From a virus, in IMG/VR virus record IMGVR_UViG_3300047455_000097, positions 1 to 33,191 of that record: DNA of 33,191 bases, one strand, 5' to 3'. The position numbers and the translations under genes were made by a program. The notes under the pieces were generated by a model, which saw only the letters and a list, made by a program, of their open reading frames with translations, made no database searches and was not told where the DNA came from. Shown in pieces: positions 1-33,191 of the stretch (positions are counted from its first letter, which is position 1; each line of letters starts with the position of its first letter).

Positions 1-28
1 ATTCTTAATTGAGAAAGGCATACTGTAA
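1..28 (+). other. Probable 3' end of the gene upstream of the holin
   Basis: Bases 2-28 read as eight sense codons (FLIEKGIL) and end in TAA at 26-28, which overlaps the holin ATG as TAATG. That is the same junction type seen at several other gene borders here. If the two ends of the window are joined, the partial gene starting at 33097 reads through in this frame and would make a 40-residue protein. Whether the ends really join cannot be settled from the sequence alone. Confidence 0.35.
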
Positions 29-399
29 TGCTCAAACTATTACTTGGCCCCATTGCAGAATTAGCAGGCGGGTTCCTAAAGAACAAGGCTGATCAGGCTA
101 AAGCGAAGCACGAAGCCAAGATGAACGTGATTCAGAATGATGCTGACTGGGAAGCTAAGATGGCTGATGCTTCTGCTAATAGCTGGAAAGATGAGTTCTG
201 GACTATTGTGTTAGCGGTGCCAATCTTTATGGTTGGGTATGCGATAGTAGTTGGTGACATGACTGTAGTGGATAGAGTTAAAGAAGCATTCGCGGCTCTT
301 AATGATCTGCCAGAGTGGTATCAATATCTTTTGTTTGTGGCCATCTCAGCCAGCTTTGGCATCAAAGGCGCAAGCAAACTAATGAACATGAGAAAGTAA
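28..399 (+). CDS. Holin, three-TM type (gene-transfer-agent holin family)
   Basis: Predicted 123-residue inner-membrane lysis protein that would release or activate the endolysin encoded next. The sequence shows a hydrophobic or amphipathic N-terminus (about residues 1-17), a charged Lys/Ala-rich stretch, and two clear membrane segments at about 57-79 and 97-117, with a basic C-terminus. This arrangement is typical of the 3TM holins found next to M15 endolysins in phages and gene transfer agents. An AAAGG-type ribosome site lies upstream of the ATG, which itself overlaps a TAA (TAATG). The stop overlaps the endolysin start by one base, so translation is probably coupled. Family assignment is from memory of its size, topology and neighbour. 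Confidence 0.75.
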   Translation: MLKLLLGPIAELAGGFLKNKADQAKAKHEAKMNVIQNDADWEAKMADASANSWKDEFWTIVLAVPIFMVGYAIVVGDMTVVDRVKEAFAALNDLPEWYQYLLFVAISASFGIKGASKLMNMRK

Positions 400-782
400 T
401 GTCAGAGACCCCTAATTATTTTAGCGCCCAGGAACTAACCTGCCAATGTGGCTGCGATACTGTTGAGTTTGATCTCGGATTCCTGGCTAAACTCAATGCC
501 ATAAGGCATGAAGCTGGGTTTGGCTTTACTGTATCGTCTGCCTACAGATGCCCCAACCACCCCATCGAGGCGCGCAAAGTAAATGGACCAGGAGCGCATA
601 GCACCGGGCAGGCCGTTGACATCGCGTGTAGTGGATCAAAGGCTTTAGAGGTCATCCGTATAGCACAGAAGCACGGCATATCGCGTATCGGTATACAGCA
701 AAAAGGATCAGGTAGGTTTATACACCTGGACGATTGCAGCGAAGAGCAAGGCTTCTCAACTCCCGCTATTTGGTCTTACTAG
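399..782 (+). CDS. Endolysin, zinc peptidase M15A family
   Basis: Predicted 127-residue peptidoglycan peptidase that cleaves cell-wall peptide cross-links at lysis. The M15 metallopeptidase signature is complete: SSAYRCP at about 46-52, the GAHSTGQAVDIA block giving zinc ligands His67 and Asp74, and RFIHLD with the third ligand His109. The length fits single-domain M15A phage endolysins with no separate cell-wall binding domain. The start at 399 is chosen because it overlaps the holin stop (TAATG). A longer in-frame version beginning at 315 would overlap the holin and lacks a better ribosome site. No signal peptide is visible, so export would depend on the holin. Confidence 0.9.
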   Translation: MSETPNYFSAQELTCQCGCDTVEFDLGFLAKLNAIRHEAGFGFTVSSAYRCPNHPIEARKVNGPGAHSTGQAVDIACSGSKALEVIRIAQKHGISRIGIQQKGSGRFIHLDDCSEEQGFSTPAIWSY

Positions 783-793
783 AAACACAACTG

Positions 794-822
794 TTGTTTT
801 AGAGTTGTATAATGTTTATACT
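794..822 (+). promoter_or_regulatory. Sigma70-like promoter for the recombination operon
   Basis: TTGTTT (794-799), a 17-bp spacer and TATACT (817-822), followed by an AGGAGAAG ribosome site and the ERF start at 848. A second -10-like TATAAT sits at 808-813. The element lies in the short gap between the lysis genes and the recombination genes. Confidence 0.55.
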
Positions 823-847
823 GTTTCTCCATTAACAGGAGAAGTGT

Positions 848-1411
848 ATGAAACAATCAGAAAAAGTAGACGCAATAGCCAATGCTCTTTGGTGCGCGCA
901 AGCAGAGATGGGCGGTGCAGTAAAAGACTCATCAAACCCATTCTTTAAGTCCAGCTATGCCGATTTAACATCCGTTATTAAGGCGATCAAGCAACCTCTC
1001 TCAAACCACGGTTTAAGCTATGTACAGTTCCCGATTAATGATGGGGATTCTGTTGGCGTTTGTACGCGACTCATGCATACATCTGGGCAGTGGTTGGAGA
1101 ACGATATCGTATTTCCGCTGGCCAAGAAGGACAGTCAGGCTTTGGGCAGTTTTCTTTCGTACATTCGTAGGTATTCCCTGACATCTATCTTTGGTCTGCC
1201 GAGTGTGGATGACGATGCGGAATCAGCAATGGTCAGAGGTGATGACAAGAAGTTAATTACTGATGATCAGATAATCAGCATCAAGAAATTACTTGATGAG
1301 ACTAATACTGACGATGAGAAGTTCTGCAAATGGATGAAGGTCAATTCTGTGGATCACATATCAGCGATGCACTACGACAGAGCCGTAGCCGCTCTTGAGG
1401 CTAAGAAGTGA
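848..1411 (+). CDS. erf: ERF-family single-strand annealing recombinase
   Basis: Predicted 187-residue DNA single-strand annealing protein of the ERF superfamily (P22 Erf-like). It pairs complementary strands exposed by the exonuclease encoded next. Recognisable features are the N-terminal helix KVDAIANALWCAQAEM, the NPFFKSSYADLTSVIKAIKQPL block, the QFPIN/TRLMHTSGQW region, and the ALGSFLSYIRRYSLTSIFGL motif typical of ERF proteins. Its last codons overlap the exonuclease start (GTGA), so the pair is translationally coupled. An ERF, YqaJ and SSB series is a standard phage recombination module. Start ATG has a strong AGGAGAAG site upstream. Confidence 0.9.
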   Translation: MKQSEKVDAIANALWCAQAEMGGAVKDSSNPFFKSSYADLTSVIKAIKQPLSNHGLSYVQFPINDGDSVGVCTRLMHTSGQWLENDIVFPLAKKDSQALGSFLSYIRRYSLTSIFGLPSVDDDAESAMVRGDDKKLITDDQIISIKKLLDETNTDDEKFCKWMKVNSVDHISAMHYDRAVAALEAKK

Positions 1412-2016
1412 TCATCCTGGACCACGAGCAGGGAACGGAGGAGTGGCTTGCTTCACGCAGAGGTAAGCCGTCCGCCAGTATGTTTTCTAAGCTGATCACT
1501 ATGACAGGTAAGCCGTCATCGTCTGCCGTAGGCTATATCGATGAATTAGTCGCAGAAGTCATAACTGGTGAAACTGAGCATTTCAGTAACTCGCATACCG
1601 AGCGAGGCAGTTTGCTTGAGCCGGAGGCTAGAGAAGCCTACGAGTTTATAACCGATAATGAAGTGCTAGAGTGCGGGTTTATTGTAGACCCTAGCTTCAG
1701 CTACGGATGCTCACCTGACGGCCTAGTTACTGAGAACGGAGAATCCGTAGGTGGCTTAGAGATCAAGTGTCCTGCCGCGAAAACGCAGGCTTCATACATG
1801 CGTGACCCTTCATTAGCCGTAAAGAAGTATTGGTGTCAGATACAAGGTTGTATGTGGCTAACCGATAGGGCTTGGTGGGATTTATTTACCTACCATCCTA
1901 AGATGCCTCATGTCCTGGTCCGAGTGGAAAGGGATGATGAGTTTATAGAGAAAATGGCCGTAGAAGTTAAGGCGGCTGCAACTGCAATTAAAACCCAAGT
2001 GGAGAAACAACAATGA
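1408..2016 (+). CDS. YqaJ-like viral recombinase (lambda-type 5'-3' exonuclease)
   Basis: Predicted 202-residue alkaline exonuclease of the PD-(D/E)XK superfamily, resecting double-stranded DNA ends to feed the ERF protein. Visible motifs are QGTEEWLASRRGKPSASMFSKL at the N-terminus, the ERGSLLEPEAREAYE helix, SPDGLV (the catalytic Asp), GGLEIKCP (the E-x-K catalytic pair) and the KKYWCQIQGCMWLT helix. All are hallmarks of the YqaJ/lambda exo family, and the length matches. Translation starts at a GTG whose last two bases form part of the preceding stop, and its end overlaps the SSB start (ATGA), so the three genes form a coupled unit. Confidence 0.92.
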   Translation: MIILDHEQGTEEWLASRRGKPSASMFSKLITMTGKPSSSAVGYIDELVAEVITGETEHFSNSHTERGSLLEPEAREAYEFITDNEVLECGFIVDPSFSYGCSPDGLVTENGESVGGLEIKCPAAKTQASYMRDPSLAVKKYWCQIQGCMWLTDRAWWDLFTYHPKMPHVLVRVERDDEFIEKMAVEVKAAATAIKTQVEKQQ

Positions 2017-2414
2017 GCATTAGCGTAACTGGTAAGTTAAATAAGCCTGCAAATCAATTCCAGGCTGGATCAAGTCAAGGATTCGGTTTTAGGCTTGGAG
2101 TAAAGTTCTACAACCGAGAGACAAAGGAAGATGAGTGGACTAATTACGAGGCTGTCGTATTCGCAAAGGAAGGCGCTCAGGCTAACTTTTACAAGCAAGT
2201 GTTAGTCAAGGGGTCGATAGTAGAGGTGAGCGGCTCAGGATGCCAAATAAGGACGTTTAACGGCAACAATGGACCAGTCAACAGTATTGCGATCCTCGAT
2301 GCTAAACTAGGCTTTATGTTTAGTACTGACAATCCGCCGTCTTTAGATAAGCCAGCAGAGCCATCTAAGCAAGATATGACAATGGCACAGCTTGAAGATG
2401 ACCTTCCCTTTTAG
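2013..2414 (+). CDS. ssb: Single-stranded DNA-binding protein
   Basis: Predicted 133-residue phage SSB with an OB-fold. The body has the expected beta-rich layout (KFYNRETKEDEWTNYEAVVFAKEGAQANFY, then VLVKGSIVEVSGSG). The C-terminus is an acidic, low-complexity tail ending in EDDLPF, closely resembling the DDDIPF tail by which bacterial SSBs recruit repair and replication proteins. It overlaps the exonuclease by four bases (ATGA). The context with ERF and exonuclease supports a role in protecting and presenting single strands during recombination and replication. The conserved tail implies that host SSB-interacting proteins may be recruited. Confidence 0.88.
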   Translation: MSISVTGKLNKPANQFQAGSSQGFGFRLGVKFYNRETKEDEWTNYEAVVFAKEGAQANFYKQVLVKGSIVEVSGSGCQIRTFNGNNGPVNSIAILDAKLGFMFSTDNPPSLDKPAEPSKQDMTMAQLEDDLPF

Positions 2415-2417
2415 CCT

Positions 2418-2443
2418 AAAAAAGCCCCCCCGCAAAGGGGGGC
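2418..2443 (-). terminator. GC-rich hairpin oriented as a minus-strand terminator
   Basis: GCCCCCC (2424-2430) pairs with GGGGGGC (2437-2443) around a 6-base loop. Six A residues precede it (2418-2423), so the U-tract needed for intrinsic termination exists only when read on the minus strand. On the + strand it is followed by AAAACC. It sits between SSB and the HTH gene, with the HTH ribosome site (AGGAGA) just downstream. Confidence 0.5.
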
Positions 2444-2458
2444 AAAACCATAGGAGAA

Positions 2459-2713
2459 GTGAAGCTTGCGCCTCACTCTCCGATAATAACACAGGATTTA
2501 GATGAAATGACTGATGCTGGTAAATGTTTAAGGGTGATGCAGGCCAGGTGGGGCATATCGAGCGTTGATCTCGCGGAGAGCCTGGGATGTCACGCGCAGC
2601 AGGTATTGCGCTTTAGGAAGCAGGAGAATATTAAATTGCATACGTTACAGCGGATTTGTGCGATTGCTGATATTAGCCTGGACGACTTTGTTGCTCTTAA
2701 TGATGAAGTATAA
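2459..2713 (+). CDS. Small helix-turn-helix regulator (Cro/XRE-like)
   Basis: Predicted 84-residue DNA-binding protein. A helix-turn-helix can be read at about residues 32-79: GISSVDLAESLG, then HAQQVLRFRKQ as the likely recognition helix, then ENIKLHTLQRICAIADISLDDFVAL. This matches the XRE/Cro fold with almost nothing outside the domain. Start is GTG with an AGGAGA site six bases upstream. It is the only obvious regulator in the early region, so it may control the early promoters, but no operator was identified. It is flanked by two GC-rich hairpins, so its message may be insulated from its neighbours. Confidence 0.7.
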   Translation: MKLAPHSPIITQDLDEMTDAGKCLRVMQARWGISSVDLAESLGCHAQQVLRFRKQENIKLHTLQRICAIADISLDDFVALNDEV

Positions 2714-2721
2714 AAACAAAA

Positions 2722-2744
2722 CCCCCTTGCGGGGGCTTTACTTT
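2722..2744 (+). terminator. Candidate intrinsic terminator after the HTH gene
   Basis: CCCCC (2722-2726), loop TTGC, GGGGG (2731-2735), then CTTTACTTT. A-rich sequence precedes it, so it may act in both directions. The T-tract is broken, so efficiency is uncertain. Confidence 0.5.
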
Positions 2745-3146
2745 GGCCTTGAGAAAAGCCATACTTGCTTTGCGAGTAACAAGAAAGGTAAGTTTAACAC
2801 AGTATATCTACGTCCTGTAGTATCTTTTACTGTCCAATATCTACTTTTCTTTCGCAGTATTCGGGTGTGTGGACTGGGAATTAATAACCCACGAACGAGA
2901 GTGACCCCTCTATTAGCACCCTCCAATCGGTTTGACTGCCGAGTGGGGAATAACGATGGCCAGGTACGGCACATGATTCTAAATACGAATACGGCTCAGT
3001 CACTAAGTTGCTTTTTGCCCTTAGATTTTTTAATTATGCTCTTGAGCATAAAGGGTTCGGATGTGTTGAAAAAAGTAACTTATATATAAAAATATAATAT
3101 ATTAATTATTTTGTAGAGCGAGGCTTGCCGAGCCATAGGAGACAGA
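2745..3146 (+). other. 402-bp gene-free gap with several hairpins and an AT-rich promoter-like end
   Basis: No reading frame here has a convincing ribosome site or recognisable protein. Visible structure includes the hairpin ACTTGC/GCGAGT (near 2763-2777), CTAC/GTAG (near 2809-2821), TGGG/CCCA (near 2875-2892), CTAAG/CTTAG followed by a T-run (near 3003-3030), and ATGCTC/GAGCAT (near 3037-3050). The last 90 bases are strongly AT-rich and include TATAAT at 3093-3098, which may promote the modification genes that follow. A GGCT/AGCC hairpin sits just before the next ribosome site. Confidence 0.4.
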
Positions 3147-3881
3147 ATGATACATTATCACGGAACACCAATAGGTGGTTCACTGGACGAGGCGCAGAGA
3201 TTTATGCCTGGAAGACACTGCTTAGTTAGTTATCATCATCCGCACCAGTTAGAATCTGTTGTTGAGTTATGTCAAAGCTTTTGTTTAGACAATGGTGCAT
3301 TTTCTTTTTGGCGGTCTGGTAAAGGCGAAGTTGATTTCTATGGATATCACGAGTGGGTTCATAAGTTAGCCGGTCACCCATGTTTAGATTTTTGCCTTAT
3401 TCCTGACAAAATAGATGGAACTGTAGAACAAAATGACGAATTGGTAAGCAAATGGCTAAGAGTAGGGTCTGAAGTTGAATCTGCGCCGGTTTATCATTTG
3501 CATGAACCGTTAGATTACCTTGAATATTTAGTAGCAAACTTTAGGACAGTTGCGCTTGGTTCTAGCGGCCAGTATTCTCAGCCAAACACAAAAAATTGGT
3601 GGATAAGGATGGCGCAAGTTATGGAAACGGCATGTGACAACATTGGCAGACCAAAGGCAAGATTACATGGTCTACGAATGCTTGACCCGCAAGTGTTTTC
3701 TAGACTCCCGCTCTCAAGTGCTGACAGCACAAACGCCGCAGTAAATAGTGGGGCAATAAGCAGTTATGGGAGTTACGTTCCGCCAAGTAGGCACATGCGT
3801 GCTGCTGTTATAGCTGACAGAGTCGAGCAATTTAATAGTTCGTCTAAATGGCAATCATTCCAACAAGAACAGCTTTTCTAG
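3147..3881 (+). CDS. TGT/DpdA-like DNA guanine transglycosylase
   Basis: Predicted 244-residue protein resembling the tRNA-guanine transglycosylase superfamily, and within it the phage DpdA proteins that exchange guanine in DNA for a 7-deazaguanine. Supporting motifs are LDNGAF at 47-52 (equivalent to the TGT DSGGF block; Asp48 as general acid/base), VALGSSG at 135-141 (position of the TGT GGLAVGE segment), then LHGLRML at 173-179, and SSADSTNA at 190-197, where Asp193 would be the nucleophile. It lacks the C-terminal Cys3His zinc site of tRNA enzymes, as expected for divergent DpdA types. It precedes the cytosine methyltransferase, fitting a DNA-modification cassette. No preQ0 synthesis genes are present, so precursor would have to come from the host. 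Assignment is by motif reading only. Confidence 0.6.
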   Translation: MIHYHGTPIGGSLDEAQRFMPGRHCLVSYHHPHQLESVVELCQSFCLDNGAFSFWRSGKGEVDFYGYHEWVHKLAGHPCLDFCLIPDKIDGTVEQNDELVSKWLRVGSEVESAPVYHLHEPLDYLEYLVANFRTVALGSSGQYSQPNTKNWWIRMAQVMETACDNIGRPKARLHGLRMLDPQVFSRLPLSSADSTNAAVNSGAISSYGSYVPPSRHMRAAVIADRVEQFNSSSKWQSFQQEQLF

Positions 3882-3891
3882 GGGAGATAAA

Positions 3892-4983
3892 ATGTGGATA
3901 TTACCAAAGAATTACCAACTGTCATCAGCTTTTGCAGCGGATATGGTGGCATCGAAAGAGGACTTGACCTTGCAGGGGTTGAACATCGCGTCATCGCTTA
4001 TGTGGAGATCGAAGCCTTCGCCGTTGCGAACTTGGTTAACAAGATGGAAAGAGGACTCTTACCTCCCGCACCTATATACACGGATATTAAAACCTTCCCA
4101 GCGGAAATCTTTCGAGACAGAGTTGACATTGTTACTGGAGGCTACCCTTGTCAACCGTTCAGTAAAGCCGGTAGCAGAAAAGGCGAAGACGATCCAAGAC
4201 ATCTCTGGCCGTTCATTAGAAGGCACTTGCAATCAATTAGACCTCTTCAATGCTTCTTTGAAAATGTCGAAGGACACATCTCGCTTGGACTACCCAGCGT
4301 CATCAGCGACTTGGAAGAAGATGGTTACAGCACAACGTGGGGAATATTCTCAGCGCGTGAAGTCGGCGCTCCTCACCAAAGAAAGCGAGTCTTTATCATG
4401 GGCAACGCCCAACACGATGGATCATCTGACTGCGAAAAGCCCAGAGACATTGATAAGACAATCTCAAACTGTACGCAAGGGCAGGACCAGGCCGTCAAAT
4501 CTAAGAGAGCAAGTAGACCCGGTGGCGATGCAGATTTATCAAGGGGAGTGGCCGGAAGCGACAGTGTTCGATGTGACGGGAGGAGGGTATCCCACGGAAT
4601 TGGTGAACGGGAAGTGGAGATCGAAGCACAGCAAGGATCAGGACAGCCCTTGGTACGGAGCGAAGCTGAAGGATGCAGTGGAGAAAGCGGAGACAATGTG
4701 GCCGACACCGACAACCCAAGACAACATCCAGGTTGCGGGTCAATACAAGAACCCGAAGTCAGGAACTACATTGGGGGGAGCGGTGAGGAATTGGCCGACA
4801 CCGAGAGCCTCAGAGTACAAGGATTGTGGTCCAATAGGGAGCAAGAGCCACGCTCACCAAAAAAAGAAATACTACCTGTCAGCGGAGGCGAAAGAAGAAT
4901 CGATGCCTCGTGGCCAACTGAACCCAGCGTGGGTAGAGTGGTTGATGGGTGTCCCGACAGGGTGGACAGAATTAGACTTTTAG
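3892..4983 (+). CDS. Overprinted reading frame inside the methyltransferase gene (WPTP-repeat protein)
   Basis: A 363-codon frame lies wholly within the methyltransferase gene except for its first two bases, two positions out of phase. Its ATG (3892) and the methyltransferase GTG (3894) interlock as ATGTG behind one GGGGAG site. The product is basic. It carries SLKMSKDTS, TWKKMVTAQRGEYSQRVKSA, WATP near 173, WPTPTTQDN near 270, WPTPRASEYKD near 301, and a C-terminal LNPAWVEWLMGVPTGWTELD. I recall phage and bacterial hypothetical proteins with the same beginning (MWILPK) and the same WPTP and LNPxWVEWLMG motifs. Such families could be real dual-coding proteins, or shadows conserved only because the methyltransferase is conserved. 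Function unknown. Confidence 0.45.
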   Translation: MWILPKNYQLSSAFAADMVASKEDLTLQGLNIASSLMWRSKPSPLRTWLTRWKEDSYLPHLYTRILKPSQRKSFETELTLLLEATLVNRSVKPVAEKAKTIQDISGRSLEGTCNQLDLFNASLKMSKDTSRLDYPASSATWKKMVTAQRGEYSQRVKSALLTKESESLSWATPNTMDHLTAKSPETLIRQSQTVRKGRTRPSNLREQVDPVAMQIYQGEWPEATVFDVTGGGYPTELVNGKWRSKHSKDQDSPWYGAKLKDAVEKAETMWPTPTTQDNIQVAGQYKNPKSGTTLGGAVRNWPTPRASEYKDCGPIGSKSHAHQKKKYYLSAEAKEESMPRGQLNPAWVEWLMGVPTGWTELDF

Positions 4984-5063
4984 GCAATGCTGTCGTACCC
5001 AAGACTGCTGCAAAAGCATGGATTACTTTAAGCAATAGGTATAAAAATGAGCAAGGGCAGTAA
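3894..5063 (+). CDS. DNA (cytosine-5) methyltransferase
   Basis: Predicted 389-residue C5-cytosine methyltransferase acting on phage DNA, probably to evade restriction. The canonical motifs are present in order: motif I FCSGYGGIERGL (13-24, SAM binding), motif IV GGYPCQPFS (82-90, catalytic Cys86), motif VI ENV (123-125), motif VIII QRKRVFIMG (162-170), and the C-terminal RIRL/LGNAVVP (359-369, motifs IX-X). The variable region between about 175 and 340 would hold target recognition. It is unusually rich in Gly, Ser, Asp and Glu and repeats ADT-containing phrases, as do other phage enzymes of this type. Start is GTG, overlapping the ATG of the second frame. No cognate nuclease is present, so it appears to be an orphan enzyme. 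Confidence 0.93.
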   Translation: MDITKELPTVISFCSGYGGIERGLDLAGVEHRVIAYVEIEAFAVANLVNKMERGLLPPAPIYTDIKTFPAEIFRDRVDIVTGGYPCQPFSKAGSRKGEDDPRHLWPFIRRHLQSIRPLQCFFENVEGHISLGLPSVISDLEEDGYSTTWGIFSAREVGAPHQRKRVFIMGNAQHDGSSDCEKPRDIDKTISNCTQGQDQAVKSKRASRPGGDADLSRGVAGSDSVRCDGRRVSHGIGEREVEIEAQQGSGQPLVRSEAEGCSGESGDNVADTDNPRQHPGCGSIQEPEVRNYIGGSGEELADTESLRVQGLWSNREQEPRSPKKEILPVSGGERRIDASWPTEPSVGRVVDGCPDRVDRIRLLGNAVVPKTAAKAWITLSNRYKNEQGQ

Positions 5064-5184
5064 ACAAAGGCCAACCAATAAGGCCGCATTCGATGCAAAC
5101 TTTGATGCAATATTCAGCAAAGATAAAAAACCACAGGAGAAGAAAAATGACACAAAGAGAAAGAATACTAAATTACTTAAATGA
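5047..5184 (+). CDS. Small basic phage protein (MSKGSK family)
   Basis: A 45-residue frame beginning MSKGSKQRP and containing FDANFDAIFSKDKK. It resembles short phage proteins of the form MSKGSxxRP followed by a region ending in IFGK that I recall from many siphovirus genomes; their function is unknown. It starts inside the last codons of the methyltransferase and ends inside the next gene, in keeping with the tight packing here. The upstream ribosome site (AATAGG) is weak, which lowers confidence. The C-terminus is strongly basic (KKNDTKRKNTKLLK) and is encoded across the next gene's ribosome site and start. Confidence 0.55.
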   Translation: MSKGSKQRPTNKAAFDANFDAIFSKDKKPQEKKNDTKRKNTKLLK

Positions 5185-5362
5185 AGGTAAAGAACTGACC
5201 AGACTAAATTGTTGGGATGAGCTTGGGATACTAGAAGCGCCTGCACGGATTAGTGAATTGAGATCGCAAGGGCATTTTATAGTTACCGATATGATTGAGG
5301 TTAGTAATCGATATGGTGAGAAAGTAAAAGTTGCTAAGTGGAGTATGCCCAATGATTCTTAA
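5147..5362 (+). CDS. Winged-helix/HTH protein (HTH_39-like)
   Basis: Predicted 71-residue protein consisting almost entirely of one helix-turn-helix domain: MTQRERILNYLNEGKELTRL, then GILEAPARISELRSQGHFIV as the recognition region, then a short beta wing (TDMIEVSNRYGEKVKVAKWSM). This pattern matches a family of tiny phage winged-helix proteins often found near replication genes. The start at 5147 is chosen because AGGAGA lies directly upstream; the longer in-frame version from 5093 adds a basic tail with no ribosome site. Likely role is DNA binding in replication or early regulation, inferred only from fold and position. Confidence 0.7.
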   Translation: MTQRERILNYLNEGKELTRLNCWDELGILEAPARISELRSQGHFIVTDMIEVSNRYGEKVKVAKWSMPNDS

Positions 5363-5765
5363 TGATGGAAATGACTGGGAGCCAACCCCTGAGATGGTCC
5401 TTAACTGGAAGGAAAAGTTTAAAGGCACTGACGTTAACGTAGAGCGGGAACTTGTAAAAATGGACCTGTGGTGTGATGCCAACCCTTCTAAGCGCAAGAC
5501 ACCTAAAGGTATCAAAAGCTTTTGTACTCGCTGGCTAATTAACGCTGAGAAGCAAAATGGTCAATCAATAGAATTGCAGAAGCATCAAGAGCAGGAGTTT
5601 TCCAGGCGGTTAAAAAAACGTCAATCGAGTATTAGAGAGAGAACGCTAGAAGAGTCGATGTGCGACATTAGCTGGTTAACAGGTGACAAATATCTAATGA
5701 TGAAGCAGTATTACCTAGACAAGGTTGGCTGTTACTTTGATGGAGAGATGCACTATGGCAGCTAA
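5352..5765 (+). CDS. Replication-adaptor-like protein (DnaT or phage O C-terminal-like)
   Basis: Predicted 137-residue protein. The segment GTDVNVERELVKMDLWCDANPSKRKTPKGIKSFCTRWLINAE (about 24-65, two blocks around TPKG) is a pattern I know from C-terminal domains of phage replication initiators and DnaT-like helicase-loading proteins. The rest is a charged helical tail with no motif I recognise. Start is the ATG at 5352, overlapping the previous stop by 11 bases; a TTG seven codons earlier is possible. No helicase, primase or initiator is recognised nearby, so this may be the adaptor that brings host replication proteins to the phage origin. The assignment is tentative. Confidence 0.45.
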   Translation: MILNDGNDWEPTPEMVLNWKEKFKGTDVNVERELVKMDLWCDANPSKRKTPKGIKSFCTRWLINAEKQNGQSIELQKHQEQEFSRRLKKRQSSIRERTLEESMCDISWLTGDKYLMMKQYYLDKVGCYFDGEMHYGS

Positions 5766-6093
5766 AAATAAGCCGACACTCAGAGTGTTTAAAGGCAAGC
5801 ATCCCTATTTCATAGATGGTGAAACCTACACCGTTAGGGAATATTCAAATTGGACTTTGCAGTATTGTCCAAAAGGTGGCGTGATTTCATCAACACTAAA
5901 GGGCAGGCTTGAGGGCCTAGACTATTGCGAGCCAAAGCATCTTTTGTCTGTTGCTGAGTATTATGAGCAAAGCAAAGAAGTTAAGAAGCTGAGAGGTTAC
6001 TGCAAGGAAGCAAGGGAAAAGGTATTGAATCAGCCTAGACTTGAGAATGGTTGCGAAAGGATGTCTCAGAAATGGCTGGGGGTAAAGTTATGA
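5755..6093 (+). CDS. Hypothetical protein, 112 aa
   Basis: I do not recognise a family. The protein has a basic N-terminus (MAAKNKPTLRVFKGKHPYF), a beta-rich stretch (FIDGETYTVREYSNWTLQYCPKGGVISS) that could be a small barrel or zinc-free DNA-binding fold, and a charged helical C-terminus (VAEYYEQSKEVKKLRGYCKEAREKV). The start at 5755 is supported by GGAGAG seven bases upstream and by an 11-bp overlap with the previous gene. The stop overlaps the next start (ATGA), so it is part of the coupled early operon. A nucleic-acid role is possible from its charge and neighbours but not shown. Confidence 0.6.
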   Translation: MAAKNKPTLRVFKGKHPYFIDGETYTVREYSNWTLQYCPKGGVISSTLKGRLEGLDYCEPKHLLSVAEYYEQSKEVKKLRGYCKEAREKVLNQPRLENGCERMSQKWLGVKL

Positions 6094-6521
6094 AAGCCGA
6101 AACTGTGTGTGTCGAAACTGATCACGGGCTTGAGGAGTTTATCTCCCAAGTCCGATCCCGATACAAAGAGCATGGTGCGGTGACCTATAAATACAAGAAA
6201 GGCCGAAGTCGATCACCCGCACAAAATAACAGCTTGCAACTATACTGCGAAAGGTTAGCTAATAAGCTAAACGATGCTGGGTTTGATATGAGACATGTAT
6301 TCAAGGAAGGGGCTGACATCCCCTGGACAAAAAATACTGTGAGGGAACAATTGTGGGGGACTATACAGAAATCCTACACAGGCAAGACAAGCACTACCCA
6401 GCCTACAAGCAAGGAATATGGCGAAATTTATGATATATTGAATACTCATTTAATTAATACTTTAGGCATATCTGTGGACTGGCCAAGTAATCCAGAGTCG
6501 GAGATGCTTAAAAGGAAGTGA
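6090..6521 (+). CDS. NinB-like recombination protein
   Basis: Predicted 143-residue protein similar in layout to phage NinB/Orf recombination mediators, which bind single-stranded DNA and help load annealing proteins. It has the SPAQNNSLQLYCERLANKLNDAGFDMRHVF region (compare the S-x-x-QN-x-x-LW start of NinB), a DIPWTKNTVREQLWGTIQK block, and an STTQPTSKEYGEIYDILNTHL helix followed by a short hydrophobic-proline end. The start is the ATG overlapping the previous TGA, preceded by a GGGGG run. With ERF, exonuclease, SSB and NinG also present, a recombination role is coherent. The family name is from memory and may be only a distant match. Confidence 0.5.
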   Translation: MKAETVCVETDHGLEEFISQVRSRYKEHGAVTYKYKKGRSRSPAQNNSLQLYCERLANKLNDAGFDMRHVFKEGADIPWTKNTVREQLWGTIQKSYTGKTSTTQPTSKEYGEIYDILNTHLINTLGISVDWPSNPESEMLKRK

Positions 6522-6524
6522 CGA

Positions 6525-7703
6525 TTGAATAAGATTGATCCCAGGATACTAAAGGAATTTGCTACGACTAGTAGGCATCACGAAGTATTAGATGCTGTAA
6601 TTGAATATGGATCAGCTAACAAAGCTGCAAAGCATTTAGGTTGCGGTAGACGGGTCGTTGATAAAATGCTCAAAAGGATAGAGCAAGTTGCGGCTAGTCA
6701 AGGCGTGTCCCCTCATAGAGATTTGATTCATCAAACAGCAGAAGGCTTTGAAGCAAAGCGAATATCTACTGCATATAAAGATGACGGTTCTAAAGCCCTG
6801 CAATGGGTTATCCAAGAGCGATCTAAGGGCTTAAATAAAGATCAAATAGTAGATGCTATCGAGGGCTTTGAATGGAAGCCTGCGCCTAAAATACCAGCCC
6901 CTAAAGGGCATGACTCAGAACTACTAACTCTGTATACCCTTACTGACTTTCACCTGGGTATGTATTCCTGGTCCGCTGAGACTGGTGACAGTTGGGACAT
7001 GGCCATTGCAGAGCATGAGGCTCTATCTGCGATAACTAGAATGGCTGACGGCTCACCTAACAGCGAATTAGCGATTTTAAACCTACAGGGTGACTTCCTC
7101 CACTGGGATGGCCTACTCGCGGTTACACCGGCCAGCAAGCATGTTCTAGATGCCGATACACGATATGGAAAGCTAATTGAGATGGCTTTATCAATAACCA
7201 TGCAGTGTATTGAGATACTGTTGATCAAGCATAAAAAGGTCAAGCTTCTGGTCTGTGAGGGTAACCACGATGAATCCGGTTCAGCCTGGTTAAGGAAGGC
7301 AGCAAAGGTTATCTACAAGAGCAATCCAAGATTAGAGGTAGACGATACGGAGTTTCCGTACTACGCCCATTTGCATGGTGAGATAATGCTGGGCTTCCAT
7401 CATGGTCACAAAAAGAAGAATACAGCACTGCCTACACTATTTAGCGCAGAGCCTCGATACAGGGCTATGTGGGGCCAGGCAAAGTACTGTTACATACATA
7501 CCGGGCATTATCACCACAAAGAACAAGATGCATCGGAAGGCGGGGGTGCGATAGTAGAAAGGCATCCTACCCTAGCTGGGGCAGATGCCTATGCAGCTAG
7601 GGGTGGTTATGTAAGCTGGAGGGCAGCACATGCGATTACTTACCACTACAAGACAGGTGAGCATTCAAGAAAGACTGTCGTTCCGAGCCTAAAGGATGAG
7701 TAA
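6525..7703 (+). CDS. HTH plus calcineurin-like metallophosphoesterase
   Basis: Predicted 392-residue two-part protein. The N-terminal 60 residues look like a helix-turn-helix (YGSANKAAKHLGCGRRVVDKMLKRI). The C-terminal part has all metallophosphoesterase motifs: DFH (141-143), GD (189-190), GNHD (246-249), HHGH (292-295) and GHYHH (327-331), which together coordinate two metal ions. It could be a nuclease or phosphatase acting on DNA ends or nucleotides; the HTH suggests DNA targeting. Start is TTG with AGGAAG upstream, three bases after the previous stop. Phage proteins with this HTH plus phosphoesterase layout are common, but I know of no defined substrate. Confidence 0.82.
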   Translation: MNKIDPRILKEFATTSRHHEVLDAVIEYGSANKAAKHLGCGRRVVDKMLKRIEQVAASQGVSPHRDLIHQTAEGFEAKRISTAYKDDGSKALQWVIQERSKGLNKDQIVDAIEGFEWKPAPKIPAPKGHDSELLTLYTLTDFHLGMYSWSAETGDSWDMAIAEHEALSAITRMADGSPNSELAILNLQGDFLHWDGLLAVTPASKHVLDADTRYGKLIEMALSITMQCIEILLIKHKKVKLLVCEGNHDESGSAWLRKAAKVIYKSNPRLEVDDTEFPYYAHLHGEIMLGFHHGHKKKNTALPTLFSAEPRYRAMWGQAKYCYIHTGHYHHKEQDASEGGGAIVERHPTLAGADAYAARGGYVSWRAAHAITYHYKTGEHSRKTVVPSLKDE

Positions 7704-7872
7704 TGTTATCCAGTTTCCAAAAAGTGGAGTCAATGCTGCTAAGGGTTTCTGTGATTGCGGTAACAGCCTTGAGTATTGGGTTGGTGATGATGGTAGTGCT
7801 TACGGCGTTTGCCCTCACTGTAACCTTGGATATCCAACAGAAATTAATCTTATTGAAGAGGGAGAAGAATGA
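7696..7872 (+). CDS. Small zinc-ribbon-like protein, 58 aa
   Basis: A 58-residue frame (MSNVIQFPKSG...) that is too short for many gene callers. It contains CxC at 19-21 and CPHC at 39-42, separated by 17 residues, which could form a single zinc knuckle, and it ends in an acidic tail. It begins inside the last codons of the phosphoesterase, with AAAGG immediately upstream, and its stop overlaps the next gene's ATG (ATGA). Both junctions favour this frame over a competing 87-codon frame from 7703 whose product is a hydrophobic then basic string with no family likeness. Function unknown. Confidence 0.7.
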   Translation: MSNVIQFPKSGVNAAKGFCDCGNSLEYWVGDDGSAYGVCPHCNLGYPTEINLIEEGEE

Positions 7873-8111
7873 GCGTTCTAGAAAATCAAGTCGGTGGAGA
7901 CCATTACAGAAACAAGGCGATTCAGCCGATACAGTACATCATGGCAAACAAGCTACCTTTTTGTGAGGGAAATATCGTTAAGTACATCACAAGATGGCGA
8001 GAAAAAGGCGGCGTTGAAGATATACGCAAGATCAAAGAATACTGTGACTTTCTAATCAAGGAGGAAATTGATGGCCAAGACGAAGAAGTCTACCGTAGCC
8101 CAAGAGGTTGA
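7869..8111 (+). CDS. DUF3310 protein (T7 gp1.7-like)
   Basis: Predicted 80-residue protein that matches the DUF3310 pattern closely: VGGDHYRNKAIQPIQYIMANKLPFCEGNIVKYITRWREKGGVEDIRKIKEYCDFLI (read in blocks from residue 8 to 63). DUF3310 occurs in many phages and includes T7 gp1.7, described as a nucleotide kinase; whether the isolated domain has that activity is unclear. It starts at an ATG that overlaps the preceding stop and overlaps NinG by 41 bases. A link to nucleotide metabolism during phage DNA synthesis is the most reasonable reading. Confidence 0.85.
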   Translation: MSVLENQVGGDHYRNKAIQPIQYIMANKLPFCEGNIVKYITRWREKGGVEDIRKIKEYCDFLIKEEIDGQDEEVYRSPRG

Positions 8112-8502
8112 TAAGGCCGCAAAACTGATGCAGAGGCTGGTGAGGTTAAAGGCATCTGATGACAATGGGTACTGCCAGTGCGTCACATGTGGGAAGGTAG
8201 ATCACTATAAAAACATGCAGGGCGGTCACTTTTATGGTCGCAGGCATTTAGTCTTTAAACTGTACATCGAGAATTGCCATCCACAGTGTCCAGGGTGCAA
8301 CCTGTACGGCATGAAGACAACTAAGATACAGGAAGCCTATCGTATATATATGGAAGACATGTACGGGGCCAGGAGGATACGGGCAATGCAACGATTAGCT
8401 TGGAGGCCGTCACCTAAGTTTAACCGGGAGCAAGTTATCCAATATGCTCGTGATCTCAAAGAGCAGATAAAAGATCAGGAATGGCGTATAGGGGAAATGT
8501 AA
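8071..8502 (+). CDS. ninG: NinG/Rap-like recombination endonuclease
   Basis: Predicted 143-residue structure-specific nuclease of the NinG (Rap) family, which resolves branched recombination intermediates. Residues supporting this are the zinc-type cluster C35/C37/C40, the HNH-like core QGGHFYGRRHL (50-60), and CHPQCPGCN (69-77), followed by a basic helical C-terminus. The ATG at 8071 has AAGGAGG six bases upstream and is preferred over TTG at 8068. With ERF, exonuclease, SSB and the NinB-like protein it completes a self-contained recombination set. It is the last gene before a new promoter, so it probably ends this early operon. Confidence 0.85.
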   Translation: MAKTKKSTVAQEVDKAAKLMQRLVRLKASDDNGYCQCVTCGKVDHYKNMQGGHFYGRRHLVFKLYIENCHPQCPGCNLYGMKTTKIQEAYRIYMEDMYGARRIRAMQRLAWRPSPKFNREQVIQYARDLKEQIKDQEWRIGEM

Positions 8503-8510
8503 CAAAAGTG

Positions 8511-8539
8511 TTTACATGACGTTTATATTTTATTACTAT
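8511..8539 (+). promoter_or_regulatory. Sigma70-like promoter
   Basis: TTTACA (8511-8516), exactly 17 bp, then TACTAT (8534-8539). The start point would fall near 8546, which makes the ATG at 8571 the better start for the following gene, because an earlier in-frame ATG at 8538 lies inside the -10 box. Confidence 0.65.
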
Positions 8540-8570
8540 GTTGATTCATTCAAAAAACAAGGGTATTAAA

Positions 8571-9023
8571 ATGTCATATAAAGAACTTAATGAAATAGTT
8601 GCAGAAGCGATGAGTGTCACACATAACTGGGATGGACATGTCATTGATCTAGACGATAACTTTAAGGATAGGTTATCTGCAAAGTGGCTTGCGTCACACC
8701 CAACCTGGTTAGATGATATATATCCGCATACATGTTCAGACAGATATGAGTTGGCGCTACACATGACCTACTGTATGTCATCATCAAGAATGCTGGCGGC
8801 GTTTTTCAGGGATGCAGCAGATGACCATAAAAAAGACCTAGATAATGATGGTTTTTGGTCTGAGGCTTTAGATAACTTTGAAGGTATATTGGATGATTCG
8901 GATTTTTGTTCGCAAGTTCGTGACAAGATATACCTGTATATAGAAAACACGCTGGAAGAAAAGGTAATGGACAGCTTCTTATACATGATAGAAGATTACA
9001 AACAGCACCAAGGGGTTCACTAA
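8571..9023 (+). CDS. Hypothetical acidic protein, 150 aa
   Basis: Not recognised. The product is acidic and mostly helical, rich in Asp and Glu, with several aromatic residues (WDGHVIDLDDNF, HPTWLDDIYPH, FWSEALDNFEGILDDSDF). It shows no membrane segment, signal peptide or metal motif. Small acidic early phage proteins often act by mimicking DNA or binding host enzymes, but nothing here proves that. It has its own promoter and is followed by a coupled membrane-protein gene (TAATG junction). The start at 8571 follows from the promoter position; the ribosome site (AAGGG) is modest. Confidence 0.6.
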   Translation: MSYKELNEIVAEAMSVTHNWDGHVIDLDDNFKDRLSAKWLASHPTWLDDIYPHTCSDRYELALHMTYCMSSSRMLAAFFRDAADDHKKDLDNDGFWSEALDNFEGILDDSDFCSQVRDKIYLYIENTLEEKVMDSFLYMIEDYKQHQGVH

Positions 9024-9214
9024 TGGACATTAAAGAATTGATAGATCAGGCGCACAAAAGTGCGGACAGAGCGATTATGAAAGCGCAGATAAAAGTAAAG
9101 ATAGAAGATGCAAAGCAATGGCTAATGACAGATATAGTAATTAAGCGCGCATACTTTGCTGTAGTTTATTTTGCTCTGTTTGGTTTCATAGCGTATGAGA
9201 TTGCAATCTACTAA
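9023..9214 (+). CDS. Small membrane-anchored protein, 63 aa
   Basis: Predicted 63-residue protein with a charged, helical N-terminal part (KELIDQAHKSADRAIMKAQIKVKIEDAKQWL) and one C-terminal membrane segment (about 42-62, YFAVVYFALFGFIAYEIAIY). The topology suggests a tail-anchored inner-membrane protein with its helical region in the cytoplasm. It is coupled to the preceding acidic protein through TAATG, so the two may act together. No family recognised. It is the last gene before a terminator-ended structured region. Confidence 0.6.
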   Translation: MDIKELIDQAHKSADRAIMKAQIKVKIEDAKQWLMTDIVIKRAYFAVVYFALFGFIAYEIAIY

Positions 9215-9223
9215 AAAGTTTTA

Positions 9224-9336
9224 GGCCGAGGTCTTTTCCCCTGATGTACCTTTGACCCAGACTAGCCCGCTGGGGGCCGATAAGGGCTACTGAGTTCTCT
9301 GGGGTTGTTTAATATCGTTGCAACCCCACTTCCCCA
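9224..9336 (+). ncRNA. Structured RNA candidate upstream of a terminator
   Basis: Between the 63-residue gene and the terminator at 9337-9373 the sequence is GC-rich and rich in complementary blocks: CCCAG (9256-9260) with CTGGG (9270-9274), alternatively TAGCCC (9263-9268) with GGGCTA (9284-9289), and GGGGTTG (9301-9307) with CAACCCC (9321-9327). The first two pairings are mutually exclusive, which would suit a switch or simply reflect chance in GC-rich DNA. No protein frame is evident. This could be a 3' UTR or a small RNA released upstream of the terminator. Confidence 0.35.
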
Positions 9337-9373
9337 CCCCTAGCTGGTTCCGTATCTGGCTAGGGGTTTTTTT
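9337..9373 (+). terminator. Strong rho-independent terminator
   Basis: CCCCTAGC (9337-9344) pairs with GCTAGGGG (9359-9366) around a 14-base loop and is followed directly by seven T residues (9367-9373). Confidence 0.88.
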
Positions 9374-9412
9374 ATATATCATCAAAGACATACCTCTAAT
9401 CTAAAACAATCA

Positions 9413-9440
9413 TTTCAAATCATATCTGATCATATATACA
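9413..9440 (+). promoter_or_regulatory. Candidate promoter after the terminator
   Basis: TTTCAA (9413-9418), a 16-bp spacer and TATACA (9435-9440), in AT-rich DNA just after the terminator and ahead of a mini-ORF at 9470 and the gene at 9599. Confidence 0.4.
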
Positions 9441-9469
9441 ATGCGCGCCTAACTAATCAGGAGCCAGCA

Positions 9470-9538
9470 GTGATAATTTACATGATCGTTTTTACCCTTA
9501 TTTCCCTTTCCCTCGTAGCAGTAGACGATTTGCAATAG
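9470..9538 (+). CDS. Candidate 22-aa hydrophobic mini-protein
   Basis: A GTG-initiated 22-codon frame (MIIYMIVFTLISLSLVAVDD, then LQ) preceded by AGGAG six bases upstream. The product is one hydrophobic segment with an acidic end, long enough to lodge in the inner membrane. Such peptides can be leader peptides, toxins of type I systems or membrane modulators. Here the evidence is only the good ribosome site, the promoter-like sequence upstream and the hydrophobic content. It is too short for standard gene prediction. Confidence 0.35.
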   Translation: MIIYMIVFTLISLSLVAVDDLQ

Positions 9539-9598
9539 TTTACATTTACGTTTAAAAAGTCCACAATTCACACGATTACTAACCGAAAGGTGTGAAAG

Positions 9599-9847
9599 AT
9601 GGACAGTATGCAAATAACAAACCGCATAGACCAATGCATCTGCTTTGAGTTGGATGACTTACTCAGCCAGTTTGATGCGATCATGGATTCGCTTATGCAA
9701 ACAGATGTGCAGCGGCATACGGTGAGAGAAGCATTAACAGAGTGGTGTGAACTTGTAGCTGACCATGTCAAGTTTACAGTAGAGCAGTCTCAAGAGTTTA
9801 CCGAACTGCATTTACCAGGCGAAGATATCTTCGGCACGGAAGTTTGA
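9599..9847 (+). CDS. Hypothetical protein, 82 aa
   Basis: Not recognised. The 82-residue product is acidic and helical, with CICFELDDLLSQFDAIMDSL and TVREALTEWCELVADHVKFTVEQ forming two amphipathic helices. No metal or nucleotide motif is visible. The ATG at 9599 has GAAAGG upstream; a second in-frame ATG three codons on is possible. It follows the promoter and mini-ORF after the strong terminator, so it opens a new short transcription unit. Confidence 0.55.
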   Translation: MDSMQITNRIDQCICFELDDLLSQFDAIMDSLMQTDVQRHTVREALTEWCELVADHVKFTVEQSQEFTELHLPGEDIFGTEV

Positions 9848-9853
9848 TATAAT
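9845..9853 (+). promoter_or_regulatory. Extended -10 promoter
   Basis: TGA followed by TATAAT (9845-9853) is a perfect extended -10 element. No good -35 is seen, as is usual for this class. It would serve the small gene at 9874, whose AGAGAGG ribosome site follows. Confidence 0.45.
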
Positions 9854-9873
9854 CGGATAAAGAGAGGCCGGTT

Positions 9874-10059
9874 ATGTTCAGAATAGATTGTGACGAAAAC
9901 GTACATGAGGCAGACCTAGATTTAGTCGAGAGGTTTGCTGAAGCATTGGTAGATAAAGACCGGGTGCAGATGCAGGAAGTGCTGTATCTTTTGGATGAAA
10001 GGATGGCTGGAGAATGCACTTGCTTCTCTGTCACCTGCGTTTGCGGGACCTGGTCCTAA
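9874..10059 (+). CDS. Hypothetical Cys-rich-tailed protein, 61 aa
   Basis: A 61-residue protein with an acidic helical body (MFRIDCDENVHEADLDLVERF) and a C-terminal cluster with four cysteines (ECTCFSVTCVCG) that could bind a metal. No family recognised. GAGAGG precedes the ATG. The stop codon abuts the first copies of the 11-bp repeat. The end of the gene contains GGACC-T-GGTCC, an 11-bp palindrome (10046-10056), which may be chance. Confidence 0.5.
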   Translation: MFRIDCDENVHEADLDLVERFAEALVDKDRVQMQEVLYLLDERMAGECTCFSVTCVCGTWS

Positions 10060-10117
10060 AGCTATTCCACGGCTATTTCATAGATACATTCTGAAGGCTA
10101 TTCCACAGCTATCCCGT
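10060..10117 (+). repeat. 11-bp repeat cluster 1 (GGCTATYCCAC family)
   Basis: Four units in two pairs: 10060-10070 and 10071-10081, followed by AGATACATTCTGAA (10082-10095), then 10096-10106 and 10107-10117, followed by GAATAC. Units within a pair abut exactly, so the period is 11 bp. Confidence 0.85.
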
Positions 10118-10137
10118 GAATACAATCGAGATTTATT

Positions 10138-10776
10138 ATGCCCATTAGTTTACGCATCGATACGGATGAAATAGAAAAGACCCTGAATGACTTGCAGAAG
10201 AGCCAGGTACGCTTCTCTCTCTCCAGGGCAATCAACGCAACCATGTTTGGAGCGCAAGACTTTCTTAAAGACACTATCGATAACTATGTTGAGGGAGGCG
10301 CAACCCCCTGGACGAAGCGTGGTATCTGGGTAAAGAAATCAACAAAGAAGCAATTGTACTCAGCAGTCTATATCGAGGATAAAAGAGAATATCTAAGCCT
10401 TCTCGCTTACGGCGGGACCAGGACACCACTAAGGGGAATGAACTACCTGATTGGCCCGGTATCACAGAAGCTTAACAAGTACGGAAACATCCCGCGAAAC
10501 ACCATAAAAAAGAAAGCTGCAAACGATAAGCTTTATTTCTATGGTAAGCCAAAAGGGCGTAATAACAGACCTCATGGATTGTATAAGAGGTTCAAAAGAA
10601 AGCCGCCAGAACTGGTAATACGGACTAACATTAAATCGATGGAATACGAGGCTCAGTGGCCAGCTAACAAAATTGCATTGGCTTACTTCAAACGTCACTT
10701 CAAACGTACATACAATAAAGCATTTAACCAGGCGATGAAGACCGCTAGACCTCTACCTGGACCAGTAGGCTTTTAA
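10138..10776 (+). CDS. Tail-completion-like protein (gpZ / HK97 gp10-like), displaced from the tail operon
   Basis: Predicted 212-residue basic protein. The opening (LRIDTDEIEKTLNDLQKSQ, then SRAINATMFGAQDFLKD) matches the N-terminal pattern of lambda gpZ and HK97 gp10-like tail-completion proteins, and LAYGGTRTPLRGMNYLIGPVS followed by a Lys/Arg-rich half supports a virion role. In lambda-like operons such a gene sits between the FII- and U-like genes; here that position is empty and this gene lies over 11 kb upstream. It is flanked on both sides by 11-bp repeat clusters and followed by its own terminator, like a separate cassette. The ribosome site is weak. Family call is tentative. Confidence 0.5.
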   Translation: MPISLRIDTDEIEKTLNDLQKSQVRFSLSRAINATMFGAQDFLKDTIDNYVEGGATPWTKRGIWVKKSTKKQLYSAVYIEDKREYLSLLAYGGTRTPLRGMNYLIGPVSQKLNKYGNIPRNTIKKKAANDKLYFYGKPKGRNNRPHGLYKRFKRKPPELVIRTNIKSMEYEAQWPANKIALAYFKRHFKRTYNKAFNQAMKTARPLPGPVGF

Positions 10777-10777
10777 C

Positions 10778-10813
10778 GGCTATTCCATAGCTATTCCACA
10801 GATACATTTTGAA
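10778..10813 (+). repeat. 11-bp repeat cluster 2 with GATAC tail
   Basis: GGCTATTCCAT (10778-10788) and AGCTATTCCAC (10789-10799), followed by AGATACATTTTGAA (10800-10813). That tail is nearly identical to the one after the first pair in cluster 1 (one base differs). Confidence 0.85.
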
Positions 10814-10815
10814 TT

Positions 10816-10844
10816 CACCTGGCTACCTGGTCGGGTGTTTTTTT
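10816..10844 (+). terminator. Rho-independent terminator after the tail-completion-like gene
   Basis: CACCTG (10816-10821) pairs with CGGGTG (10832-10837), including one G-T pair, around a 10-base loop and is followed by seven T residues (10838-10844). Confidence 0.75.
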
Positions 10845-10846
10845 AT

Positions 10847-10938
10847 GGCTATTCCACAGCTACCGGGTGAAACTATCCTGGTTGCACCCCTTGACATTCT
10901 TGCGGCTATTCCACGGCTATCCCACAGATAGATTATGG
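10847..10938 (+). repeat. 11-bp repeat clusters 3 and 4
   Basis: Cluster 3: GGCTATTCCAC (10847-10857) and a diverged AGCTACCGGGT (10858-10868) followed by GAAAC. Cluster 4: GGCTATTCCAC (10904-10914) and GGCTATCCCAC (10915-10925) followed by AGATAGATTATGG (10926-10938). Each again is a pair followed by a GATA- or GAA-type tail. Confidence 0.8.
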
Positions 10939-10951
10939 GCCAGGTCCGTTC

Positions 10952-10983
10952 CCTGATAACTACCTGATAAGTACTCCTGATAA
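10952..10983 (+). repeat. Three direct copies of CCTGATAA
   Basis: CCTGATAA at 10952-10959, 10963-10970 and 10976-10983, with start-to-start distances of 11 and 13 bp. They lie in the gene-free region among the 11-bp repeats. Confidence 0.7.
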
Positions 10984-11050
10984 GGATATTGTCCAAGCCT
11001 AAACGGAGCCTGATCAACAGACTATTTCTGCTGCATGTGAAAATAACTGC

Positions 11051-11079
11051 GTAATAAGTAAATAAGCATTTATTATTCC
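11051..11079 (+). other. AT-rich block, candidate DNA-unwinding element
   Basis: A 29-bp stretch with only three G or C bases (GTAATAAGTAAATAAGC and the TTTATTATT that follows), partly self-complementary. It sits between repeat clusters 4 and 5 with no gene across 10777-11469. AT-rich DNA beside iteron-like repeats is the layout of many plasmid and phage origins. Origin function is an inference. Confidence 0.3.
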
Positions 11080-11122
11080 ATCCTGGTTCGCCCTGGATAA
11101 GACCAAATTTGTCCAGGCTGAA

Positions 11123-11208
11123 GGCTATTCCACAGCTATTTTCTGGCGGCTATCCCACGGCTATCCCACGGCTATCCCACGGCTATCCCATGGCTATCCC
11201 ATGGATAC
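11123..11208 (+). repeat. 11-bp repeat cluster 5, including five tandem perfect-phase copies
   Basis: GGCTATTCCAC (11123-11133) plus a diverged AGCTATTTTCT (11134-11144); then after three bases five uninterrupted copies at 11148-11158, 11159-11169, 11170-11180, 11181-11191 and 11192-11202 (GGCTATCCCAC three times, GGCTATCCCAT twice), ending in GGATAC (11203-11208). Confidence 0.9.
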
Positions 11209-11237
11209 GATCTAGATTCATTTGGGAGGGTCAAAAT

Positions 11238-11366
11238 CGGGCAAAAATAGTCAAAACGTAGGAACGGCGGGACCTGTGGCGTATCTGCTGCCGAGTCCAT
11301 TTTGGCGGCGGGGTCAATAGGCGGCGCGATGCGGGCAAAAAGGCGCAAATTGAGAGCGGGCAAAAA
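11238..11366 (+). repeat. Three copies of CGGGCAAAAA
   Basis: CGGGCAAAAA at 11238-11247, 11332-11341 and 11357-11366, in the gene-free leader of the small-gene block. They could be regulator binding sites; nothing more can be said. Confidence 0.55.
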
Positions 11367-11394
11367 TGTGCTATATATGTATAAACAAAAAGGG

Positions 11395-11424
11395 TTGTTT
11401 TTTGGCGGGGCAATGCGTTATATT
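11395..11424 (+). promoter_or_regulatory. Promoter of the eight-gene accessory block
   Basis: TTGTTT (11395-11400), 18 bp, TATATT (11419-11424). A second candidate just upstream is TTGAGA (11350-11355) with TATATG at 11374-11379. The motif TCCGGTCAATC (11443-11453) lies downstream of the -10 and recurs at the far side of the block (14199-14209). Confidence 0.5.
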
Positions 11425-11469
11425 AGCAATACGCCGGAATCATCCGGTCAATCAAAAAAGGGTTACATC

Positions 11470-11607
11470 ATGAAAAAGTCACTCAGACAGAAGCGAATAT
11501 CTAAACAGAAGCGCAACCAATTATTGGGCGCTATCGGCATTTTTTTGGCTTGCACTCCGATTATGGCGGCGGCTTACATGTACGGCCAAATCATTTCGGG
11601 AGGGTAA
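11470..11607 (+). CDS. Small membrane protein, 45 aa
   Basis: A 45-residue protein with a strongly basic N-terminus (MKKSLRQKRISKQKRNQL) and one membrane segment (about 20-40, GAIGIFLACTPIMAAAYMYG). This resembles either a small inner-membrane protein with its basic end in the cytoplasm or an uncleaved signal anchor. It is the first gene of the block, with AAAGGG upstream of the ATG. A longer in-frame version from 11302 would run through the promoter region and lacks a ribosome site. Function unknown. Confidence 0.6.
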   Translation: MKKSLRQKRISKQKRNQLLGAIGIFLACTPIMAAAYMYGQIISGG

Positions 11608-11608
11608 T

Positions 11609-11809
11609 ATGAATACTTCAAACAATAACGTATTAAAGGGCGATTTTGACCGCCGCAAAAGGGAAGCGAACGCCGCGCAATATATCGCGCTCAAACAATT
11701 CGAGCGGGCGCAAGAGCGCCGTTTTATTTGGGACGGTTTCATGATATCGGCGGTAATTGTTATCGGCGTATTGGCTGGTCTTATTATCACTTTAATCATG
11801 GGGGCGTAA
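11609..11809 (+). CDS. Small membrane protein, 66 aa
   Basis: A 66-residue protein with a charged, helical N-terminal region (KGDFDRRKREANAAQYIALKQFERAQERR) and a C-terminal membrane segment (about 44-65, FMISAVIVIGVLAGLIITLIMG). Topology suggests a tail-anchored protein whose helical part faces the cytoplasm. GGGAGGG precedes the ATG. Codon choice (CGC for Arg, GCG for Ala, CAA for Gln) matches the rest of the block and contrasts with the late operon. Not recognised. Confidence 0.6.
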   Translation: MNTSNNNVLKGDFDRRKREANAAQYIALKQFERAQERRFIWDGFMISAVIVIGVLAGLIITLIMGA

Positions 11810-11811
11810 TC

Positions 11812-12507
11812 ATGAAATTATTATCAATTAATGCAAGTAACACCAAAATTGCCAAAACGCAAAAGGGCGAAAAAGTTCCTACCCGTTTGGCTTCCCTATC
11901 ATTATATCCAGACGACATTATCTGCGCCGGTAGTAAGGCCGCAAAATGCCAAGATGGTTGTTTGGTGTCAGCCGGTCGCGGTCGATTTGATAATGTGGCA
12001 AATGCAAGGCGCGCCAAGACGGCCTATTTCCATGCCGATCAATCCGGCTTTATTGATCAACTCAAAAAGGAATTGGCCAACTTCGACAAATTATGCAAGC
12101 GCCAAAATGTGCGCGGCGTAGTCCGACTCAATACCATTAGCGATATTGCATGGGAACAATTAGGCATTCCGCAATTATTCGCGGATTTAGATTTCTATGA
12201 TTACACCAAGCGCGTTAACCGTATAGGCAAAACGCCGGACAATTACAAATTAATGTTCAGCTATTCCGGAGCGGTCACTTATAGAAATCAGGTAGCAAAA
12301 ATGCCCGCCGGTTATCCGATGGCGGTAGTATTTCGCGGCGAATTGCCTACTGATTTTATGGGGCGCAAAGTAATAGACGGCGATATAAGCGATTTGGACA
12401 ATTTGCGCGCCGGACATGTTGTAGTCGGACTACGGGCGAAAGGGAAGGCCAAAAAGGATACAACCGGTTTTGTTGTAGATTCCAATCTAATAGCTATAGG
12501 GGCTTAA
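11812..12507 (+). CDS. GP88/DUF7227-like phage protein
   Basis: Predicted 231-residue protein resembling a family widespread in phages and seen near GP88-type proteins. Recognisable blocks are SINASNTKIAKTQKGEK, CAGSKAAKCQDGCLVSAGRG (a Cys-rich stretch with C-x8-C-x3-C-like spacing), VVRLNTISDIAWE, FYDYTKRVNR, a YKLMFSYS strand and a C-terminal VIDGD...GHVVVGLRAKGKAKKDTTGFVV. The spacing suggests a metal or cofactor site, but I know of no established activity. It is the largest recognisable member of the block. The start at 11812 follows GGGGG and sits two bases after the preceding stop. The family number is from memory and may be wrong. Confidence 0.6.
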   Translation: MKLLSINASNTKIAKTQKGEKVPTRLASLSLYPDDIICAGSKAAKCQDGCLVSAGRGRFDNVANARRAKTAYFHADQSGFIDQLKKELANFDKLCKRQNVRGVVRLNTISDIAWEQLGIPQLFADLDFYDYTKRVNRIGKTPDNYKLMFSYSGAVTYRNQVAKMPAGYPMAVVFRGELPTDFMGRKVIDGDISDLDNLRAGHVVVGLRAKGKAKKDTTGFVVDSNLIAIGA

Positions 12508-12509
12508 TT

Positions 12510-13160
12510 ATGAATAAGATTCAACTAAATGACGGCGAAATTTATTGTTACCATAGCGGTGGAAACAATCACCATTTAGCAATTGAAGATGGCGAAGAAT
12601 GCCTTTGGCTAATTAATCCGGCGGATATTGACGAAAATGGTTATATTGACCATGAAAATGAATATCCAAAATATGACACCGATTGGTGTTTATTTGGTTG
12701 TGTTGATTATGGCTATAAATATGAACAAGATCTTTATTTTGTGGCGCGCTTTAAAGATGGGGTAGAGGCCATCAAAGATAATAAAGGCGAATCATTGCAT
12801 TGGTTGGGGAAGTTGGCTAAAACGCATCCTAGATGCCGTTTTGTACACTATGACATTAAACGCCATATGGCCTCCGATGATCTCAAAACGCTTTATAAAG
12901 CCGGTTTTATGGACGTATCATGGGATAATGATGAATGCGCCAGCTTTTACCTTACAAGCGAAAATGGCGGCAATGCTGACGGTATGGCTATTGGGGTTGT
13001 TTTAATGGATTTGGAACAGACAATGGGGGCGGCGATTCCGCAATATTGCATTATTTACAGCGATTTAGTAGATGATGAAAATCCAGATGGAATTTATGAA
13101 GATATCAGTGACGCGATATCTGCTTACAATAAATTTTTGAATATGGAGGATACCCAATGA
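12510..13160 (+). CDS. Hypothetical acidic protein, 216 aa
   Basis: Not recognised. The product is acidic and rich in Asp, Glu, Tyr and Trp. Readable stretches are EIYCYHSGGNNHHLAIEDGEECLWLINP, DWCLFGCVDYGYKYEQDLYFVARF and HPRCRFVHYDIKRHM, suggesting a beta-rich domain with several His and Cys residues that could bind metal. There is no signal peptide or membrane segment. It follows the GP88-like gene by two bases and overlaps the next gene start (ATGA). Its codon preference (GAA, AAA, CAA) matches the block. Confidence 0.6.
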   Translation: MNKIQLNDGEIYCYHSGGNNHHLAIEDGEECLWLINPADIDENGYIDHENEYPKYDTDWCLFGCVDYGYKYEQDLYFVARFKDGVEAIKDNKGESLHWLGKLAKTHPRCRFVHYDIKRHMASDDLKTLYKAGFMDVSWDNDECASFYLTSENGGNADGMAIGVVLMDLEQTMGAAIPQYCIIYSDLVDDENPDGIYEDISDAISAYNKFLNMEDTQ

Positions 13161-13414
13161 GACAGTTTGAATTAAAAAAAGTAACTACCACCGACTACAA
13201 AAACATCAAATTAGCGCCGCACCAATATATCGGTTTATATTGTGATCTTGCACATGCAATGCTTGAAGAATCCGCAATAGACCAATATTGGGTGACCGAT
13301 GAAGATGGCAATGAAAATTACACCGATGAAGCGCAAGAAATGTTCAATCATTTTGTGGGCATTGTTGAATTCATATTAGAAAATAACGGAATAGAAAATG
13401 GGGGAATACAATGA
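13157..13414 (+). CDS. Hypothetical protein, 85 aa
   Basis: Not recognised. An 85-residue acidic protein with a short basic start (MRQFELKKVTTTDYKNIK) and two amphipathic helices (YIGLYCDLAHAMLEE and EAQEMFNHFVGIVEFILEN). It overlaps both neighbours by four bases (ATGA), so it is translated as part of the coupled block. GGAGG precedes the ATG. Confidence 0.55.
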   Translation: MRQFELKKVTTTDYKNIKLAPHQYIGLYCDLAHAMLEESAIDQYWVTDEDGNENYTDEAQEMFNHFVGIVEFILENNGIENGGIQ

Positions 13415-13650
13415 ATATTGACGCGGCAAAACTATTTTTGCGGACTTTGCATTTGAGAGAAATTTTATTTCATCTGGATGATTGCGCGCATGAATGCATA
13501 GGGCATACGGTATCGCCACAGGAATGCGATGTAATTAATGATTTTGTGGATGCTATGTTCAACGCCAATTTAGATTGGGGGCGCTATGAATGCCCCCATG
13601 GCTATTGCATTGAGTTGATGAATGGAGGGTTAGACAATGACATTTTTTGA
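13411..13650 (+). CDS. Hypothetical protein, 79 aa
   Basis: Not recognised. A 79-residue protein with paired His/Cys residues (HLDDCAHECIGHTVSPQEC and CPHGYC), which could form a small metal site. The remainder is helical and acidic. It starts in an ATGA overlap behind GGGGG and overlaps the next gene by 14 bases. Confidence 0.55.
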   Translation: MNIDAAKLFLRTLHLREILFHLDDCAHECIGHTVSPQECDVINDFVDAMFNANLDWGRYECPHGYCIELMNGGLDNDIF

Positions 13651-13816
13651 CAGATCAACTACCCGCCTAAACAGGGCGGCAACTTTCGCCCAATTGAAGG
13701 CGGAATGGGAAATGATTTGGCTGGATGATAATTGGTTTAAATTGACGATCCATCAACAGGAACTAATAGAGCATTGTATTGCGATGCGAATGATGGCCAA
13801 TAGGTGGGGCGATTAA
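13637..13816 (+). CDS. Hypothetical protein, 59 aa
   Basis: A 59-residue frame too short for many gene callers: MTFFDRSTTRLNRAATF followed by a helical region (WEMIWLDDNWFKLTIHQQELIEHC) and a short end (RMMANRWGD). GGAGGG lies upstream of the ATG, and the stop directly abuts the next ATG. The continuous ribosome-site pattern, tight spacing and codon preference support it as real. Not recognised. Confidence 0.6.
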   Translation: MTFFDRSTTRLNRAATFAQLKAEWEMIWLDDNWFKLTIHQQELIEHCIAMRMMANRWGD

Positions 13817-13909
13817 ATGGATGACGATCAATATGCATGGTTTATTGCCATAATCGGCGGGATTGTTACTATCGCGCTAATCATAGGCCTAGGATCAATT
13901 AGCCATTAA
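13817..13909 (+). CDS. Tiny membrane protein, 30 aa
   Basis: A 30-residue frame: an acidic start (MDDDQYAW) followed by one hydrophobic membrane segment (FIAIIGGIVTIALIIGLG) and SISH. It begins at the base after the preceding stop, with GGTGGGG upstream, and ends just before the strong terminator. It is the third single-span membrane protein in the block. Function unknown. Confidence 0.55.
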   Translation: MDDDQYAWFIAIIGGIVTIALIIGLGSISH

Positions 13910-13929
13910 TCACCACCACCAATCACCAC

Positions 13930-13955
13930 AGCGCCCAAATCGGGCGCTTTTTTTT
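13930..13955 (+). terminator. Strong rho-independent terminator closing the accessory block
   Basis: AGCGCCC (13930-13936), loop AAATC, GGGCGCT (13942-13948), then an uninterrupted T-run through 13955. Confidence 0.92.
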
Positions 13956-14395
13956 GCCCGCGATAATCTGACAGCGCATCACAGCACCGGCGGCGCGATC
14001 TAGCTGCCGAGCTGGCCGTTAAAAAATGCGATCTAAGCGACTTTCGGACCTGGCCCCAATAAATACCCATTGTCAGCCTGGACGGCTTAGAATCGATTCT
14101 AGGGCGAATTAAAACCTGTACATAAAACCACTGGTTAACCATCCAGCAAAATCAGCCCGCATCAAGGGCGAATCTATGCCGGAATAAACCGGCCAAAATC
14201 CGGTCAATCTGATCTAGTCCGGTCATTAATCGACACAAATCGCCACAAAATCGCCAAATATTGGGCAGATTCTCCACATTTTGGGCAATTTTAGGGCGAA
14301 AGGTACTCCCAAAAAGCCACCGGGTGGGTAGTTCGCGGCCACGAATTCATTCTAGAGACAGAATTAACCAAACCTAATCCTAATCGGTAGTGTTC
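13956..14395. other. 440-bp gene-free region with palindromes and direct repeats
   Basis: No supported gene. It contains a perfect 14-bp palindrome TAGAATCGATTCTA (14088-14101), an inverted repeat GCCGG/CCGGC (14178-14193), and two copies of TCCGGTCA (14199-14206 and 14218-14225), the first part of TCCGGTCAATC, which also occurs at 11443-11453. Around 14238-14259 are near-repeats of AAATCGCCA. It lies between the block terminator and the late promoter, so operators for the late promoter or a packaging-related site are possible. Confidence 0.5.
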
Positions 14396-14424
14396 TTTAC
14401 AAACGTAAGGTCTGGGATGATAAT
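14396..14424 (+). promoter_or_regulatory. Late-operon promoter
   Basis: TTTACA (14396-14401), exactly 17 bp, GATAAT (14419-14424), followed by AAGGAG and the small terminase start. It is among the best sigma70-like matches in the window and opens the packaging and structural genes. Confidence 0.75.
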
Positions 14425-14442
14425 GAACAAAAAGGAGAAGTC

Positions 14443-14877
14443 ATGGCATCTACAGGCGGAGTTAAGATTGGTTCTAGTTACGATGAAGCTAGAACGAGAA
14501 AAGTAAACGCAGAAGCAGAGATAGCGGAACTAGAGTTAGCGCGTGTTCACGGCACTTTGGTTCTGGCTGCTGATGTTGTCCAGGCATGGGAAGATGTCCT
14601 GGGTGCGTTGAAGGGTAAACTGTTATCAATCCCTACTAAGGCCGCTCCAGTTGTGTCTGCTGAGAGTGATGCTGCACTTTGTCAAACTGTACTTGAAGAC
14701 CTAATGAATGAAGCATTGGAAGAGTTAAGCAACTATGAGCCAACAATCGATCCCGCATCTACCAGCGGACTTAGTTCTACATCTGACGAAAGCGATAGCG
14801 GGACTGAAGCCGCCACCAAGACTAAGCGTAAGCGAGTGGGCAGACCAAAGAAGACGACTGGATTCGCAGACAAGTAG
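14443..14877 (+). CDS. Terminase small subunit (Nu1-like)
   Basis: Predicted 144-residue DNA-recognition subunit of the packaging terminase. The helical region SYDEARTRKVNAEAEIAELELARVHGTLV, then VVQAWEDVLGALKGKLLSIPTKAAP (about 11-68) is the pattern of Nu1-type and related small subunits. The C-terminal 40 residues are Ser/Thr/Asp-rich, then basic (TKRKRVGRPKKTTG), with a GRP core like an AT-hook that could grip the DNA minor groove. This tail is encoded in the same DNA as the first 47 codons of the large subunit, in another frame. Start follows AAGGAGAAG. It is the first gene of the late operon. Confidence 0.8.
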   Translation: MASTGGVKIGSSYDEARTRKVNAEAEIAELELARVHGTLVLAADVVQAWEDVLGALKGKLLSIPTKAAPVVSAESDAALCQTVLEDLMNEALEELSNYEPTIDPASTSGLSSTSDESDSGTEAATKTKRKRVGRPKKTTGFADK

Positions 14878-16588
14878 TGAGCCAGGAAAGTGGCATACCA
14901 GTCGCGCTGAATACCAAAGGGGCATAATGGATGCCTGTGCCGATCCAGAGGTAAGAGAAGTTGTAGTGATGGCAGGCGCTCAGTTAGGTAAGTCTGAGGC
15001 CATCTTAAATATCATTGGTTACCACATCGATAATGACCCTTCTCCGATACTTTGTTTGCAGCCTACTCTGGAGATGGCTCAGTCGTTCTCAAAGGATCGA
15101 GTTGCTAACGGACTGCTCAAGTCTACTCCCTGCTTACGAGGTAAGGTCAAAGACCCTCGCGCAAGAGACAGCGGGAACACAACTTTACACAAACTCTTTC
15201 CAGGCGGAAGCCTTACTCTAGTAGGAGCCAACAGCCCTTCAGGTTTGGCATCTAGACCTATTCGCCTGGTCCTATGTGATGAGGTTGATAGATATCCTGC
15301 TAGTGCTGGATCAGAGGGCGACCCTATTCAGTTAGCGCGCAAACGAGCGGCAACATTCTGGAACCGTAAGATTGTCATGGTGTCTACTCCGACTAACAAA
15401 GATGCCAGTAGAATCGAGGAAGCGTTCGAGGCATCTGACATGCGTTTCTATCAGGTTCCGTGTAAACACTGCGGACACATGCAGAAGTTAAAGTGGTCAA
15501 ACGTGCGCTGGGTAGACAGTGACCCAGAGACTGCTGGTTACATGTGTGAGCATTGCTCTGTGGTTTGGTCTGACTCTGATCGCCGGTGGGGAATACGAAA
15601 TGGTAAGTGGATTGCAGATAATCCGTTTGCTGGAATTGCAGGGTTTTCTATCTCTGGTCTTTACTCACCCTGGACACCATTAGCCGATGGAGTGAGAGAC
15701 TTTTTAGCGATGAGGAAAAACCCAGAGCAGTTAAGAGTTTGGACAAATACTTATCTAGGCGAAACCTGGGAGGACCAGGGAGAAACTATCGATGATTATT
15801 CTCTAGCAGAAAGAAGAGAAGCTTATGGTGATGGAATCCCTGAAGAAGTAATTTTCTTAACCTGCGGAGTTGATGTCCAGGATGATCGATTAGAGATGAG
15901 CATAATCGGGTGGGGAAGAGATGATGAGTCATGGGTAATTGATCACCAAGTTCTGTATGGCGATCCCTCTACGCCGCAATTATGGACATCCTTAGACACT
16001 CGGTTATTCACAACATATTTGACTAATGATGGCAGGCAATTGCCTATACGGGCTACCTGCGTGGACTCTGGTGGACACTTCACAAATACGGTATACTCCT
16101 ATGCTAAGAAAAACTACGCTAGACGGGTTTTTGCGATTAAGGGTGTTGGTGGTGAAGGCAAGGCGATAGCTGGTCGGCCATCAAAAAACAATATCGGCAA
16201 ATGCTTATTATTCCCGATTGGTGTTGATACGGTAAAAGACCTTTTGTTTGCTCGAATGAGAATTAAGGATGAAGGTCCTGGCTACATTCATTTTCACGAT
16301 GACTTGAATGATGAATACTTTAGGCAGCTTACCGCAGAAAAGATTGTTACCAAGTTTTCTAGAGGATATAAGAAAAGAGTATTCCAGAAAATTAGGGCGC
16401 GTAATGAGGCGTTAGATTGTTTCGTATACGCACTTGCAGCATACGCAATACTGAATATTGATATTAACTCTCTTGCGGATAAGCGTGACATGAATGGTAG
16501 CGTTGAACCGGCAGAGAAAAAGGCTAAACCTAAAGGAAACTCCTTTGTTCCTAAAACGGGCAAAGGATTTGTTAATTCTTGGCGTTAA
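14735..16588 (+). CDS. Terminase large subunit (GpA family)
   Basis: Predicted 617-residue packaging ATPase and nuclease of the lambda GpA family. Features in order: LKPPPRLSVSEWADQRRRL (24-42) and EYQRGIMDA (59-67), typical of GpA N-termini; Walker A AGAQLGKSE (80-88, Lys86); Walker B LVLCDEVDRY (178-187, Asp182/Glu183); two CxxC pairs (VPCKHCG and YMCEHC) that may bind zinc; and a nuclease region with CGVDVQDDRLEM and a C-terminal ALDCFVYALAA. Length is usual for the family. The ATG at 14735 is kept because the conserved N-terminal block lies within the 143-bp overlap with the small subunit. Family knowledge suggests cos-type packaging. Confidence 0.95.
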   Translation: MSQQSIPHLPADLVLHLTKAIAGLKPPPRLSVSEWADQRRRLDSQTSSEPGKWHTSRAEYQRGIMDACADPEVREVVVMAGAQLGKSEAILNIIGYHIDNDPSPILCLQPTLEMAQSFSKDRVANGLLKSTPCLRGKVKDPRARDSGNTTLHKLFPGGSLTLVGANSPSGLASRPIRLVLCDEVDRYPASAGSEGDPIQLARKRAATFWNRKIVMVSTPTNKDASRIEEAFEASDMRFYQVPCKHCGHMQKLKWSNVRWVDSDPETAGYMCEHCSVVWSDSDRRWGIRNGKWIADNPFAGIAGFSISGLYSPWTPLADGVRDFLAMRKNPEQLRVWTNTYLGETWEDQGETIDDYSLAERREAYGDGIPEEVIFLTCGVDVQDDRLEMSIIGWGRDDESWVIDHQVLYGDPSTPQLWTSLDTRLFTTYLTNDGRQLPIRATCVDSGGHFTNTVYSYAKKNYARRVFAIKGVGGEGKAIAGRPSKNNIGKCLLFPIGVDTVKDLLFARMRIKDEGPGYIHFHDDLNDEYFRQLTAEKIVTKFSRGYKKRVFQKIRARNEALDCFVYALAAYAILNIDINSLADKRDMNGSVEPAEKKAKPKGNSFVPKTGKGFVNSWR

Positions 16589-16599
16589 AGGGTAAATAA

Positions 16600-17184
16600 A
16601 TGGCAAATGCTTTTGATGCAGGTAACGCTCCTGAAGGTGTACCATCAGAGATCATAAAGGGAGACTTTATCCAGTGGAAAGAGTCTGACCTGGTAACTGA
16701 CTACCCATCAAGCTTATACACCTCTACTTTCATTGCTCGGCCAACTTCTGGCGGCGCAAATGAAATCTCTGTAACTGCAACTGGTTCTAGTAGTTACTAT
16801 CTGTTCACAATTACAAGCACATCTAGCGCGGCATTTGCTGAAGCAGAATATTCTTGGCAACTAAAGATAAAGCGCAACTCTGACAATGCTCAAGTTGTTA
16901 TTAGGCAGGGAACTGTCACAGTATCTGAGGATGTATCTTCATCTACTGGAGATTCTAGAACACATTCTCAAATAATGGTTGATAAGATAGAGTCCTTGCT
17001 TGCCGGTAAAGCTGACTCAGATGTCTCTAGTTATTCTATTGCCGGGCGATCTTTGACTAAGATGACGTTTGCTGAGTTGCAAGATGCCAGAAACTTCTAT
17101 CGAGGCGAGGTAGCAAGAGAGAAAAACACGCTTGACCTGAAAAATGGTCGCAAAGGCTCGGCAACAATACAGGTGAAATTTTAA
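16600..17184 (+). CDS. gpW-like head-tail joining protein with an N-terminal beta domain
   Basis: Predicted 194-residue virion protein. The last 65 residues (MVDKIESLLAGKADSDVSSYSIAGRSLTKM, then FAELQDARNFYRGEVARE) match the compact gpW pattern of lambda-like head-completion proteins, which normally are only about 70 residues. The first 115 residues are beta-rich (GDFIQWKESDLV, YLFTITSTSS, WQLKIKR, QGTVTVSED) and resemble the N-terminal domain of BppU-like baseplate proteins. The position between terminase and portal is where gpW is found. A fusion of the two domain types is likely; AAAGGG precedes the ATG. Confidence 0.65.
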   Translation: MANAFDAGNAPEGVPSEIIKGDFIQWKESDLVTDYPSSLYTSTFIARPTSGGANEISVTATGSSSYYLFTITSTSSAAFAEAEYSWQLKIKRNSDNAQVVIRQGTVTVSEDVSSSTGDSRTHSQIMVDKIESLLAGKADSDVSSYSIAGRSLTKMTFAELQDARNFYRGEVAREKNTLDLKNGRKGSATIQVKF

Positions 17185-18678
17185 ATGGGTATTTTTGATC
17201 GATTTAAGCCGAAGAAAGAGCCTAAGACTAAGATATTCAAGCGGGCTTATGCGGCAAACAACCAAGGGTATCTGTTTAGCGACTTTAAGCCTTCAGAGTC
17301 TAGCGCAGATACAGAATTAAGACCTGCACTGCGTAATTTGCGGGCCAGGTCCAGAGATTTAGCAAGAAATAACGAGTATGTTCGTAGATATCTAGATTTA
17401 TTACGCAACAATGTTGTCGGTGATAAGGGATTTAACATACAAAGCAAGGCTTACGATTCTGTTGGTAAACTAGATACAGACGGAAATCAGCGAGTAGAAA
17501 CTGCGTTTAAGTCGTGGGGCATGCTCGGAAATTGCACTGTAGACGGTAAAATGACCTGGATTGACGCTCAAAAGCTTGCAATTGAGTGTTTAGCCCGTGA
17601 TGGCGAAGTATTTATCATCAAACATCGAGGAGCATCGTTCAAAGATTCGTTTTCTATTGAATTTATTGAGCCTGATCAGGTTGATGAGCAAAAAAACGAG
17701 CGTTTGACTAACGGAAATGAGATTCGCATGGGTGTTGAACTAGATAAGTTCAAAAAGCCTGTTGCATATCATGTTCTAAGCTATCATCCCGGTGATTACG
17801 ACTACACAACAACCGGGAAGTCAACAAAACACATCAGAATTACTGCTGACCGGGTTATTCACCTGTTTAAGGCTAATAGAGCCGGTCAAACCAGGGGAGA
17901 GCCTTGGTTATCGTCTAGTATCTCTGCTTTGAAGCAGTTAGGCGCGCTAAGAGAGGCCGCAATTGTAAATGCGCGTATTGGCGCATCTAAAATGGGCTTT
18001 TTCACCTCTCCGAGTGGAGATGGATTCGTTGCAGACGAACTTGATGGCAATATGCCTATCATGGACGCTAGTCCAGGTACGTTTCATCAGCTTCCAAACG
18101 GAGTAGATTTTAAGTCCTTTGACCCGCAGTATCCGAACAATGAGTTTGACCCGTTCCACAAATCAGTCCTAAGAGGCATTTCTGTGGCTATGGGTGTTGG
18201 CTATCCAACATTGTCTGGTGATCTTGAGGCTACCAGCTACAGTTCTATCAGGCAGGGCGCGCTAGAGGAGAGGGATAACTACAAAAACCTACAGCAGTTT
18301 ATGGTCGATCACTTTGTTTGTCCTATATTCGGTAGTTGGTTAGGCAGTGCAATGGAATTAAACACCTTTGGCATCCCTGTTAGACAGTTTGATAGATTCT
18401 ATACAGCGGCTCATATTCGCGGCAGAGCCTGGTCTTGGGTTGACCCGCAGAAAGAGATGGCTGCTGCTGTGAACGGCCTTAAAAACGGCATTCTGAGCCT
18501 TCAGGACGTTGCCTCGCAGTACGGCAAGGATGTTGAAGAGTTAGTCTCGCAAATTGCTAGAGACAAAGACACTGCCGAGCAGTTCGGAATCAAGTACGCG
18601 CTTGAGCCGTTTGGTGCAAACTTTAATGCTGTTAATCCTGATATAATTGGTGAAGATGATGCCGAAGTACAAGGGTAA
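17185..18678 (+). CDS. Portal protein, lambda family
   Basis: Predicted 497-residue subunit of the dodecameric portal that forms the DNA entry channel. It has the usual lambda-family N-terminus (MGIFDRFKPKKEPK), the RPALRNLRARSRDLARNNEYVRRYLDLL helix, the NVVGDKGFNIQ strand, EFIEPDQVDE, DRVIHLFKANRAGQTRGEPW, and the GDLEATSYSSIRQGALEE stem segment. Length and order match the gpB family. It follows the gpW-like gene with no gap and overlaps the capsid polyprotein start by 20 bases. The acidic last residues (IIGEDDAEVQG) are encoded in the overlap. Confidence 0.95.
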   Translation: MGIFDRFKPKKEPKTKIFKRAYAANNQGYLFSDFKPSESSADTELRPALRNLRARSRDLARNNEYVRRYLDLLRNNVVGDKGFNIQSKAYDSVGKLDTDGNQRVETAFKSWGMLGNCTVDGKMTWIDAQKLAIECLARDGEVFIIKHRGASFKDSFSIEFIEPDQVDEQKNERLTNGNEIRMGVELDKFKKPVAYHVLSYHPGDYDYTTTGKSTKHIRITADRVIHLFKANRAGQTRGEPWLSSSISALKQLGALREAAIVNARIGASKMGFFTSPSGDGFVADELDGNMPIMDASPGTFHQLPNGVDFKSFDPQYPNNEFDPFHKSVLRGISVAMGVGYPTLSGDLEATSYSSIRQGALEERDNYKNLQQFMVDHFVCPIFGSWLGSAMELNTFGIPVRQFDRFYTAAHIRGRAWSWVDPQKEMAAAVNGLKNGILSLQDVASQYGKDVEELVSQIARDKDTAEQFGIKYALEPFGANFNAVNPDIIGEDDAEVQG

Positions 18679-21277
18679 AGACATAAACACCCGTCCGACT
18701 GATGGCATGGTTTCAGAGGCTAAGAAGGGATTAGCTTGGCGCAAAGAGCATGGTAGAGGTGGCACAGAAGTTGGTGTAGCCCGTGCTAGAGATATACAGA
18801 ACCGCAAAGAGTTGTCTTTCAGTACTGTTAAGAGAATGTATTCGTTTTTCTCTCGGCATGAAGTAGACAAAAAAGCCGAGGGGTTTAGCCCTGGAGAAGA
18901 GGGTTATCCTTCTGCTGGCAGAATAGCTTGGGCTTTGTGGGGTGGAGATGCTGGATTTTCGTGGTCACGAAGAATCGCTGGTCAGCTTGATGATGATAGA
19001 TCAATGGAACGAGCAGAAGTTAGTGGTGGTGTACGAAAGGCGTTAGAGAAAAAGGTAACTGATCACAATGAAAAGGTTGGTGATGCAGCAAGTAAGAGAA
19101 CCAGCCTACGAACTTTAGAAGCAGTATTTAGACGAGGTATTGGTGCATATAAAACTAATCCTCAGTCAGTAAGACCTACTGTAAAGTCTCCAGAGCAATG
19201 GGCATACGCGAGAGTAAATAGTTTTTTGTATGTTTTGCGTAATGGTAAATTTAGAAGCGGTAAGCACGATGTTGATCTCTTACCTAAAGAACATCCAATG
19301 TCGAGTAAGGATCGGGCAGTGGACGAACAAGTAGACCTTGAGGCGTTTATTATGAGTGAAGAAGTGGAAGCCAACGTCCATATTGCTGAAGACACTGGCG
19401 AAAGACATATTAAAAACATAGCAGAAACAGATGATTCTTATGTGGTTACTTATGCTAAGGTCGATGATGAAGAATCTGAACCCGAAGTAGAAGTAGAAGA
19501 AACAGACAGGTCATCTACTGTTGAAGTACAGCATAGAGCGATGGAGATGGATATGTCTCCAATCGATGAGGATAAGAGAACCGTAAGAATCGCCATATCT
19601 AGCGAAGAGCCGGTAGAGCGATCTTTTGGTAGCGAAATATTAGACCATGACTCAAAGGCAATTGATTTGTCTTTCCTGTCTAGTGGTCGAGCGCCTTTGC
19701 TTTTGGATCACGATCCAGAGAAGCAGATTGGCGTTGTAGAATCGGTAGAACTTGATGGGCAAGCGCGTAGACTGCGCGCTAAAGTTCGCTTTGGAAAAGG
19801 CGAGTTGGCTCGTGAGGCATTCTCTGATGTTGTTGATGGAATTAAGGCTAACATTTCTGTTGGCTACTCTATCGGCAAGATGGACCGGGATAGAAATGAC
19901 AAAAACACATATCGTGCAACGTCATGGAAACCCGTGGAAGCAAGTTTGGTGTCTATACCTGCCGATATGACAGTTGGCGTTGGACGGTCGAGCGAACCTT
20001 CAAACAAACCCGTAATCAAAACTTCATTTGTTGAGGAAAATACTATGTCAGAAGTTGATATTGAAGCGGTCAAGGCTGAAGCACAGCAAACCGCACAACG
20101 TAACGCCGCTCAGATTGTTGAGTTAGGCTCTCGTCACAACCAAGGTGAAATGGCTCGTAAGGCAATTGCTGAAGGCCGTAGCATCGAAGAGTTCCGTGGT
20201 GAGTTACTAGAAAACATTGGTTCACAGCGCGCCCTGGAAGATCAGGAAGTGGGAATGACCAATCAAGAAGTTAAGAAGTTTAGCCTGGCCCGTGCAGTAA
20301 ATGCTCTTGCTAACCCAACTGATCGCCGCGCTCAAGAAGCTGCTGCGTTTGAGTTTGAGTGTTCACGAGCTGCTGCTGACCAGTACGGAACAACTGCACA
20401 GGGCATTATGCTTCCTGCTGAAGTTCTGCGTACTTGGAAGCGTGACATGAACAGCGGTGATGACTCTGCTTTGTTCAGTGATGACTTCCGTGGCGGTGAC
20501 TTCATTGACGCACTTCGCAACCAGTCTTCTGTAATGCAAGCTGGCGCTCGTATGCTGGGCGGACTTAGCGGTGACGTTAAGATTCCTAAGAAAACTGCTG
20601 CTTCTACTGCTGCTTGGATTGGCACTGAAGGTGGTGACGCAACTGAAAGCGAAATGACTGTAGGTCAGGTGTCTTTGGCTCCTAAGACTCTCGGTGCATT
20701 CACTGACGTTACTCGCCAGCTTTTGATTCAGTCTAGCCTAGACGTTGAAGGTCTGATCCGTGATGACTTGAGCCGCGCTCTTGCTATCGCAATCGACAAA
20801 GCAGGTCTGGAAGGCACTGGTTCTTCTGGTCAGCCTACTGGTATCTTGAATCAGACTGGTGTTAACCAGGTAACTAACTTCGCGGCGGCTAACCCCACTT
20901 TTGCTGAAGTTGTTACTTTGGAGACTGCTGTTGCAGAAGACAACGCTCTTCAGGGCAACCTGTCTTACATCATGCCTGCTTCTATGTACGGCGCTCTGAA
21001 GACTACTGAGAAGGCCTCTGGAACTGCTCAGTTTGTTGTAGAGCCAGGCGGAAGCATCAACGGCTATCGTGGTATCGTTTCCAATCAGGCTACTGCCGGA
21101 AACCTTTACTTTGGTAACTTTGATGATCTGCTGATCGGTATGTTTGGTGGACTTGATCTTACTGTTGATCCATATACTATGTCTAAGAGCGGTACTATCC
21201 GCCTGGTTGCTTTGCAGTCAGTAGATATGGCTGTGCGTCACGCTGTAAGCTTCGCCTTCGGCAACGATGGTGCATAA
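18659..21277 (+). CDS. Protease-capsid polyprotein: two accessory domains, prohead protease and major capsid protein
   Basis: One uninterrupted frame of 872 residues joins four parts. Residues 1-108 are a domain with GLAWRKEHGRGGTEVGVARARD and AGRIAWALWGGDAG, seen in many phages. Residues about 126-217 fit DUF5824 (DHNEKVGDAASKRTSLR, ARVNSFLYVLRNGKF, DLLPKEHPMSSK). After an acidic linker comes an HK97-type prohead protease (about 300-455) with catalytic His351 in LLLDHD and Ser400 in ISVGYSI. From about 463 the HK97-fold major capsid protein follows. The start could also be the ATG at 18656; both overlap the portal. Maturation cleavage probably separates the parts. An internal start is listed separately. 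Confidence 0.85.
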   Translation: MPKYKGKDINTRPTDGMVSEAKKGLAWRKEHGRGGTEVGVARARDIQNRKELSFSTVKRMYSFFSRHEVDKKAEGFSPGEEGYPSAGRIAWALWGGDAGFSWSRRIAGQLDDDRSMERAEVSGGVRKALEKKVTDHNEKVGDAASKRTSLRTLEAVFRRGIGAYKTNPQSVRPTVKSPEQWAYARVNSFLYVLRNGKFRSGKHDVDLLPKEHPMSSKDRAVDEQVDLEAFIMSEEVEANVHIAEDTGERHIKNIAETDDSYVVTYAKVDDEESEPEVEVEETDRSSTVEVQHRAMEMDMSPIDEDKRTVRIAISSEEPVERSFGSEILDHDSKAIDLSFLSSGRAPLLLDHDPEKQIGVVESVELDGQARRLRAKVRFGKGELAREAFSDVVDGIKANISVGYSIGKMDRDRNDKNTYRATSWKPVEASLVSIPADMTVGVGRSSEPSNKPVIKTSFVEENTMSEVDIEAVKAEAQQTAQRNAAQIVELGSRHNQGEMARKAIAEGRSIEEFRGELLENIGSQRALEDQEVGMTNQEVKKFSLARAVNALANPTDRRAQEAAAFEFECSRAAADQYGTTAQGIMLPAEVLRTWKRDMNSGDDSALFSDDFRGGDFIDALRNQSSVMQAGARMLGGLSGDVKIPKKTAASTAAWIGTEGGDATESEMTVGQVSLAPKTLGAFTDVTRQLLIQSSLDVEGLIRDDLSRALAIAIDKAGLEGTGSSGQPTGILNQTGVNQVTNFAAANPTFAEVVTLETAVAEDNALQGNLSYIMPASMYGALKTTEKASGTAQFVVEPGGSINGYRGIVSNQATAGNLYFGNFDDLLIGMFGGLDLTVDPYTMSKSGTIRLVALQSVDMAVRHAVSFAFGNDGA
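20045..21277 (+). CDS. Major capsid protein, possible internal translation start
   Basis: The capsid part of the polyprotein begins MSEVDIEAVKAEAQQ at an in-frame ATG preceded by GAGGAAAA (20033-20040), a good ribosome site, so a 410-residue capsid precursor could be made alone, in addition to the long form. Its first 70 residues are helical and charged like an HK97 delta domain. The body has the E-loop and A-domain-like stretches of HK97 capsids (KKTAASTAAWIGTEGG, SLAPKTLGAFTDVTRQLL, GQPTGILNQ, SVDMAVRHAVSF). Independent initiation would supply the large excess of capsid subunits over protease that an HK97-type shell needs. Confidence 0.65.
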   Translation: MSEVDIEAVKAEAQQTAQRNAAQIVELGSRHNQGEMARKAIAEGRSIEEFRGELLENIGSQRALEDQEVGMTNQEVKKFSLARAVNALANPTDRRAQEAAAFEFECSRAAADQYGTTAQGIMLPAEVLRTWKRDMNSGDDSALFSDDFRGGDFIDALRNQSSVMQAGARMLGGLSGDVKIPKKTAASTAAWIGTEGGDATESEMTVGQVSLAPKTLGAFTDVTRQLLIQSSLDVEGLIRDDLSRALAIAIDKAGLEGTGSSGQPTGILNQTGVNQVTNFAAANPTFAEVVTLETAVAEDNALQGNLSYIMPASMYGALKTTEKASGTAQFVVEPGGSINGYRGIVSNQATAGNLYFGNFDDLLIGMFGGLDLTVDPYTMSKSGTIRLVALQSVDMAVRHAVSFAFGNDGA

Positions 21278-21290
21278 GCAGTAATTAGTC

Positions 21291-21315
21291 GGGGGGTTTC
21301 GGCCCCCCTTCTTTA
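21291..21315 (+). terminator. GC hairpin after the capsid gene
   Basis: GGGGGG (21291-21296), loop TTTCGG, CCCCCC (21303-21308), then TTCTTTACT. The T-tract is interrupted, so it may act as a partial terminator or an mRNA-stabilising hairpin that lowers expression of the genes downstream. Confidence 0.6.
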
Positions 21316-21358
21316 CTCAAGCTGATTCCAGTAGTCGGCTTAATTAAAGGAGAAGATT

Positions 21359-21565
21359 ATGAAGTATGAAGTTATAAAAGGCTGTGTCATTAACGGTAGA
21401 GGGTGTAAGGCTGGAGATGTCATTGAATTAGATGACGCAAGCACTGTTAATTCGTTGATGGGTATATCTAGAATCATTCCATACACTGAGCCAGAAGTTG
21501 TCGTTGATCGTAGTGTTGGTCTTAACGATGATGAGCCTAAGAAGAGAGGCAAGAAGAAAGCCTGA
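21359..21565 (+). CDS. Small head/tail-connector-region protein, 68 aa
   Basis: A 68-residue protein with a small beta-rich body (YEVIKGCVINGRGCKAGDVIELDD) and a basic tail (KKRGKKKA). The body resembles tiny phage proteins that follow the capsid gene, sometimes called head fibre or decoration proteins; function is not established. AAAGGAGAAG precedes the ATG, and the stop overlaps the next start (TGATG). Confidence 0.65.
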   Translation: MKYEVIKGCVINGRGCKAGDVIELDDASTVNSLMGISRIIPYTEPEVVVDRSVGLNDDEPKKRGKKKA

Positions 21566-21867
21566 TGGTAGAGCGCGCTGATGACAGATTACTTATGCTT
21601 TCTGATTTTGGTGAGCAGGTAACGTATAACCCGGTTAATGGTGGCTGTAAAAAAGTTATGGCCATTTTTGATCAGGTTTATGAGTCTGTCGAAGTCGGCG
21701 GATCTGTGCCATTTGCTTTAAGTCAGCCTCGATTAACTTTGAGGACATCAGATGTCTCAGGTGTAGCGGAAGGCGATAGTTTTCTTATTAGGTCGTTCAC
21801 ATACAAAGTCACAATTGTGATGGCAGATGGGACCGGGATAACTGAACTGGCTCTAGAGGCGCAATAA
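21565..21867 (+). CDS. Head-tail joining protein, lambda FII-like
   Basis: Predicted 100-residue attachment protein at the head-tail interface. It has the compact beta layout of the FII family: SDFGEQVTYNPVNGGCKKVMAIFD, EVGGSVPFALSQPRLTLRTSDV, EGDSFLIRSFTYKVT. Its position directly before the U-like gene follows lambda order. The starts and stops of neighbouring genes overlap by one base. Confidence 0.75.
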   Translation: MVERADDRLLMLSDFGEQVTYNPVNGGCKKVMAIFDQVYESVEVGGSVPFALSQPRLTLRTSDVSGVAEGDSFLIRSFTYKVTIVMADGTGITELALEAQ

Positions 21868-22310
21868 TGGCTCATGTAAGAAAGCTAATTAGAGATAACG
21901 TGAAGACGGCTCTTACAGGTCTTACGACTACTGGTAGCAGGGTTTATCAGAGTAGGGTTTACCCGTTAGCGGCTGCAAAACTACCTGGGCTGCTTATTTA
22001 TAGCAAGGATGAGGCAACCGAGTATCAGACTATTGGTCTTCCCAGGTTGCAGCTTAGAACGGTGTCTTTCACCGTAGAGGCATACGTTAAAGGCGTGTCT
22101 GCTTATGACGATACACTTGATCAGATATGCTTAGAAGTAGAAGAGTCTTTATATACAAACTCATCACTGGGAGGCTATGCGTCAGACGTTATGGTCACTA
22201 GTTTTGAAGCAGATTTTAATGGTGATGGTGATCAGCCGGTAAGCCGTGCAACCCTTACTATTGAAGTACAGTATCAGACATTAGAGAATGATCTTGAGGC
22301 TGTTGTTTAG
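21867..22310 (+). CDS. Tail terminator, lambda gpU-like
   Basis: Predicted 147-residue tail-terminator protein that caps the growing tail tube. It begins AHVRKLIRDNVKTALTGL and contains RVYQSRVYPLAAAKLPGLLIY, which match the gpU pattern, then FTVEAYVKGVSAYDDTLDQICLEVEESL and a closing set of strands. It overlaps the FII-like gene by one base. No gpZ-like gene lies between the FII-like and U-like genes, unlike lambda; a candidate is at 10138-10776. Confidence 0.8.
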   Translation: MAHVRKLIRDNVKTALTGLTTTGSRVYQSRVYPLAAAKLPGLLIYSKDEATEYQTIGLPRLQLRTVSFTVEAYVKGVSAYDDTLDQICLEVEESLYTNSSLGGYASDVMVTSFEADFNGDGDQPVSRATLTIEVQYQTLENDLEAVV

Positions 22311-22365
22311 TGGCGATTTTCGCTGACGTTAATTAACGCGCTATGGCGCTTAGAGGTATTTAAAA

Positions 22366-22758
22366 ATGGCAACATATGTTGGTAAGAACGGCGCGGTATA
22401 CAATGGTACAAATGCTGTCGCTGAAATCAAAGATTGGTCTTTGGAGACTACTTCAGAAGTAGTTGCAGACACCGTAATGGGTGACTCATGGGTAAGCAAT
22501 AAGCCTACTCTGAAATCATGGACTTCTTCATTCAATGCTATCTGGGATGATGCTGACGCTAATGGTCAGTTAACTCTTGTAGAAGGCGCTGAACTGACAA
22601 TTAATCTGTATCCTACTGGTAATACTTCTGGTGAAGTTGAGTGGTCTGGAGCCTGTATCGTTACATCTGTTAGCAAAAGCGCAGCAGTTGACGGTCTGGT
22701 CGAAGCATCATTCTCTGTTACTGGTAATGGCGCGTTAACTACCGGCACTGTTGATTAA
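22366..22758 (+). CDS. Major tail tube protein
   Basis: Predicted 130-residue tail tube subunit. The beta-rich sequence (KNGAVYNGTNAVAEIKDWSLE, VVADTVMGDSWVSNKPTLKSW, ELTINLYPTGNTSGEVEWSG, VEASFSVTGNGAL) is characteristic of tail tube proteins of siphoviruses. It precedes the chaperone pair and tape measure, as expected. GAGG lies upstream of the ATG; a GCGC hairpin-like sequence in the 55-bp gap before it may tune its level. Confidence 0.88.
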   Translation: MATYVGKNGAVYNGTNAVAEIKDWSLETTSEVVADTVMGDSWVSNKPTLKSWTSSFNAIWDDADANGQLTLVEGAELTINLYPTGNTSGEVEWSGACIVTSVSKSAAVDGLVEASFSVTGNGALTTGTVD

Positions 22759-23084
22759 TGGGTAAGTTAATCGAAAGCGCGATAGCGCACTTTAGCAAAA
22801 AAGAGATAAGAGAATTACGAGTAGATGAGTGGGAAACCACTCTCTATTCAAAGAATCTATCTTTGGAAGATAAGGCAAAGTGGATGACCAGGGCGGATGG
22901 CGATAGTTCTGATTACTTGGTCTACGCCGTCATCTTTGGGGTCACTGATTCTGAGGGTGAAGCCGTATTTGACATAGGCGATAAGCACAAGCTTAAAACC
23001 AAGGTTGATCCTGAAATCTTATCTAAAATTGCTAACTTTGTATTAGGCATTTCTGAGCAAGAAGAGGACGTTGAGGGAAACTAA
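22758..23084 (+). CDS. Tail assembly chaperone, unshifted form (gpG-like)
   Basis: Predicted 108-residue chaperone. It is helical and charged (KKEIRELRVDEWETTLYSKNLSLEDKAKW) and ends EEDVEGN at a slippery heptamer, exactly where a lambda-type frameshift would occur. Its start overlaps the tail tube stop by one base. In lambda-like phages gpG and the longer gpGT coat the tape measure and bring tube subunits to it; the same is inferred here from position and the frameshift site. Confidence 0.85.
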   Translation: MGKLIESAIAHFSKKEIRELRVDEWETTLYSKNLSLEDKAKWMTRADGDSSDYLVYAVIFGVTDSEGEAVFDIGDKHKLKTKVDPEILSKIANFVLGISEQEEDVEGN

Positions 23085-23248
23085 TAAATGATCAAGGTGA
23101 TACGACAGAATTGTACTGGATGTACTTTCTTGCGGAGCATCTTGGTCAACCCCTCTCGACAATATTAGAAATGACCGCTTCTGAGTTTCAGCATTGGCTG
23201 GCCTACCTAAAGATTAAACAGGATAAGCAAGATGGCAGCAAAAAATAA
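22758..23248 (+). CDS. Tail assembly chaperone, -1 frameshift product (gpGT-like)
   Basis: Reading slips back one base at 23075-23081 and continues from 23081 to the TAA at 23246-23248, adding 55 residues to the 108 of the unshifted form (163 in total). The added part (LINDQGDTTELYWMYFLAEH, then LGQPLSTILEMTASEFQHWL) has the helical pattern of T-type extensions and no start codon of its own near its beginning, so frameshifting is the simplest way to express it. It overlaps the tape measure start by 17 bases. Confidence 0.88.
23075..23081 (+). promoter_or_regulatory. Programmed -1 ribosomal frameshift site G GGA AAC
   Basis: The heptamer lies in the correct phase (GAG GGA AAC TAA) immediately before the zero-frame stop and fits the X XXY YYZ rule; lambda uses G GGA AAG at the same point. 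A downstream stimulatory structure was not evident by eye. Confidence 0.9.
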
Positions 23249-24827
23249 AGTCATAATTGAAGTCGATGCTAAAGACTCTACGGCTCCTACACTCAGAAAT
23301 TTAAATAATAATCTGAAGAAAACTGCTGAACACGGCAAAAAGGTCGATAAGCAGTTTCGGATGATTCGTGGCGGAATGGGACAAATGGGTCATCAGGTCC
23401 AGGATGTCGCGGTGATGTTACAGAGCGGTCAAAACCCGCTTATCATTTTAGGGCAGCAGGGTTCCCAGGTTGCCTCTTTGTTTGGTCCTCAAGGTGCGAT
23501 TGTCGGTGCATTCCTGGCTGTTGGTGCGGCTATCGGAACAAGTATGCTCCCTGCATTCTTTAAGGCATCTGAAGCACTTAAATCTATAGAAGACCGTATA
23601 GAAGGTTTAGTTGATGAGTTTGATGAATTAAATCCTGTACTCCAAAATATTGCGTTGAAAAATGCTGCTGTTTTGATGGACGATTACAAAGAACAAGTAC
23701 AAGAAGCGGAAGAAGAAATTGCAAAGCATCGAGCAACCTTGGCGATGTTTAATACCACTGCGGAAAAGGCGGCGGCGCGAACAAAAGATATAAATAAAAA
23801 AATAGAAGAGCAGCAAGATATAATTGATGTTGCTAAACAAAACATGGAAGACCTCGCCAAGAAGGTCGATGGAACAACAGACGCAACAGAAAAGCTTATT
23901 GAGTCGCTTACTGCTGAAGCGGCGGCACTAGGAAAAACAGAGGCGCAAGTAACAAGGCTGTCTCAGGCATATATCAACGCAACTCCTGCTAACCAGGCAA
24001 TTATAGATCAGCAGTTAGAAAAAATTGCTCATTACGATGAAATTGTAGCTGGCATAGAAGCAGAGCAAGAAGCACTTGATAAAGCCGCCAAAGAAACCGA
24101 CAAGAGAAATAAGGATTTTGAAAAAGGGGAAGAAAGACTTAGCGCCTTTTTCTTTAAAGAGAATGCAAGGAAAGAAAAGGCGGATATCAAGAGAATCGAA
24201 GACGAAAAAGAAAGAGAGTTAGATTTACACTATTTTATTTTAGACCTAGAGCAAAAGAAGGCAGACAGAAAAGCTGCGTTAGATATGACCATTCTTAACC
24301 AGGCGAGTAGCGTTGCTGGAAGCATGGCTGACATGATCGCTCAAGCTAAAGGAAAAGAGTCTGCCGCATATAAAGCGGCCTTTGCGGTTCAGCAGGGACT
24401 TGCTATTGCAAGTACGATAGTAAGCACAGAGACAGCGGCGGCGGCGGCACTTGCTCCACCACCTATAGGTCTTGGTCCAGTCGCTGGTCTTCCGTATTCT
24501 GGGGTAATTAGGGCTTTAGGTTATGCGTCAGCAGGAATTATTGCCGGTCAGACATTGGCCTCATTTGAAGGCGGCGGTTTAACTGGCTCTGGTGTTCGTT
24601 CGGGAGGCATGGACGGCAAGGGTGGTCGATTGGCTATGGTTCACCCGAATGAAAAGATCACTGATCTGCACAAGGGCCAGGGAGAGTCTAAAGTGGTAAA
24701 TGTAAACTTTACTATACAGGCTAATGACACCGCAGGATTTGATAGACTGCTCAACTCTCGCAGAGGCCAGATTGTTAACATCATTAACCAGGCAGTCAAT
24801 GATCGAGGGAGGCCATCAGTCGCATGA
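23232..24827 (+). CDS. Tape measure protein (gpH-like)
   Basis: Predicted 531-residue tail length determinant. It starts MAAKNKVIIEVDAKDSTAPTL and has hydrophobic stretches near 60-110 (including LFGPQGAIVGAFLAVGAAIG), a long coiled-coil-rich centre (about 140-350: EQVQEAEEEIAKHRATLAMF, IKRIEDEKERELDLHYFILD), a second hydrophobic region near 390-450, and a Gly-rich end. Position after the chaperones confirms the role. At about 0.15 nm per residue this suggests a tail near 80 nm, much shorter than lambda. Confidence 0.9.
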   Translation: MAAKNKVIIEVDAKDSTAPTLRNLNNNLKKTAEHGKKVDKQFRMIRGGMGQMGHQVQDVAVMLQSGQNPLIILGQQGSQVASLFGPQGAIVGAFLAVGAAIGTSMLPAFFKASEALKSIEDRIEGLVDEFDELNPVLQNIALKNAAVLMDDYKEQVQEAEEEIAKHRATLAMFNTTAEKAAARTKDINKKIEEQQDIIDVAKQNMEDLAKKVDGTTDATEKLIESLTAEAAALGKTEAQVTRLSQAYINATPANQAIIDQQLEKIAHYDEIVAGIEAEQEALDKAAKETDKRNKDFEKGEERLSAFFFKENARKEKADIKRIEDEKERELDLHYFILDLEQKKADRKAALDMTILNQASSVAGSMADMIAQAKGKESAAYKAAFAVQQGLAIASTIVSTETAAAAALAPPPIGLGPVAGLPYSGVIRALGYASAGIIAGQTLASFEGGGLTGSGVRSGGMDGKGGRLAMVHPNEKITDLHKGQGESKVVNVNFTIQANDTAGFDRLLNSRRGQIVNIINQAVNDRGRPSVA

Positions 24828-25402
24828 GTGGAACATACCCAGCAGACCCAGTATTTAACGGCGTAAACTTTAACAGCGTTCACTACAACCTTTCCAGCAC
24901 GAGCGTGTCTGGGCGTACTCAGGTTAGGAATATTGGCGGGCAACGCTTTGAGTTTTCTGCAACGTATCCCGCGCTTACTAGGACTCAGTTCGCGCCTGTT
25001 ATGGCCTTTATTATGGCTCAGAGAGGAATGGCTGAGACCTTTACTATCGTACTTCCTGAGATCAGCACTAAGTCAGGTAACGCATCTGGGACAGTTCAGA
25101 CGGTAGGGGCAGATGTTATAGGCGAGACCTCAATTGCTATAGATGGGCTTTCTGGGACGTTAAAGGCTGGAGATGTGATCAAGTTTGCTAATCATACGAA
25201 GGTTTATATGATTGTCTCAGACTTAACTGGACCAGGCACTCTTAGCATACAGCCTGGTCTTAGGCAGGCTACAGCAAACGACACTGCGATTACTTACGAT
25301 AACGTACCGTTTTTGGTACGGTTAAACAATGATGTGCAAGAATATGACCTGGGATTGTCTTCTCTGGTAAACTACGAAGTAGATTTCATTGAGGCAATAT
25401 AA
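24824..25402 (+). CDS. Minor tail protein, probable distal tail component
   Basis: Predicted 192-residue protein immediately after the tape measure, overlapping it by four bases. It is beta-rich (SVSGRTQVRNIGGQRFEFSA, FTIVLPEISTKSGNASG, KVYMIVSDLTGPGTLSIQPG, LSSLVNYEVDFIEAI) and of the size of distal-tail or gpM-like proteins that begin the baseplate in siphoviruses. A central Gly-rich stretch contains a hydrophobic beta pair (LSGTLKAGDVIKFANHTKVY). The exact family is not certain. Confidence 0.65.
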   Translation: MSGTYPADPVFNGVNFNSVHYNLSSTSVSGRTQVRNIGGQRFEFSATYPALTRTQFAPVMAFIMAQRGMAETFTIVLPEISTKSGNASGTVQTVGADVIGETSIAIDGLSGTLKAGDVIKFANHTKVYMIVSDLTGPGTLSIQPGLRQATANDTAITYDNVPFLVRLNNDVQEYDLGLSSLVNYEVDFIEAI

Positions 25403-25956
25403 TGACAAGAGGCATAGACGCATCGACTATTGCGGAACTTGCAAAGGATGACTTTAACCTAGCAACTTTAATTAAGTTAGAGTTTAGCACCGCTTTGTAT
25501 CTTACGGATTGGGACAGAAATATTTCTGCTCTATCTGCAACTTGGACTAGTAGTTCGCACTTTCTGTCGGCAGGTGATGCCACCGAAACATCAGAACTTA
25601 GGGTCAACACAATAGACATTACTTTATCTGGCGTTGAGCAATCCTACGTTAGTTTGTTCCTTTCTCAAGATTACATAGATCGGCCAGTCAAGATTTATCG
25701 GGCAGTGTTAGATGATTCTGACGCGGTGATTGGTCAGCCTATACTGGTATTTGATGGGTTGATGACAGGCTATTCTATCGAGGACACAGAAACAACAAGT
25801 GATGTGACGATCAATTGCGCTTCTCACTGGAAGGACTTTGAGAAAGAGAACGGTCGGAAGACAAACGACAACTCACAGAAGATACACTTTCCCAATGATG
25901 ACGGGTTTGAGTTTGCCGCTAAGACAGTTAAAGATTTGAGATGGGGGCGTAAGTAA
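25402..25956 (+). CDS. Tail hub-like minor tail protein (DUF2163-like)
   Basis: Predicted 184-residue protein with the layout of DUF2163/gpL-like hub proteins: LATLIKLEFSTALYLTDWD, ELRVNTIDITLSGVEQSYVSL, IDRPVKIYRAVLDDSDAVIG, PILVFDGLMTGYSIEDTE, then a short end (NDNSQKIHFPNDDGFEFAAK, TVKDLRWGRK). Its one-base overlaps with both neighbours place it in the coupled tail-tip series ahead of the gpJ-like protein. I did not find the Cys-rich cluster of lambda gpL, so iron-sulphur binding is not expected. Confidence 0.65.
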   Translation: MTRGIDASTIAELAKDDFNLATLIKLEFSTALYLTDWDRNISALSATWTSSSHFLSAGDATETSELRVNTIDITLSGVEQSYVSLFLSQDYIDRPVKIYRAVLDDSDAVIGQPILVFDGLMTGYSIEDTETTSDVTINCASHWKDFEKENGRKTNDNSQKIHFPNDDGFEFAAKTVKDLRWGRK

Positions 25957-28892
25957 TGTCATTTTGGGTTTTTGCGGCAATATTTGCGGCCTCTACCGCT
26001 GTTTCATATGTGATGTCCCGACAGGCCATGAAAAAGGCCAAGAAAGCCGCAGCAGATATGGCTGGCGTTCTTATCAACAAAGAGTCAAACATAGAGCCTA
26101 TCCCTGTTATATATGGTGAACGCAGGGTCGGCGGGGTAAGGGTATTCGTATCCACTAAAGATGTTATTGGTGGCGATAAGAACGAATTTCTGTACATTGC
26201 TTTGGCTATGGCTGAAGGCGAAGTGGAGTCAATTACTGACATACACCTTGATGACAAGCCAATTACCAACAGTAAGTACTCTGGCCTCTATACCATAAAC
26301 GTACACACTGGAGCCGATAACCAGGTATATGATCCGCTTCTTACTGAGGCAAACGCAGGCTGGACATCAAGCCATAAACTGAGTGGTATTGCATACCTTG
26401 CGATAAAGCTGAAGTGGGATGAAGATGTTTTCTCAGGGATGCCTGAAATTACTGCGGTAGTTAAGGGGAGAAAGGTGTTTGACCCTAGAGATTCAAGCAC
26501 TGCATGGAGCAATAACCCTGCTTTGTGTATTAGAGACTACCTAACTAATGATCGATACGGTAAGGGGCTTCCTGCCTCCGCAATAGACGATGATGCTTTT
26601 GAGGACGCAGCAGATGACTGTGATGAAACTGTTACGTTTTATAGCGGCGGGACTACAGGCAAGATATTTGAGTGCAATGCTGTCTTGCAAACCGATGAGA
26701 CTCTATTTGATAACCTAGAAAAGATGCTGATGGGTTGCCGGGGCTTTCTTCCGTACACTCAAGGCAAATATAGTCTTATCATTGACAGGGCCAGGTCCAG
26801 CGTCTTTGCTTTTGATAAAGAGAATATTGTCGGTGGGATAGCTATTGCCGGGGAAACTAAAGAAAACAAATTTAATAGAGTATTAGCTAAGTTTGCCAAT
26901 CCCACAGTTGATTATCAGCCTGATCAGGCCGTCTGGCCAGCCGGAGGCTCTAGCGATGAAACTGCGCTTCTTGCAGAAGACAATGGGACGTTACTTGTTG
27001 AGGAAATTGAACTCCACACAATAACTAATTACTACGCGGCAAGAGACCTAGCTAGGGTAATACTAAAGCGATCTAGAAATGCTATTAGAGCGTCATTTAA
27101 CGCTACTAGCGAGTCGTTGCAGTTGACAGTAGCGGATGTAGTAACAGTTACTCACCCTACGCCTGGTTGGACTGCAAAGCCGTTCCAGGTTGAGGGCATT
27201 GTTATGAATTATGACGGTACATGCTCTGTCAGTTTGCTTGAATATGATTCGTCTATTTATACTTATGACACATCAGTCGAGCAAACGGATTACCCTGATA
27301 CAGACCTACCTGATCCGTTTTCTGTCACTGCCCCTACCTATCTTAGTGTTACTGCAAGCACTACTATTGCCCTTGACGGAACAATAGTCCCGGCTATGAC
27401 TATATCCTGGGTTGCAAGTACTGATTCTTTTGTGTCGCAGTATGAACTTGAGTGGTCTACGGATAACACTACATTTGAATCTATAATTACAAGCAATGTA
27501 GAGCATACCATAGCCCCTGCTGTGGCTGGTGCAACGTACTACACGCGAGTAAGAGCGATTAGTGCAATTGGTGCTAAGAGTGATGCAATTACAGCTAATG
27601 GAGCATCATCAGGGGATACAACCGCTCCAGCAGTGGTAAGCAGCCCTTCAGCCACTGGGGGCCAGGGATCGATAACTCTTGCCTGGACAAATCCATCGGA
27701 CAAAGACTTTTCAAACGCTGAGATTTACAGATCAAATACTACAGGTGGAACATATTCTGCGATAGCTAGTGTTGCTGGAGGTTATGGCCTTACCTCATCG
27801 TTCGTTAATGGCTCTCTCGATGATCAAGAAGATTACTTCTATAAGATTAAGTCCGTAGATTACAGCGGGAACAAGTCAGCATTTAGCGCAATAGTAAGCG
27901 CCACAACCAATGCTCCTGCTTCACCGCCAAGAGCAGATAATGGATATGTCTATTACACTGTTTCTAGTGCTAATGCTCCTAGTACCCCAAGCGCGACATC
28001 GTACAATTACGACACAGCATCATTCAGCGGATTGACTGCAAACTGGCAGAAGAACCCGCCAACTATTAATGGTGCAGATGGTAAATTCTGGGCAAGTAGT
28101 TTTACCATTACAGAAGCCACATTTGGCGGTTCTCAAACTATTACGTTCTCTACCCCGTTTGCATCTACACAGTTTGACGGTTTGGTAACATTTACAAATC
28201 TAAACTCTGAACTGGAAAATGCCTCTAGCACTGAAATTACTACCATAAATGGCGGCCTAATAAAGACAGGTACTATTGAAGCAGATAGAGTAAGGATTGA
28301 TGGTGTTGGCATTGATGTTGTAACTAATGGAACGCAAAAAACTTTAGTAATTGGTGATGATGGGGTTACTACAGTAAAGATAAATGATCTTGCAGTCAGT
28401 ACAGCAAAGATTGATGATTTAGCAGTTACAACGGGCAAAATTGCTAACCTTTCGGTTGATACATTACAGATTGCAGGTAGAGCAGTTACATTGCCCAACA
28501 GCGCATTTACATCAAGCGAAATATCTGTTGATGATAATGATGGTTTGGTAACGATACAAACAGTTACCTACACTACAACTGGATCGCCAGTAAACATTTC
28601 TGCCAGTTGCTATTACTATGGCGATGATGATGACTCTACAAGTGATGATGTACAACTACGATTCAGAATATTGCGTAATGGAACGCTAATTGCCGCAATT
28701 ACTCCAATAGATATATTTAGATTTAATTCTAACGGTCAAAAAACTATTCACCCGTTTTCTATATCTGTTAAAGATACGCCAGCAGCAGGGTCAGTAACTT
28801 ATACATTTGTTGCCGATGTTCCATCGGTTTCGAACAATCCTAATTGCAAAATTGGCAACCGCTCGCTAGTTACGTTAGAGGTTAAAAAATGA
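25956..28892 (+). CDS. Tail tip / host-specificity protein (gpJ-like)
   Basis: Predicted 978-residue central tail-tip protein. The N-terminus is hydrophobic (SFWVFAAIFAASTAVSYVM), followed by the gpJ-type core: IPVIYGERRVGGVRVFVST, EFLYIALAMAEGEVESITDIH, then WSNNPALCIRDYLTNDRYGKG and CNAVLQTDETLFDNLEKML. Two fibronectin-type stretches can be read at about 455-550 and 555-655. The C-terminal third carries repeats of the DLAVxTxKI type (near 805-835) and beta strands, the region expected to touch the host receptor. It overlaps the following gene by four bases. Confidence 0.9.
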   Translation: MSFWVFAAIFAASTAVSYVMSRQAMKKAKKAAADMAGVLINKESNIEPIPVIYGERRVGGVRVFVSTKDVIGGDKNEFLYIALAMAEGEVESITDIHLDDKPITNSKYSGLYTINVHTGADNQVYDPLLTEANAGWTSSHKLSGIAYLAIKLKWDEDVFSGMPEITAVVKGRKVFDPRDSSTAWSNNPALCIRDYLTNDRYGKGLPASAIDDDAFEDAADDCDETVTFYSGGTTGKIFECNAVLQTDETLFDNLEKMLMGCRGFLPYTQGKYSLIIDRARSSVFAFDKENIVGGIAIAGETKENKFNRVLAKFANPTVDYQPDQAVWPAGGSSDETALLAEDNGTLLVEEIELHTITNYYAARDLARVILKRSRNAIRASFNATSESLQLTVADVVTVTHPTPGWTAKPFQVEGIVMNYDGTCSVSLLEYDSSIYTYDTSVEQTDYPDTDLPDPFSVTAPTYLSVTASTTIALDGTIVPAMTISWVASTDSFVSQYELEWSTDNTTFESIITSNVEHTIAPAVAGATYYTRVRAISAIGAKSDAITANGASSGDTTAPAVVSSPSATGGQGSITLAWTNPSDKDFSNAEIYRSNTTGGTYSAIASVAGGYGLTSSFVNGSLDDQEDYFYKIKSVDYSGNKSAFSAIVSATTNAPASPPRADNGYVYYTVSSANAPSTPSATSYNYDTASFSGLTANWQKNPPTINGADGKFWASSFTITEATFGGSQTITFSTPFASTQFDGLVTFTNLNSELENASSTEITTINGGLIKTGTIEADRVRIDGVGIDVVTNGTQKTLVIGDDGVTTVKINDLAVSTAKIDDLAVTTGKIANLSVDTLQIAGRAVTLPNSAFTSSEISVDDNDGLVTIQTVTYTTTGSPVNISASCYYYGDDDDSTSDDVQLRFRILRNGTLIAAITPIDIFRFNSNGQKTIHPFSISVKDTPAAGSVTYTFVADVPSVSNNPNCKIGNRSLVTLEVKK

Positions 28893-29284
28893 AATCTTAT
28901 ATCGTGTATGGTAGCGATGGCATAATAGTTAGAACAGGTTTATGTTCTCAACATGATTTGCATTTGCAAGCTATTGATGGGCAGTTTGTGATAGAGGGCG
29001 AGGCAGATGACGCATCTAAAATGATTGTTGATGGAAACATTGTTGATAGGCCAGAGCCGACATATACAGAAGCAGAATTAAACAATCAGGTTTTAAAAAT
29101 TATCAGGGCTAAAAGGCGTAATAAATTATCAGAATCAGATTGGACTCAAGTGTCAGATAATCAGCTAACAGACGCTAAAAAAGCAGAGTGGGCAACATAC
29201 AGGCAAGCATTGCGCGATGTACCCGCTAACAATTCGGATGTAACCGATCTCAGTGATATAATATGGCCGACTAAGCCGGAGTAG
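28889..29284 (+). CDS. Tail-fibre assembly protein-like (phage_tail_APC type)
   Basis: Predicted 131-residue protein whose C-terminal half has the pattern of phage tail assembly chaperones of this type: RAKRRNKLSESDWTQVSDNQL, then KKAEWATYRQALRDVP. The N-terminal half is a small beta-rich domain (SYIVYGSDGIIVRTGLCSQH, FVIEGEADDASK). It overlaps the gpJ-like gene by four bases and precedes the fibre genes, consistent with helping to fold or attach a fibre. Confidence 0.8.
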   Translation: MKSYIVYGSDGIIVRTGLCSQHDLHLQAIDGQFVIEGEADDASKMIVDGNIVDRPEPTYTEAELNNQVLKIIRAKRRNKLSESDWTQVSDNQLTDAKKAEWATYRQALRDVPANNSDVTDLSDIIWPTKPE

Positions 29285-29287
29285 AAA

Positions 29288-29617
29288 ATGATTTATCAAC
29301 TAGTTAAAGACGATACAGGTGTATCTATACAGGCAACCCTAACCAGGGCAAATGACGGAAGTGCCATTGATTGCACTGGTGGAACTGTAAGGTTAAAGGT
29401 TAGAGAAAAAGGGTCTACCTCAACTTTGTTTACGGTAACCGCTGGTAACTCAGGAACCAACCTTGAGAATGGTATCGCTATATTTCAGTTTGAGGCTGGG
29501 CAGCTAGATCGTACAGAGGGATATTATGAAGGAGAAATAGAAATAACCTTCAGTGACAATACCGTTGAAACCGTATTTGAGATTATAGAGTTTTATATTC
29601 GCGCTGACTTTGCATGA
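29288..29617 (+). CDS. BppU-like baseplate/fibre attachment protein
   Basis: Predicted 109-residue beta-sandwich protein. The layout (YQLVKDDTGVSIQATLTRAND, GGTVRLKVREKG, LFTVTAGNSG, GYYEGEIEITFSDNTVETV, FYIRADF) matches the N-terminal domain of BppU-like baseplate proteins, here without a receptor-binding extension. It overlaps the next gene by four bases. Likely a structural spacer or fibre anchor in the tail tip. Confidence 0.7.
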   Translation: MIYQLVKDDTGVSIQATLTRANDGSAIDCTGGTVRLKVREKGSTSTLFTVTAGNSGTNLENGIAIFQFEAGQLDRTEGYYEGEIEITFSDNTVETVFEIIEFYIRADFA

Positions 29618-30540
29618 TAAAACTATCTGTAATTCTTCATAATGCTATTGCAGAAATTGCTGAAAGACGAGCAAAGGCTAAGATCGAGTTAAATAACGCA
29701 ATAGCTAAAATTGAGGAACGCAGAGCAAAATCAGAAATATCGTATAACTATGCTAAAGCAGCCGTTATATTAATATCATTACGAATCCTGGCTAGAGAGT
29801 TTACAGAAGCTGTTGGGTTGGCTGAAGTTGTAGCGAGGGCATTTGGCAAAAACATTAGCGATCAAGCTTTAGGCAATGACGTTTACAGCAGTTCAATATC
29901 AAAGCCAAAGACTGATGATGTTTCATTAACTGAGCGAATCCCAAAGAATGTAAACAAGCCGAAACAAGATGGCGGATTAGTTTCAGAATCACCTGTGAAA
30001 GGTCATGGTAAGAATCCGCAAGATAGCATTGCCCTTGGTGACATACAAAGCCAAGAAGTAGGCAAAGGTTTAACTGAACTTCCTCAGATTACAGATGCGC
30101 TTGCATTACAGGCATTAAAGTCACTAACTGACCAGGCAGGCGTAAACGATACGCCCTCTAAGGGTCCCGCTAAATCATTTGCTGAAAGTGTAGGATTTAC
30201 AGACCAATTATTGATTGCTAAGTTATTTATTCGCGCTTTTACCGAGTCTCCATCCGCATCTGATGATGATCGCCGTATGGATTTTCACAAGTTCATAACT
30301 GAAGGGTTATTTGCTACTGATGACCTGGATGGTGAAGCGACAGCCCAGGATGATCAGGAGATGTCTTTTGTTAAAGTTCGCACTGAACTTGCTTCGCTAT
30401 CTGACAGCCCAGTTAGGGAGCAGGTCAAGTCAAAAAGTGATACAATCGCATCAACGGATTCTGGTTCCCTGCGCGGCCAAGGTTATGCTGAGTTTGGGTA
30501 TTTTTTAGAAGATTATGTCGGCTACAGCCGATCTTTTTAG
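29614..30540 (+). CDS. Repeat-containing tail protein ending in the EDYVG-SR-F motif
   Basis: Predicted 308-residue protein. It starts with a charged helical stretch in which NAIA(E/K)I(A/E)ERRAK is repeated twice (10-42). A hydrophobic helix follows (about 48-62), then a series of diverged repeats about 25-30 residues long with SF/FTE and D/E-rich turns (for example FTEAVGLAEV, FAESVGFTDQ, FTESPSASDD). The end, YAEFGYFLEDYVGYSRSF, resembles the C-terminus of other phage tail proteins I recall. A fibrous structural role is likely; no enzyme motif is seen. Confidence 0.6.
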   Translation: MIKLSVILHNAIAEIAERRAKAKIELNNAIAKIEERRAKSEISYNYAKAAVILISLRILAREFTEAVGLAEVVARAFGKNISDQALGNDVYSSSISKPKTDDVSLTERIPKNVNKPKQDGGLVSESPVKGHGKNPQDSIALGDIQSQEVGKGLTELPQITDALALQALKSLTDQAGVNDTPSKGPAKSFAESVGFTDQLLIAKLFIRAFTESPSASDDDRRMDFHKFITEGLFATDDLDGEATAQDDQEMSFVKVRTELASLSDSPVREQVKSKSDTIASTDSGSLRGQGYAEFGYFLEDYVGYSRSF

Positions 30541-30549
30541 AGGTGATAC

Positions 30550-30999
30550 ATGTTAAAGGAAAACTTAAAGCTGCGCGGTGATGTTGCCCTGGTCCTAAAA
30601 GACAAAAAGGGCAATGTCAAAGAGAAGCGCGAAATCAATAACCTGATTGTGTCGGCAGGACTAGAGTTTATATGCTCACGCATGGCCGGAACTTCTGCTA
30701 ACGTAATGTCTCACATGGCATTAGGTTCAGGCACTACTGCTGCTGCGGCTGGTGATACTGATCTGGAGTCGATTCTAGGCTCTAGGGAAGCGTTAGACAG
30801 CACTACAGCTTCTAGCAATACCATTACCTATGTTTCGTCTTTCGAGGCTGGTGAAGGCACTGGTGCGGTTACAGAGGCAGGCATATTTAACGCCGCATCA
30901 AGCGGAACTATGCTTTGCCGCACAGTGTTCTCAGTGGTAAATAAGGAAGCTGATGATACTATGTCAGTTACCTGGACTATTACTTTAACTGCATCCTAA
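30550..30999 (+). CDS. Tail-associated structural protein, 149 aa
   Basis: Predicted 149-residue protein with NLIVSAGLEFICSRM, then MALGSGTTAAAAGDTDLE and a beta-rich end (TITYVSSFEAGEGTGAVTEA, GTMLCRTVFSVVNKEADDTM). The MALGSGTTAAAAGDT phrase occurs in a family of small phage fibre-region proteins. Its place between two fibre-like genes supports a virion role. AGAGGTG lies upstream of the ATG. Confidence 0.65.
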   Translation: MLKENLKLRGDVALVLKDKKGNVKEKREINNLIVSAGLEFICSRMAGTSANVMSHMALGSGTTAAAAGDTDLESILGSREALDSTTASSNTITYVSSFEAGEGTGAVTEAGIFNAASSGTMLCRTVFSVVNKEADDTMSVTWTITLTAS

Positions 31000-31016
31000 T
31001 TTAGAAGGGGCTACCA

Positions 31017-32054
31017 ATGTCTACGATTACTACAAGATCGGCCAAAGGATCGCCCCTGACAAATAATGAGGTTGATGCTAACTTTACAAACCTGAATACG
31101 GACAAGCTAGAGTCTGCTGATCTTACTGGTTATGCTGAACTAACTGGTGCTACGTTTACAGGTGAAGTAGAAGCTACTGGATTTAATGGTGACCTGACTG
31201 GCGCGATTCTGTTCAAGGGTGAGGCGGGTGAGGCATTAACTAAAGGCGATCCAGTATATATCTCAGGTATCAGCGGCAATAAAACTGTTGTCAGTAAAGC
31301 CGATGCCAACGATGCAAACAAAATGCCTTGCTTTGGTATTGTTGATGCTACCGTATCGCTGAATGCAGATTGCTCTGTCGTTACATTCGGAACATTGCAG
31401 GGATTAGATACATCGTCATTCAGTGAAGGTGATGAACTATTCGTCAGCGATACCGGAACACTGACTACAACTGCGCCTACTGGCGAATCGTCACAAATCC
31501 AAAAGATCGCTAAGGTTACGCGCTCTCACGCATCAACTGGTAGCATAAAGGTTATGGGTGCGGGTCGAACCAATGCTGTACCCAATCTGAATGACGGTAA
31601 ATTCTTTTTAGGCAACGGATCAAATCAGGCGGTCAGCACCGACTTTGCTTCTAGCATTACAGCCGCTGGCGCGTTGACAGCCTCTAGCACAGCGACACTG
31701 ACCAACAAATCAGGCAACATCTCGCAGTGGACTAACGATTCTGGATACACTACTGACGCTATTACTTCTGTAGTTGCAGGTACAGGTCTATCAGGTGGCG
31801 CTACCAGCGGCTCTGCCACCCTGAACATAGACTCTACTGTAGCAACTTTGACTGGCGCACAGACCCTGACGAACAAGTCTTTGACATCTCCTGCGCTTAC
31901 TACCCCAACCATTGAGGGTGGAGCAAGTGACTGGCAGTTCTCAGTCTCAGGTAATGACCTGATTATAAGCTATGGCGGCACGGCTAAGGCCAAGTTGGAT
32001 ACAACTGGTAACTTAACTGTAGTAGGTAACGTAACGGCTTACGGGACAATCTAA
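31017..32054 (+). CDS. Tail fibre protein
   Basis: Predicted 345-residue fibre. The N-terminus (TTRSAKGSPLTNNEVDANFTNLNTDKL) is the usual attachment segment of marine phage fibres, followed by TGATFTGEVEATG-type repeats (about 38-58), a middle domain (EALTKGDPVYISGISGN, SFSEGDELFVSD) and a Ser/Thr/Gly-rich shaft, then an end domain with AQTLTNKSLTSPAL and WQFSVSGNDLIISYGG. It ends in TAATG with the next gene, so both are probably made together. Confidence 0.8.
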   Translation: MSTITTRSAKGSPLTNNEVDANFTNLNTDKLESADLTGYAELTGATFTGEVEATGFNGDLTGAILFKGEAGEALTKGDPVYISGISGNKTVVSKADANDANKMPCFGIVDATVSLNADCSVVTFGTLQGLDTSSFSEGDELFVSDTGTLTTTAPTGESSQIQKIAKVTRSHASTGSIKVMGAGRTNAVPNLNDGKFFLGNGSNQAVSTDFASSITAAGALTASSTATLTNKSGNISQWTNDSGYTTDAITSVVAGTGLSGGATSGSATLNIDSTVATLTGAQTLTNKSLTSPALTTPTIEGGASDWQFSVSGNDLIISYGGTAKAKLDTTGNLTVVGNVTAYGTI

Positions 32055-32668
32055 TGGCTTTACCGGCTAGTGGCACAATAAGTCTCAATGAGATACACAT
32101 CGAGGCTGGCGGAACTACGGCAACCCTAGCCAGCATTAATGATGCTGACATCCGTGCGCTAATAGGAAAAGCTGACGGTGTTGAGATGTCTTTCAATGAG
32201 TGGTATGGAGCAAGTGCCGGACAGTCTTTTACTGTAACAGAAGGTACAGACACATTTACGGCTGCGGTCTATTATGGTTTTCGTGAAGAGCGCAACCCAG
32301 ATGTTGGTTCTGTATCGCCTACTAGCCTAACAGTCGCGGGTAAGTCACATCCTATTCGCGATGCTTACCGAAGGGTATCTGTAAGCGGTGGCGTTGAGCA
32401 AGGCAATTCCGCTTTTTGGTTTATCCTTTATAACGCAGCAGACGGCACAGTTCCTGCTGACGATTGGTTTACCTCTTTAGACGTTGAGATTACGGGCGGC
32501 ACAGCAAATTTGACCCCTTCTACCGCTTTCATTTTCTCCACAGGGACAGGGTCTACTGGGCGCAAAGAATGGCGCTGGTTCTCTAATGATTTTTCTTCTG
32601 GAGACCTTGCAAACTTTGCATCGCAATGGGATGGTTATGGAACTTCTGACGTTACAATAAACGAGTAA
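32054..32668 (+). CDS. Fibre-tip or adhesin-like tail protein
   Basis: Predicted 204-residue protein beginning ALPASGTISLNEIHIEAGG and containing INDADIRALIGKADGVEMSF plus NEWYGAS, an N-terminal pattern common in fibre-tip proteins of environmental phages. The rest is a beta-rich domain with many aromatic residues (VYYGFREERN, FWFILYNAADG, KEWRWFSNDF), likely receptor-binding. Coupled to the fibre gene through TAATG. Confidence 0.7.
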   Translation: MALPASGTISLNEIHIEAGGTTATLASINDADIRALIGKADGVEMSFNEWYGASAGQSFTVTEGTDTFTAAVYYGFREERNPDVGSVSPTSLTVAGKSHPIRDAYRRVSVSGGVEQGNSAFWFILYNAADGTVPADDWFTSLDVEITGGTANLTPSTAFIFSTGTGSTGRKEWRWFSNDFSSGDLANFASQWDGYGTSDVTINE

Positions 32669-32672
32669 AGAT

Positions 32673-32864
32673 ATGGATATAACCCTAACATACGACACCC
32701 CATCTGACGGCCAGCTTAGAATATCTGGAACTTATTCTCACGACTTTGGCTCAGGTGATTTTTCATGCCCTATTATTTATAATGAGCATGTGATGGACTT
32801 ACACACAACTGAATCAAGAACTAAACTTACTATTCAAGAATCATTAGATTCTGACTCACAATAA
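32673..32864 (+). CDS. Hypothetical protein, 63 aa
   Basis: A 63-residue protein with a beta-rich body (DITLTYDTPSDGQLRISGTY, DFSCPIIYNEHVMDLH). No family recognised. It follows the adhesin-like gene by four bases; the ribosome site is weak (AAAGA). It may be a small companion of the fibre tip. Confidence 0.5.
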   Translation: MDITLTYDTPSDGQLRISGTYSHDFGSGDFSCPIIYNEHVMDLHTTESRTKLTIQESLDSDSQ

Positions 32865-32876
32865 CTGGAGCAACAA

Positions 32877-33080
32877 ATGAAAATTTTATTACCTATCGTT
32901 TTATTGGCCTTAGCTGGATGCAACACCTTCAACGGCGCTATTGATGGATCGCAAGAGATTGTCACCAGCACTGTAGACTCAGCACAGACTATGGTTACCG
33001 ATACCGCTAAGGGTATAGGCAAAGGGTCTGCAACTGCTGTCGAAGGAATTGCTAAAGACATCCGATCAGCATCTGAGTGA
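32877..33080 (+). CDS. Small lipoprotein
   Basis: Predicted 67-residue lipoprotein. It has a short basic start, a hydrophobic core and a clear lipobox (LALAGC, Cys15), then a helical Ser/Thr/Ala/Gly-rich mature part (STVDSAQTMVTDTAKGIGKG). It would be lipidated and anchored in the inner or outer membrane. It resembles entericidin-like or lysis-associated lipoproteins; it is not proline-rich as Rz1-type spanins usually are. Position shortly before the lysis genes (if the ends join) suggests a role in lysis or superinfection control. TGGAG precedes the ATG. Confidence 0.7.
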   Translation: MKILLPIVLLALAGCNTFNGAIDGSQEIVTSTVDSAQTMVTDTAKGIGKGSATAVEGIAKDIRSASE

Positions 33081-33096
33081 ATAGAAGGGCTGCTGA

Positions 33097-33191
33097 ATGA
33101 TCGACCCGATAACAGCGATTAGTATAGCGACCAATGCTTTTGGCACTATACAGCGCATGGTTAAGGCTGGGAAGGGAGTAGAAGATACTCT
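33097..33191 (+). CDS. Partial gene at the right end (MIDP family)
   Basis: The first 31 codons and two bases of a gene are present: MIDPITAISIATNAFGTIQR and a basic stretch. I recall phage proteins beginning MIDPxxAxxxA located beside holins; they are usually longer than 100 residues and of unknown function. The window ends before any stop. If the ends are joined the frame continues through bases 1-28 and stops after only 40 residues in a TAATG with the holin, which would be a short version of the family. Confidence 0.5.
   Translation, partial: MIDPITAISIATNAFGTIQRMVKAGKGVEDT

Follow-up and report, generated by a model that had tools for sequence, protein, structure and literature searches.

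M.EaeI is one C5-methyltransferase made as two polypeptides, and M.EcoHK31I is another, with a smaller polypeptide of about 176 aa. Lee et al. are said to have described, in 1995, that the smaller M.EcoHK31I gene lies in an alternate frame within the larger. The methyltransferases of Bacillus phages SPR, SPbeta, phi3T and H2 are multispecific, with tandem TRDs of about 40 aa each. The motifs of M.EcoHK31I are divided such that I-VIII, X and the predicted TRD are on the larger subunit and the smaller has motif IX only, while in M.AquI the split falls inside the variable region and the small subunit carries IX and X (PMC3404938). Multispecific Bacillus phage methyltransferases also appear by title among the works cited in PMC8936443 and PMC12707154.

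The stretch of DNA analysed here (33,191 nt, called the window; IMGVR_UViG_3300047455_000097) is a fragment of a tailed phage and includes genes for Erf, YqaJ exonuclease, terminase and capsid. At 18647-21277, an 876-aa ORF matches both the prohead protease (S78) and the phage capsid families and is thus a protease-capsid fusion. The locus under study very probably codes for a single cytosine-C5 DNA methyltransferase whose two polypeptides are read from overlapping frames, in the manner of M.EcoHK31I. The two frames, termed alpha and beta, and their parts are as follows:

3881..3886, + strand: GGGGAG, Shine-Dalgarno-like site common to both starts
3892..3896, + strand: interlocked starts ATGTG (beta ATG 3892, alpha GTG 3894, base G3894 common to both)
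3892..4983, + strand: beta, ATG frame, 363 codons (363 aa); proposed TRD and motif IX subunit with an N-terminal extension over the catalytic domain
3892..4233, + strand: beta N-terminal extension, aa 1-114 (MWILPKN...), conserved
4399..4698, + strand: putative beta TRD module WATPNTMDHL..., aa 170-269; may be two modules, with an internal WPEA
4699..4791, + strand: putative beta TRD module WPTPTTQDN..., aa 270-300
4792..4911, + strand: putative beta TRD module WPTPRASEYKD..., aa 301-340
4918..4974, + strand: beta motif IX-like LNPAWVEWLMGVPTGWTEL, aa 343-361; alpha four-fold third-base difference only 0.07 here
3894..5063, + strand: alpha, GTG frame, 389 codons (389 aa); C5-methyltransferase large domain (PF00145), motifs I-VIII and X
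3894..4412, + strand: alpha catalytic domain, aa 1-173; CSGYGG motif I, GGYPCQPFS motif IV, ENV motif VI, QRKRVFI motif VIII
4419..4958, + strand: alpha linker, aa 176-355; unconstrained, predicted disordered, pLDDT mostly <50, 24% identity
4977..5000, + strand: alpha motif X, LLGNAVVP; invariant columns

The original prediction was of a 363-codon second frame open within the methyltransferase gene, with starts at ATG 3892 and GTG 3894 that share bases, and the sequence confirms it. The same is true of the single GGGGAG behind both starts, which lies 5 nt from the beta ATG and 7 nt from the alpha GTG and overlaps the stop of the upstream gene (3879-3881). The locus had also been called fully nested and dual-coding; the dual coding stands, on the recoding and selection results below, while strict nesting does not, since beta begins 2 nt before alpha and ends 80 nt before the alpha stop, and the genes are therefore overlapping. 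The arrangement had been expected to recur, and it does: beta is open in related loci, and among 86 loci the start is ATGTG in 81, GTGTG in 2, TTGTG in 2 and ATGAT in 1, so that NTGTG is found in 85/86. AGG/GGA-rich motifs occur at the same position in nearly all relatives. In 30 of 63 loci, no ATG, GTG or TTG other than this GTG is available to alpha after the upstream stop and before motif I. Conservation of the GTG is in part due to beta, whose ATG TGG (Met-Trp) fixes it; in the distant locus C75C1, beta Trp2 is lost and alpha starts at another ATG, upstream. Compared with M.EcoHK31I, the window beta overlaps alpha from its very start (ATGTG) and is 363 aa long against about 176 aa. The upstream gene itself (3147-3881) ends 10 nt before ATGTG and is DpdA-like, with a match to phrog_887 queuine tRNA-ribosyltransferase (E 9e-62); a second DNA-modification function may therefore adjoin the methyltransferase.

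Homologous DNA yields some shadow similarity in other frames, and beta could in principle be a chance shadow of the methyltransferase. A recoding test was employed in which the alpha protein was fixed and the gene was recoded by 20,000 within-gene synonymous shuffles and 20,000 codon-usage resamplings. On average, 10.7 stops appeared in the beta frame per shuffle and 16 per resampling, and in neither set was a single recoding free of stops (0/20,000, twice). The third frame at the window locus has 25 stops across the span of beta. IMG/VR was scanned with alpha or beta as query, which returned overlapping locus sets, and loci retrieved by the alpha query, blind to beta, are alike in beta openness. 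Across 92 distinct loci of 30-95% identity, which as metagenomic loci are not independent of one another, beta is essentially full-length open with L005 as the sole exception; the set includes C75C1 (30% identity) and the window itself, and about 80 are full-length and of the window type. The third frame in these 92 loci usually has 10-34 stops. In the window type, the N-terminal halves of beta have an identity of 0.63, where 0.29 would be expected with alpha alone kept; this is double the shadow expectation. On the recoding, the openness across loci and this identity, the chance shadow was rejected, and we give it practically no credence.

Beta-frame stops occur in a few loci, namely L005 and L170. 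In L170 (1142-1963, a Blastopirellula contig), beta has a stop followed by an ATG one codon on (T*KMQLELFG), at the position where the short betas of other phages begin. From this locus, beta may consist of an extension and a core.

Protein-level selection acts on both frames, and the constraint switches frame by domain. Pairwise differences at four-fold third bases of alpha are 0.27 over aa 1-170, 0.30 over aa 171-337 and 0.07 over aa 338-361, and rise to 0.60 beyond the beta stop. For the Paenibacillus type, whose beta has a later start, the differences are 0.69 and 0.71 ahead of beta, drop to 0.36-0.47 within its span and are 0.66 once it has ended. Synonymous constraint thus follows the boundaries of beta, which also speaks against a chance shadow. 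Overlap-aware dN/dS was obtained from 69 sequences by simple counts, with some saturation and a gap-rich alignment in the variable region. Over aa 176-338 the values are 1.04 for alpha, 0.16 for beta and 2.13 for the third-frame control; over aa 340-361 they are 0.53, 0.31 and 1.10; and alpha has 0.17 in its tail beyond beta. Over aa 3-170 they are 0.26 for alpha, 1.44 for the control and 0.59 for beta, the last being weak by itself, as NN/NS is biased by alpha codon-position effects that can lower the N-terminal beta value. Because of this bias, the case for N-terminal beta constraint is made by the third-base and identity tests. By region, therefore, the constraint on alpha falls at the catalytic domain and that on beta at the expected place of the target-recognition region. 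Three checks had been proposed with the original prediction, and all came out in favour of a real second gene: second-frame stops are not frequent in the 92 loci, synonymous change is lowered under the overlap and higher past beta, and dN/dS is below 1 in beta and above 1 in the third-frame control.

Alpha matches PF00145 with an E of 1.3e-32, over profile positions 2-167 of 324 only. Its aa 1-173 are confident in the AF2 model, as is the second half of the helix 356-388, and the PCQ and ENV columns are invariant in the alpha alignment. The model aligns to M.HhaI with a Z of 20 over 196/327 residues and spans both ends, which corresponds to the large domain. Alpha therefore has the catalytic large domain of a C5-methyltransferase, with motifs I, IV (PCQ), VI (ENV), VIII and X. 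Neither a TRD nor motif IX was found in alpha itself: aa 176-355 are disordered, with dN/dS of 1.04, and the motif IX model matches the beta frame.

Beta matched no Pfam family, and its profile gave no usable match among solved structures (best E 0.16, an unrelated ribosomal protein). It matches phrog_1008 in two places (E 8e-21), and several small PHROGs match its C-terminus. The N-terminal extension is missing from short betas, such as those of Paenibacillus phages. At the end of beta, LNPAWVEWLMGVPTGWTEL has the pattern LNPxWVEWLMGxPxGWT, which we take to resemble motif IX of C5-methyltransferases. The AF2 model of beta alone has a mean pLDDT of 54.7, too poor for interpretation, which is expected if beta folds only together with alpha. 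In mycobacteriophage Rita, LLPTP repeats, LAPAFSEWMMGWPAGW and IIGNGVVPQ are all in a single frame; the Pfam match on this fused enzyme stops short of motif IX and therefore gives no profile-level proof of that motif. From motif pattern, position, fused homologues and the bookkeeping of motifs described next, with no fold match, beta appears to be the carrier of the TRD and motif IX, and the coherent second-frame motifs that had been placed at the target-recognition region of the methyltransferase are supported as such.

A motif IX HMM, seeded with pattern matches from the alpha and beta frames only, was used to classify 282 unique loci; it took the place of an earlier motif-pattern classification that left 103 loci unassigned. 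Motif IX was found in 252 unique loci, in beta in 234, in alpha in 18 and in both in none. Of the 234 loci with motif IX in beta, 233 have no beta-frame stop between motifs VIII and IX; of the 18 with it in alpha, only 1 has an open beta frame. In most of the other 30 loci of the 282, alpha stops soon after motif VIII and beta runs on, often into motif X. Some actinophages (the tandem class) and L139 have an alpha that ends beyond motif VIII, and their motif X is in beta; in L139 (2196-3084), which is window-type, the truncated alpha is accompanied by a beta with motifs IX and X, LLLNPNFVEALMG...LCGNGVVPQ. Whether a version is nested, tandem or fused, none of the motifs found occurs in both frames, which is the chief reason for taking alpha and beta to be parts of a single enzyme.

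The same counts bear on whether beta is a real overprinted protein with a function of its own, such as an anti-restriction or regulatory partner, and alpha a complete, if unusual, methyltransferase. Such a protein would be compatible with selection on both frames and with the lack of a recognisable Pfam domain in beta alone. However, alpha is without motif IX or an ordered TRD and beta has a motif IX-like sequence; motif IX is in one frame or the other and never in both; motif X shifts to beta where alpha is short; and single-frame fusions exist. A separate protein is accordingly very unlikely. The overprinting originally proposed was right as to real dual coding, while the idea of an unrelated overprinted protein fits poorly with the distribution of motifs, and the nature of the second protein had been missed.

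Ribosomal frameshifting could instead join motifs I-VIII of alpha to the TRD and motif IX of beta in a single chain. The actinophage tandem class needs one +1 shift near motif VIII to give a full enzyme, and the fused versions show that single chains exist. The common class, however, has motif X back in alpha and would therefore need two shifts, beta keeps its own start beside that of alpha and its frame is conserved from codon one, and no slippery site near motif VIII was noticed by eye. We regard frameshifting as very unlikely. One split enzyme is the simplest explanation, because beta appears to carry the TRD modules and motif IX that alpha lacks.

We infer that alpha and beta are translated and assemble into an active enzyme, with target sites and a biological role along the following lines. 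Alpha would supply the AdoMet-binding and catalytic large domain (motifs I-VIII and X), and its stretch between motifs VIII and X would be a linker needing only openness. Beta would supply the small domain, an array of TRD modules followed by motif IX. One ribosome-binding site before both starts would allow the two subunits to be made together. As a heterodimer, the two would methylate phage DNA, with the beta modules determining the sites and protection from host restriction as the probable purpose. The anti-restriction role is a reasonable inference, and none of the neighbouring genes examined was recognisable as that of a restriction enzyme.

Between motifs VIII and IX, beta in the 234 loci has 0-6 units opening with [WYFL]xTP, with a median length of 39 aa; the 538 units in total fall into 110 clusters. 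One module type recurs at varied positions and beside varied neighbours. Over the final 450 nt of the catalytic domain, L050 and L078 share 99.6% identity, yet they have 0 modules in common. In another pair, L255 and L260 (99.1%), the first cassette is replaced, and in L362 and L379 (98.7%) one cassette was gained or lost. The WPTPRASEYKDCGP module of the window has a near-repeat in L362, whose backbone is distant. These backbone pairs suggest that cassettes have recently been exchanged in the frame expected to determine specificity. Beta thus holds several exchangeable tandem modules, as a multi-TRD enzyme would, and each unit is presumably a site-recognising TRD. On balance we favour the wider reading of a widespread phage two-subunit methyltransferase whose specificity comes from an interchangeable cassette array in one frame and whose catalytic subunit is in the other, so that recombination swaps would re-target methylation. 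If this is true, cassettes are swapped though each must stay open in both frames, and the catalytic subunit is left unchanged.

Set against the described enzymes, the locus is like M.EcoHK31I, by sequence motifs alone, in having I-VIII and X on a large chain and IX on a second. It differs in that the TRD modules are apparently in beta, whereas the predicted TRD of M.EcoHK31I is on the larger subunit, and in being phage-borne, with cassette exchange and no restriction enzyme recognised alongside. M.AquI is likewise a split C5-methyltransferase, naturally so, and only L139 and the actinophage tandem class resemble its division. The SPR, SPbeta, phi3T and H2 enzymes are similar in having tandem TRDs in a phage enzyme (median 39 aa here), a likeness of arrangement and length only; they are single-chain and single-frame, whereas the cassettes here are on a second polypeptide in a second frame. 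What is unusual here is the overlap from the first codon with interlocked starts, the wide spread and the swapping of cassettes between near-identical backbones.

Hundreds of other phages share the arrangement. It was found in phages or plasmids of Acinetobacter, Lacticaseibacillus, Paenibacillus, Escherichia, Leptospira and Sphingomonas, and also in genome contigs assigned to Bacteroidota, Verrucomicrobiota, Planctomycetes and others. Nested pairs are annotated in RefSeq without comment, e.g., Paenibacillus phage Jacopo gp56 and gp57, and two such methyltransferase genes are listed for P. larvae phages (PMC6070908). Both frames have been labelled DNA methyltransferase in databases (phrog_1008, Jacopo gp56/gp57, mycobacteriophage Firecracker gp6/gp5). 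In the open-licence literature, no account was found of phage dual-frame C5-methyltransferases or of an explanation for the annotated pairs. On a Sphingomonas plasmid (L160:599-1690), the annotated protein coordinates are those of the beta frame and the alpha frame is unannotated. Annotation of one gene per stretch keeps one frame, apparently beta alone on the Sphingomonas plasmid and alpha alone in most phage records, and half of the enzyme is therefore missed.

The locus is a case of long dual coding with strong comparative support, in which the reason for the overlap would be clear, namely complementary domains of one enzyme with constraint switching at the domain border. With fused, nested and tandem versions in existence, how overlapping genes arise and are resolved can be tested directly. 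The cassette swaps suggest a route by which phages may change their methylation targets and so escape host restriction.
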